Assembly (NCBI GenBank): GCA_006384855.1
Contig: VCJN01002824.1
Location: 1-64,000, forward strand
Origin: Tetraselmis striata
Taxonomy: Eukaryota; Chlorophyta; Chlorodendrophyceae; Chlorodendrales; Chlorodendraceae
DNA length: 64,000 nucleotides
Reading direction: 5' to 3'
A program made the translations under genes and the position numbers. The notes below the pieces were generated by a model. It searched no databases. It was not told the DNA's origin and was given only the letters and a program-made list of their open reading frames with translations. Below, piece after piece: positions 1 to 64,000 of this stretch (positions are counted from its first letter, which is position 1; the number at the start of each line of letters is the position of its first letter).

Positions 1-3000
1 CCTCCACCGTGCAGCTCAAGCTGGGCATGCGAGTAGGGTGGACTGCAATGCACTGCTCGAGGCTCTCCGACTCGGTGGTGCAGATGGTCAGCAGCCTCAG
101 CACGGACGACGCCCCTGCGGAGCAGCATCCAAAAAGGGCAACGCAACACGGTGAGACACATGCCCTGATGGAGTGGAATACAAGACAAACACCTGTGCAT
201 ACTAATAAAACATAATCATCAGCAATAAATTCTAAATTTAAGCAGAGGCATCTCCTAGTTCAGCCATAATAAATGGTATTAGGAGAATAGGCCAACATGC
301 GGGAGAGTATATTTTAGCTCAGCCGACGAAAGGAGTGGATTGTACTTTCTCTGAACTTTGTACTTTCTCTTGACGTGTCTCTATGGAAGCAAACACCGCA
401 AGTGGATTGTGTTTGCAGGCAGGCAATGCAGCGGGAGGGGAGTCCAGGCCCACCTGCGAGGCTCATGTGCGAGGCCGCCTGGAGGCCGGCCACCTCCACG
501 GTGCTGGCCCGCGCGCGTCCATGGCAAACTCACTCCCGCTGCCCTGCAGCGCCGTACACTCCATGCGGACCTTCACGGCCAGCCGGTCGCTGGCGCCAGT
601 GGGGTTGTTCCACCTGAATGCAGATGTGGGTCTCAGCTTAGCCTCCAGAGGAAGACAGCAAAACATGGGATGGAGCTTCCCCTGTTGGGTAGCGCTATCC
701 CCCCTCCCCCCCCCCTCCACACCACACACACACACAAACACAAACAACTACACAAGCTGGCTGGCTGTAGAGGGTCGCAGGGTTGGTTTGCCGCAAAGCG
801 GCGCTGACTACCATATCCCCGTCGAGTGGCAGTGGGGGGAAGAACGGGTTAGGGGAGGCGGGGGGGGGGGGGGGGGGGCACCTGTCTGTCATGGTCAGCT
901 GAAACGGCGGGATGGGGGCGCCCAGTTGGAGCGCCATGCTGAGGGCGGCCTCCCCAGTAGCCTCGTCCAGCGCCTCCTCGAAGGGGTGACCCGGGCAGAC
1001 CGCCAGCGCGGCAGGCAGGCCGGGGCGCACGCTGAGCTCCAGCAGCGCGGGCGCCACGTCCGGCAGCTCCCCCGTGCCGCCCACCACCCGCAGCAGCACC
1101 ACCACGTCCGCGGCGCGCACGCGGCGGGCGGCCGGCCTGCACGCCACCCTGGCTGGGCTCCACCGAGCGCTGCGTGCTGCGCTGCCGTCCTGGTCAAAGA
1201 TGGACAACCCCGAAGCAGGGAGCTCTCCGGCCCCACCAGGCGCAGCCCCCGGATGGTCATGCCCCCGGACGGCAGCCGCTCCGCAACCTTCCCACTCCGT
1301 CATCACGTCTGGGATGGGCTTCATGTCCTGCCTGCGACCCATGCCGCCGCTCAATCGGGCTGCAAAGGCCCCAAGTGGCACAGGCAGGACGCAGGGGGGG
1401 AGAAAAAAACAGAAGGGGGGGGGGGGGGGGGGGGGCAAGAGCATACCCTTGGACGGCCATGAGACAGAGAGGTCCACACTGTGCTCATCGGTGAGCGGCA
1501 CCGTTGGTTGCCGGCGTCGTCCGTCAGCGTCAACGTCACGGGCGGCAGCGGCTCCCCCATGTGCAGCTCGTTCTGCATGGCAAACGCTCGCCCCTCCCCC
1601 TGCCGCCACCAGCGGCGCAGCTAGCCGGTGAGCGGTCGGGCGCCACCGCCATGTCCGTCGTACATACAGCGCCGCCTTCACGCGCCGCAGGCCGTACCTG
1701 AATTTGGACGCCAGTGGGCGGCCCTGGCGCCACCTCGAGTTGCACCGTGTGGCACAGCGCGACGCCGGAGGGGAGGTCGGGCGTGAGGCGGTACTCCAGC
1801 TCGTACGTGCCGGCGCGGGTCAGCGCCTGCTGGACCCTCTGGAAGACAAAGGCCTCCTTGTTGGGCTGCTTGTTGAACACCTCCAGCAGCTCCTCCCGGG
1901 CCGGCGGTGCTTCGGCGGCTCCCAAACTGTTCTGCGCCTTGCCCTTGCCCTTCTGCCTCTGCAGCACGTGCGCCCCCACGCAGCACCGTGTCAGCTGCAT
2001 AGGAAGGAGACGGGGGGGGGGGGGGGGGAGAGGCGGGGGGGGGGGGGGGGGGGGGGGGGCAAGGGACATTGCGCTCACAGGGTCAGGCCGCTGTCACCTT
2101 TCTTCAAGGGGGCGGCCTGCCTCCTCTGGCCGGTTCTCCTATCCATGTCGGCGTCAACCGGGTCTCTGGCAGGCTGGCCGCCGGCAGGAAATAGAGAGTC
2201 TGTTGACAGTGGGCGGCAGGACATGACGGCATCGGGTCAGTTTAAGAGGACAGCGTAAGAGGAAGAGGGGAGAGGGGGGGGGGGGGTGGGGTAATCAGAG
2301 CCGGAAAAGTACGGCAGTCCTTGCGTCGCAATTAACATTTATGCGTTCTATATATATAATCAACACTGTTGTTAGAACAGTGTAAGCGATACAATTGTGC
2401 ACACAAATATAATACAAATAGTAGGGGAGCAGCACCTGAGTCACCGCTAGCGAACGCCGCTGGCCTGCCATGTAGGCGGAGGTGATCCTGGCGCCAGCCT
2501 GGCTCAACACAGTGATGCTCGTCTCCGGGATGGTGTCGCCCGCAGCAAAGGGCACCGCCGCGGCGCCTTTGCCGGCCGACAGCCGCATCGGGTCGACGCA
2601 GAGCTTGGCCGGCAATCTTGGACAGCTCGCGCGCCGCAGTGCTCTTCGGCCTCCTCCTCCGTCAGCACCTCCTCGATGCGGCGTAGCTGGTGGCTGAAGG
2701 TGGCGTCCTGCACCCGGCAGGGCGCCAGCGACACATAGATACAAACAAGTCAAACAATGCGATGTCAACCGCCTGCGCAGCTCACATCATTGCCAGGAGG
2801 GACTGGTCCTGTAGGCGCGTAGTAGGGGTGGTGGCCTCGGGCAGCAGAGGCGCATTGACTCTTGCAGAGTGACCCCTCAGCATCGCTTCACACTCGGCGA
2901 TGGGTATTGGGCCCAATGCCAGGGCTTGAGGAAAAGGCAAAGGCTGCGCTTGAACGGCAAAAACAACCTTGTAACCCTATGCACAAACGGTCGGTGCACC

Positions 3001-3872
3001 GACTGGCATGTTCCGCGGCGGCTGGCGCGCCTCACCCCAGCCGCAGCACAGGGGCTTACCTTGCCGAAGACCTCCTCAGGCAGAGGCGCCACTTGCACCA
3101 GCCCATTGCTGTAGCAGCCCTCGCCGTGGGCAATCTGCCCGATGCGGAAGTGCACCACGCGGCCAATCACGATCGGCCGGGTGGCCAGCCGCACACGTTG
3201 CCCTGCCGAGCCGCGCCGCAGGAGCGCTGTCAGAAGCACCCAAGGGGGGTGCCGGAGCCTTTTACCCTGCCACATGTCAAAGCCAGGCAGGAGGGCAGGA
3301 CGCGTTGAGGCGAGCAGTGTGTCCCTCCTACCGAGCAGATGATGCGCGAGTTGTCCGTTATGTTGTGGAACAGGGTGACGTTCTCGCCGTAAGCCTTACG
3401 TGCAGCAGCCTGGGGGGTCGGCAGCCGGGAGAATCAGGAAGAGCGAAGAAAGGGAAGTGAGAGGGCAAAGTGGAAGCCTCCATGCAGATGTTGGCCTGTG
3501 TCGCCCAGGTGGGCGGCACGCCCTGCAGGGTCACCTGCTCCTGGCTGCTCGCCATGCTCTCGAAGCGGATGTTCTTGTCTAGGTTCTGGTGCGCTGTGGT
3601 GAGCCACTCCCGGAAGCGGCGCTCCAGGTTGCGGTCCATCGGGAGCGCGCCCGCCAGGAGATCCTACACAGTCGACGTCACCTGCTGCGTTAATGGCCAG
3701 CTGTGTTAATGACCACTACGCCGCAAGGGAATGGGTGGGGGTGTAGCAGCCCGCCTGCAGGTTGTCGCGAAAGTTGAGCTTGTTCCGGTCACCAGAAAGT
3801 TTGGCCCGAAGAACAGCGCGCCCCTGCGTGCGGAGCCAGGTCAAAGCAGCAGCTCCTAGTAATAGTCCAAGC

Positions 3873-3907
<35 letters not shown>

Positions 3908-6900
3908 CTTTGCAAACGAAGAAGAAAGTTATGTATATCAGCAGGGCCGCGCAGACAGCTGAGCCATCGACTCTGCCAGAATTCGCGGTATTGAGAGGAC
4001 TCAAGTGCGTGTCTCTGCAACCCTTCCCCGTAGCCCTCAAGTGGTGGCCTCACCGCAGACGTGAAAACACTTCGTCCGGCAAGATGTCCCGCGCCGCCGC
4101 GCTCCTCTTTGCGCGCGTCGCCTCGATGAAGGGCAGGCTCTCGATGCGGGTCGCCGGGATCAGCCGCCCTGCCAGAAGGTGGATAGTAACGGGTCCGACC
4201 CTTCTCCTGGCGGCGCCGTCCTCTGGTTTGTATTGGAGAAGAGGGGGCGTCGGGTGGGGGGGGGGGTGGGGGGGGGGGTCAGGAAGGGCGTGTCGTCTAG
4301 CATGGTCAGGCAGGTGGGAAGCAGCAGGCAACGCTTGTGTACCGTCGGCGCCTTCATCGCCATCAACACATTCTGCCGGGAGCAGCGGCGCAGCCTGCGA
4401 ACACTGCGCCTTCCCCTGCCGCGGCAAGGGGACAGTATGAACAAAGGTCAGACAAAGCAGGGGACCCGGAGCGGGGGGCAGGACGGGTGGCGGACGGGCA
4501 GCGGCAACGGGCATGCTGGCCACCGCGCACCTGCGTGAGTGGCGCGCCATCCGGGGACCTCTGCTGCTGCGTCAGCGTGAACACGTCGGCCGACTTCTTC
4601 ACCAGTGACTTGTCCGCCGGCAGAGACTCCGCGCCGTTCTCGTAAGGGAAATAGTACAGCACGCCATCCACCACGCCTGCGACGCACATGCCCAGCCGCT
4701 ACTCAGCAAAATGCTGCACCCCCAGTCAGCGGCCTCAGCAGCCACAGAGCGATGAGTGCGGGTGGGTGTGGGCGTGCGGGCAACGGAGGGTGCTGGACGC
4801 ACCCTTGTCGGGCACATGAAGCGAAAACTTGAACTCGGCCTTCTTTTTGCGTAGGTACAGCGACTCCATGTCTGTGTCGACCTGGCGGGCCAATAGGAGC
4901 GCCCCCAGGGTGGTTGGGTGTGCACAGTTAGCACAGGGGAGGGCAGCTGGTTGTGCGGTAAAGTCGCGGGGTGGGGGAACACCACACCTCTTTGAGGTCC
5001 TGTGTCCACAGCACGGTCTCCAGGTCGCGTGAGTAGTGCACGTACTGCAGCGTGATGTGCGGCAGCAGCTGCCCACCTGGCAGTGCCCGAGACTGTGGCA
5101 CGGGGCGTGGCAGTTAGCGGTGGCAGTTAGTGATTGGCGTGAGGGACCCCCCTTTCCCCCCTCCCCAACAACAACAAATAAAAAAACAACTATAATGCAA
5201 ACTACGGGTACTTGTACGCGATCAATCTCTGTTGAATCATTGTCAGAAGAAAAACAAATCAATACGCCTACTGGCAGTTGAAGGCAGGTCTTTCCCGTAC
5301 GCTTGTTTCAAAATGGGCAAGCATTGTTGTGGTGGTAGTGATGGTGGCGGTGCGAGGAGAGCCGACCTGCTGCGAGGCGCCGCTGGGGGACAGGTTGCCG
5401 GTGGAGCCGTGCAGGTAGTAGTGGTACAGGTGGGCCAGCTCGTCGCAGAGGCGCGCCCCATGGTCGCTGTCTGCGATCATTTCTGTGATGCTGTCCTTCA
5501 GCATGCCAACCGTCACCCTGGGCAGCACAGCGGGAGTGGGGGGGGGGGGGGGGGATGCTCAGCCACGTGCTGGCACAGGAGCTCCATTCATGGCGCAGGT
5601 TGCACAATAGCCCGGGGGGGGGAGTCATGGGGGGAGGGCCATACCTGGTGAAGCTGGAAGGGCCCTCCCCTCCAATTGCACCCATTTTGCGGAGGCTGGG
5701 CACCGCCTGCTCCAGCTCCGACAGGCTCGAGGCGTCCCCCGGGTTGCGATGCACCAGGTCCTCCTCATACACAGGCTGCATGCACCCGCGTGACAGCAGC
5801 GCGCTCAGCCTGACAGCCTTTGGGGTCCACCTGCCTCTCCCAAGGGGTTGGGTATATATTATGCCCGGAGGGGAGGATGGGGGAGGGGGGAGGGAGGGGG
5901 GGCACCTGGCCATCGCGGGTAGCGCTGCTCCAGGTTATCAGCCCGAAGGCAGAGCTCGTGCACAAAGCAGCTGTCTGCCGACTTGGTCTGCACCTTCACA
6001 AAGCGACCCATGAAGAAGGACGCATTCTTGGAGCCCACCTGCGCACCGCCGTGCGAGCTGCTGGTTAGGCGCCTGCGCTGGGCGCGGAGCACCCCGATTT
6101 CGGCTGGCACGGCTGCCCAAATATGAGAAGCGGTGTGGTGGATTCTGCACCGACTGTTTCATGGATATCAACCGCAACAGTGTCGGCGCGAAGCATCTTG
6201 AGTATGATGGTGGCGAGTGCATAAAGCACATCCGCCATGCCCTCTGACAACTCGGGATGATTACTGACGAACAAATAGACAGGGGGAGGGGCCGGGGGAG
6301 TTGAGGGGATAGATGGGATGTTTCGGCGTCACCCCAAAGTATGACAGCTCGCCGCTGACGTAGCGCTCCGCAGGCGGCGGCTCGCGCTGCGTGCCCCTGC
6401 CCACCGCCTGCGAGGGTGTGATATCCACAGTGGCCGCCGCCTGGCGGTCCGCCACCGCCAGGTTCATGACGGCCCACTGGCCGAGCTCCGCCGCGGTCAT
6501 GCCGCGCCCGTTGTCCCACACGCTAATGAAGGCGCCTCCGCGGGCTGCCCACCAGGAAGGTCACCTCCACATCGCGCTGCACCCCCCGGCAAGTGGTTCT
6601 GCGCGTCGCCTGCAGCGAGTGTCCACCAGCTCCGCAGATCGCGTACGGCCAGCGGGTGCTGACCCTGGGCAGGCAGGGACAGGGCGTGTGGGGGAGGACA
6701 GCCTGAGCACCACGAGTTCCCTTGCAGGCGCTGGATGCTTGCTGCGTAGGTGGTCATAACACCCCCATGAGATTGCAGCATTCCTTCCTCTTTTCTGCCC
6801 CCTGTGTGTTTTCCTTTCTGCCCCCTGTGCTTCTTCTTTTCTGCCCCCTGCGTTGATGGGGGATGGCGCGGCGTTCGTAGGCGCCTAACGTATGCACATG

Positions 6901-7512
6901 CTCCGTGAGGGCGAGGTCCCCTCTTGGCTGCCTAGCTGGGCATCGCACCTTGTCCGCAAAGTACTCATAGTCACCCGCGTGCGTTAGCGTCTTTGGTGCG
7001 GCACAAAGTTTTATGCGCTCCTGCGCGCAAGCCAGCCAGCCAGGCAGACATTTAGCAAGCAATCAGTGAGTGAGCTGCCAGGTCGTGGCCGCCCCGCCTG
7101 CTCCGCATGGGCCGCCACCGCACCTTGACAGAGCCGTCCAGCAGCGTCTGGTCCGCAGAAGACACCACGAACAGCAGCTCCCCCTCTGTGAGCGTGGCTA
7201 GCTCAGAGTCGCAGGTGATGGTCGCCGAGGAAGTGGCGAAGCTGAAGGCCTGTCAATGCGAGGGGGAAGGGGGGGGGGGGGGGGGGCTAAGGTCTGGGTT
7301 CCCCGTACCAGGCAGACAATAGCCTGCGGCCGCCAGCCGCTGATACGAAATGACGACAGAGTTCTGGACCCCTTGACGAAGAGCATGGCTGGGCGCACCT
7401 CGGCGTCCAGAAGCGGCGCAAAAGCCTCCCTGGCGGCTGTGCGCAGCTGCTCCACGCTCTCCCCGCGCACGCGGCGCTCCTGCCCCCGACACTGCAGTCG
7501 AGCCTCCACCAT
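1..7512 (-). CDS. GMI1/SMCHD1-like GHKL ATPase, 3' end outside window, frame-broken
   Basis: Spliced gene whose conceptual protein follows the order of SMCHD1 and its plant relative GMI1 (chromatin or recombination ATPases with an SMC-type hinge): an N-terminal ubiquitin-like stretch, a GHKL ATPase, then a long row of beta-rich repeats. Exons that splice cleanly are 7399-7512 (ATG at 7512), 7124-7249, 6949-7020 (ERIKLCAAPKTLTHAGDYEY), 6333-6664 and 5906-6038 (GSKNASFFMGRF, HELCLRADNLEQRY). The ATPase G1 box is DNGRGM near 6500 and the YFG/GSKNA segment is the lid region. Further family-like segments are LCDELAHLYHYYLHG (about 5430), RLIPATRIESLPF (about 4160), WLTTAHQNLDKNIRFES (about 3590), RIEEVLTEEEAEEH (about 2670) and GTYELEYRLTPDLPSG (about 1790). 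The hinge would lie beyond position 1. Exon 6333-6664 contains several frame breaks and there is another near 2620, so the copy is either damaged or misassembled. Family call firm; exact exons in the 3' half approximate. Confidence 0.8.
2035..2059. repeat. Poly-G tract, 25 bases, intronic
   Basis: Uninterrupted G run within an intron of the GMI1/SMCHD1-like gene, next to a second G run at about 2012-2028. In the transcript (minus strand) it is poly-C. Confidence 0.9.
3875..3905. repeat. (GT)n microsatellite
   Basis: About 15 GT dinucleotides inside an intron of the GMI1/SMCHD1-like gene. Confidence 0.95.
6550..6664 (-). other. Frame-break cluster in the ATPase N-box exon
   Basis: The acceptor at 6665-6666 opens GQHPL in frame 1. 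The expected continuation YAI, AELVD, SLQATRR and RGGAFISVWDNG is all present, but in successive frames. One extra base lies near 6649, one extra T near 6637, one missing base in the GACAC of the VDNS motif near 6624, and another shift near 6557. Each peptide piece is conserved, so the breaks are indels rather than divergence. The metal-binding Asn of the N-box is lost as written. Confidence 0.7.
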
Positions 7513-8542
7513 CCTGTCGCCGCCCCGAGCACAACCGCCGAGGCGCCTGCCGGCCTACCTGGGACCGCCAAGATTCACGAACGCGCTGTATTCAGAGCTT
7601 CCTGGCGTCGACCACGGCAGCCAACCTCACGTCTCTTCGTGACCCCTCCCCCTCCCGCCGGGCTCCCCTCTCTGGCCAGTAGCAAGGCCCACGCCCCCGC
7701 CCCGCTCTCTCTCGGCCGCACCGTCACACTTGCCGCCCCCCAGGCCGAAGCGCCACCGCAGCTTCCCCTCACTGCTCCACGTGGCCCTCTCCTGAGTCCG
7801 CTGCTTGCCGGTTGCGCCTTGACGCCGTGTTGCTGCCGCGATGTCTCGGGTCGGGCAGTGCGCTGTGCCCAGCTATTTTTGTGGCCGTGATGTGCATGAA
7901 GGTGGCGCGGAGCAGTACTGTAATGGGTAATGATGGCTACCGGACCAGTAATGACCAGCCTACGGGGCATTTTACTGTATTCGGTACTGGTACGATCTTT
8001 GATGGGTACGCGGGCGCGGTCGGTCCTGGCAGCAGTATAATGTACCAAGACGACTACTGTACGAGCATTATATGGATTTACTGAGTATAGTATCTCCATA
8101 TTTCGTTTTATTGCCGTGGTAATACGTCTGGAATATATTGTATCAGGAAATGTTTTGTGTAGTATGGGCGCTGCGGGGCGGTCACATCAGCGTACCTGTA
8201 GCGCTATGATGCCGCGATGTCTGTCAGATGCGTTGGCTCGATTTTTCAAAAATTCAAATTCATATATCCATCACTAACAGCGACTACAGGGACTAAACTA
8301 CGGGTTTCTACATGGCCGTTAACTCGCGTACCAGTACGACTAAAGCGCCTTTGTACCTACACGAGGACTGTACTATCTGCTGTACTAAGCTGTACTAAGC
8401 TGCTGTACTATCGCGCATGTTGGTCATGGTCGCATGATATTAAATAATGTGTATCCAGCATATATATCATCACTACTGCTAATGCTACGGACATAATCCT
8501 GCATGTACATATAAATATACATTGGGATATATATGGTATATA

Positions 8543-8712
8543 TTGTGTTTATTTATGTAAATACACGGAAATGTAATACGTAATGTGTATATACACACGT
8601 ATTACGTATTACATGCATGTACCTTATACATCCTTATACATATACATTATATAGGTTGTGTTTCATTATGTATATAAGAAAATGTAATACATAATGTGTA
8701 TATACACACGTA
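8543..8712. repeat. Duplicated AT-rich palindrome
   Basis: Two copies of a roughly 58-bp segment (8543-8601 and 8656-8712, offset about 113 bp) share GTAATACGTAATGTGTATAT and flanks with a few substitutions. The first copy is itself a near-perfect palindrome centred near 8591 (TACGTAAT ... ATTACGTA). Confidence 0.75.
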
Positions 8713-9419
8713 AGTATACTATAACTGCTCGTACTCCTAAATGTTTATTACATATTTTATACACACAACTTAGTCGTCGAAATAGGCTCTGTGGTATAGT
8801 CATAAGTAGGTTGTACTACCATATATGTAGCTACTACCATTAGTTAGATACAGATACAATGAGTATGCAAGGAATCCAGAAGCGGCAGTTGTCATCAATA
8901 TGTGTAGTTACAGGGAAATAGTAATTTACCCATAGTAAGCTGATTCATTTGACAGCCACTGCCCTCTGCTATTCAGGTAAGCAGCAAACAGCTTAAAAAG
9001 ATTGGCAGACTCATCTATATTCTCGCATGCATAGATAATAGGCCATCATTACAAATATTCACCCCAATATATATTCATGCATACCCTACCCATGTGTCCC
9101 ACATCTGTGTATGATAGTACTGATAGCACGGTTACTGTTGTAGTGCAGTGCCCTGATGCTGTCGTAATGATTCGGAAGCCTTGTATGGCACACTGCCGCT
9201 GCAGCTGCTGCTGCTGCTGATGGTGATGATGACAGTGATGATGTTGTCGCTCTAGCTAGGACAACAAACAGTTGCTTTGGATGGCAACGATGAGATCAAG
9301 GAGAAGGGACGTACATTCCAACAGTGACTGCCGGACTGAAAAGCTGGCAGCTGATGTTTTGTAGGATGCAAGCGCCGGCCCATGGTGGTGCCGCTGATGG
9401 ATGGGTGACAGCAGATATT

Positions 9420-9424
9420 TTACA
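9420..9424 (-). promoter_or_regulatory. TGTAA polyadenylation signal of SKP1-like gene
   Basis: TGTAA on the minus strand about 70 nt past the stop of the SKP1-like gene, matching the usual chlorophyte poly(A) motif and its distance. Inferred from motif and position only. Confidence 0.5.
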
Positions 9425-9494
9425 TGATAGGTATAGCGGCCAGGAAACATGCAGATGGCAGGGACCGCGCTGAGATGAACTGCCGGAAAGCCCT

Positions 9495-10395
9495 CTAGGA
9501 GAAATACCGCTGGTTCTCACGCCTAATGGCATCCTCCTCGCCAGGCTCAAAGTCGTTGGGGATGCCAAAGTGCGCTCGGATCTCCGCTGGCGCCTTGCCC
9601 CGCATTGCATCGCCCACAGCCCGGAAGCACAGCGTCATCAGGGGCTCCGCATGCAGGAAATTGGCAGCCAGCAGCAGGTCGTGAAGATCGTCCGCATTAA
9701 GCGGGGCCAGATAGGCGGCCTCCCATGCGGCACGTTCTTTGGCTGCGGCCGCTGCCGCCGCCGCACCGCTGCCATCTGCGCCACGCGCAGCCGCCTCGTG
9801 CGCGCCCCACTGCCGGCAGAACTCGGCAACACGGCCCAGCTCCCGCCCGTGCACGCTCGGCAGCGGCACCGCCTGCCTTGGCGAGCAACACATCGCGTAT
9901 CTCAGGCACACCCTGGGTGCCATGTCAACGGTAAAGCCTCCCATGCATGCGGTCCATGCCCACCGACACGGCTTTTAGGGTTTTAAGTTTTAGGGCTTAA
10001 GTTTAGAGTTTTAGGGTGCCCCCCCAACCCTCCGTGTCTGCCTGCCCGGGGGCTCCCACCAAAGAGTCACCCCAGGCAGAGCTAGCTCCCTGCGTGCAGC
10101 TCGCTGCGCCTGACCCGCAGCTGCTGTGCCGGAGGTCCAGGCCGAGATTGAGGTGGATGCCTGGACAGGTATGGAGGGGGCGGCGGCGGCGGGGGCCTGG
10201 GTGGGCGGGCGGCGGGGGCCTGGGGGGGGGGCAGGTTCCGCGGCGCACCTCCTCGGCGCCGCACTCCCCTATCAGCCCCTCAAGTACGGGCGACAGCCTC
10301 GTCAGCGCCTCCCGATTCACTTCATGCGTCACGCCGTCGGCGCTGCGCAACCGCACGATGTCACTCCCGAGCGAGGGCTGCGACGGGGCCGCCAT
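9495..10395 (-). CDS. SKP1: SKP1-like SCF ubiquitin-ligase adaptor
   Basis: Two exons, 10249-10395 and 9495-9872 on the minus strand, give 174 residues; the family is usually about 160. SKP1 bridges F-box proteins to cullin-1 in SCF E3 ligases. The N-terminal BTB/POZ-like part reads DIVRLRSADGVTHEVNREAL, then VPLPSVHGRELGRVAEFC. The C-terminal F-box-binding part reads LLLAANFLHAEPLMTLC and IRAHFGIPNDFEPGEEDAIR, ending RRENQRYFS where typical members end RRENQWAFE. Exon 1 ends GAG|GTGCGC in phase 0 and exon 2 starts after GGCAG in phase 0, so the frame is preserved. An Ala-rich insertion (GADGSGAAAAAAAAKERAAW) precedes the WEAAYL segment. It is divergent for a core SKP1 and may be one of several paralogues. 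Confidence 0.9.
9971..10017. repeat. Degenerate telomere-type motifs (TTTTAGGG)
   Basis: The SKP1 intron holds TTTTAGGG three times with diverged spacers, all in one orientation. TTTTAGGG is the telomere repeat of Chlamydomonas-type algae. The stretch is short and degenerate, consistent with an interstitial relic or chance. Confidence 0.5.
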
Positions 10396-11056
10396 GCTGC
10401 AGGGTTCCGTCGCCCAATGCCAGACTAAACACGCACGCTCGAGCAGGCCGAAGCCTGCTGCTGCTCCGCGACAGACTTGCCGATGACGACAGCTAGCCCG
10501 ACGGCGCTGCTAGCGTAGAGCGCGAAAGCGCTGTCGTCAAGTGGCCAAGCTAGCAACAACTCAGCAAGCGTGCAAGCAACAACAGCGCAGGAATTCACAG
10601 TCGCTTCCGGTACGACAATGGTGTGACCTTGGAGTTGGCCGTCGCGTCATCCCGATGAAGCACTCTTGCGGTTCTATTCCATATCGCCTCAGCAGCACGC
10701 ATTAGCGCGGAGCGCCGCGCAGTATCCTACCACGACGGTACGAGTAGCGACTAATTGGAATCTACCAGCTATTGCATAGCGACGATATCCTTGCCCGTAC
10801 CGCGTACTTCTATTATTATTTCAGCAGGGATCAGGTCAGGATATTATATAGTCGCTAGCGAATGCAGCGCGAGTTTAATTAATGAAGGATAGTAATAAAA
10901 TCGTGAAGCACAAGTACCTGTACCCTGTACCCGGTTTACCCAAGGAGGCACGATTTGCCAAAGAATGTCAGCTCGCTTACATTGGAGGCTAAGACGAGAA
11001 CCACAGGCTTGGCCTGGGTGTCTCCTAGCGCAGAAAGATGGCTGTGGGTGGGTGGG
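10396..11056. other. Intergenic; upstream region of SKP1-like gene
   Basis: No supported coding region. It contains the first copy (10937-10962) of a 26-bp direct repeat (TTTACCCAAGGAGGCACGAT followed by TTGCCA) whose second copy (11234-11259) starts directly after the left terminal repeat of the next element. Confidence 0.55.
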
Positions 11057-11233
11057 TGCGCGAGCCGGTTGAGGCGAGCGCAAAGCAGAGAGTGCCGGTG
11101 CCCGAGGGCGGATCCCTCAGGTCGTGGTGCTGGTGCGGGCCGGCAGGCCCCAGTCCGTGCGCCGACCGCGGGGATCGTGCGCAGTACAACATTGCTAAGT
11201 ACTGTAAACCTCTAGATGACTACATCTGACCAT
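11057..11233. repeat. Terminal direct repeat, left copy
   Basis: Matches 12615-12791 essentially base for base at offset 1558. Shared landmarks are GAGGGCGGATCCCTCAGG and GTAAACCTCTAGATGACTAC. Confidence 0.9.
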
Positions 11234-11316
11234 TTACCCAAGGAGGCACGATTTGCCAGAGAAGAAAGCCAAAGGCTTGCACAGGTAGCGAAGTGTAGCG
11301 GCCGGACGGGGACGAG

Positions 11317-12570
11317 CTAGCAGCAGAAACGCAGCATAGCAGCTCGCTGCCGAGGCCGCGCCTTTGCGCAACCTGTGCGATGCCCACACGACACTGGGGG
11401 GCGGCTGGGCGCCCGCCGCCAGGCGGGCGTCCCGCAGCCAGTCAGTGGGAGTGGCTGAAAAGGACCAAGCGGCGGAAGGCTCCAGCGGGGAGACGCTCCA
11501 AAACTTGGTCGGCAGGCCGGCGCCGGAGAGAGGTCGGCAAGAAGGTGGGGCTCGGCCGCCATCGACACCGTCCAGGGCGCTCCAGAGCCCGGGCGCGGGC
11601 GCCGTGCGCGGGACGGGCGGCCCAGGTACTGTACACTGTACTGCAGTGACGGCCGTACCGCCAGGGATTGGCCGCAGGCCTTAGCATAACAGCGAAGATA
11701 CTGGTACTTGTCGTACGCTGTCAGACCCCGCTGCTCCGCGAGGCCGCGGGCGGCGGTGTCGTCGGTCAGAATCCACAAGCGAGGCTCGTCGCCGTCGCGT
11801 GGGGGTGGCTCCAGACCGGAAAGGGGGACTTGACCGAAGTAGGCGTAGTCGACGTACTCGAGCTCGGTGTCGAGTGCGTCCAGCTCAGCAGGAAGGGGCT
11901 CTTGCGCTCCTTGCTCACCACCCCCGGGCGCAGGCGCGCCCGCGGGAATGGCTGGCTGGGTGCCTTCGGGAGGAGGCGATAGCACGGGAGGAGCCAGTCG
12001 AGCGAGTAAGGCGGCCGTAGCCGCCTCGAACTGCCCGGCCAGCCGCTTCTCCAGGGCTATTGCTTGGGCCGTCAGGCGTTTTGCCAATTTGGTGTCGTCG
12101 CCGGTCAGAATCCACAAGCGAGGCTCGTCGCCGTCGCGTGGGGGTGGCTCCAGACCGGAAGGGGGGACTTGACCGAAGTAGGCGAAGTCGACGTACTCGA
12201 GCTCGGTGTCGAGTGCGTCTAGCTCAGCAGGAAGGGGCTCTTGCGCCCCTTGCTCACCACCCTCGGGCGTAGGCGCGCCCGCGGGAATGGCTGGCTGGGT
12301 GCCTTTGGGAGGAGGCGATAGCACGGGAGGGGCCAGTCGAGCGAGTAAGGCGGCCGTAGCCGCCTCGAACTGCCCGGCCAGCCGCTTCTCCAGGGCTATT
12401 GCTTGGGCCGTCAGGCGTTTCTCCAATTCCGCGATGGATGCCGCAGTGGCGCCGCCCGGGGCGTCGTCGACTAGGGCGTCTTCCGGTACAGGACGCGGGG
12501 GCATCCTGCTGTCGCGGGGTGGGGAAGGTGTAGCGTCTCGGGAGGCTGAGGCTCGGGTCCGAGTCGGCAT
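11317..12570 (-). CDS. Gag-like protein of the small retroelement, internally duplicated
   Basis: The open frame from ATG at 12570 gives about 417 residues. After a Pro/Ser/Arg-rich head (MPPRPVPEDALVDD) come a short coiled-coil (IAELEKRLTAQAIALEKRLA), a Pro-rich linker, an acidic segment (ELDALDTELEYVD) and PRLWILT. This block is then repeated. After the second copy, AARGLAEQRGLTAYDKYQYL resembles the capsid-like part of algal gag proteins. The last 130 or so residues are Arg/Pro-rich and probably read out of the original frame. No zinc knuckle, protease or polymerase is present. It lies between the two direct repeats, which is the main reason for the gag call. Confidence 0.5.
   Translation of the reverse strand: MPTRTRASASRDATPSPPRDSRMPPRPVPEDALVDDAPGGATAASIAELEKRLTAQAIALEKRLAGQFEAATAALLARLAPPVLSPPPKGTQPAIPAGAPTPEGGEQGAQEPLPAELDALDTELEYVDFAYFGQVPPSGLEPPPRDGDEPRLWILTGDDTKLAKRLTAQAIALEKRLAGQFEAATAALLARLAPPVLSPPPEGTQPAIPAGAPAPGGGEQGAQEPLPAELDALDTELEYVDYAYFGQVPLSGLEPPPRDGDEPRLWILTDDTAARGLAEQRGLTAYDKYQYLRCYAKACGQSLAVRPSLQYSVQYLGRPSRARRPRPGSGAPWTVSMAAEPHLLADLSPAPACRPSFGASPRWSLPPLGPFQPLPLTGCGTPAWRRAPSRPPVSCGHRTGCAKARPRQRAAMLRFCC
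11764..12441. repeat. 339-bp in-frame tandem duplication inside the gag-like ORF
   Basis: 11764-12102 and 12103-12441 are two copies with very few differences. The period of 339 is divisible by three, so the coiled-coil/acidic module of 113 residues is duplicated without frame loss. Confidence 0.9.
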
Positions 12571-12614
12571 AGAGTAAGCTGACACTCTGCTCGACTGCTA
12601 GAGTCGAGACTGCT

Positions 12615-12791
12615 TGCGCGAGCCGGTTGAGGCGAGCGCAAAGCAGAGAGTGCCGGTGCCCGAGGGCGGATCCCTCAGGTCGTGGTGCTGGTGCGGGCCG
12701 GCAGGCCCCAGTCCGTGCGCCGACCGCGGGGATCGTGCGCAGTACAACATTGCTAAGTACTGTAAACCTCTAGATGACTACATCTGACCAT
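12615..12791. repeat. Terminal direct repeat, right copy
   Basis: Second copy of the 177-bp repeat. Similarity stops after CTGACCAT; the flanks of the two copies differ outside the repeat. Confidence 0.9.
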
Positions 12792-13043
12792 ATAATTTAC
12801 CCTGGTATCATCCCCACAGTCTATGCGGCCGCCTCCGCCGCCGTGCGGCTTCTCCAACCCTGTACCTCCATACTTGTCTATCCGTAGCGCGACCGCCGGA
12901 GGTATAACGGTAGTAGCACGCGGCCTTGCTGTCGCTGCCAACTCAGCTGCGCGTCGAAGGACCTGCGAGACAGCGACAGCTGCACCCTTCGCGTGGCAGT
13001 CTATACACACCCTGCCCGCGGCGGCTTCCGGTGGGGGTGCAGC

Positions 13044-16000
13044 ATGGCGGACGAGATGGACTTCCTGGAGCTGGTGAGCTCGCTCTCCTCCCCCTCCACC
13101 GTCCCCTCTTCTCCCCCCTCTGCCGCCCTCTGCTGCGAACTCATCAAATTTACGCGGGCCTCTCGTGGCCGTGGCAGGTGATTGCGTCGGAGCGCGTGGC
13201 GGCGTGGATAGACGTGATGCACCTGGGGACAGACAAAGTCAGGTGAGGTGTGCGACCTGAGGCGCCGATCGCAGTGGTGCCTGAGGCGGCAATCCAGGCG
13301 CGCTGACTTGGGGGCGCGCAGGTGCCGCAAGGCGCTGATGGAGCTGGCTGAGGCGACGGACAGCAGCGCGCCTTATGCTGAAGAGGTGGCCGGCCTGAGC
13401 CTTCGCTTTCCAACTAGCTCCCAGACTGCCCCCCCCCCCCCCCCTTCCTGCGATTGATGTGCTCCTGGTCAAACTGTTGGTTCCCTGTGCTTTCGATAGG
13501 CTCGACAGGCGGGCGCGCCCAACGTCCTGTCGCCCCTGTTGAAGATGTTCCTGGGTGAGGCGAGCTTGGTGGGTGTGAGGGGGCAAGATGCTCGGGCTGT
13601 GTGGTTATCATGCAGCGGCTTGAGGGCACCGGGAGGTGTCCATCTAGCTGCATGGGTGCTGCGGTGGCACCTCAGCGCTGGCTTCAAGTGCAGCCATAAG
13701 GATGCCGAGAGCTGGGTATGGGGTACGGGCAACTGGATGTGCGGCTGACAGCGGAGGGCTGCTGTTGTCAGATGATGATGAGGCGCTCTCTGCCATTTCG
13801 CGGACGATTTCCGCCTGTGCTGGCGTCCTCGCAGCGACTGCCAAGGTGCAGGGCTTGCCTCGCTGCTTGGGCTCGGGGAGAAGGCTCCCCTGATTGCCGC
13901 ATGGGGCTCCGACCCCGACTGACCTCCTGCGGCGCGGCAGGAGCGGGAGTACTGCGTGGAGGGGCATGCCATCCGCATCCACGAGGGCCTCCTGGGCGAT
14001 GGCGTGGGCACCCGCGTCTGGGCGGTAGCGACCACGCTGTGCCGGCAAGTGCCTCCTGGTCATCTCCCTTGTACCTCTTGGGCCCACCGGAATGGGGAGG
14101 GGGGGGGGGGGGGGGGGGGGGAGGGGGGGGGACTCAAGCCTGAACACAAGACTGTCCAACCTGGCTCACCACGCAGCACCACCGCTCAGTACAGCCTCTC
14201 ACCTGCCGCAGGGAGCTCGCCGCGTACCCGGACATCGTGGCAGGGAAGGAGGTACTGGAGATTGGGAGGTGTGCCCCCCCCCCCCATCAGCCCGGCTTCC
14301 CATGCTCGGCCGGCACATCCCTGACTGGCTGCGCTGCCCCAGCCTGCCTGTGCTCCATGCATGCCACAGGAAACGGCAGGCAGACACGGGCGGCTGCCTC
14401 ACTCTGAGAATGCCCGCCTCATTGTTCCCATGCAGTGGCTGCGGGCTGACGGGCATATTCGCCGCCAAGCTGGGTGCCCAGCGGGTAACGACGGCTCACC
14501 TGCCCCCCCTCCCCCCCTCCCTCTCCTGCTCCCCTCTACCCCACCTCTTCGCTCGCTCTGTACTATTGAGTGTTAGCCAGACAACCACGCTCTGCTTGCT
14601 TCTCTGCTTGGAGGCCAATATTATCACCCAAAGGGTGCACCACCGCGTGCTATCACTGTATTTCGAGCCCATTCTGTATACTTTTCCACAAAGTTTACGA
14701 TCACAATAACCATACCAGTGTAATATTGTACAGAAGGATGATGTCCACCAATGCGATATACTTTTCCACTAAATATGCATTCATTACGGTAGGGGACGGC
14801 ATTGCATCTGCGTCATTTCTTTTGAGAGCGCCGTGCATGGAAATCAGACACGCCGACCACCTTACACCTCCGTAAGCTGTGCACATAATAGTCCACCAAG
14901 TTGGGGTTTTCTAGTGTTTTTAACCCTTCACACAAAAGAAATGTGCTCAAAATAGCTGTGGCCTGCCAAATGGATTATTCTGTATGTAATATGCAGCTTG
15001 AAGGCCAACATTATTATCACTCACATGCAATATATTTCAAGCTCGTCTTTTATACTGTTCCACAAATATTCCACGGTCCAGAATAATACAAATATACAGC
15101 ACCCAAAAGGATGATGCCCACCAATGCGATACACCTTTCCACAAAGTATGCACTCGATACGGCAGGACACGGCATTGCATCTGCGCCATTTCTTTTGAAA
15201 GCGCTGTGTGTGGAAACCAGACACGCCGACCACCCTGCACCCCCGTAGGCTGTGCGCATAGTAGTCCACCAAGTTGGAGTTGAGTTTGACGTTTATTCAA
15301 CCCTTCACACAGAACTAATGTACGCAAAATAGCTGTGGACTACTAACGGGCCATTCTCAGGCAGACTGATGCAAATCCCCCTTCCCCCCGCCGCCGCCCT
15401 CCTTTCCTTTTTTGATTCCCAGGTGACGCTGACGGACTTCCTGCCCAAGGTGGTTGACAACCTGCTGGAGTGCATGCACGCAAACAGTTCGTTGCCAGCG
15501 GGCCCTTCCGGCGAGGACTTTGATCCAGAGGACGAGGCCGATGGCGCCTTTGAGGCGGACAACATGCGGGTGCGGATGCTGGACTGGGCGGAGGGCACCA
15601 GCTACGCCGATGCGAGCACTGCGCGCGACTCTTACCTTGGAGAGCAGGCAGTCCAAGGTGCAGACGGCCGGCCCTCTATCTCGCCCCTATCTGCGCACGC
15701 CTTATGTGTGGGTGGGTGTCACCAACTGTGTGTACGTTTAGTCCACTATATGTGTACTAGTAGTTACACTCGTGTCGTCATTGGCATGAACTACTGGGAC
15801 AGACTACTTTTAGCGCTACGTGTATCTTCACATCATTACCAAGATACCGGATCACCGTTCCGCATGTTGGTAGTCCGACAGGCAGGTGCACAAACTTGTT
15901 GATAAACATCGGAGATGTCTGTAGACTTATTGACGCATGTGCATTTCTAGATGGGGACATTTCAATGATGTGTACTTGTGTAACACAGAACATGCTGTGT

Positions 16001-17530
16001 GAACACAAACCACAACATGTTTGTTTGTGGCATTTGCTACAATTAGCGCATGGCTTGACCCGCGTCTGCGTGTGTGGCGGCAGAGATGGCATCTTGCCAC
16101 GCTCCGGGGTCCCCCGCCCCTGCGTTCCTGCACCCCCCCCCCTTTTGCTGCATGCCTCGCTCAGTTGGCCGGGCGCCGGGCTGAGAGCGGCGCACGCTCA
16201 CGCCCCGCAGAGGACGAGCTGCTGGAGATGCCTCCGGAGCTGCCTGCGGAGGAGCGGTTCCCGGTGATCATCGGCACGGACGTCATCTACGAGCCGCTGC
16301 ACGCCGAGCTGGTGGCCAACGTGGTGGCGCGGCGCTTGCAGCCCGGCGGGGTGTGCCTGCTGTGCTGCGGCGTGCGCATCCAGGTGCGCCCGTCTGCCCG
16401 TTTGCCCCCCAGTCCAGGCCTGGCTGGCGCCGAGCAGCCTAGTGTATACCCATGTATACCTGTGCGAGGACAGCCGGCCCGGCGAGATGGGGGATCCCCT
16501 GGCTCAGTAATATGCGCCAGGTCTGGATGATGTGATGACATGCGGCACAATGTGCTGGCCTGCATAGCACCTTACTTCCCCCTGGAATAACTGCGACGTT
16601 TGATTTTCTTCACAATCCGGAGAAAATATTCATTCTTCCATCAACACCAGACATACATCTCCAAGTGTAGTTATAAGTGCATTGAAGTTTTTCCCTCCGC
16701 TCTCCATTGCAGAGGCAGGGGGGGTAAACGAGAAAGTCAATCGTACGGGAACTCGAAGTCTGTACAAGGTGGGCTTGTGGGAGTTTGGTTGCACACCAGG
16801 AGTGCAGGCCCCTGGATTACCCGCACACCCCCTGGAGAAGTTTTTCCAAAATAACGATTCGTAGAGATATCGTCATGTGCGTGCAGACCGAAAAACGTAC
16901 CGGTATCCACCCTCCACATCTGGCGGTTGCGAGTACGGATTACTCCATTGACCGGTACTCCTCATCGCGCCACCCCCGGTAATACTAACAGATCTAAGCA
17001 CTGTCCCATACCCATGCGATGGTATCCCCGGTTCGATAACGAAATGACTTCGAAGCAGTATTGTGGGACAACTCTACAGACGTTGCCCCCAATGTGCTGA
17101 CTTCAGGACGGGGACAGCGTGTACAGATCAGCTGCCAGTGGCTTGGTATCATCTGCCCGTTGCTGTTGCTTGCAATGCGCCTGCCTCCGCTCACCATCCG
17201 GGGGCAGCTTGTGCCCACCGTCTTGTCACGCTGAGCCACCGTGTAGCTGCCCTACTACGTGCTGGTAGCCAGTCCTGGCGTGATTACCGTGTCCCCCCCT
17301 CCCCCCTGTCCCGCTCCCCGTGCCCGGCCCCGTCGCAGAGTGTGTTCGACCAGTTCTTCCGGGACGTGGCCGCGAAGGGGCTGCGCCTGTGGAAGGAGGC
17401 GGTGACGCCGCAGCCGCGGCACGGGGAGGTGATGGGCCGAGAGGCGGAGTACGAGGGCGGCTTCCTCCTCATGTTTCTGGACTGGCAGAGCGCGCCCGGG
17501 GCGTGGCACCGCAGCGACGCCTTTGCGTGA
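13044..17530 (+). CDS. METTL21/Methyltransf_16-type protein methyltransferase
   Basis: Ten exons: 13044-13073, 13178-13242, 13322-13385, 13500-13568, 13941-14044, 14212-14268, 14436-14484, 15423-15657, 16211-16383, 17339-17530. All phases join to 345 residues. The SAM-binding motif I is VLEIGSGCGLTGIFAAKLGA, followed by VTLTDFLPKVVDNL (acidic end of beta 2). The family signature after motif II is GTDVIYEPLHAELV, a D-x-x-Y type motif, then GGVCLLCCGVR. This layout is that of lysine methyltransferases of the METTL21/FAM86 group; the substrate cannot be told. The N-terminal 110 residues are helical and end in the GVGTRVW box that precedes motif I in this family. The donor of exon 4 is the least certain (13554 or 13568; only 13568 keeps frame). 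The 14045-14211 intron is GC-AG. Confidence 0.85.
14610..15345. repeat. Intronic tandem duplication, about 375-bp units
   Basis: Within the intron 14485-15422, segments 14610-14965 and 14998-15345 are diverged copies. Shared blocks include CCACCAATGCGATA, GGCATTGCATCTGCG, CAGACACGCCGACCACC and CACCAAGTTGG at offsets of 373-377. Identity is roughly 80-85 percent by eye. Confidence 0.85.
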
Positions 17531-18975
17531 CCCTGCGGCGGCCACAGCCCCATGCCCTGCTGGCTCCACGAGGGGCGGAAGTCGAGTGGCAGGAGTGCGT
17601 GGTTGGTGACAGGCGACAGCCGCGTCCCCGACTTCACTACGCATACCGGCTATCCTTACTGTCTTGATGTTTTAAAATGGGTCGGAAGACAACTGGACCG
17701 CGGAGTCATACTAGTCCTCCGCCTGGTCCGTCCATACGTTTCAACGAATCCTGGTCGAGACCTGTATGACCCACCTACATGATGCAGCCGCCGTACGTCC
17801 ACGCTTGCACTCAGTTGGTGGAAATCATGCGGCGCAAATTGCGGATGGCTTGGCGGAGTGCTGAAATTGTCGATTCGTGCTTCGTATTGTTAGCCACCCG
17901 GCGTCCTGGTACTGGGATAGGGTAGTGGCTGACTGTGCAGATATCCTACAGATATGCTACACATACACGGATACAGATACGATGTATGAACATAAAAACA
18001 TCAGATAAGGCCATTTCGACAGACTAACCTGGTTTAGGTCAACTCCCCCCCCCCCCCCCCCCCCCCTCCATTTTGAGGCCCCCCCTCCGATTTGTTTGTC
18101 ATGATCTTCTAGTACTTTATGTATTGCGGCGCACTATGTAAGTCATTGTGACATGTGGCATGCACTTCCAACGACAAGGCGATGCACCATGCCTCTCCCC
18201 CACCCCAACTGCCTATGGTAAGCCACTAGTATGCGGAAGGGATGGGAAAAGGTTGAGAGAACAAGGGTTGAGTATTACCCCGGCGACCCAGCGGAGGGCA
18301 CCTGGCGATGCTGAGGCTTTGTGCGGCTGTTGCAGTGCTGGTTTTGGATAGTAACTATGTTGAGAGGCGTCCCAGCAACGCATCAGCGGCCGTGCTCTGC
18401 GCTGCGATGGCGGTTCATACCATCATTCCATGTATTGTATTCTTGACTTCGCAGCAATTTCAGCAAGCAACGCGCATCGCCGATTGTTGCCGCCGCGCTG
18501 CTATTGCCCCAGTCCAGCCCTTTGCACATGGCCGACAGCATACCCACAACTCCGCTATGTGATATCCCGGCGACGCAGCGGCCGTGCGTTGCGCTGCGGC
18601 AACGGTTTCAGGGTTGGTTTCGGAGCATTTCCAGGAGCTGCTTTATTCCCGGCGAGCATTCCGTGTGTGGGGGCCCTAGCCCCCCACTAAGTTTTAGTAC
18701 TAGTGTTTGTACGTACTGATATGTAGTCACATATATAGATTATAGCAGTCCCCATCGCGAGAACAGATTCTGCGTACTTTTGGGTTGGTGGTACGCATGC
18801 ATTGCCTTTGTTGTGCAGTTAACACTGCGGTGTACGCTACGGACCGGCAGCGAATTAGCACTCGGGTATCAATCGCCACGTTTTGAGCTGCGGCGAATCA
18901 TAACATGTGCTGGCCATATATAGTCCAGTATGCCCCCATGATTTGAGCTGGATTAGCCACCATATATTGGGCAGC
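17531..18975. other. Intergenic
   Basis: No ORF with coding character. It contains a 22-base poly-C at 18045-18066 and the left copy of a dispersed repeat near 18585. A TGTAA motif for the methyltransferase gene was not found close to its stop. Confidence 0.5.
18585..18690 (+). repeat. Dispersed repeat, copy 1
   Basis: Matches 18980-19085: both contain CGGTTTCAG, TTGGTTTCG, AGCATTTCCAGGAGCTG, TATTCCCGGCGAGCATT and CCCTAGCCCCCC. Same orientation, roughly 90 percent similar. Confidence 0.85.
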
Positions 18976-19542
18976 CTACCGGCGTTGCGGCGACGGTTTC
19001 AGTGTTGGTTTCGAAGCATTTCCAGGAGCTGTGGTATTCCCGGCGAGCATTACGTGTGTGGGGACCCTAGCCCCCCCCCCCCCCCCCCCCCCCGAAATTG
19101 CTTCCGATTCGTTGACAAGAATCATGAAGATGAACGTGTCGGTTGGCAGGGAGAGGCAGTACTCCACCGCGTGATGCAGCACGTTTGTGCAGTCCATCAT
19201 GCCCGTCCCCACCCGCATCTTCTTCGACCGGTTATCGCTAGGCGACACGTGCACCGAGTCATGTTGCAGCACCACCTTCAGCGAAATCTGCTCTACCTTG
19301 CTGGCATTCACTAGCGCCGGCAACGGGGTCGCCCCATCCCGGGCAGCTGCCACTGCACTCCTCCGCAGGTCCATGCAATCGTTGTATTCTACCCATTCTT
19401 TGATTATCTTGTAGGTGTCCCCAAGGGCTTTGTCGTTCCACCTAACCGAAACGCGGAGCATGTAAAGAGGCGCCGGTAGTCGTGACGACGACGCCATATG
19501 GAAATGCGGAGGCGCTGATATGTGAGAGTGGGTGGCTAGCAT
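18976..19542 (-). CDS. Unrecognised ORF, 188 codons
   Basis: Open from ATG at 19542, with a second Met at 19497. The stretch 19500-19100 reads like real protein (VRWNDKALGDTYKIIKEWVE, VNASKVEQISLKVVLQHDS, FIFMILVNESEAIS). The last 40 or so residues read through the poly-C/G tract and the dispersed repeat, so the natural C-terminus is probably lost or lies elsewhere. No motif recognised. It adjoins the low-GC island to its right and may be part of it. Confidence 0.3.
   Translation of the reverse strand: MLATHSHISAPPHFHMASSSRLPAPLYMLRVSVRWNDKALGDTYKIIKEWVEYNDCMDLRRSAVAAARDGATPLPALVNASKVEQISLKVVLQHDSVHVSPSDNRSKKMRVGTGMMDCTNVLHHAVEYCLSLPTDTFIFMILVNESEAISGGGGGGGARVPTHVMLAGNTTAPGNASKPTLKPSPQRR
18980..19085 (+). 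repeat. Dispersed repeat, copy 2
   Basis: Second copy of the repeat at 18585-18690, ending in a poly-C expansion (about 19073-19092) where copy 1 has only six Cs. Confidence 0.85.
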
Positions 19543-22500
19543 AGGCTGCTGGCGGGTGTTGGAAGTATGATGAGGGGTGGCAGGAGGCGTACTAGAAGGT
19601 AGCTATATTTGCATGCGGCCGCGCGCGGCGGCAGCAGCGGCAGCGGCATAAGATAGAATATCCTTATATTTATACGAGTACATGCGATGCACTGGGGCGC
19701 TGGAAGGTTGCCGACTGCTTAAAGTACTTATTACGAAACTTTCGCAATTTGCGGAGCACCCCCCTCCATTTCCACGGATAATACAGATCTCAACCAGGTC
19801 CTTATTTCGGAATGACCTACTGATAATATGCGCCTCTGTCTCTGTTCTTGCACACGCAATATTGCATTTTTTTATTCTAGGTAGTTATCGTGTATCGTAC
19901 CATGTCGCCGCGTGTCTAATGATGTCTTCAGCATAGCTCATAATTTATTACAATTCAGCAGTCTTCATAGTTCATAGCCAAGCAAGAAGCTTGAATTCAC
20001 TATCCATGGTAGTGTGTCTGCGTCTGGGTGTATATGTATTTTGATGATTAAATCAACTAGCAGAGCATCATTAGTATCATTCCCCATAGACGACGAACGG
20101 GTGTGATGGGTTTGGTTACAGGGATATAGTGTCGCAACAACATCTACTTCAGTAGTCGCGGACTCTGCCGCGCCAGATACTCATGAAATCTACACAAGGC
20201 CAGTAACAAATCCACCGCTAAATGCAATACTATGAGATCAACACAAGCCGCTTACAAGCGGCCAGATTCACGCACAAGGCGGGATGAATGAGTGATGCGG
20301 GATGTGATTAGTGATGGATGAGTGATGCCCGCCCGGTTGAGAGTCCGGGCCACACGTGCACGTGTGTGTGAGGGCGATCCATGGACGCGTTGTGCAGCTT
20401 CGGCAACAGGATGGCGGACGGATCTACGCCGTCCGATGAGGCAGCGCGCACGCTCTCGAGCCGCCACCAAGCTCATGACCCCGAGGAAATCTACAAGTTT
20501 GGCCTCATCGTGAGCCCGGGTGGTGCACCGAACGTGTGCCATGCGATGAGAGGGTGCCCCAAACTGCGGCCAAACACGCGACAGCGCGCACTGTGCGGCG
20601 CACTCCCTTGCTCACCTGACTCACTATGCCAAAGACCATGCCCGTGTCACTCCGGCATGTCAAGGATGCCTCGAAGCGGGCCCTTCTGGCCCGGCTCAGT
20701 GTAGTACCGCAGCACTGCTCGCTCCCGTTGTAGGTCACCCAACGAGGTGCGTTCAAACCGATCCACAAATGTGGTCCGTGGGGCTGCTCTAGTGTACTTG
20801 ACCCCGTACCGCATCGTCTTGAACTCCAACAGCGTGGGCTTCCAGCACCGGGGATCACAGTTCCCGGGTCACGACGTTGGACGCCGGGGGGGGGGGGGGG
20901 GGGGGGGGGAGCTCTGCGTCTGGCACTATGTCCTTGAGTTCATCCTTGGGGGCGGGGGGGGAGCTCTGCGTCTGGCACTATGTCCTTGAGTTCATCCTTG
21001 GGTACCGTGTTGCCAAGAGGTACTGTTTGCCGAAACAAGTCCACCTCTCGGCGTACATCGATGCCCAGATCGTGAACACAATAGATCCAAAAGGCGTACG
21101 CGATAGAATCGTGCTACACACACTAATGAGCGTCTGCAAGTGCGGAGGTTCATGAGCGCGTCGCCATTGAGATCCACAGTGGCGATGGGGTTGTGCTTTG
21201 TCGAGGGCAGAATGATATATATGTTGGCTCCCAACCACCGGGCCAATGCATGAGCTAGGCAAGAATAGTAAGTGCCCGACAGCACCTCCCATATCTCTTG
21301 AGAGTCATGACCGTCCTCACACTGGGGATGGCCACCGTCCACATGCCCGGCCAAGCTTCAAGCTGGCCGAACCCGGTCCGTTCTATGCACATGACATGTC
21401 GGGTGCCCCCCTCATAATGAAGCCGAGAGTAGTTGGCATGGTCGGCACGTCATACAACCATCGATCCCCATTCGAAATGCAAGAAACACCGGGTCTTATT
21501 CACCCGTGATTGTCCTAATTCTGTCGCGATTCTGCTCTCTTACTCGCATTATTACGCCCCGACCTCCTCTCCAGGTTAACGATCGCAGAACATGTCTATT
21601 AGCCGTACGTAGGTTGAATGCACATATGTGCCGCTATCTTTGTATTCTATGAAATACTCAGGTTGGACAGTTCCTAGGAAAGTCTTGAAGGGGTCGGAGT
21701 TTCATATGTCCTTTTGTTTTAGATATGTTACAGAAAACTTCATGTACTACCCGCTCGTGTATATTATTCGCCGCGCACACGGCGCGCGGTCGCTGATTGG
21801 CATACTAAATCCTGGGAACACAATCTTCGACGCATCATAGCCCGGTAACCACTCGGCTAGTCCTTCTATGGGGCCTAAAAAACCATCTTAACCAGTCAGC
21901 ACGTCGAAAAGTAGTCGGAAGTGAGTTTATTATACCATGGGCATTATTCTTGGGCAGTGATCCGACATGTATATAGTACATTGGCTTACCGAGTCGTTGG
22001 GCAAGTATGCGCATCATCGGCATGAGATGGACGACGACAATCATTCCCGAGCTCGATATCTGACTTCGTTGGATTCCTCAGATGTTGGGGCAAGTCGGTT
22101 TGGCAGACGAAACACATGCATGACTTATGTGTGTCGTGCAACAGTTTAAGGAACATCTTGAACTATGGTGGCAAGCGTGCGACGATAATCCTGATGACAA
22201 GCGTCCGACTACAGCTGCCGAGTTCGTCAAGGCCGTTCGTAGAGCTGCTCAAGTACCTTATCTTCAACGTGAGGCAGAGATTAAGTTTTGTTACCAATGT
22301 ACTACATACATTGCGCATATGTTGCAATCAGCGTACTCGTGCAGCTTGACGGGCACAACACACCGTCAAGCGGCTACGTCCCCAAGGGATCACTTCTAGA
22401 GCTTCTAGTAGACGGAGCTAAATAGTCAACATGCGCCTTTGGTGCGGACGAGAGCAATACATCATGTCGCACCTCGATATGGGCAATTTGGGGGCCAACA

Positions 22501-24310
22501 TGAGGGATCGCGATGCTGCCGCGGCAAGGAATGTAGATTGGCAGCACAAACTCTGACCGCGTGGCCAATTGCCCGTATACGGAAGGGACTGGGCCGGTTT
22601 GAAAGGTTTACGTGCACAGAGCACGTCGTGAAGCCCGTCGGTGATAAATAAAGCGCCTGAGCAATCGATGCATATGTCGTATTTGTCCCCTGTACTGCCC
22701 GCATTACTGTGCTACATGCCCACAGTATGTGTGAAGGAGTGGACATCGCATGACTACATGCCTTGAGGCAGATTGCGTGGAGATCTCCGAGGTGCGATTA
22801 ATCCATGCAGACCGCCTCTAAATTGCACCATTGGACGAGTCGTTTGGTTATGTACATACTACAATGTTAATTTTGCAAATGATTGTGGCATCACATGCAG
22901 AATTGGCAAAGCACCTATGCGTTCCCGCGCCATGGGGACATGTGTGTCTCTACACGGCAAAGTGCGGCCTCTTTGATCATCGCGATTCGCTCTTGTGGGA
23001 AATCGGCTCTCGATATGAAGACGTGGATCTGTGGAACACTGTGTAGGATTGCGTGCTGGGAGGGCTGGAGGTGTGCTATCGCTAGACAGTGTGGGAGGAG
23101 CGAATTATTACTGCGGACTTTACGAGGAGTGCACTGCGTCAGACCTGATGGAATGGATGATCGATGAGAGGACGCCGTGTACATCCGCGCCGCTTCTCTC
23201 TATGGAACCACCAAGCCATGTAAGGGTCCGTCACGGCATGTGTCCAGTGCACCTGGGACAGACTTTGGCACCTCGCCCCATGTAACTACTCAGCACATGC
23301 AACATACGTATGTTGGCACGTGGTACATTCCCGCTCGCGCAATACCCCGCGCAAACGACATTTATGTTATGTCTTCGAACATCGCCGCCGTTATTGAGCA
23401 AAAACTTCAAAAGTTCATCGTTCTCCTTCGGAAAACTCGCAGTGCCTCGAGACGAGCCTTGACAACGTCGGTGACATACGAGGCATGCCTGCCGAGCATT
23501 CTCGGAGAAACCTGGTCGGCCGGCACGTGTAATGTGGGGTGAAGTGGGGTGGTCCGAAACATACGGTACGCACATGAATCAGTTGCGAAATATTGATTCG
23601 CACTATTCTGGCATGATTCGAGATGATTTCGCGCTAGATTTATAGTACATCCGTCCATGGACCCGTTCAAATATCGAATGTCGTTTTTGCGCCGTGAGCT
23701 TCGTGCCACATATTCCTAGTTTGCAGTTGGTAAGCGCCTAAATGAGGTGTTGGCGACGTGCAAGAATCTGCGAATCCCAATCTTGAAATGTTTAGAAGCT
23801 TTATCCACAGCCACATAATTGTTCGTGGCCTGCCGTCCACATTGACGCATTTGCGAAGGCGATGGTGCGCTCGCGCCATCGCATGGCAAGCACCAACAGT
23901 TTGCAACAATGCAAACGATGAGAGTGATGCACGTGCACATCAACTTTGCCGTGATTGTCACTCGATGCATCCTCATTGCTATTGGGGTGTATGCGCACTT
24001 ATTCAACCTCTTTCTAAGAACTTCATTTTCCCTTGTCACGTTCTCAACCGCATCCTCGGTAGACTATAGTGCAGTGAAGCGCTACCATTCATGCGGACCT
24101 CTGCAACATTAAGCGACACATCCAGAAACTTACTTTGAAGCTGGCGCCCATGTTATCCATCCACCGGAGCATAGCGTACATGCCAGATGGCCTAATCGGT
24201 GGGAGCAATGCTTGCAAGACTCCGCCCCGGCCGCCTTTAGTATGGTGCAATCCTTTGAAGCGTCGCTTTTCTGTCAGGCAAACCTCCCATGTAACGTGCA
24301 AGTAGAAACG
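19543..24310. other. Lower-GC island of fragmentary, unrecognised coding-like frames
   Basis: Base composition is near balanced, unlike the flanking genes. Minus-strand pieces near 21000-21100 (SIAYAFWIYCVHDLGIDVRR) and 20650-20830 (LQRERAVLRYYTEPGQKGPL), and plus-strand pieces at 22127-22399 (FKEHLELWWQACDDNPDDKR) and 22831-23046 (LCVPAPWGHVCLYTAKCGLF) look protein-like. They change frame every 50-100 codons. No family could be assigned. It may be a decayed mobile element, viral insertion or old pseudogene cluster. None of the frames is presented as a gene. Confidence 0.35.
20909..21002. repeat. 52-bp tandem duplication next to poly-G
   Basis: GAGCTCTGCGTCTGGCACTA and the following bases to CATCCTTGGG occur at 20909-20950 and 20961-21002, each preceded by a G tract. 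On the minus strand both encode KDELKDIVPDAELPP. Confidence 0.9.
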
Positions 24311-25003
24311 TAGTAAGTAGCTAGTTCGACTATGCTGCGGTTTGTGACGTGCTGTTCCCGTGAGCGTTCCGTCTCATAAGATGTTTTGACGCACCGCTCT
24401 AGGCGCGGCGCCACATTCTAGCACGGAACACTCTTCTAAGGATTTCGAAGCGTGTCGATCCGATTGGTGATTTTTGTCACGCGTTATTGGCTTCTCCCGG
24501 GGACATGTAGGAAAACCAGGGTGCAGGTAGTAACAAGCAAACAGACATGGCTAGCACATACATTGTCAGCGGTAATCACAGGCAGTAGCGACTAAGGGGC
24601 GCATAATCCGCATCTCGTCATGGACTTTGAGGTGACGGAAAGGAGAGCTGGGTGTCGTCATAAAATCGTGTCTCACGCAAGCGCCGCGGTGGCTAGCTCT
24701 GTGCGTTGCCGTCTGCACCGAATTCCCGTCAACAGCCGACGCATGCTGTCACTCTGCGCCGACCTGCTCGACCTCGGCAGCGCTCGCACACCCGCGCAAT
24801 TTCTTTTCATCCGACCATCGCTGACGAACGCGTTCGCGTCGCAAGCACCTCCTTGCCCGCCCCGTCCATGCCCGAATGTACCTTCCGGGCGCCATTGCAT
24901 TGCGCCAGCGCTGCGGTGTCAGCTCCCGCAGCAAGCACCCGGCGCCGGCTGTCGAGCACCCGTGCCATCCGACACTACCCGTTGGTCTTACGATGACGAC
25001 ACG
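24311..25003. other. Intergenic, nothing recognised
   Basis: Mixed composition. Open frames near 24620-25006 lack motifs and coding character. I see no RNA gene or repeat here. Confidence 0.4.
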
Positions 25004-25252
25004 TAAGTAAAAACGTCAAGTTCGCCCTGGGACATCGACCGAAGCCACCCCAACACTTGACCTCTTGCCAAATGCAGTCGTAGGTTTGGCATAGCCCTTA
25101 GACCATTGCCTCATTCGAACCCCAAAGGGCTAATGCATCAACCGGGTAAACCCAGGACACGCCGGGAGGATATTGCCAAAAATGCATCGGCCAAGAATCG
25201 ATACCCGGACTTCTTGCGTACGAGACGACCGCTCAACCGAGCGGAAAAAGAG
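25004..25252 (-). mobile_element. tRNA-derived SINE, copy 1
   Basis: Read on the minus strand, it starts with a tRNA-like head: an A-box-like GCTCGGTTGAGCGG, then a B-box-like GGGTATCGATTC about 35 nt later. The body ends near CGAACTTGACGTTTTTACTT. About 190 bp of the body matches 28962-29173 in opposite orientation at roughly 85-90 percent, including GTGTCCTGGGTTTACCCGGT and the second GGTTCGAA word. Head plus body plus short T-rich tail is the SINE layout. No target-site duplication was resolved. Confidence 0.6.
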
Positions 25253-25640
25253 ATGCATCGTACGCTGACGACACATTATTATGACGCGCCGCGCGCGCGT
25301 CGTCGTCATAGGGCGCGTGCAGCGCACCAATGTTATACTTGTCCACAAAATCATCCAGGCTCGTCGCGAAATCGATATTCTATGTCCGCTACGGAATACT
25401 TAATGGTTTAACGACCACTCAACGCAACATGAAAGCTTGTTCGTACGTGTGCAATATGTCGCGAGCCCCCCAATCCAAGCATCCAACCAAAACGTATTTA
25501 ATACAGTAGGAGCACATGCATGCCTACAGCATACCACCCTTGCATTGCACAGCTGCCTGGGCGAGTTCGTTGGTTGGACCAGGCTAGGAAAGTTTCCGTG
25601 TGCTCAAAAAGGGGTTACATGTTAGTGGGACATGACGCGA
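25253..25640. other. Intergenic, 3' flank of RPC3
   Basis: No coding region supported. A second TGTAA on the minus strand at 25615-25619 may be an alternative poly(A) signal for RPC3. Confidence 0.4.
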
Positions 25641-25645
25641 TTACA
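25641..25645 (-). promoter_or_regulatory. TGTAA polyadenylation signal of RPC3
   Basis: TGTAA on the minus strand about 85 nt beyond the RPC3 stop; chlorophyte-type motif at the expected distance. Confidence 0.5.
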
Positions 25646-25727
25646 AAATGCGCAGTCGCACACGCAGTGCTCCGAAACCACACGTGCGCCACTTCACACC
25701 CGCAGTGAATGGGGCGCCAAGGGTCAG

Positions 25728-28700
25728 CTAGTAGTCATTGAACACAGCGATCAGGTCGTCCAGTCGCAGCAGGCTGGTGTCCATCAACTCCGTCAGCTGC
25801 TTTATTCGCTCCAGGCGCGCACGGTGCGAGGCGGATAGCGCCTCCGGGTTGTTGTCCAGCATCTCCAGCACCTGCAGCCACACAGCCAAGTCGGCCGAGC
25901 AAAGCCAACGCCTCTGACAAACAGGCGGTTTCATCCATGACCGTATATATGGTCACCCTGATACCGGAACAGTTTTAAACTTGTCCTGTAACAATCGAGG
26001 CGAGATTCGTCTCAAAAGCACAGCGCTTGCCACGCGGCGGCACGATATCACACATATACCCGTAGTCTCAGCGAGAACACACCGCACTAGTACCAGTACT
26101 CGCACACATAGTACTCGTACTAACCCGTAGTATACCATACTCATAATTGCTACACCCCCCCTGCCCTTGGGAAGATAAAAAGTTTTGCAGCATTGCGTGT
26201 AGTAGCTATCCGTTGTCTAGTGTTTCCTGATTGCAACTTGGGAAATGGCTGCAATAATAACCCACAATCCTCTTTGTCCTTCTTCCCCCTTAAGAGCTGT
26301 TTGGGGGCGTATTCAAAGCCCCATTTTTACGAGTATATGTAGATATTCGAGCCCTGCTAGACATCAGTTCCCTCTTCACGGTGTCAGCGTGCTTGGCTCG
26401 CCAGTCAGCGCACAAACCGCCGCGCTCACCTCCTTCTCCTTCTCCAGCTCCGCCGCGTTGCGCGTGCGAACGTTCGCTGCGGCCTTATACAGCTCCCCCG
26501 CCAGATATGTCGTGGACTGGTCGTAGTCCACCCGCCACAGGTAGAACGTGCGCGTGGGCGCGTGGTCCAGCGTCTTGGCGACCTCCTACGGGGGAGCAGC
26601 GCGGTGAAGAAGGTGGGGGAAGGGGGGGGGGGGGGGGGGGGCGGGGCAGCCGCATTAGGCCAAGCCTCACGCAGACATTTCGTTAACACCTCGCCCACAA
26701 CGGGACAAGAGATTGGCACTCAGTCCCTGCGCGCTCAGCAAGGCCAAATGGCAGCCAATCGAACCTGCAAGCTGTCCCAAGGCGACTCACGGCACAAAAA
26801 ACCCTGCCAGCGTTCTTGAACCCCGGCCTCGCAAGCGCAAGCACGACACGGGCACATCCACACGTTCCGATGCCCGCTAAGGGTGCCGACCCGACTAAAA
26901 GAACAGAAAATACTACCAACGCGGTGTGTCTTTACTCGTCCAATTTCAGGCGAATACATCACGATGTCATTACGACAATTAAGAACATTCGCTAGCGCCC
27001 CATTTCTGAGAGCCAAAGAATAGGTTCCTATAGTTGGGTACGCACCCGCTAGTCCTGTGTTCGCCACAGCCTGGCGACGTCCAGCTAGAGCCGCCCCTAC
27101 ATCGGTTTGCGGAGTATGGGCCTCCTCCCATCAAGCACCCCCCCCTCCTGCGTTGCCTCCAACCCTGCTTCCACCACCACGACTGGGTGCGCCTTCCCAA
27201 TGGAACAGGCGTAAAGTACCCACGCACCCAGGTAGCCCGCTGCAGACCAACTTCAAAATAACGACCCCGGCGCTCACGCGTGGCTCATGCATACGAGGGA
27301 GAGTCCGGGGTGGCGTTAGCGAAGATCGCCGTCGTCGCCATCTCCGCAGCGCGGAAAGCTACGGGAAGACACGTGAATCCCACCCCCTGCGCTCTGTAGT
27401 GATTGCTGTAATTTCAGACGATCCCGTCGCGGCATTAGACAACGAAGACCATTTGCCGGCAAAGAAATGTGCGAGCGGAAAACAGGCGTTCCTATAATCA
27501 CGACGGCATCCGTATCCTTATCTCGTTTCCTGTTGGGAAAGACTCCATCATCCAGATGTATATTGATGAATACGCTGTTGGCGGCGACAAGGTGGAAGAC
27601 ACGCGCGTTGGTGACTCTTGCGACCATCATGAAAGTGCGCGGGGCAAGGAGCGGTGGCGCGGGTTCTTCGGTTCATGTTTAGGGTTTTTAGGGCTCCCCC
27701 CCCCCCCCCCTCCCCACCGGGTGGGTTGACCCCCCACGCCCACTTCTCCCAATCCCGCCGAGGACACCACAGAGCAGCCCCAACCGTTCCCTATTATCCC
27801 TAAAGGGCATAATGCTGTTCTAACTCAGTACTTTTTATTCATACACAGACAGTATGTCCGGTCACATGTCCCAGCGTCTACATATCATGCATGAGTGTAC
27901 ACCAATTATTTATTGGAAAGGTGTATTGATCGGCCGTTCACCATCGTCTTCCGCGACGCCGAGCTGCTAGCGAACAGAGTCCAATGCGGCAATGCCGTCG
28001 ACCTATCATAGGCTTAACATTCTATCTATGGGTAGCATGCGTAAACGTGAGTCATCATCAGCAGCTTAGGTTGCTGAAAGACATTGCTGAAACTAAACGC
28101 ACCTAGCAGATATATACGGGTGCCGACCCGGTGCGAAGAAATTCGCCTATAGGAAAGCGCTTGCCTTTTCCGGTCCGAGTGTATAGTCGATATTTGGTAT
28201 CAATCATCTCCCAGTTCATGCATCGCGATGACATGCTACCTGCATGGAGACATATCCCGCCTGCAGCAGCTTGTACAGCAGCTCCCGCGTGTCCTTGATG
28301 GGGCTCATTACCATGTCGGCGATCTGCTTGCGCGGCGCAGGGACAGGGACAGGCAGCCGCAGGGCGTCAAGAGCTCTCGTTTGGGAGGCGTGGCCGGCCA
28401 GGGACCGAGGAGAGCGCGTGGCTCGGCATCGACTGCGAGGCGGAGCGCTTGGCGGGACGCAGAGCGCAGCAGCTGTGCGCGCCTTGTGGTCGGCGTCAGC
28501 TGCGGGGGTTACAGGCTACAGAGCCGGTCCGGCGGATTTGGGACAAATGCGCATGTCCTGTTGTGGCCCCGTTTTTCCTGATAGACACATACGGAAGAGC
28601 AGCACAGTTGCGTATTCCGTGCAACTAATTGAACACGGTCCACGGGGCCGAAAATAATGATTAGGTTTGCATCTTCTCGTCGGAATATTCGCGATTTATA

Positions 28701-31700
28701 ATGACTCATTTCTCCGTTTAAATAGTTTTTCCCTCTGCTCGGGGTCGAAAACGTTTTCCATCCGCGGACTGTCTGTGTTTGTACGGTGCAGTCATTCTGC
28801 GACACGGCCTGCTGTGTGGATAATCCTTCCTTAGCAAACACACGGCGTCCGCTTAGAATCCAGCCCCCTCATGCGAGCGCGCTCCCGGACGGATCCCCTG
28901 ATTGAATTTGCACGTTGGGAGCCTTGGCTTTGCCGGCCAAAATGAATTGGACCGCCACCGGGGTCCCGGTATTGATTCCTGGCCGATGTATGTTCGGCAA
29001 TATCGTCCCGGCGTGTCCTGGGTTTACCCGGTTGATGCATTAGCCCTTCGGGGTTCGAACGAGGCAATGGTCTACGGGCTATGCCAGACCTACGACTGCA
29101 GTTGGCGTAAGAGGTCAAGTGCTGGGGCGGCTTGGGCCGATGTCCCGGGGCGAACTTTACTTTTACTTTTACCGCACCACCGGGAGATCGTTCAGTTCTG
29201 AAGTTACGGCGAGTCGCGACACATTCCGGTTCGACCCAGGCGTCGAGTGCGCGGCGAGTATCAAGTGAATCAAGCGGCAAGCAATACAGTCATGAGCGCC
29301 GTAGAATTAAATACGGTTCGCGGGGGGTAAAATAACGAATTGTTTTGCACCGTTTGGTCGGAATATTCTTGCTGTATTTGTGTTGTATTCTGATTTATCT
29401 CTCCCCCCTTTCGCGCGCGGAAAGAGGGGGGGGGGGGGGTCGAAAACGTTATTTAGTGGTCGAGTGGAGTCCATTCCGCCGAAAACTTCCCTAGCTTGCC
29501 CTCGCGTGAAGTTGCAAATGTGGTCGGGCATCATCAACCTTCAATGACCCAATCCCCTTACACACTCCGGATCTGGGCAACTTTGAGACGAGCGAGCCAA
29601 CAAGTCGGCCCGGGAGCGCGCGGTGGTGGTGTGGGTTCGGAAGCGCGCAGCCCGAGGGGGGGGGGGGGGGGTCTTACCTGCTTCTGCTCCAGCTGGTGCC
29701 GCTGGAACAGGAGGCGGTAGATGCGCAGCGCCACGACGCCAAAGCGCTCCCGGATGACGCACTCCGCCTCCTGCGGCGCGCACAGCCTCTCAGCGCCTGG
29801 AGGGAGTTGGGCGCAGTTGCAATCGCTGAGAGGGGCGCACGCCCCACCCGGAGAGGGGGTGGTGGAGAATGGATGGGGGGGCAACCTTGAGCTTAATCAC
29901 GTCCAGCATGCGCTCCATGTTGACGCAGTAGTTGGCGCCGTAGGCGGTGTCGCCCACAAACATGACAAACTCGAGGGGATCCTGGCAAATCTCCTGCGTG
30001 GCGGCAACCAAGGCGCCACCAGGGGTCAGCCCCCCCCCCCCCCCCCCCCCCGCCACACACACCACCATTCACTGTTCAAGTTCCATGGAGTTAGGCGCAA
30101 TTAAAGTCCAACGCTGCCTGCAGTCATCCCCCCCCCCCCCCCCCACAAAAAAACGGAAACATTTCGGCCATTTCCCTCCATTCCATGCAGGCTGCAGCCA
30201 CAACACCCGACGTATGTTCGGCGGTGCCGCTTATCTGAGTTCCCTTCCATGTGAGCATCAGCACGGCTCAGCGCGAACTACAGCTCGCCAGGCTGCATGG
30301 CCCTGCGGGTAGGGGCTGGGGGGAGGGGGGGGGGAGTGCCCGCACCCGGAGCGTGTCTGCCGCGTTGATTCCCGCCAGGTCAGGCTCGTCCTGCTGCCGC
30401 TTCTCCATGTACGCGCGCACCTCCGTCGTCGTCATCTGGCCGCCAAGGGGACAGGGATCCCGCCATGTTATCAGCATCATCACTCTGCTTCCAGCGGCCA
30501 TGCCCGCCTCTCTTCAATCCCCCCCCCCCCCCCCCCCCCCCACTGGGCGCCTTCCTCTCCGCCCCACGCGCATGAATTGCCCATCACAGCCCTGTCAGGT
30601 GCGGAGAGGGTGGGGGTGGGGGGTCTCACGGCCCGCGTCTGCGCCTGTGCCAAGCAGGTCTCTGAGACACGCCCCACCGCCAGCATGGCCTCCACCTGCC
30701 AGGCAAGCGCACACCAAGGTGGCGAAAGGAGCGGGCGCCCGTGAGCCGGGCTGCAATGTCCCGAGGCAGCCGGTGGGTTGAGGAGCGGGGGAGGAGGGGG
30801 GGGGGAGAGCGGGGCGCACCACCGCCGCCGAGGCCACGTCCATCTTCTCCCGCACCAGCTCCACGCACAGCTTGTGCCGGAAGCGCCGGTTGAACTCCTC
30901 CGCGTTCACCCGCCACAGCACCGTCGCCACGCTGTCGACCTCTGCGAGCCCGCCGCGGTAGGGCGGGGCAGCCGGCGTCACGCTCCCGCACCAGAAGCGG
31001 CTCAATGGAAGAGGGGGGGGGGAGTGGGGGTGAGGGGGTTCAGGGTGCGGGGGGACACCTTCGCTGCCGTCGGCCTCCTCCAGCGTGCGCTTCTGCCCCA
31101 ACTCCTGCGCCGTGCGGCCGCTGTCCTGGAACTCAAACATGTCCAGCGGCAGCCGGAAGCGGTCCTTCTCGTACTTGGCGTGCGGCGCCAGGCGCTGCGC
31201 CACCACCGCATCCTGCTCCGCCTGCGCCGACTTGGACTTTGTCTTGTTGGTGATCGGGGCCTGGCGGGGGCAGCGCCAGGCAGCCCAGAAGTAGCGGGAT
31301 CAGGACTCCGGCAGCAGGGTATTGGGCTGGGCTGTTGGGGGTGGGGGCGGGGGGGGGGGGGTGGAGGAGGGGGGGCGGCGCCATCCGCTGTGCCCAATAA
31401 GAGCGCCCATGGAAGGCGACATCCCACCCGGGGATGACCCACGGCGACGCCCCGTTCCAGATGCACGCCACCCCCGTCTGCTCCAGCAGTAGGCGGAGCA
31501 GAGCGAACCGGCGATCCTGCCTGCCGATCTGTCCGCCCGCCTGCTTACTTATTTGCGGGCGGGCGGGCTTGCTTGCAGACTGTTACCTCGTCGCGTCGCT
31601 AATTGCGGACTAGGCGTGTCCCGGTAGCGTTTCTTGGTGCAGGTTTATCAACACACGCTGCAAATTAAATGAGATAGCGGTATTTATGATATTACCAGTG

Positions 31701-34083
31701 TAAGACAAATGTGCACCGTTACAAGGACTTCAGGTGGCCTGTTATCGATGATGGTGCACGGCGACTGCAGCCGTGGTCCTCCTCGCAGTCTACTCCCCCC
31801 CCCCCCCCCAGCTTTACGGTGTAGGGGTTTAGGTTTCTAGGGAAACCCTAAACCCGCGCTGAAACCCCCTCCCCTTTGCCGCCCCTGAACAACCGTCTCC
31901 CCATTCATTCATCCACCCATCCATCCACCCATCCATCCATCCATCCATCCATCCGCATGCAAACGGAGCGGTGGCTCCTGCCACCCCGACAGCGCCTATC
32001 AACAGCCTTTCTTGCAGCCGAGCCTGCTGCACAGCAAGGGCGTGGGGGTGCGTGCAGGAGGATGAGAAGGAAGACGGGGGGGGGGGGGGGGGGGGGCGCA
32101 GAGGGAATGGGCGCCGTGCTCGGACCTTCTGTGGCAGCGGCAGCGTCGCCGGCGGGGCGCGCTCCACAAAGCGCGCCTGCACCATGGTCATCAGCGTGCC
32201 CACTACCTCGGAGCGCACCTCCTCCGCCGGCTGCCCCTGCTTGGCCGCCAACTGCAGCGCCAGCTGCGCCGCGCCGCGTGCCCACCGCAACCCGGCCGCC
32301 GTCAGCCCGGACAGCCATGCTCCCCGCACCCGCCCACATGCCCGTGGGTGCGGCTGCTGACAATCGCATCACTGCAGCAGGCCGCTCAATGCTCCGTGAT
32401 CGAGGATGGCAAAGCCACGCGGGGGTGTACATGAGCGGCCACTTTTGGCCCTGGTGTGCTACAAGCTCGAAAAGGCCAGGCCATGGATCAGAACGCCGGG
32501 GGGATGCCCCCGCCCTATTTGCGAATTGGATCAGAGGCCACCCTGAGGCCCTGCGTGAGAGGCCCGTGATGTGTGCCCGTGCGCCGTATGCCAACCGATA
32601 AGAGGAGAAACAAATCACTATGGAAGCAAGTGGGATCCAGTCAATCAAGTGGATAAGTTAATCAAGTGGGATTGCCCGACCGGTTCCGATACGGAGCAAG
32701 GCGGCTCTGATTCTGAGCCTGTCGCCCCCGGCGCGGTACCGCAAACAAACTGTACATGGGCCGTCGCCGAGCTTTGGGTTCGCTGTGTATGCCTGTTTTA
32801 TCCCCCCCCCCCCGCGGAGGAGGGAAAACGATAAATATAAATGTAACCGATGCAAGGGCTTAGTTGCTTGCCCAACTGGGAAGCGGTGATGCCCTCCACC
32901 ACCTGCAGCTTCATGTAAGGTTGCCCTCCGCTCTCTCTCGCTCTCTCTGTTTGTGAGGCGGAAAAGACTTCATCATTTTGGCGACACACGAACCCCATTG
33001 AGTGTTGCGGTGGTCATCGGGGCATTGCCGCCGCGCGAGGCGGGGATGGCAGGGAGGAGGATGCGGGTGAGGGGGGGGGGGGGGGGGGGGATACCTGCTC
33101 CACCCGCATGCGCCCATGCTCCAGCAGCGACTCCAGCACCAGCTCCGCCAGCTCCCCGCTGTTGTCACGGATGTAGACGAGGAACTTTGGCTTGCGCAAG
33201 CTCTGCAGGATGGCGCCCGTCGCTGCCTCGTACACGTACACACTACTCTCTGCCGCGCGCAGCGTCGCCTCGCTGACCTGCAGGTACGCGCTCTGCATGC
33301 CCCCAGTGCCGCCATGCCGTCAGCCCGCCCCCCGTGGACAGCCCCCTCCCAGGGCAACAGGCGGGGGAGGGGGGGGGGGGGGGTGGTCGGGGCAATCACC
33401 ACGCAGTTGTGCTGGATGAGCAACAGCAGCGCCTCGCGCAGCTGCGACGCCGGCAGCTGCACCCCACGACTGAGCTCCGCCAGCGTCTGGCATCCGCGAT
33501 GGATGAGGGAGCCACACACGCGCTGCGCCCCGGCGGCAGTGGGGAGGGGGCGGGAATGCGCCAGTGTCCCACCTCAGCTGCGGCAGCCTACTGGTGTATC
33601 CCCCCCCCCCCCCCCCCTTGGGGGCCGCCTGCCCCCCACTGCTGATGTATCCCAACCCCCTTCCTCACGCTGGCACACATGCCCACCGCCACCCCCGTCA
33701 ACCTTTCTCGATGCCAGCCCGCCACGCTGCAGCCGCATTGCAAGTGGGTCGGTAGGTTGGATGTCGGCCCATCGCTGGACAGAGCTAGGGTCTAGGTCGT
33801 TGTTGGGCGGCGGAAGGTGGAGAAGGAGGGAGCGGGGGGGGGGGGGGGGGGGGGGGGGGACACGTATGTGCGTGTGTCTATATATGTGTGTGTTGATATT
33901 TGGGGAGGGGGGAGGGAGGGGGTCTGAGTGCCCTGTGAATGCTTGCTCGCCGCTGCACCAAGCTGGCCGCTACGCGCGAGACATAGGACGCGACAGAGGC
34001 AGCCGCACCTCCGCCAGCTCTCCGAACTGCTCCCGCACCAGCTGCAGGGCCAGCGTGCACGCGTGCGGGCTTCGATAGCTCAT
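25728..34083 (-). CDS. POLR3C: RNA polymerase III subunit RPC3 (POLR3C/RPC82)
   Basis: Thirteen exons on the minus strand: 34009-34083, 33400-33522, 33095-33292, 32126-32263, 31059-31260, 30820-30941, 30630-30695, 30346-30435, 29886-29993, 29678-29770, 28240-28326, 26430-26585, 25728-25871. Every junction keeps phase, giving 533 residues, the length of human RPC3. RPC3 is a winged-helix subunit of the Pol III initiation subcomplex (with RPC6 and RPC7). Diagnostic blocks are [14 protein letters not shown] in the first winged helix, [82 protein letters not shown] and the C-terminal helical hairpin ending [10 protein letters not shown]. Introns are long (26586-28239 is 1.65 kb) and hold poly-C tracts just after several donors. 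A SINE sits in the 28327-29677 intron. The coding frame is undamaged, unlike the ATPase gene. Confidence 0.95.
28962..29173 (+). mobile_element. tRNA-derived SINE, copy 2 (head truncated or diverged)
   Basis: Lies inside an RPC3 intron, opposite to that gene. It begins at the B-box-like GGTATTGATTCC, shares the body of copy 1, and ends in CTTTACTTTTACTTTTA, a short simple-repeat tail typical of SINE 3' ends. The sequence left of 28962 no longer matches copy 1. Confidence 0.6.
31903..31954. repeat. (CATC)n microsatellite
   Basis: About twelve CATC/CACC tetranucleotides in the RPC3 intron 31261-32125. About 50 bp to the left, near 31825-31856, is a small palindrome of telomere-like words (GGGTTTAGG ... 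CCCTAAACCC). Confidence 0.9.
33834..33859. repeat. Poly-G tract, 26 bases
   Basis: In the first RPC3 intron; the transcript strand has poly-C here. Confidence 0.9.
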
Positions 34084-35407
34084 CGCATCCACCAGCCCCG
34101 GGCCAGGTAGGCGTTCCGGGAGGAGCGCTTGCCGCCGCAGCCGCCGCCGCCGCCACCGCTGGCGACGGCCGCCGACGGCTGAAGGGCTGCTGCCTGATCG
34201 ACGACCGGCTGCGCCCGAATAGGCGACGGGCCTGTCGTGAGACGCACACACGTGCCTGGCTGCGTAGCGCCTCGGGCCGTCAGTTTGCCGCGCGTTTCTC
34301 TCAGCAATCACGAAAGCAGCGCAGCGATGGGGGTGGGCAATCTCTGTTATTGCTATAGCGACCACGCTATCATCGTTCTCCTTAAACCGCGAACCCAACA
34401 CTGAGCGATGGGGTTTAGACAGTGGAGCGCAGGCGCGCAGAGGCCGCCGGCTCCGCGGCGGAGCTGGGGCCCGGGGGGGGGGGGGGGGGGGGGGAGGCGG
34501 TCCCGAAAACCACCGCATTTTTCATACAGTATTTGATGTTTTTACTGATTACAACGGGTGAATTCTGAACACTACTGCCAAGTTTTAGTGCTAAATACTA
34601 AGTTGCTGTCCAGGAAATGCCAGCCGTGCAATAAGCAGGGGCTGTTCAGGAAATGCAAGCTAGACAAGCTGATGAATATGAAATAACAGCACACATGTCA
34701 GAAAGTAGCGCTAAGTAGCGACGAAGTCATAACCGTCTTGCACGACGTCGAACGGGGGTCGTGGGAGGCTCGAAGCCGCGAGCGACGAACCGCAGAGCGT
34801 TGATTCGACGATCGAGGTCGGGTCGATCGACAAGGTAGAAAAAGACGACAACGATGTCGCGCGAATCTTGAACACAAACTAAGGATTAAATGCACAACGA
34901 CTTGCACATGCACGGAAGAAAGTCACGGCGATCAATTAAAATTCTGCATCCGCTAAGCGTGCCGGCCAGCTTCAGACAGGCAATACAACAAAAAACAGTG
35001 CAAGGCAGAGCCCGAAATCAGAGATCATGTGCGAGAAAGCGAGAGATTTACCATATGGCGGTGGCACCGCGGCACCGGGCAGCAGAGAGAGAGAGAGCGC
35101 AACCCGAGGGTAGAGGGACATGCTGGAAGATCGGGAAGCTGATATTCGGGACTCGATGCTAGGCGATCGTAGGAAATTTGAAAGCGTTTATTCGGCATGA
35201 GGATGGGGTTCTGGGTACTGTCCCTCTTGCGGGGCTAGCCGCTCTATTTATACCCCTACCACTTCCGCACGCGGTGACGCAGGATTGCGGGGAGGATAGC
35301 GTGCGCTCCGCCGACCCTCGCGCCATATGCGACGAACGGTACGTATCGCGTACTTTGCTATGTAACGCGAGGAGTATTATTTGGAATATTTCTTATGCGA
35401 TGTTGGC
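34084..35407. other. Upstream region of RPC3 and intergenic DNA
   Basis: GC-rich up to about 34500, with a poly-G tract at 34473-34494, then AT-richer. No protein-coding frame is supported. A GA-rich run (AGAGAGAGAGAGAGCGC) lies at about 35083-35100. Confidence 0.5.
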
Positions 35408-35940
35408 GTACCCCCACCAGGTGGGTAGGGCAGGTGATCATGATATGGATACCCTACCACCACGCGACCCTAGGGCAGAGAAACCCTAGGGCCTGCTAGG
35501 GTTCGGTCGAGCTCTACACGCGGCACTGCACCCTATGCGGTGGCGACTGCCGTCGCGTGAGGCTAGGGCCGCGTGAGGCCCTAGTGTGAAGGCTAGGGCC
35601 TCCGGGAGTCCGGGGGCCTAGCGTGTGCAAACACTCCCACGCGGGGGGGGGAACCTTCAACCACCTCCTTGTGGTATCTTAGGTTTTTGTGACGTCACAA
35701 CTCCCCTCGTTTAGGTTTCTTGCACATGCTAGGGCCCCGGAGGCCCTACCCTTCACGCTAGGGTTGACGCGGCCCTAGTCTCACGCGACGGCAGTTGCCA
35801 CCGCGTATGTAGGGTGCAATGCCGAGTGTAGGGCTCGACTGAACGCTAGCACACCCCAGGGGCTCTCTGACCTAGGGTCGCAGGGTGGTAAGGTCATCCC
35901 CATACCCTGACTATCTGCACTACCCACCTCGTGTGGGTAC
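35408..35940. mobile_element. Foldback (long-hairpin) element A
   Basis: Arms of about 235 nt are imperfect inverted repeats: 35408 starts GTACCCCCACCAGGTGGGTA and the right end, reverse-complemented, starts GTACCCACACGAGGTGGGTA. Later shared blocks include GACTGCCGTCGCGTGA and TAGGGCCTCCGG. A loop of about 60 nt contains CTTCAACCACCTCCTTGTGG and TGTGACGTCACAA. No ORF. Structure fits a foldback/MITE-type non-autonomous DNA element. Confidence 0.8.
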
Positions 35941-35943
35941 TAT

Positions 35944-36084
35944 ATATATTGCCCAAGAATGCTCCATCCATTGAGACGTCCCACTAGCAAGAATTCGGAT
36001 GAAACACCCGGCTTTGAGCCAAGAGACCATGGTTCACTTCCCCTAGTGCCACATGTCCAAGTGAAGCATTTTTGGGCAATATGT
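35944..36084. mobile_element. Small MITE-like element between the foldbacks
   Basis: About 140 bp with terminal inverted repeats of about 19 bp: left ATATTGCCCAAGAATGCT, right (reverse-complemented) ATATTGCCCAAAAATGCT. Inner CACTAG/CTAGTG words extend the pairing. Confidence 0.65.
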
Positions 36085-36087
36085 GTG

Positions 36088-36462
36088 GTACCCACACGAG
36101 GTGGGTAGGGCAGGTGGTCAGAGTATGAAGCACCCGCGACCTAGGGCAGAGAGAGCCTGGGGTGTGTTAGGGTTCGGTAAAACCTACACGCGGCATTGCA
36201 CCCTACGCGGTGACAGCTGCCGTTGCGTGAGACTACTACGGCCGCGTGAGGCCCTAGTGTGAAGACTAGGGCCTCCGGGGGCCAAGCGTGGGCAAAACCC
36301 CCACCACGAGGGGAGTTGTGACGTCAAAAAAACCCTAAGATACCATAAGGAGGTGGTTGAAGGTTCTCCCCCCTGTGTGGGAGTTTTTGCACACGCTACG
36401 GGCCCGGAGGCCCTAGCCTTCACGATAGGGCCTCATGTGGCCCTAGTTTCATGCGACGGCCC
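36088..36462. mobile_element. Foldback element B, inverted loop, right arm truncated
   Basis: Begins GTACCCACACGAGGTGGGTA like element A. The loop is the reverse complement of that in A (GGGGAGTTGTGACGTCA, GGAGGTGGTTGAAGGTT), so the whole element is in the opposite orientation. The right arm stops at about 36462 after GCGACGGCC, roughly 150 nt short of a full arm. Confidence 0.75.
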
Positions 36463-36508
36463 AACCCATAGATTGGCGTAAGCTCCGACATGGCGGCTAC
36501 CTGGCAGC

Positions 36509-36511
<3 letters not shown>

Positions 36512-36573
<62 letters not shown>
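36512..36573. repeat. (GT)n microsatellite, about 31 units
   Basis: Pure GT run ending in GTTTGTCGCC, 50 bp right of foldback element B. Confidence 0.98.
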
Positions 36574-36576
<3 letters not shown>

Positions 36577-38325
36577 TCGCCCGGCTCTGCATGTAACGGG
36601 ATTCCATGAGGTATAGAGTCCCGCCTCCCGGCGGCCAGCTACGTGCCGATCGCTGTGCGCTTTTTCCCATATGGAGGTATGCGCCGTGGGCGTACGGAGG
36701 GCGGGGCCAACACCGGGCCCCTAGTCGATGCCGTCCATGCCGTGCCGTGCCATGGCATGGCACCAGTACCGTTACGCCGATACACGTAGCGACTGATCAT
36801 TGAATTGAGTTATAATCATTGCATTGCATTGAGTTATAAGCTGGCCATGGACTGACCCCTGCAGATCTCACGTGTAATGAAATGTGATGTACTTTGCTGA
36901 TAGTGCTACCGATGTCTGATCTAAACGTGTTTATGGGGTTTCCTAACGGACTATAGCTGTCCTAGTGCGACCCGTACGGTCTCAGTGGTTTCAAGCGGTT
37001 ACCATGCATCGGGTTTTGGTACGGGCTGCCCCATCGCCCGCGAGCCCTGCGCTCCCGGCCGGGGAGCCACTTAGGACAGCCACCAGCAGCTCGTCTGCCA
37101 TCTTCCAGCTCGCTGCCTTCGGCAGCGCCCTCCCGTTTTCCGCCTCCGCCCTGCGGGCTCCTCCTCCGACATTCCCTCGCTCCCCTTCCGCTGAACCTTC
37201 CTAGCCATAAAATGGCGCTTTTCCGTGTAAAACAGCCTCCAGTGAATCTTTTTTGGCAAAACCAGACTCGAATGCATGATTGAAATGCGGGAATTGTCCT
37301 AGCCAAAAACAAAAACCAAAAACAATGCAGCGGAATGCAAAGCAATAATATAGACGGGGTTTGGCAGGTGGAAAAATCGGCTGCCGTGGATTCCTCAGGA
37401 CGAGTTTTACAAGGATTATGTCGAAGCATGGCCAGAATCTTCATGTGCGGGATGTGTACGTTGCAGTACGTTATGGTACGTGAAGATACGTGAAGGTACA
37501 TAGCGGCACGTTATAGTACGCTGTCTGACGTGTCCCTTATAGAATCAATCCGCCGGCAAATAAATGTGCGGAGTCATCGCAACCTGGGTGTATCATACAT
37601 ATATCTATTTCAGTCACTCAGCAATATTGATTCGGGGCGATTCATTCGCAGCCGCCGTCCTACAGGTAGCGCGCCTAGGAAGAAACTAATCATGGACGAT
37701 GGGCAATCTATAATATATAAAACACGAATTTTTCGTCGGGGAATAAATGTTCACAGTTGAGTGTGCTGGTTTTGCCAAAAAAGTCACGCAGTAGATTGTT
37801 ATACATGGACAAGAACGGAAATTTTACCGAAACCGAACAAGAGCCAAAAACGAACCCACGAGAGGCTCAGTGAAAGCGTGGAAGGAATACGAAGGCAGGG
37901 GGGGCGCTGTGTGGAACATAGCAAGATGGCAAGCTCAACTCTTATACGGCTGCTTTTATTTCCGCTCGTGTTGCACACGAAGGCGCACAACGACGGGTGA
38001 ACTAGTAAATGTACGGCTCAAGACACACATGCAGCTAGAAAGCGGTTAGGGAAGGACGAAACCCCATAGACTAGTTTAGATAATTTAGATCAAAGATGGG
38101 TTTGGTTTTGCCAGGGATGAGCGAACGGCGAGAGCGGCAGATTGACGAAGCACAAATCGCGCTTGGTCACGTAGGAAGTGCCGGGAGGTAGGGCCACAAC
38201 TGCAAAGTTTTGTTGAACTTGGAAGTGGCGAAGGGGCGCGCGATGTGGCCGAAGCAGATAAGAGCGCCAGGTGAAGGGAGGACATTAGAGTCGACATAGA
38301 ACATTCGTTCACATAAAGTGTTATG
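36574..38325. other. Intergenic with an inverted repeat pair
   Basis: No gene is supported. 37224-37280 and 37757-37800 are inverted copies sharing CTTTTTTGGCAAAACCAG or its complement, and could be ends of a small element of about 570 bp. Frames near 38085-38333 on the minus strand continue the coding-like texture of the recombinase remnant but are broken. Confidence 0.4.
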
Positions 38326-38660
38326 TTATTCACTTGTGAAAGTTGCCTTTTTTTGAGCCATTTTGCACGAAATTCTCAAAACGCATGTTTTGGAGACACA
38401 ATTGCACAAAATCCCCTTGTTTGCACTCAATTTACTGTTTGCCCGCGCAAAACGTGCAAGATTGGGCATGCGCAGAAAAACGTCCAAGATGACGGAGTTT
38501 CGCGTCCAACCGTCCATGTAGCGGATGTGGGACAGTGGGACACTGATGGCGTTGGCGGCGGCGGAGGTCGCACACTTACCAATAAGGCGGTACGAACTCC
38601 AAGCGGTGCCGGCAAGGGGGCGGCGATGACGAGAAGAACGGCCATAGAAATCTTGTCAGA
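38326..38660 (-). pseudogene. Tyrosine recombinase C-terminal remnant
   Basis: The minus-strand frame through 38640-38461 reads SYRLIGKCATSAAANAISV, then PLSHIRYMDGWTRNSVILDV. This matches the C-terminal catalytic region of tyrosine recombinases from DIRS/Ngaro/Crypton-type elements: Arg of the R-x-x-G-A-A-T-A-A-A helix, then IRxMGGW with the His/Trp position, then the residues leading to the Tyr. The catalytic Tyr is not visible, and the frame upstream of 38660 breaks (pieces in two other frames up to about 38850). Probably a decayed fragment of a tyrosine-recombinase retroelement or DNA transposon. Confidence 0.5.
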
Positions 38661-38850
38661 CATGGTAGCGGAAGTTTTCGAGGCGGAATGCTTGGCATTG
38701 GTGAAAGTCCAAAAGATTCGGCCAAGGAAACATGGAACGGGGGGACGGACTGGACGTTATCGATGAAGTGCCGAAGAAGACGGGCAACGTGGGGGTAAAC
38801 TGCCACAGGGAGGGGCAGCACTCGTCGAAACGGGGTCCGCTTAACTGCAC

Positions 38851-41020
38851 TTATACGGTACTTGAACTGGATCCGTCATGTACTTACATTGGACTCGCAC
38901 TGATATTTACGGTATAGCTGTATCTTCTCCGCCTAATACCCGTTTACTGCCGGTTATTGGCGATTATTGGCAATTTCTTAACTCATCATCTAGGGGAGCT
39001 GCTCATCGGAGCGGTACCTGTCCGCGGACTGTACGTCCCGAGGCCACTCGAAGCGTAAAAGTTTCCACGCGCAGACGGGCGCGCACGCTAATATCATTTT
39101 TGCATAGTGCGCGCCTACCTGCACGTGAGGTCATCACGAGACGACACTGAGTGGCGGCCGATAAGATATGCTCGAGCTACATGTAGATAGGTAGAGCTAT
39201 GCCGCAGCATCCGTCATATCCGCGTGCGCGTGAAGAACGGGACAGCCAGGCCCTTCCGGGTCGGCTAGGGTTAAAGCTAGGGTTCCATACCCGGTTGAGA
39301 CCACAGGCAGGGCACCTGATTGGTTAGGGTTCCATACCCTGGCCATAGCCCTGAGCGAGGCGCAAGGAGACATACATACCGGAGATCAGAGACCCGCCCA
39401 AGCACACCTCGGCGGGACTGCTAAGGGAACTCAGATAGTACCTCTAATCGGGACCTCTAACAGGGACCCCTAAGGTAGACTACCTGCAGAAGACGAAGTA
39501 CTGCACTGCTGCTGGTACAAGGCGCAAGACTCACTGTAGCCGCGGCCAAGTAGTAGTATAGGACTTAATGAGTACAATTAGACAAGGGCAGTGCGTAATG
39601 CGTCTGGCGCGCGGTGCGCGCACGGCGCGCGTGCTATTAGCACTTAGCGTGACGTGCGGCCGCCTTGCCATGGCCGCGATCGCGTGCTTATAGAGGGCCG
39701 CCGACTTCTGGCGCTCCCTCTTCCCCCTTGTCTTGCCTGTGTGTGCCTGTGTTTGCCTATGACAGGCATAGGCAAGAGCTTGTGTACGGGGCGGAGACGG
39801 TGTAAGAGACGGAGATCGGCTTGAGGAACGAGGGCCAAAGGTAATCACGGTAGCCTGCGTGCTTGTCGTACGGTCGCACGCGTGCCGCTCGCTGCATCGT
39901 GCGCGCGTGCTGCTGGTGGTGCTGGGTTGTCACCATTCGACCCGGTACCGACGTAAAGTACTGTAGGAACGATTGATAGCCGCGACTAGCACTGCATAAA
40001 GTACTGCACGGCGTGGCCGTGACCTGTGGTGAGAGGCTTCATTGCCACTGGCATTCACCCCCCTGAGTACGGGCAAGACCATCAACGCTGGTCTAAACTA
40101 AAGCCCTATAGGCGTCTGATAGGTGCATGTAGTGACTTAGGTTCGCGTTCAGACAAGGGGGAAGAGCTCTCGTGGGTGAGAGTGAGTGCTAGAGGTGAGG
40201 AAAGGTCTAAGGGGTGTTGGAGACAAACCTATATGGGAACTGCTCGTAAGAGTACATAAGACTCGAAGGGTGAGGGGACAAAACCCACTAGAGGGTGGGC
40301 CAGGAAGGCCCTCGGACTAGTGAGGTGACGAGGTGTGGAGTGGTTCGAGTTTCCTTTTGGGTTTGGTGACGAGCGAGAGGCAAAGGGTTTGCCACCTCTG
40401 GGGACACTTTGTGTTTGTGCCTGAGCGAGCCGTGAACAACGGGGCATTGAGTGGGCGAAGGGCACTAACGCCAAGCTAAGTGTGTTGCTGAGTGGCTCTT
40501 TCACCCAGCGCGGCCTCTGAGTGAGAGCCACGGCGTGCCGACGCTCTTTCACCATCCCGCGGGAGGTGAGAGAGCGGCGTGTTCCTTTGGGTACCAATTG
40601 GCCTGCTCCGGTTCTTTTGGCCTGCTCCGGTTCTTTTGGCCTGCTCCAGTTCAACGACCTGCTCCAGTTCAACGGTTCAACGACGACAGGTGGTAGGAGG
40701 GAGGCAGGGCGTGAGCCCGGGAGTGGGAGGGCGCCGGCTTCACAGTCGTGTGTCAGTGCCGGAGTGCACTTGGAGGGAGCGGCATCGCCGCCTGAGGGCC
40801 CCGGCGCGGGTGACGGCTGGCGGGTGCGTGGCTCAGCTCGGTGCCAACGTCTTCGTGGCGGTGGTGTGGATCTGAGGTTCATCGGCACTGAGTTATACCG
40901 GAGGTTGGAACTGTTCGGGTATCGGCTTGAGACGGGTGTGCGCCAACACCGGCGAGGCGACGCGGCAGCGGCCCTCAGATTTCTGAGGCCGCGTGGACGC
41001 AGCCCCACTTCTGAGCTTGA
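38851..41020. other. Region between recombinase remnant and gag
   Basis: No coding frame is supported. A 391-codon open frame on the minus strand (40229-41404) is Pro/Ser/Arg-rich, lacks motifs and overlaps gag antisense. If the gag-DNMT element has a 5' terminal repeat it should lie here, but I found no direct repeat of it downstream of 45288. A TGGTGAGAGGCTTC word near 40026 could be a primer-binding site; unproven. Confidence 0.4.
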
Positions 41021-42802
41021 GGGCCCCGGCGTGGGCGACAGCCAGTGGACGCGCTGGAAAGCGCAGAGGGCGGCTTTGCCCTGGGCGACCTGTGGGCAGC
41101 ACTGGACGAGCTGGAGGAAGACCAGCTGATCGAGGAGGTCGTGGAGGGGCTGCTGAACGACGTAGACGCATCCAACCAGGAGGGTGAGGAGTGCGATCAC
41201 GAGAACGCGTACGCATACAGCAGCAGCGAAGCAGAGGACGGCGGAGACGACGAGGACGAGCTCTACTTTTCCCCGCTGCCAACACGCAACCCTAGGCGAG
41301 ACACTTTGTACGGACACGCGTACTTTGTGGACGACGCAATGAGCGACGATGAGATGGAGCCGCGGAGGGGCAAGGGCTCCAGCGGGAGGTTGTGGGCGGG
41401 TCACGAGAAGGCGACCTCAGAGCACACGTTTGAGACGTGGAAGAGCTCTACGGACTGTGCCATGGAGAAGGAGCGACAACATGCATTTGACCGCAACAGA
41501 CCGTTCAACGAGATCCACGAGGTTCACGTGCTGCGGAGCCGCATTCAGCCAAAGTACTTGGAGTCGCTAGAGACTACACTCATCAGCCGGGGCATCAAGT
41601 ACGAGGACTCGAGGATCGTACGGAGGCTGGAAGGCGCAGAACGGCTCGACTACTACCCCCGGTTGTTGGACGGCATGTGGGAGGAGCTCGTCAACATCAC
41701 CAAGCAGATCGAGCTGCATTCGGAGCGATACAGCAAGTGCCATCGCTCGCATGGTGAGACTGTGCGCGATTTCCGCAATTTGTTGCTAACGCACACCAGG
41801 GTCAAGAACCTGGTCACCGAGGAGACGACTCGCATTGTGGAGATATCGCGCGTCAACGTGGAGTTCATCGAGCGGGCCTGGGGCAAGACGCGTTTCAGCC
41901 CCCGCATCAACTTCGCACAACAACAACTCGTGGACTACACGATGGACACCCAGGTGGACAGGACCTGGGAGATGGCCGAGTGGCTCGACAAGCAGGAGCG
42001 CGGCAGCATTCACATGCGCGCTCACTCGCGCGTCCAGAGCGGAGGCGGCAGGCGGGGTTTTGACCACGAGGAGCACAACAGCCGCGGTGGCGGTCGCGGC
42101 AGCAACAGCCGTGGTCGTGGAGGCAGCCACGGAGAGGGTGGCAACTACCATCGACGTGGAGGTGGAGGAGGTGATCGTGGAGGCGGGCGCACGGAGAGGA
42201 GCGCTTACGCCCGTGATGGAGATGATGGTGGGCGAGGCAGCCACGTCAATGAGGCAGGTTGCTATGGTTGTGGGTCGAAAGATCACTACAAGAGCGACTG
42301 CCCTCTGTGGAGCAAGACGTGCTCTGAGTGTGGCAAGAAGGGCCACATTGCCAAGCGGTGCTGGAAGGCCAACTTTGATCTCCGTCCGGAGACCGCCATG
42401 GCAGCAACCAATCCTAGGGAGCACATCAGAGTGCGCGAGGAGCCCAAGAAGCCGGACCGCAAGTCGTGCATGATGTGTGGCAAGGATGCGGGCCATACAA
42501 CTGAGGAGTGCGGGAAGCTGCGCAAGTTCGTTGCGAACCTGCAGGCGACAGACGGCCACGAGCCCAAGCACCCGCCGCTCAACGGCTATGCTCAAGTCGT
42601 CGGCAGCGAGGAGGGCGAGGTGGTGGGGCTGGCAGCAGCCAGCCAGTTGCGCCCACAGCGTAAGAGCACGGAGGCTCAACGCCATGGCGTCAACACGGTG
42701 CGCATGGAGGACGGGGAGCGTGAGGCCAGGCAGCGGAGGCTGCCTCGCGGCTTCACCACCCCATCGATGGAGATGGCGCAGCAAATGCACAGCCGTACAT
42801 AG
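41021..42802 (+). CDS. gag: Gag polyprotein with RGG region and three CCHC-type knuckles
   Basis: Open from 41021 (stop at 41018) to TAG at 42800; the first in-frame ATG is near 41339, so translation may begin there, at a GTG such as 41045, or via an upstream splice. After an acidic head (SSSEAEDGGDDEDELYF), 41400-42030 is an all-helical capsid-like region (RIQPKYLESLETTLISRGIK, FAQQQLVDYTMDTQVDRTWE). 42040-42240 is RGG-rich (RGGGRGSNSRGRGG). Then come CYGCGSKDHYKSDC and CSECGKKGHIAKRC, both perfect CX2CX4HX4C knuckles, and a third, CMMCGKDAGHTTEEC, with one extra residue (CX2CX5HX4C). This is a nucleocapsid layout. About 590 residues at most. Confidence 0.8.
   Translation, partial: GPRRGRQPVDALESAEGGFALGDLWAALDELEEDQLIEEVVEGLLNDVDASNQEGEECDHENAYAYSSSEAEDGGDDEDELYFSPLPTRNPRRDTLYGHAYFVDDAMSDDEMEPRRGKGSSGRLWAGHEKATSEHTFETWKSSTDCAMEKERQHAFDRNRPFNEIHEVHVLRSRIQPKYLESLETTLISRGIKYEDSRIVRRLEGAERLDYYPRLLDGMWEELVNITKQIELHSERYSKCHRSHGETVRDFRNLLLTHTRVKNLVTEETTRIVEISRVNVEFIERAWGKTRFSPRINFAQQQLVDYTMDTQVDRTWEMAEWLDKQERGSIHMRAHSRVQSGGGRRGFDHEEHNSRGGGRGSNSRGRGGSHGEGGNYHRRGGGGGDRGGGRTERSAYARDGDDGGRGSHVNEAGCYGCGSKDHYKSDCPLWSKTCSECGKKGHIAKRCWKANFDLRPETAMAATNPREHIRVREEPKKPDRKSCMMCGKDAGHTTEECGKLRKFVANLQATDGHEPKHPPLNGYAQVVGSEEGEVVGLAAASQLRPQRKSTEAQRHGVNTVRMEDGEREARQRRLPRGFTTPSMEMAQQMHSRT
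42800..42802 (+). promoter_or_regulatory. Lone in-frame amber codon between gag and pro
   Basis: ACA TAG CTG ACG: the frame is open for 1779 nt before and 1308 nt after this single TAG. A C follows the stop, a context tolerant of readthrough in some viruses and elements. It may be a programmed readthrough site or a single inactivating mutation. Confidence 0.4.
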
Positions 42803-44113
42803 CTGACGGCGAAGCTCACCAGCGCAGCTCAGAGCGTCACGGTGCCTGTGTCACTGGCCAACGGCGGTGGACAGCCGCGCATGCCAATGATGGAGATCGC
42901 CAAGCGGCTGGTCAAGCACGAGCCCGTGGAGGATGGCTGGGAGAAGCATGCTGTCATGCGTGCTCTGGAGAGCAAGCGAGTCTCCATCAGCTTGATGGAG
43001 GCTTACCAGCTCGAGCGCAGCGGCGGCGGGATGATGGAGAGCGTCATGGCAACAGCATGGGGCGGCGGTGCCCTGAGTACCGAGCCGATCAGCAGCCACG
43101 CTCACTCAGCCAGGACCTCGAGCGGGGAGCGCGCCTTCGAGGCAGCGCTGATGATGGTGGAGGAGGTCGCTGACCAACAAAGCGGCGGCAAGTCTACCGC
43201 GGAGGAGAAGACCGCTGGCGGAGAGACTGAGACTGAACGGTCTTTTGCCATTTACCGGCCAGGTCAACTCGCGAGACAACGCGAGGAGGAGGAAGATCGC
43301 AAGCGTGCAAATGCGCAGCGCAATGCCAGCACGGCGGTTGAGGAGGCATCAGTATGTCGCCGCAGCGGCAAGTGGGAAACCGCCACTGACTATCGACGCA
43401 GTGCTACTGAGGCAGACATCAGGGAGCAAGCACTACGGCTGCCTAAAGGGTCTGAGACCCGACGCTGCCTGGAGCAGCAGGCGGAAGTCGCCAACAAGGG
43501 CATTTTTGCCCTTCAGCCCACGGGGGCTGAGGCGAAGGAGCAGCCGGAGACGGCTCGGCTTGACACCATCACGTGCGAGTTGCACGCCAACAATACCCTG
43601 CTGCAGTGCGAGACCATTTCCGACGGCGGCAGCAGCCACACCCGCATGAACGCATCAGCGATGGAACCAAGCGCGGCGGAGGCCGTGGTGAAGGGCGCTG
43701 GCGGGTGGGTAGACGTCGACATGGTGGTGGTGCTCGCCAATGGCAAGCGCTCATGCGAGCAGCAACGACGATTGCGGGATGGCGTGGTCTTCACGCTTCG
43801 GGACCCCGTCACCTCAATCATGGCAGCTCATCACGCACCGCGCGTGTACGAGAATGGAGGCGAGGCACCGGGCTTGCTGCTCGGTGGACCCACCATCACA
43901 GCCCTCGGGCTGCGACCGGACCCGGCGACCATAATCTGCACTTTCCGCGCACCCAACCGACCAGCCGGCAGAGTGCCACTGCTCAGTCAAACGGCGTGGG
44001 AGCGGCGGGTCCGCGAGCACCAACCTGTGGTGCGCGTGGAGAGAGCGAGCTACTGCCATGGGGTGGAGCTCGGCGATGATGAGATGGGGGAGGAGAGTGA
44101 AGGGGGGCAGTGA
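42803..44113 (+). CDS. Retropepsin-like region downstream of gag
   Basis: Same frame as gag, 436 codons to TGA at 44111; the first ATG inside the segment is near 42881. The first 260 residues are charged and helical (RQREEEEDRKRANAQRNAST). The C-terminal part is aspartic-protease-like: CETISDGGSSHTRMNASAM gives a DGGSS in place of the usual D-S/T-G-A/S, preceded by a beta strand, and GLLLGGPTITALGL resembles the second hydrophobic-G motif. Only one catalytic Asp per chain is expected, as retropepsins dimerise. The third position of the DTG triad is Gly as expected, but the middle one is Gly too, so activity is doubtful. No polymerase follows. Confidence 0.5.
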   Translation: MTAKLTSAAQSVTVPVSLANGGGQPRMPMMEIAKRLVKHEPVEDGWEKHAVMRALESKRVSISLMEAYQLERSGGGMMESVMATAWGGGALSTEPISSHAHSARTSSGERAFEAALMMVEEVADQQSGGKSTAEEKTAGGETETERSFAIYRPGQLARQREEEEDRKRANAQRNASTAVEEASVCRRSGKWETATDYRRSATEADIREQALRLPKGSETRRCLEQQAEVANKGIFALQPTGAEAKEQPETARLDTITCELHANNTLLQCETISDGGSSHTRMNASAMEPSAAEAVVKGAGGWVDVDMVVVLANGKRSCEQQRRLRDGVVFTLRDPVTSIMAAHHAPRVYENGGEAPGLLLGGPTITALGLRPDPATIICTFRAPNRPAGRVPLLSQTAWERRVREHQPVVRVERASYCHGVELGDDEMGEESEGGQ

Positions 44114-45288
44114 CGTGTCTCACAGCCACGCCGCCCACGAACCCTCACGGCGTGACGTGCAAGAGTCCAAGACCTGCGAGCCGGCAGACCTACCGCCTTT
44201 GCGGGAGGTGCAGAGCCTGCAGCGTCACGGGCTGGCGAGGCTGAGCACCCGCGAAGAGGGCATCAGCCTGTACGAGCCATGTGGCGGAGGCTACGTTGCC
44301 GTGCTGAATGCCATGCTGGCCAACGGTCAGAAGGTGGCCAGATACCGGCAATCGGACATCGACCCGGCAGCCCGCAAGGCCGCTGGGCAGCGTGTTCAAG
44401 GAGCTCAGTAGGAGATATCCGGATCTACTACCAGCTAGCGCGATCAAGGGGTGGGACTCGATCCCACAGGACATCACGGCGATCACAGCGGAGGACGTGA
44501 GGCGCCTGCCATACATAGACATAGTGGGGTGTGGATGGCCTTGCCCAGGCATGAGCAGAGCCAATCGCAACGCGCTGGGATTGCGCGACCGGAGGTCACG
44601 TTTGCTCTTTCACGTGGCCGCGTTCATCGAGAAGCTCGAGGAGAAGCAGCCCACCGGCGTGGGGTGGCTGCTGGAGAACGTGGATACGAGCGGAGACGAG
44701 AGACTGTACATCAAAGAGTCTGAGAAATACATCACGAAGATCATCGGGAGAGCGCTCGTGATTGATGAGGCGGGCTGTGGAGCGAATCATCACCGAGTGC
44801 GACGATTCTGGACGAACATGGGGGACGTGGAGAGACTGAAGTTGGCGTGGGAGAGGCGGGCGGACATGCAGCCGCGACTGCTGCGAGATGTGCTGCCACC
44901 GCACCTACGACCGCATGTCAATCTGCCGACACCACCCAACGGAGTTCGCGTCAACAAACCAGGACAGCCATGCGCGTTGCCAACGATCTTGGCGCGACCG
45001 GACTCAGATGCCTACTCCGGCGAGGGCGCCGGCATGTTGTTCAACATCAACACGGGCGAGTGGGAACGGCCCACTGTCCACCTGAAGGAGGAGCTTTTCG
45101 GTTACGAGCCGAACGTCATTCACGGCATATCGCTGCCGGACCATGAGCGCCTCATAGGCAATGCCATGGGTCTGCACAGCGTCGCGTGGATCGTCGGGCA
45201 GCTCTTCGTGGAGCAGCAGCGACTGAGAAACCTGGAGGAGCTGGAGCGCGCAGCCCGGGCTGCCCAGCACTGTGAGATTCAGATGTGA
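44058..45288 (+). CDS. DNMT3-like cytosine-5 DNA methyltransferase, frame-split
   Basis: Two overlapping frames make one methyltransferase. Frame 44058-44411 carries the SAM-binding N-terminus (GISLYEPCGGGYVAVLNAML, QSDIDPAARKAA). Frame 44308-45288 continues at VFKELSRRYPDLLPASAI after a +1 shift near 44390-44400. It holds motif IV GCGWPCPGMSRAN (44524-44562; catalytic Cys in PC), motif VI LLENVDT (ENV at 44673-44681), motif VIII HRVRRFWTNM, and motif X GNAM (45157-45168) within HERLIGNAMGLHSVAWIVGQL. HRxRxFWxN is close to the DNMT3 form. The enzyme would transfer methyl from SAM to cytosine C5 in DNA. Motif I is altered (CGGGY instead of FxGxG), so activity is uncertain. No PWWP, ADD, BAH or chromo domain is present. 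It overlaps the protease frame by 56 nt. Confidence 0.8.
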
Positions 45289-46023
45289 CATACAGGTGAC
45301 GAAGCACTACTACTAGCGACTATTATTTATCCGTGAAGGCTGCTGCTGGTGGCGGCACGTCCATCCAGTTACGTGCGAGTACATCCGGCGTTATTGCCGG
45401 CGGGCGATAAATCCTTTTTGTCATCATTCTGGTAGTCGTACCAGCCCGGTGAAGCGTACATGGCACTGACGTACAAGGTACAAGGTTGTCCGTGTAGTAC
45501 CGGGTAGTACGCGATATATTTATTACGCCGGTACCGGGTATCTAGTACGAACCCTAGTCGTCCTGTGGATAACTACGACTATTAGTACATGGGAGCGCAA
45601 ATCGCAGCCGTACGTATTTGGTAACACCGGGGAATTTGTGTACATTATAGCTAGTACTGCTGAACGGGCCTGCCAGCCGTCCGATCAAAGGTCATCAGAT
45701 GGGCGGTTTGGCTGCCATGTTTTGCCAAAGAGTGCTCACGTTACATAAATATTCGCGAGGGGGAGGGCGGGGGCAGGCAGCGGTTTGCCGAAGAATGATT
45801 GAATTACAATATTCGCGACAGCTGCCATCGGGGAATGTGGCCCCGGGGGGGGGGGGGGGGGGGGGGTGCGGGGGCGGGGGGACCACGCCCCCCCCCGCCC
45901 CCCCTCGCCGCCAGCCGCTCCCGCCTGGGGGGGGGGGGGGGGGGGGGGGTAAAGGGGGCGGGGGCTACTGCTTGTTCTTGTTCTTGCGTGCCCGGGGGAC
46001 CCTCCGCTTCGACGATCTCGCTG

Positions 46024-46060
46024 CCTCCGCCTCCGCCTCCGCCTCCGCCTCCGACTCCGC
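46024..46060. repeat. (CCTCCG)n microsatellite
   Basis: Six CCTCCG hexamers, reading EAEAEA on the minus strand. Confidence 0.95.
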
Positions 46061-46547
46061 GACCGTCAGTTTCTTACCTCGGCGTTTCTTCACTGGCCTC
46101 TTCCGCTTCTTGTCATCCCTCAGTGTCTTCACCACCCCGGGAGGCTGTGCCGTCGACGACGCCGCCATGAGCTTCCTTACCTTCGCGTCGGGACGCCCCC
46201 TGCGCCCAGACACCCACAACAAGCCACAATCGTTTCGCCTTTAAGCGGCTGAGGATGCGGCCTCCTCGGCCACCACGAGTTGCGCCGCTGGCACTGTGGA
46301 AGCCTTGGCGTTGAGGTGGGCCTTACGGCGCTCCCGGACGAACCTGCGCGCGGCACAAGTTAGCCACGAGTGGGTGCGTGCTAATGCGGAGGATGGAGTG
46401 TTTTGTTGCGCGCCCACGTTGTCACGGGTTTCCTCATGTCTTTCTCGTCCTCCTCGATGCCGGCGGCGCGGACACGCGAGACAACAAGGCTCGCCGCCCA
46501 CTTTTGCCCGGGGGGGCGAGGTCGGCCATGGCGCTGTGAGCGGTGAA

Positions 46548-46572
46548 GGGGGGGGGGGGGGGGGGGGGGGGG
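46548..46572. repeat. Poly-G tract, 25 bases
   Basis: Uninterrupted G run in non-coding DNA. Confidence 0.9.
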
Positions 46573-46944
46573 CGGCCGAGGTGGAGAAACTAACACCCAG
46601 TCGACGACCGCCTTCCGCAGCAGTCAACGACACATTGGAGGCGAGGAGCAGCGCGCCACTACTATTTATATGCACGTATTGTCAAGAGCTAGTCGGTGCG
46701 GCATTGTGTCGGTGTAATTTCGCAATGTTTATTGTTGAAGTAGCACGGCGTAATGGATACGGCGAGTGAATCCGGGATAATGTGTGCGACGAATGTGCGC
46801 GCGCAGCGTTGTGCGGCGGTGTGCGGCGGTGTGCGGCGGTGTGCACCGATGTTAATATAGTGTGAATATTATATCGGCCGTAGACGATCAGGTCTGGCAG
46901 CACCGCCCGTGCTTGTAAATAAGCGACAATGGGTCTAGTCTCCC

Positions 46945-48115
46945 GCTAGTCTGTGCACCGCAAGTGCACTCCGCAAGCCTCGCCTCCATCCGCGTCGGAA
47001 CCGGTAGTAAGTGTTGTTGTGTGCGCACATCGTGACAACATTACACGGTGGCAATTGCAATTATTAGCGGTGGATAATGTGAAGGCGTTTTCGAAATCGA
47101 CAGAGAATGAGGCGGTGCTGGCGGAGTGCATTGGCGGTGCACAGAATAGCGTGTTGCTGGGGTTTTGGCTGCATCGGACGCCGTATTCCCACCCATCCGG
47201 CACGGAATGTCCGGTTTTCACACATTTGTGTGTTAATAAAGCAGTGTGAATATTACGCGTCTTTTACGCCGGGTGGATGGGCATCCGGCGTCCGATGCAC
47301 CCCAATTATTTGCAGCACGCTACTCTACGCACCCCCAACGCACTCCGCAAGCCTCGCCTCCATCCGCGTCGGAACCGGTAGTAAGTGTTGTTGTGTGCGC
47401 ACATCGTGACAACATTACACGGTGGCAATTGCAATTAGCGGTGGATAATGTGAAGGCGTTTTCGAAATCGACAGAGAATGTGGCGGTGCTGGCGGAGTGC
47501 ATTGGCGGTGCACAGAATAGCGTGTTGCTGGGGTTTTGGCTGCATCGGACGCCGTATTCCCACCCATCCGGCACGGAATGTCCGGTTTTCACACATTTGT
47601 GTGTTAATAAAGTGTGAATATTACGCGTCTTTTACGCCGGGTGGGTGGGCATCCGGCGTCCGATGCACCCCAATTATTTGCAGCACGCTACTCTACGCAC
47701 CCCCAACGCACTCCGCAAGCCTCGCCTCCATCCGCGTCGGAACCGGTAGTAAGTGTTGTTGTGTGCGCACATCGTGACAACATTACACGGTGGCAATTGC
47801 AATTAGCGGTGGGTAATGTGAAGGCGTTTTCGAAATCGACAGAGAATGAGGCGGTGCTGGCGGAGTGCATTGGCGGTGCACAGAATAGCGTGTTGCTGGG
47901 GTTTTGGCTGCATCGGACGCCGTATTCCCACCCATCCGGCACGGAATGTCCGGTTTTCACACATTTGCGTGTGAATATATAGAGTGTGAATATTACGTAG
48001 GCGTCTTTTACGCTGGGTGGATGGGCATCCGGCGTCCGATGCACCCCGAATCTCACCAACACGCTACTCTACGCACCCCCAACGCATTCCGCCAGCCCCC
48101 CCTCTTTCCGCGCAG
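46945..48115. repeat. Tandem array of 368-bp hairpin-containing units
   Basis: Three nearly identical units at about 46945-47244 (partial start), 47245-47612 and 47613-47990, plus a diverged partial unit to about 48115. Landmarks recurring at 368-bp spacing are GTGAATATTACG, GGCATCCGGCGTCCGATGCA, TAGTAAGTGTTGTTGTGTGC and CACGGAATGTCCGGTTTTCA. Inside each unit, about 75 bases near the start (GGCGTCCGATGCACCCC ... CGCACTCCGC) are an inverted repeat of 75 bases near the end (GCGGAGTGCATTGGCGG ... GCATCGGACGCC). Each unit therefore folds as a large hairpin, like a MITE that has been tandemly amplified. Confidence 0.85.
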
Positions 48116-48200
48116 GTCCTACGTTCCATTGTATGTATATACATACGTACATGTTCTGCTCCGAAACCAGCCCAAACTTAATGAGTGCACAAGTGTAAAT

Positions 48201-48226
48201 GGGGGGGGGGGGGGGGGGGGGGGGGG
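48201..48226. repeat. Poly-G tract, 26 bases
   Basis: Uninterrupted G run; another of 18 lies at about 48313-48330. Confidence 0.9.
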
Positions 48227-49061
48227 ATGTGGCGGCGGGGCATCCACTCACACATACCCCGGCGATGCATGACAAATATTACATGCCGTGGCGGGTCGGC
48301 GGGCCGACCCGGCGGGGGGGGGGGGGGGGTCTATTCAACTACACGTGCGACAGTGTCGTTTCGTGGAGCAGTATATGTGCCCGGCCTCATTTATACCGCC
48401 CCCTACCTGCGCTGCATGGTCTACCCCTAAGAATTACTTAGCACAAACCGCCATTACTTAATAGGAACCTAGCACAGCCAGGCTTATATGCCCGCTTTTC
48501 CCCATCAACTTCTACGCACTTTCCGTCCCTCAACCGCCGGACATGGGGGTTAAGCCGCCAGCCTCGGCAGTTGCTTAGCCAGACTTGGCATCCCGTACCG
48601 TGTCCATGGCTTCGCAGCTCTGCCGCTGGCACACGCCGAGTCCGGCGCTTGCTGCCGCGGGGTTGCGCACGCATGCACGCACGGTAATACGCCGCCGACG
48701 CCGCCACGCTTACTTCCACCACCTTCGCCAGCCGCAGCTTCGCACGCCTTTCCGCCGACATACGAAACGCACGAATCCCCCCCCGTCCCCGCGTCATGTA
48801 TATTATATTCGAGGCGACTATGCGGGGCGCAGCACACGCCGCGGCGTGGGTCGGCGGAGCGACAGGCGGCGGGAGCCCTAATGGCCGGGCAGTATCCACA
48901 CCCACACAGGCACCGCCGCTCACCTCCGACGCGGATGAACCGCCTCCCAAAGGAAACATGCCGGTTGGTGGTAAGCCCAGCAGGCGTGCGTGGGGTGCCG
49001 GCGCCGGTACTGGTGCGACGGAGCTGTCGCGTCAGGAACCGCACCGCATGTGGAGCAACAC
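48227..49061. other. Non-coding or unassigned
   Basis: Open frames on both strands between 48440 and 49060 are low-complexity and lack motifs. They may include the 5' part of the transposase-like ORF that follows. Confidence 0.35.
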
Positions 49062-49691
49062 ATGGCGGTGCCGGCCCCACCTATGTCTAGGGCCACCTCC
49101 TCACAACACCCCGCCACGACGGCGTCGGCCACCGCCGACGGCGCCGTTGCGGGGGGGGACGCCCTGCCAGGCGACGATGATGCGCCTGGTGCGCCGCGTC
49201 AGGAGGCGGAGGAGGCCGTGGTCGAGGCGACTGATCGGGCTGAGGGGGTTGTCGAGGCGAGCGAGGCTGCGCTCGCGCCACCCGCCCCGCAGCCACCTGC
49301 GGGACATGCCGACTTGCTCGTCGCCATGTTGACCGGAGCACTACGAGCAGTGGCGGGAGGCGGCCACATGCACTATCATGTGCGTGTCCTGGCCGGACGC
49401 CCGTCATGCGTGGACTGCGGCCAACGGACGGACTGGGAGTGTTGCTGCGACGGCACCCCGGCTTTGTGCGGCCCCAAGTACCCATGCATGGCGACCCATC
49501 AGCGGGCAGTCCCCTGCCCGACCACGGCCACGATGAGGGCGGAGTTCCGCCATGTCAGGGACGCGTTCCACGACGCGACTCGCGCCGCCGTGTGTGAGGC
49601 TTCCGAGAAGGCACGCGCGGCTGGTAGGGTGCGCAGGGTGAGGCGGCGGACGGCCCAGGAGCTGAAGGAGAGCGAGACATGCCGTCAGTGA
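49062..49691 (+). CDS. Cys-rich ORF, possible transposase C-terminal zinc ribbon
   Basis: ATG at 49062 to TGA at 49691, 209 residues. The first 90 residues are Ala/Pro/Glu-rich, then HVRVLAGRPSCVDCGQRTDW and ECCCDGTPALCGPKYPCMATH follow: C-x2-C-x6-C-C-C-x6-C-x5-C-x3-H. Such a cluster at the end of a protein is seen in piggyBac-like and other DDE transposases. The rest (RAEFRHVRDAFHDATRAAV, then RVRRVRRRTAQELKESE) is helical and basic. There is no DDE core here, so the ORF is either a separate small protein or a 3' exon. Function not assigned. Confidence 0.4.
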   Translation: MAVPAPPMSRATSSQHPATTASATADGAVAGGDALPGDDDAPGAPRQEAEEAVVEATDRAEGVVEASEAALAPPAPQPPAGHADLLVAMLTGALRAVAGGGHMHYHVRVLAGRPSCVDCGQRTDWECCCDGTPALCGPKYPCMATHQRAVPCPTTATMRAEFRHVRDAFHDATRAAVCEASEKARAAGRVRRVRRRTAQELKESETCRQ

Positions 49692-49737
49692 GGTCGGGCG
49701 CAATGTCATTGGGTGGGGCACACGGACGTGTAACACT

Positions 49738-49862
49738 TGCACTTTGCGCGTACTGCTGGGTTACATCCAGGCTGCGTCACACTATGCAACCGGAAAGGCT
49801 GCGTTGCTACTGCAAACAATGCGACGCCTCACTCTGTAGCAACCGCTGCCGCGCCTATCCCA
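49738..49862 (+). repeat. Direct repeat, copy 1
   Basis: TGCACTTTGCGCGTACTGCT through CGCCTATCCCAC recurs at 49924-50040 with about 95 percent identity and one 8-base difference. In one frame both read PERLRCYCK-C, a small Cys cluster. Confidence 0.9.
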
Positions 49863-49923
49863 CAGCCGCTGCCCCCCCCCCCCCCCCCCCGCGCGGGATC
49901 CCCGCCATCAGCAGCTTGCACTT

Positions 49924-50040
49924 GCACTTTGCGCGTACTGCTGGGTTACATCCAGGCGGCGTCACACCGGAAAGGCTGCGTTGCTACTGCAAACGATGCT
50001 ACGCCTCACTCGGTAGCAACCGCTGCCCCGCCCATCCCAC
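49924..50040 (+). repeat. Direct repeat, copy 2
   Basis: Second copy of 49738-49862, separated from it by a poly-C tract (49874-49890). Confidence 0.9.
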
Positions 50041-50406
50041 TCGGGATGCTGAGAGCAGCTAAAGGGCACCGGGGGCGGGGCAAGAGGGAGCAGGGCCAAT
50101 GATTGTGGAAGAGCGGGGACCCGCTTGCATGCCATCGTATTATATCTTGCACGATATCTGTTGCTGCACTCATATCTCACATCACTAGCTTAGCTATAGT
50201 GATTCCCCCCCCCCCCCCCCCCCCGCACCGCGTACGCACAAGCCTGGGTATACGCATCAACTGCCCGCCGGGATGAGAAACTGGTATTGGTAGTGTGTCT
50301 GTGGGGTGGAGGGGGGGGGCAAAAGAGCTGCCAATTGCTGCCAAGCTGGTGCGTTACATTGGGGCAGGCGCTGGGCAGACAATTGGGGCTCGCTTCAGAG
50401 CATTGT

Positions 50407-53187
50407 CTAGTGCCTATGCGGCTGCGCCGCCTCCGCCGCATGCAGACTCTGCGGGCTCACCAGCACCGCCACCTCAGTCATGCGGCCCTGCATCCCGCAG
50501 CCCGCCGCCGTCAGCCAGATCAGAGGTATCCAGAAGCCAGTGCTGGGGTTGTTGCGGCATGACCGCATAGTTTTCAGCGGCTGCCGTCCACAGCTTGTAA
50601 TGCATCCCTTTCCGCCGATTCCGCTGTATGCGCTGTCTTGGCGCCGCGCTGCCCCGGCCGCCGCTGTCTTGGCGCCGCGCTGCCCCGGCCGCCGCTGTCT
50701 TGGCGCCGCGCTGCCCCGGCCGCCGCTGTCTTGGCGCCGCGCTGCCCCGGCCGCCGCTGTCTTGGCGCCGCGCTGCCCCGGCCGCCGCGCCTTGGCGCCG
50801 CGCTGCCCCGGCCGCCGCGCCTTGGCGCCGCGCTGCCCCGGCCGCCGCGCCTTGGCGCCGCGCTGCCCCGGCCGCCGCTGTCTTGGCGCCGCGCTGCCCC
50901 GGCCGCCGCTGTCTTGGCGCCGCGCTGCCCCGGCCGCCGCTGTCTTGGCGCCGCGCTGCCCCGGCCGCCGCTGTCTTGGCGCCGCGCTGCCCCGGCCGCC
51001 GCTGTCTTGGCGCCGCGCTGCCCCGGCCGCCGCTGTCTTGGCGCCGCGCTGCCCCGGCCGCCGCTGTCTTGGCGCCGCGCTGCCCCGGCCGCCGCGCCTT
51101 GGCGCCGCGCTGCCCCGGCCGCCGCGCCTTGGCGCCGCGCTGCCCCGGCCGCCGCGCCTTGGCGCCGCGCTGCCCCGGCCGCCGCGCCTTGGCGCCGCGC
51201 TGCCCCGGCCGCCGCGCCTTGGCGCCGCGCTGCCCCGGCCGCCGCTGTCTTGGCGCCGCGCTGCCCCGGCCGCCGCGCCTTGGCGCCGCGCTGCCCCGGC
51301 CGCCGCGCCTTGGCGCCGCGCTGCCCCGGCCGCCGCGCCTTGGCGCCGCGCTGCCCCGGCCGCCGCGCCTTGGCGCCGCGCTGCCCCGGCCGCCGCGCCT
51401 TGGCGCCGCGCTGCCCCGGCCGCCGCGCCTTGGCGCCGCGCTGCCCCGGCCGCCGCGCCTTGGCGCCGCGCTGCCCCGGCTGCCGCGCCTTGGCGCCGCG
51501 CTGCCCCGGCCGCCGCGCCTTGGCGCCGCGCTGCCCCGGCCGCGCCTTGGCGCCGCGCGGGGTATCGAGTCCTCCCCTCCCTAGTGAGCGCGTCCACCTG
51601 CGCCTTGCGCTCGGGGCCGTCCTCCTCCGTCACCACATTCTGCAACCCCCACCGCGTGACGAACCACGCAGCTCCTTGCATGCGCTTGTACATGTGCCCA
51701 AGCACCGCCTAGGGACGCGAAGCTCCTTCTCGGTCATGATCGCCTTCACCCGGGCCTCCTCGAGCAGCGGACCGGCGTTAAGAATGGAAAACGTTTCCAT
51801 GTGGTGCAAGCAGTCCTCCATGACCCAGCCGGACTGCACCGTCACCTTGCCTGACCCTGCAGTCATGGAGGGGAAAGCCGTCACGCCCACGCCCACGCCC
51901 ACGCCCACGCCCGGGGGGGGGGGGGGGGGGTTACCTTTCGATTCTTGGACACTGCAAACGAAGGGCGCAACCCGCGTTCAAAGTTGCTGGGTATCGGGAC
52001 TAAAGCCTGGCGCCGGTCTTCCTGCTTCATAGCTCGGAATCCAATGTGGCCCTGCACGGTGACAAATTTCCTCCAGAAGTCCCTTCCCAAGCCAAAAAAA
52101 AACAGGTGGAACGGCGCGAGGGGGAAGAGGTTGATCATGTTGACATAGCCCAGGACCACATGCACATGGCACACGCCATGGCAGCCAGTGTTCTGCTTGG
52201 CCTCCGCCAGCCGGGTTGTGTTGAACGCACGCCGGGCAAGGCGCGTGATTCACTGGACAAGTCATCGCCTTGATGGACGGTTACCAAGCGAGCCTCCCCG
52301 TCCGCATCCACAGTGGGGTGCTCCTGGGCAGCCGCCATAGCCTCCACAACCTGCCACGCCGACCGGGTGGGTGCGTGTGATTCCATACAACCGCAGTTGA
52401 GTGGTGCCACCAGCACGCAGGCCGGGCCCACTCACCTCTGAACGCAGAAGGTCCACAATGTCACCGTCCTCGAAAACAGCGCGCCACTGGGTCGCCCCGC
52501 CGTAGTCCTCCAACACCCACTCGGTAACGACGCCGGTTATCACGCCGTAGTGCCATACTCCCCGGAACTTCTTGGCGATGACCTTCATGTAGAAGTCGCC
52601 GGGATCGCCTTTCCATATCACGCCCTCATCGCGGGTTCGACGCCCGCCGGCGGCCACGCAGGCGCGTCGATGTCCATACCGTCTTCGCCAACGGGGTCCT
52701 CCCCCACGCCCATCACATCGTCCACCTTCGAGCCGCCGTCGTCCGAGACCGGCGCCGGCGGGCCGTTTCCGACGGCTGCAGCTACTCCTGCTGCCGCGCT
52801 TGTTGCTGCTGTTGCTGCTGCTGCTGCTGCCGCCCCTGCTGCTGCTGGTTGTGATAAGGCGGCCTTGCGGCGCAACTTAGCCGCACGCTTCAACGAGTGG
52901 CTACAGTTCGGGTATTTCCGGAAGTGCCGCTCTCGCGCCGTCCTTTCACTACTACCCGTCACGATGCCGTGGCAGTGCTTGCATGTGTACACGCCATCCT
53001 TCGACACACTCGCTATCCATCCCTTTGCCGGCATGCCTGCTGCCGCGCGCGGGGGGCGGGGGGGGGGGGTTGAGAGTTGGGGTGGATGTAACCCACCACC
53101 GGCAGGCAACACAGATGCGAGTGCGCGGCTGTCCGCGCTTGATTCAACGGTGAGCGGCGGTGACCGTGAGGCGACCCCGTACTTCAT
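50407..53187 (-). CDS. Transposase-like gene with zinc finger and Tudor-like domain
   Basis: Minus-strand segments in order: 53187-52618 (ATG at 53187) with a BED-like finger YTCKHCHGIVTG then RERHFRKYPNCSH; 52657-52430 with a Tudor-like fold, DFYMKVIAKKFRGVWHYGVI and WRAVFEDGDIVDLLRSE; 52370-52270 (VVEAMAAAQEHPTVDADGEA); 52170-51950 (VLGYVNMINLFPLAPFHLFF, GRDFWRKFVTVQGHIGFRAM); 51850-51720 (WVMEDCLHHMETFSILNAG, LLEEARVKAIMTEKELRV); 51705-51590 (GHMYKRMQGAAWFVTRWGLQ); and then through the minisatellite to 50407. The finger plus Tudor-like domain plus helical body is the build of some algal DNA-transposon proteins. I could not place a DDE triad. The finger and Tudor parts are in different frames near 52640, so an indel or intron lies there. 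A (CACGCC)n plus poly-G stretch (51882-51930) sits in a probable intron. Confidence 0.45.
50632..51560. repeat. 30/31-bp GC-rich minisatellite, about 30 units
   Basis: The unit is CTTGGCGCCGCGCTGCCCCG followed by GCCGCCG and then either CTGT (31 bp) or CGC (30 bp). The two unit lengths occur in blocks: 31-mers dominate 50632-50780 and 50880-51090, and 30-mers dominate 51090-51560. No stop codon exists in any plus frame or in the long minus frame, so very long spurious ORFs arise. The last units at 51480-51555 carry a C-to-T change and a 3-bp loss. Confidence 0.97.
51882..51911. repeat. (CACGCC)n microsatellite
   Basis: Five hexamers followed at once by a poly-G tract (51913-51930). Confidence 0.95.
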
Positions 53188-53639
53188 GCGCGTGCTGGGG
53201 CGTTACACAATCATCAGCAGTTAGGGCGGCTGCATTAAAACGCGCACCTACGAACACCACCTACCGCCTACCGCCTACCGTACCACCTACATCCGCCCAC
53301 ACCTCCGCCCGTCGTGCCGCACATCGCGGCACACCGCGGGGTCAGCGGTCAGCGATGTGCGGTCAGCGATGTGCGGCGATGTGCAATGAGTGCGTACATC
53401 CGCCTGTACTTAGCCCGGGTGCTCCGCGTCGGCGGGCGACACGCGAGCCCGCGTGCGCATATCAATTTGATGAAATTATGGAAACGAGAAATTCATATAG
53501 TACTTTACAGGTCGCGCGCGATAGTCGTCGCTACTGGGTATGAAATCCACGTCCCTCGTCCGTCCCGTATCGTCCCCGTATGTCGTCGTTCGTCACCAGT
53601 AGGGCACATTTACGTCACATCTGAATCTCACAGTGCGCT
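53188..53639. other. Non-coding gap between transposase-like gene and LINE remnant
   Basis: Contains short direct repeats (TACCGCC at 53264-53281; GGTCAGCGATGTGCGG at about 53345-53380). No gene supported. Confidence 0.5.
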
Positions 53640-55510
53640 AGTACGTAATAACCGCGCCGCCGCCACAGGGGAGCGGGCCCTGCAACAAGCGGTTCAGGAT
53701 TTTAAGAAGGGTGGTGGGAGACGGGAGTTCTAGAAGTGGGCGCGCTCTCTCCGTAAGAGGCGGGGTTCATTCGAGGGCGCAAACGACCAGCCAATACGCG
53801 ATCCGGCATCGGGGGTACTTCATACCGAACCGGGCGAAATCAGTGCGTGCTGGGCGCGACACTATCGGGAGCTGCTGCGTGACCCCCACCCCCTAGCACG
53901 ACGGGTTGCGATATACCGTGCGGCGTGGGAACACCGCCACGGTACATCGCCAGCCATTGCCCCCGCACTAAACGGGATTATTAATGGGCATATAACATGG
54001 GAGGAACTAATCAAGGCTCTCATGCGTTTAATAAATAATAAGGCCCATGGGCATGATGGGATTACTGCGGAGGCTTAAAAATGGCGATATATGCGCCCCG
54101 GATAGCCATTTTGGCAACGCATTCCTGACCTCAACTAACGGGATATGGACTAAGAACTATATTCCCCAGAAATGGCGTAGCTCGGCCATAGTATCGGTGC
54201 CCCAAAAAGGCGACTCGACCGTTATGGACAGCTATAGGGGTATTTCGATTATAGGTGCCGCTATGAAACTCCTGATGACAGTAATTACCCCACGCTTACA
54301 AAGACGTCTGCCAAGCTGAAGGGATAATCCGCCTTGGCAATCCGGTGCTATGCGGAATGAGGAGGGCCCCATGCAATTCGCCAGCTTGTTCGATCTCGTG
54401 GCCAAAGCAAGCGGTAGGTCTACCCACGTACGCGGGATTTATTGACTTCAGGAAGGCATATGACACCGTACCTCATGAGCGTTCATTTCTAAGACTACAA
54501 GTCATAGGGATCACAGGTCATATGCTTTCCTTCATGAAAAAATTACACATGGATAGTATGGTACGGGTTAAGACAGGGGTGGCCCCGGGAACACACACTA
54601 CCAGACCCCATGCCCACAGAGCGTGGCCTCCGACAGGGGTGCCCCGCTTCCCTCATCCTATTTTTATCATCATCCTATCCCACATATTTATTCACGATGT
54701 ATTCGATGGGGTAGAACATCTAGAGTGTGATGTACCACGGTGCCCCGACACATTAGCGGCAAGGCAACCACTACGCGTGCCAGGTCAGTTATACGCGGGC
54801 GACGCTGTTGATATCACATGCATCGTTCGATAATCTGCATGCCATGTTCGCACACTTCTCGCAATGGGCGGAGGACCATTTTATGGGTTTTGGGGTACTT
54901 AAGTGTGGGGTGATGGCATTAGGCCGAGATTCCAACGAGACCGTGTTATGCGAAAAGCTGCCCGTTGGCAGCTTGGGGGGGGGGGGGGGTACCGGTTGTA
55001 AATGGATATAGGTATTTGGGTAGGGTCATCAACTCGGATATAGGTATGCGGCACATAGTAGACGACCGGGTTAAGAAGGATAGACGCGCCATTGAGGCGC
55101 TCGATTTGGTATTAGTCGGGGGACGGGACATAATTCCTATTCATGTGCGTGTGTCTGTCTTGAAAACCTGTGTGCTACCGGTTCTAACTTACGGGTGCGA
55201 AGTATGGGGTATGGATAGAACTAGCGGAGCAATAATCACAAACCGTACTCAATCAGTGCTTGCAGTGCCTTAGTGGGGTGGGAAAAACTCCCTTGCGGTG
55301 GCCGCTGCACCGATGCTGCGGGAATTGGATATTGCGCCCATAGAGGCTACGGCGTGGATGCGGCACGGGCTCGGGGGTTCCTTACAACATCTGACTTGCA
55401 TACATGTATAACCCATTTAGTAGATCAGCCAAGTCAAGCGCGCCACGTGGACGTCGGGGACTGTGCGGTGGTTAGATCGACTAGCTACGTCGAACGTAGG
55501 GCTAGCTGAG
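53640..55510 (+). pseudogene. Decayed LINE (non-LTR) reverse transcriptase
   Basis: Endonuclease-RT linker and RT motifs are recognisable in shifting frames: WARHYRELLRD and ITWEELIKALMRLINNKAHG (54000-54060), IPQKWRSSAIVSVPQKGDST and DSYRGISII (54150-54260), GFIDFRKAYDTVPHE (54430-54480), LRQGCPASLILFL (54620-54670), LYAGDAVDI (54789-54812), FGVLKCGVMALG (about 54890), YRYLG (about 55010) and VLKTCVLPVLTYGCEVWG (55160-55210). These are RT motifs 0 to 7 of an R1/I/CR1-type LINE. The catalytic YADD is now YAGD (54792-54803) and stops or frame changes separate most motifs, so the copy is dead. Composition is lower in GC than the neighbours. Confidence 0.8.
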
Positions 55511-56159
55511 GGGGCACACCGTCCACTTGAGTGGTCACTAGCCGCGCGCAATGCCGCTAAACTAATAAAGGCATCGGTGTTTGCGCGCCACAATTCGTCG
55601 GTATCGTTATAGCACGCACTAAAACCTGAGGTATATATGTCTAAGCGTTTTATGCGTCAAACCCGTTGCCAAAGTATGGTGTGGGTGTCTCCGCGGGGGT
55701 TGTGGCCGGGCTCGACATTATGATACAATTACGTCATTGGCCTCCAATTAGTCTTGCGAAATGCTTCGGCAATTTGCTTGATTACTTTAACGGAGCGTCG
55801 TCACCGAGGGCTTTCCGTAACCGGATCGCTGCCTAAACGGCCGTCGTAGAGACGGTGCACGGGTTTCACCGGTGCCAGTCCTGTCCCGGGGGCGGGAAAA
55901 CAATTAGCTCCGTAGTTGCGCCGCAAGTAGGCGACAAGGGAAAGGAAACCCAGGTACAAGAAGTAAACATAATCTGCAATAATTTACAACCTCCCTTGAC
56001 GACGTTAACCTTGTCGGCACTGGTGACGGACTTGCGCTTGCTGCGTGGGTGGCCCCGCCCGCTTTTGCCGCCGTTGGGTTAAGGATCACCATTCGCAAAC
56101 GACAGGCGTATTATTTGTTAGCTTGGCTCTTCGTCCCCGTTCGGCGCCCTTCCTTTTGG

Positions 56160-57855
56160 GCATTTGTTGCATGGTGATGCAGCCTCCTCGTCCGGAATCA
56201 AGGTGCTTTGGTGCCCCTACCTGTGGACTCAGCCACTTTCGCCCGGGACCTGTTGGACAAAACGGTCGAAAAATTTCACCAATTTGGCTCCCGGCTTATC
56301 GGTTTGGCCGACCACTTCCACTCCCACAGTGCTACTCGTTTGCTGCAAATTTGCAGCCGTCGTTTCGGCCACCACCTCCGCTCCACGCCTCGGGGCTTGG
56401 GGCGCTCTGAGGGGTATGGCGACACTATTACGTCCTTCCTTGAAAATGCAGCCGCAGCCGGGTTTTCAATGCTCGCCGGCATATTGGGTGTTAGCCCCGA
56501 CCTCTTGGATACGCCCTCCATGAGCACACAGCTGTCCCTCCCGGTCCAATTGGGAGCCTCGGCCTCGGCGATAATGTGGTTATCGCAGATGCCTCCCACA
56601 TCGGCGCTGCCGCCCTTGTGGTTGGCCAAGCTATGACTTTTCTCTGTGCTCAACACGCCACCCTGAGCGGCGCCGGCGCGTTCCTTTCCGACCCGTTATT
56701 AAGGCATATCCAGCCCTCATAGCCTCTACCTTGGTGGGGCGTCCTCGATTCACCAGGCTTTGGCCACCCCAGCGTCGGAGCCCGATGCCGGCGCCAACGT
56801 GTCGGCGCCGATGTGGGTTGTCGAGCTTCGTACTGCTCATGATACCCGTGTCGTTGACGAGTGTGGAGACGCGGTGCTCGAGGATCTAGCGTGGCCGTTG
56901 GCCTCTGCCCTAAAGTCGCTCCCCTCCAAGCGCTCTCATGTTGCCCGTGCCGGCTGCTCGGCCGCTGGGGCTGAGCCGGCGTCTGCGATGCGCTCGGCGG
57001 CCGACCTCCAAGCTATCCCGCATTACTCGGACTTCCCCTTGCACTCCATGCGGAAAGTACAGGAAACCCTGAGCCACCGCATTCACACGGTCCGCCGCTT
57101 CGCAATGCTTGTTGCGCGTATGCTTACAAGCGGCCCCGACAGTAACCGCTTCCGGGGCCGCCTCTTACGCGACAGCGTCCCTGCTGACTGATCCTCCAAG
57201 TGAGGGTCGCCTTGGTGAAGTCCGTGAGCGATCCCCTGAGTAATACGATTCCATGTTCCGCGTTGCCGCTTGCCGCCCATTTGGCCTTCCGGCGGCTCCT
57301 GTCCTCTCCCTTGGCAAGCCATGCCCTTGTACTTTTTGCTCCTTCTCGGTACAAGGTATGCAGGCCCGTTTTGAGGAAGTTGGCGTGGAATTCACTCCTT
57401 CAGCTTGGGCGGTCGCGTACGCCGATCACGTGGCACGTTGCTCTGGGGGAGATTCCAATCACGAGTGGGCGGCACATGGCCTTTCCGACGTTTGCCACGA
57501 CGTGAAGTCCGCCCTGGGCGTGGGTGTCCAGATCCTCATGGACCCGTCGGTGCTTGTTTCTCTTCCGAAGGGCAGCGACGGCCGGCCGGCCGATGTTGGG
57601 CTTTTATTTGGGTATGGTGGTATCCGCGGGAACACGGTTGCTGTCGATACCACCATTGCCCCTATCCTCGGCGTGTCAAGCTCGGATCCAACGACTGCAT
57701 TGCGGGCTGCAGGGCGCCACAAAATCCAGAAGTATGACGAGGGTGTCCGAAACGCCGCCGGCATGCTTCGCTTTGTTCCTTTCGCCGTTTCCGAGTTCGG
57801 CTCGCTGGCCCCGCACGCTGCGGCCTTCTTACTTGGTGGAGCTCACGAAAGCTAG
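56160..57855 (+). pseudogene. 5'-truncated RT element, post-RT and C-terminal region
   Basis: The stretch matches the region downstream of the RT core in a family of retroelement polyproteins with a C-terminal nuclease-like domain: SSSGIKVLG (about 56180), then SATFARDLLDKTVEKFHQFG, a helical thumb, and SLPVQLG followed after a one-base loss by LGLGDNVVIADASHIGAAAL (56540-56610). Frame 56760-57191 continues with HYSDFPLHSMRKVQETLSHR. Frame 57253-57855 carries GRPADVGLLFGYGG, VDTTIAPILG and KIQKYDEGVRNAAGMLRFVP, then FAVSEFGSLAPHAAAFL, a typical ending of this family. The RT core itself is missing on the left. It is more GC-rich than the LINE remnant before it, so it is probably a different element. 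Confidence 0.65.
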
Positions 57856-58548
57856 CCACACACACACTGGCCAAAAAATCGGCTAGCTCTTGTCTACGTG
57901 GCGCCGCCGTTTCTCCCTGCTCATCAACATGGCACATGTAGACAACGTTCTTGGCGGGGTCGCGGCCGCGCACGCGGCACGTGATGGTGCTCCTGCGCTT
58001 GCGTCGCGTCGCTCGTCGGCATGTGTTGCTATGATCCGGGTCATGATTGGCTGCAAGCGTCCTCGCCGCGGCTGATGGCCTAATACCCCAGGGCGGTGGT
58101 CCCTTTGGTTCCTGGCAGCTTGGCGACTTCGTGGTTCCCTTGGCTCTTCCTTGGTTCTTGGCTCCCTGGCCTCCTGCTCGACCTTGGTTTCAGGCTCATG
58201 TCTCTCTTTTGCTGGCAACCTTTCATAGTTGCTGTTAAGTCTGTTTGTAGTGCGCATATGTTGAAATCCTGATGTAAAAATTTGCAACTTTTGACACCGT
58301 TTCTATATATAAGGATCATATATAGCAAAGACGGTAAATTACTCACGGTACTGCATGCGTACGTAGTACTTTGGGGGGGGGGGGGGGGGGGGGGGCGCTC
58401 CGTCGGCCACTGCGCGCCTGCGCGACACTGTAGCGACCAGTGCTGCTCGATGATGATGCACCGCCGCTCTGTCCTGGACAGCAGGCACCGCGCTCCGAAC
58501 CGTCCGGCGCAGCGGCAGCTACCCCGCCCACACCACACGCAGAGCACG
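57856..58548. other. Intergenic, upstream of the helicase gene
   Basis: 57890-58240 is GC-rich without a supported gene; 58240-58370 is AT-rich. A 23-base poly-G lies at 58373-58395, about 155 nt before the helicase ATG, in its presumed promoter or 5' leader. Confidence 0.5.
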
Positions 58549-60543
58549 ATGTCTGGCCAGCGCAGCTTCCCTTACTGGTCGTCGGTGCCTTCGTTCGACG
58601 TGACGCGCGGCGGCGGCGTGCCCCCCGGCGGCGTCCACCCGGGGCGCGAGGCGGCCGAGCCGCGCACCTTCACGCCCTCGCTGCCACCCGCTGGCGCGGC
58701 GCCGCAGCAGGCTGGCGGCACCGATTTCTCCACGTGGAGCGAAGCCCAGATCAAAGTGCGGGAGGCGCCGCCTCGCCACCCTGGCTGAGCTGCTGCAATG
58801 CAGTTCCGGGCGAGGGTGCTTCCCAGGTCCCAAGTGTGGGGGGGGGGGGGGGGGGGGGGAGGGGGGGGGTCGGCTTTACACTCCTCTGCAGTAGAAAGGC
58901 CATGACTTTATACAACTTTCCGTCCCGGGGACGGGACTGGTAAGAGTTACACTCAGCAGAGAGCCGTCATCTACAGGCATGGCCGCTCCGTCATGACTAT
59001 CCACGCCTCCTGCGGATGAGAGGCAGCGCTTGTGTGGCGTTTTAGGCGCAGTGAAGCAGCGCATCGGCTGGCTAGCCCAGCACGGGCGTGGTTGGGAGTG
59101 GCAGGCAGGGAGAATGCTGGAGAATGCTCATCTCGCGTCCATGCCTGACTTGCTTGCTTCTGGATTACAGGGGTTCCTGGATGCGCGCGGGGAGGACTTT
59201 GATGACTGCGACACGTTTTCCAAGCTGGTGGGTCGCCCCGCTCCCCCAGGCCTGCCCGGATGCAGCCCCCTGGCATCAGCATGCTATTAGATAACTTTGA
59301 GAGGGCGCACAGGGGGGAAGGGGAGCAGATAAGGATCATTTAGAATGTGTAATCGTACGGCTGTCACACAGTTAGGTTGTTAATCCCGCGGCTTTATTAT
59401 CGAAACTAGCATGTGGGCTGCGAGTGCCAACGCGTCCAATGAATTGGATTATTGTGACAGCTCCCAACCCCGAAGCTGCATGCCTTGTACCGAAGGCAGC
59501 TGACCTGCCCGGCGCTGCGTGCGCGCAGGTGGTGCGCGCCCAGGAGTGCGAGGTCAGCACGGGGCCCGCGCCCGACCCCAACATCGCGCCCGAGGAGGGC
59601 GGCGGCGGGGGCGATCAGGAGGTGTGTGCGGCACAGAAGGGGGTGCGCATGAGCAGGGGGGTGGGGGGTTGCAAGGGAAGGCATGGCTGATTAGCAAGCA
59701 TGCCGATGCAGGATTACGACCCGCTGGACGCCTTCATGACGGGCATCGAGACGGAGGTGGCGGCAAGTAAAAGTGCACCGGCAGCCAAGCCGCGCCCCGA
59801 GTTTGAGGAGGCAGAGGACAATGTGGCGGAATACCTGGAGGTGCGAGCGCCTCACCTTGCCGGCATGTCGGACCGCCCAGGGCGCTGACAGCAGCCCAGC
59901 CCAGTTCAGCCTAGCTGCCGATGCAGAGCCGGCTCTGCTCCTGCTGGGTGTGAGGCAGCGGAAGGGGGAGGAGATGGCGGAGCTGCCCTGGAGGGGTGGA
60001 TGCTCTCCACCCCCTCCCTTCCTCTCAGCATGCCTCACACCTGTGCGCACCCATCCCCGCCGGCCAATCCGCTCCACCTTTGCAGGCGCGCAAGAAGTCC
60101 AAGGGCTCCGCCGTAGCGTCCGCCTTCCACGGCACCGGCTACAACTCAGACGAGGAGGTGTACGCCACAGCGGATGCGATGGCAGCGGGCGCGGAGGTGG
60201 AGTACGATGCCAACGACAACCCCATCGTGGTGCGCGCGGTGTCGGGACTATGCGCCCCCTCGCCTTGTCCCGCCTCCTTTGCCCTTCCCCCCTTGCTGGA
60301 AGGCGGGCTGGCGGAGGGGGAGCGTGGGCCGGTGTGTACAGCGGGCGGTGGGCCGGGAAGCATCCGTGATGGTGCTGTGGCTGGGCGCTCGCAGGCCGGC
60401 GGGAAGCGCAGCGTGGAGCCGCTGGCGGCGCTGGACCACTCTGCCATCGAGTACTGGGACTTCAACAAGGAGTTTTACAGCGTGTCAAAGGAGATTGCGG
60501 CGCTGGCGGACCACGAGGTGGGTGGCCCCTTGGGGGGATGGGG

Positions 60544-60578
<35 letters not shown>

Positions 60579-63500
60579 CTATGTGGCTATCCTTATGCTG
60601 ACCGGTGCAATGGTGACAGAGGTAGCGGCCTGCTCACATGCCCGCTGGCACGGCTTTTGCTGCCAGGTGAATGCCATGCGGCGCGAGCTGGATGTGCATG
60701 TGGGCGGCTTTGACGCGCCACGCCCTGTGAAGAGCTTCAAGCAGTGTGGCTTTGACGCCCGCCTGCTGGGCGCCATCTCCAAGCAGGGGTGAGCGTGCGC
60801 CCCTCTGTTTCCACCCGCTGCATCCCGCCGCGCCACAGCGCCTCCGGCCCTGGTCCCCCCCCCCCCCCCCCCCCCCCCCAAATAGCCCCACCTGCGGCAC
60901 ATACCTCCCCCTTTCCCAGTTGCCTGAACATGGAGTGACAAGCCTTTGGCGAAACGTGCCGTGTGTATGCGTCAGGTACACCGCGCCGACAGCCATCCAG
61001 GCGCAGGCGCTCCCCGCTGCGCTGTTGGGCCGCGACGTGCTGGTGCGCCGCCCACTCCACCTGCTCACATCCGCTCGCTCGGCCTCGCTACGGGAGGCCA
61101 AGACAGTTGATAGCAGCCAAGAGTTGATCCAGGATGGGGGCGCTAGGAGGCCTGCCGCATCATCATCCTGAGCTCTGAATGGGTTGACGCATCATGACCT
61201 CCAACTCCCCCCCCTTCCTCCCCCCCCCTTCAACCCCATCCCGGCCCTGTTCCTCCACTCCATCCCGCCGCCTGATGTAGGGGATTGCCAAGACGGGCTC
61301 CGGCAAGACGGCGGCGTTTGTGCTGCCAATGGTAGTGCACATCATGGACCAGCCGGAGCTGGAGAAGGGGGAGGGCCCGATCGGGATCATTGTGGCACCT
61401 ACGCGGGAGCTGTCGGAGCAGATCCACAAGGAGGCGCGCAAGTTCAGCAAGCCCTACGGTGCGCCACGGTGCCCCACCCATTAACCTGCCAGTCGCTCTC
61501 CTCGTTCGCTCAGCGTGCCCCAAAATCTAAAGCCCTCCGATATGCTGTTCTGACCAATGAGCAGGCCTGCGAACAGTGGCGGCCTTTGGAGGCCTCAGCA
61601 AGCACGAGCAGTTTAAGCACCTGAAGGGCGGTTCCGAGGTGTGCACGCTCATGTAGGGTGTGCATGACCTGACAAGCCACCGGCTTTATCACAAAAGCTC
61701 AGCCGCTGCGGCTGGCATGCCGCAGGTGGCAGTGTGCACACCGGGCCGCATGATCGACCTGCTGAAGATGAAGGCCTGCACCTGCCTGCGCGCCACGTAC
61801 CTGGTGTTTGACGAGGCGGACCGCATGTTTGACATGGGCTTTGAGCCGCAGGTGCGGCTGCCGCCCTTAACCGCCTGGCCCCTAGCCCTAGCTCTGGCCC
61901 CTACACAGGATGTACATACTTGCTCAGGTACAGGCACAGATACTCACCACCATCACGAAGTTGCAATCGCGTGACAAATCATGGAAAGGGACTATGGAGT
62001 ATCTCGGGCTTTTGTGTGTGTGTGTGTAAATTTAGAGCATCACCCCAGTATGCCCATTGTGGGATGCCTGTGCACAATCTCTCGTCTGTGTAACAACCAC
62101 CTTGATATGAGTGTATTATCAGCAGCGCAAACGTGCATAGTCGCGAATAATTCGCTGTGTGGCAGCGAGCAGTATACGAGCAATTATTCATTTATTGTGT
62201 GCTTATGAAATCATTGAGAATTGTATGCGCTGATTATGATGATACAATGTATATGATATCTTATAATGATGTAGTTATCATATTGCATCAGTGCGTCGTC
62301 GCTTGAGTTGTACAACACACGGTTGTATAACACAGCGGCGGCCCGGCTGCGACGAGAAAGCCCGCTATCGCGTCATGGTCATCAACATCATTCACCAATG
62401 TTTTGTGGTATATTGAATTCGCCACATCCGTTGTGCGCGCACCGCGCCGCCGCTGCCCGGGTTCATATATATCCGCCGCAGAGTTTTATACACTTCCGCC
62501 CCTGTACCTGTTGCGGTTATTTGCCGCCGAACCCCAAATTTCCGCCAGTAACGATTTCTCCTCCGCCTTGTGGAACATTAACCCCCCCCCCCCCCCCCCC
62601 CTTGCCCCGCACTCCCGTGGACACACGCATAGGTGCGCTCTATCATTGGGCAGATCCGGCCGGACCGACAGACGATGCTCTTCTCCGCGACAATGCCCCA
62701 GCGCGTGGAGCGGCTGGCGCGCGAGGCGCTGGTCGATCCAGTCCGCATCACGGTCGGCCGAGTGGGCGGCGCCAACGAGGACATCAACCAGGTGGGGGCA
62801 CAGCATCTCGGGCACTGTCAGTCCTCCATACTGTATGATAGTATAGCATAGTGATCGGCACTAACTGCAGGTCGTTCCCATGTATAGCACGGCCGGTAAT
62901 TCCAGTACATGTATTATACAGTAACATATGTTCCTACAGGTGTTGTTGTAATACCGTTCAATTCTTAGGCTAGCTTGTATCTACAGCTGGCGTCAACGCA
63001 CGTTCTGTCGTCACCGGTCGCATTATGAGGCAGCCACTGCGGACTATTGTCGACGCATTCATCGATTATCATCTGGCGCCTTCCTTACACTGGACCACTT
63101 GCGACATGATATATGAACGAGCAATCCGTAGCAGCTGCCCATCAGCGGCTGTTGTCGCTGACGCCCTCCATATCCCATTCGCTTGCCCGTTGAATTTGGC
63201 CATGCGGTGTGATGATAATGTCAATACATGGCGAAGCTGTCGACTGCTATCAATGATGTCGTCGATATCTTCGTACGTGTTGATGTTCATGGATAGAGAT
63301 AAATCCACGTCTCTTTGGCATGGTGTAGCTGAGTAAGAGTGGGAACGGGGTCGTCTCATTGGCCCGGCCCTCAGATCGTGGAGATCATGGAGGACGACAA
63401 GGCCAAGTTTGGGTGGCTGCTGGCCAAGATCCCGGCGTTTGTGGACGAGGGCGACGTGATGGTGTTCGTGAACCAGCGCGCCCGGGTGGACGAGCTGGTG

Positions 63501-64000
63501 GAGCGGCTCAAGGGCTCGGGCTTTAAGGTGGAGGGCGTCCACGGCGACCACGACCAGGTGACCCCCCCCCCCCCCCCCCCCCCCAACAGCAGCCCTGCCC
63601 CAAAGCGGGGCATTTGGTGAACGAAATCCCACCTTCATGTTGCCCGAATAAGGTGCGCTTGAATTATTGGTCGGTGTAAAGCAAGTGCTGTGTAGCTAAG
63701 GCTCTTGTCTGGCAATGCGATGATCAGTTGTCGTGCTAAACCCGGGAAGATTATACTGCTGCTATAATAACTTGCCCCGGTGCGAATGCGGGCTCCTGAG
63801 GGGACACGTATTTGAGGGCGGAAAGCTTACGTACACAATGTGGTTGAAACTATGTCCGTGCAGCACACACGCATGGACGTACTGAAGCGCTTCCGCGGCG
63901 GCGAGATCCACATCCTGGTGGCCACCGATGTGGCGGCTCGCGGGCTGGACATCAAGAGCGTGAAGACCGTCGTCAACATGGACGCCCCAAAGGACATCGA
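58549..64000 (+). CDS. DDX42/RH24-type DEAD-box RNA helicase, 3' end outside window
   Basis: Fourteen exons, all phase-consistent: 58549-58755, 59171-59227, 59529-59621, 59712-59840, 60086-60229, 60395-60517, 60667-60788, 60976-61042, 61281-61458, 61565-61638, 61726-61851, 62633-62791, 63375-63557, 63864 onward. DDX42 (plant RH24) is a spliceosome-associated ATP-dependent helicase. Its N-terminal marks are [16 protein letters not shown] and [18 protein letters not shown]. Core motifs are [16 protein letters not shown] and [10 protein letters not shown] (Q motif), AKTGSGKT (I), APTREL (Ia), [30 protein letters not shown] (Ib), [16 protein letters not shown] (II), LFSATMP (III), [13 protein letters not shown] (IV) and [19 protein letters not shown] (V). 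The last base of the window lies just before the HRIGRTGR motif expected next. The gene is intact as far as seen. Introns at 61852-62632 and 62792-63374 are unusually long and AT-rich. Confidence 0.95.
60547..60578. repeat. Poly-G tract, 32 bases, next to a 5' splice site
   Basis: Longest homopolymer in the window, 30 nt downstream of the donor of helicase exon 60395-60517, on the transcript strand. Confidence 0.9.

What the first reader, a model, noticed from the sequence alone, without database searches (positions are those of the whole stretch)
41021..45288. Retroelement that encodes its own cytosine-5 DNA methyltransferase
A gag with three zinc knuckles and a retropepsin-like region are followed on the same strand by a DNMT3-like methyltransferase with motifs IV (PC), VI (ENV), VIII (HRVRRFW) and X (GNAM). 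A self-methylating element could hide from or manipulate host silencing, or protect its DNA intermediate. DNMT capture by retrotransposons is known in some algae, but this gag-protease-DNMT order with no polymerase is distinctive.
Basis: partly seen in the sequence, partly recalled or inferred. Interest (0 to 1): 0.88.

Follow-up and report, generated by a model that had tools for sequence, protein, structure and literature searches.

The report
Algal jumping gene carrying DNA methyltransferase
This stretch is a broken copy of a jumping gene of a green alga that carries its own DNA-methylating enzyme, with the enzyme's code split by a reading-frame shift; dozens of fuller copies, and other jumping-gene families with the same kind of enzyme, lie elsewhere in the genome.

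The parts
39200..40152 (+). 5' repeat A (about 953 nt), begins TGCCG
   Evidence: blastn to L033, L034, L037, L038; 43 genome matches to 39200-40200 (capped)
41021..42802 (+). ORF1, gag part with zinc knuckles; ends at a TAG (42800-42802) private to this copy among those read in full
   Evidence: zf-CCHC; open through this point in L033, L037, L039
42260..42511 (+). three CCHC-like knuckles (third with non-standard spacing)
   Evidence: translation; pattern in L033; Pfam two stretches
42803..44113 (+). ORF1 continued: protease-like region (SDGGSSHTR near 43622), then frame break
   Evidence: D-G-G in 29 of 30 loci; no Pfam or PDB match
43935..44411 (+). ORF1 3' part: MT motif I (YEPCGGG, about 44271) and motif II; stop TAG 44409-44411
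   Evidence: same end in 30 of 30 loci
44388..44399 (+). inferred +1 shift site, CAG CGT GTT C(AA)
   Evidence: frame relation, switch of constraint, alignment with unsplit relatives
44308..45267 (+). ORF2 5' part in +1 frame: MT motifs IV (PC), VI (ENV), VIII (HRVRRFW), X (GNAM); the open frame runs to 45288 through non-homologous sequence
   Evidence: PF00145; homology ends at 45267
45267..45268 (.). 3' truncation point: RT, RNase H, integrase, PHD and the B-A-B repeats are missing
   Evidence: no B repeat in the window; no second A repeat

Best explanation
Shown: the window holds a decayed, 3'-truncated copy of an ~11.5-kb multi-copy retrotransposon family with Ty3/gypsy enzymes and a DNMT3-like cytosine-5 MT between the protease-like region and RT. 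Shown: in the 34 copies read across the point, MT motifs I-II are in the Gag frame and motifs IV-X in the +1 Pol frame. Inferred: a programmed +1 shift near CAG CGT GTT C joins the halves, so that the MT is made only within the rarer Gag-MT-Pol fusion, at the dose of RT and integrase and in the same particle. Inferred: it methylates cytosines of the new cDNA before or at integration, so that the cDNA resembles host DNA or is shielded. The internal B-A junction (CGGCA-GC-TGCCG) and the 4-bp duplications suggest a junction-bearing template whose ends are cut and inserted by the DDE integrase. My odds: family identity 0.97; +1 shift used in translation 0.75; cDNA self-methylation as the selected role 0.4.
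For: 130 MT matches in the genome; 39 of 43 near-full copies with RT downstream, 37 of 43 with gag upstream. ORF2 has RT, RNase H, H2C2, rve and PHD. Frame relation kept in 30 of 30 close loci and in 4 of 4 diverged copies. Among the 30, variable sites sit at third positions of the Gag frame before the join (5/5/13) and of the Pol frame after it (19/9/44). pN/pS 0.17 for motifs IV-X and 0.26 for motifs I-II. Unsplit copia MTs align across the join. A-coding-B-A-B repeats and 4-bp target duplications. DNMT3 is the best match by profile and by fold of a copia relative.
Confidence: 0.72

Rival explanations
1. The MT is made as two chains: ORF1 supplies motifs I-II, and ORF2, started at its own ATG right after the TGA that opens its frame, supplies motifs IV-X; the halves pair, as in naturally split bacterial C5-MTs (recalled).
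For: ORF2's frame opens with TGA-ATG in 29 of 30 loci (ATG seen in the translations).
Against: Before the join, variable sites among the 30 loci follow the Gag frame, not the ORF2 frame, also within the overlap (1/3/5 against 3/5/1; few sites), so the first ~30 ORF2 codons look like unused reading. RT and integrase would also need internal initiation.
Confidence: 0.12
2. The MT works on something other than element cDNA: host chromatin at the insertion site, nearby silencing, or RNA.
For: No CpG loss or CpG-transition excess in the element; a PHD finger in the same polyprotein could aim it at chromatin.
Against: Its place in the Gag-Pol polyprotein puts it in the particle with the cDNA (inference). 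Nothing here tests the target.
Confidence: 0.3
3. The shared frame split is an old lesion: the MT has been dead since a defective ancestor spread, helped by other elements.
For: Many copies are broken by stops or gaps.
Against: pN/pS 0.17 after the join and 0.26 before it; open ORF2 of 1600 aa or more in 16 of 43 copies and ORF1 of 1129 aa in 12 of 78 gag rows; same split in copies with 68-83% identity.
Confidence: 0.1
4. Accident: a host MT gene lies next to a gag fragment.
For: None found.
Against: Repeated gag-MT-RT linkage.
Confidence: 0.005

Closest known systems
KnitGypsy-Dnmt3 of the charophyte Klebsormidium nitens (PMC5890265; parts 1-4 of 7 read, and passages)
   Same: Gypsy domain composition, DNMT3-like domain in a polyprotein, DIRS-type repeat layout, many intronless copies under purifying selection.
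   Different: Here the MT is split over two frames; chlorophyte host; 4-bp target duplications and a PHD finger (not mentioned in the parts read); sequence relationship not testable here.
SymbioDIRS-Dnmt3 and SymbioLINE-Dnmt of dinoflagellates (PMC5890265)
   Same: DNMT carried by retrotransposons; A-coding-B-A-B repeats in the DIRS kind.
   Different: Those are DIRS with tyrosine recombinase, or LINEs; here gypsy (rve integrase) and copia.
DNMT3-bearing LTR Copia elements, mentioned in PMC12344493 (passages only)
   Same: Copia polyproteins with a DNMT3-like MT, as in family B here.
   Different: The paper refers to streptophytes and dinoflagellates; the word Tetraselmis does not occur in its main text.
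DIRS1-like retrotransposons (PMC3266345, passages)
   Same: An MT domain in pol and an internal circular-junction arrangement.
   Different: They use a tyrosine recombinase and leave no target duplication; their MT is of another kind (adenine type, per PMC5890265).

Membership tests
C5-cytosine methyltransferase | motifs I, IV (PC), VI (ENV), VIII, X in order | tested here: met
   PF00145 above cut-off; motif I is divergent (EPCGGG)
DNMT3 | closest to DNMT3 rather than other C5-MT families | tested here: inconclusive
   best profile and fold match by a small margin; 12-row tree 77/80 with no DNMT1/5/6/CMT/DRM rows
Ty3/gypsy | RT-RNaseH-integrase order with rve core | tested here: met
Ty3/gypsy | simple LTR at both ends, PBS and PPT | tested here: inconclusive
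   A repeats at both ends but B follows the second A; no clear PBS or PPT by eye, not searched by a program
Retropepsin | D-T/S-G active site | tested here: not met
   D-G-G in 29 of 30 loci, no match in the remaining one; no Pfam or PDB match
DIRS order | A-coding-B-A-B split repeats | tested here: met
   5 of 7 copies have the second B; 4 of 7 have two full A repeats
DIRS order | tyrosine recombinase, no target duplication | tested here: not met
   rve integrase and no tyrosine recombinase among the Pfam matches of ORF2; 4-bp duplication in 4 of 4
KnitGypsy-Dnmt3 | gypsy domains + DNMT3-like MT + DIRS-type repeats | tested here: met
   compared with the text of PMC5890265
KnitGypsy-Dnmt3 | common descent with the K. 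nitens element | not testable with these tools
   no K. nitens sequence in hand; protein searches returned Tetraselmis rows and one metagenome protein
Ty1/copia (family B of the same genome) | protease-integrase-RT order with RVT_2 | tested here: met
   4 polyproteins scanned (C104 read as two overlapping frames)

The most novel reading that the evidence does not exclude
A retrotransposon lineage uses the Gag-Pol frame junction itself to build its DNA methyltransferase: the whole enzyme exists only when the ribosome shifts frame, so it is made and packaged in step with RT and integrase. The same polyprotein ends in a second MT-like domain of amino-MT type, so one particle may carry two kinds of DNA-modifying enzyme. 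Related MTs have moved between gypsy and copia superfamilies inside one algal genome.
Probability: 0.3. Interest if true: 0.88.

Novelty: new variant of a known kind. Interest (0 to 1): 0.73.

Why it matters
Cytosine methylation is a common weapon against transposons, so elements that carry the enzyme are a paradox, reported so far for few lineages. Here a chlorophyte has many such elements in two superfamilies, with recent insertions (A repeats 98.8-100% identical) and a frame-split enzyme whose dose would be tied to that of the polymerase. Split and unsplit families in one genome make the question of what retroelement DNMTs are for directly testable by long-read methylation sequencing.

Tried and rejected
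A flanking LTR pair was sought in the window and not found; the 3' truncation explains it. Splicing as the cause of the frame change: gene models P0002 and P0008 join exons across the region and drop motif IV; judged annotation artefacts, because the dropped part is constrained coding sequence. CpG depletion and CpG-transition excess: none. Stimulatory RNA fold: none clear. Retropepsin homology: none. Viral contigs: no relative of the window MT; one at 30% identity to the copia MTs (not followed). The ORF2 C-terminal domain has no Pfam, PHROG or meaningful PDB match (a standalone relative); its structure job was interrupted and not repeated. Tree of 12 MT rows: retroelement MTs group at 86/86 only. 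Host DNMT genes were not resolved. only waited. Unanswered, machine busy: the genome search; structure. VIA-align families that are not listed are not excluded by it.

Full report
What was checked. The finding covers 41021-45288. ORF listing and Pfam confirm a gag with zinc knuckles (41021-42802) and a C5-methyltransferase (MT; 44308-45288) on the + strand. MT motif I (YEPCGGG) and motif II lie just upstream in another frame (43935-44411). Relatives in the protein database are Tetraselmis striata gene models by their source names (8 of 8 hits, 10 of 10, 12 of 13, the other a metagenome protein); two of them carry RVT_1 beside the MT. So the host is that chlorophyte or very near it (taxonomy; the code Tetstr1 read as this species is recalled). 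The genome behind the window (G000) is 224 Mb in 2903 contigs.

A multi-copy family. The MT ORF has 130 matches in the genome (lower bound, 123 of 379 candidates scored). I took the 43 rows with at least 285 residues matched at 94% identity or more, window copy included. Of these, 39 have RT within 2.5 kb downstream on the same strand and 37 have gag within 3.5 kb upstream. Sixteen of the 43 lie in stop-free frames of 1600 aa or more. Gag has 78 matches (74 of 401 candidates scored), 12 of them in stop-free 1129-aa frames. The window copy is one of four without RT. Its homology to fuller copies runs from 39200 to 45267 and stops there, so the missing polymerase is a truncation.

Layout of fuller copies. 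Seven copies were fetched on both sides. ORF1 is open over 1129 aa in 3 of 7 and ORF2 over 1753-1771 aa in 7 of 7. ORF1 holds Gag, a protease-like region with D-G-G, and MT motifs I-II; ORF2 holds MT motifs IV-X, RT, RNase H, H2C2 and rve integrase, and a PHD finger. They overlap by 104 nt, ORF2 in the +1 frame. The 5' repeat A is about 953 nt. At the 3' end the order is B, A, B; the two B copies align over 51-72 nt in 5 of 7. Four of seven have two full A repeats, 98.8-100% identical; these four all show an exact 4-bp target duplication, ends TGCCG...CGGCA, and lengths of 11,527-11,604 bp. The other three have an inverted A after the second one, no second A, or only a 198-nt match. The inner B-A junction reads CGGCA-GC-TGCCG, like joined element ends.

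The split methyltransferase. In the 30 best-scoring loci the ORF1 frame ends at ...QRVQGAQ-stop in 30 of 30, and the ORF2 frame opens after a TGA at the same place in 29 of 30. Four diverged copies (68-83% identity) keep the same frame relation, with stops of their own. Among the 30, variable sites fall at third positions of the Gag frame before the join (5/5/13) and of the Pol frame after it (19/9/44). With the diverged copies the pattern holds after the join (5/7/14) but not before it (15/13/16). pN/pS is 0.17 for motifs IV-X in 30 copies, 0.26 for motifs I-II in 30, and 0.16 for the last 200 codons of ORF1 in 22 (8 dropped, frame not open there). Unsplit MTs of copia elements align across the join and place the shift at CAG CGT GTT C. 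A programmed +1 shift is the simplest reading; it is inferred. The RNA after it folds no better than shuffles.

Other families in the same genome. Long open frames at C2193, C1860, C2444 and C104 are Ty1/copia polyproteins with the MT upstream of the protease, and downstream of the gag knuckle where that part was scanned (C2193, C2444). C663 and C1014 show an MT followed directly by a protease motif. A PF00145 search gave 128 matches, 39 in frames of 1000 aa or more (123 of 337 candidates scored); of these 39 only C2193, C663 and C1014 were read. A second gypsy family (39 of 114 RT rows, 43-46% identity) also has an unsplit MT before RT in the one copy read (L058; hhalign probability 98.9; Pfam alone only E 0.014). 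The window MT is 22-27% identical to the copia MTs and 23% to the L058 MT.

Function. Place in the polyprotein and constraint argue for a role in the life cycle. The published proposal for such elements is methylation of their own cDNA (PMC5890265, parts 1-4 of 7 read). I adopt it as most likely, but inferred. Against a strong effect: CpG observed/expected 0.94 in the element and 0.92 in the rest of the window, and CpG transitions among copies not raised (ratio 0.80).

Novelty. DNMT capture by retrotransposons is reported for dinoflagellates and a charophyte (PMC5890265), and Copia elements with DNMT3 are mentioned (PMC12344493, passages). KnitGypsy-Dnmt3 shares gypsy domains and DIRS-type repeats. 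In the listings of my ten searches (open-licence library only) I saw no title or abstract start on such elements in Tetraselmis or on an MT split by the Gag-Pol frame; (retrotransposon, frameshift, methyltransferase, gypsy, PHD finger) returned none. Hence a new variant of a known kind.

Noticed in passing
L034:4585-5313 (C-terminus of ORF2 in the family; missing from the window copy): A second MT-like domain after the PHD finger, with FDPWAGHGST (motif-I-like) and TSPWF (DPPY-like), suggestive of an amino-MT as in DIRS elements. Relatives at 37-55% identity lie in 33 listed loci as frames of 217-370 aa (list cut; 26 of them listed mainly over residues 175-260); one was read (L062). No Pfam, PHROG or PDB support.
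   Followed up: partly
L032:5442-6926; genome C1151:26911-28395 and C1687:67884-69368: Some copies end in a repeat A followed at once by a 534-nt inverted piece of A.
   Followed up: no
G000 contigs C1993, C776, C1647, C2337, C355, C1455 (325-aa frames) and C1230 (three 341-aa frames): Standalone C5-MT ORFs of bacterial or viral type, strongest PF00145 matches of the genome; C1993 read as L057.
   Followed up: partly
L059 (G000:C2009:28900-30750): A 600-aa intronless MT of bacterial look; the contig may be contamination.
   Followed up: no
window 46944-48112: Three or so tandem copies of a ~370-bp unit, 87-99% identical, with inner inverted repeats.
   Followed up: no
window 50600-51546: Long array of ~30-31-bp GC-rich repeats, open in several frames on both strands.
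   Followed up: no
window 11317-12597, minus strand: 426-aa ORF with an internally repeated segment, perhaps part of another element.
   Followed up: no
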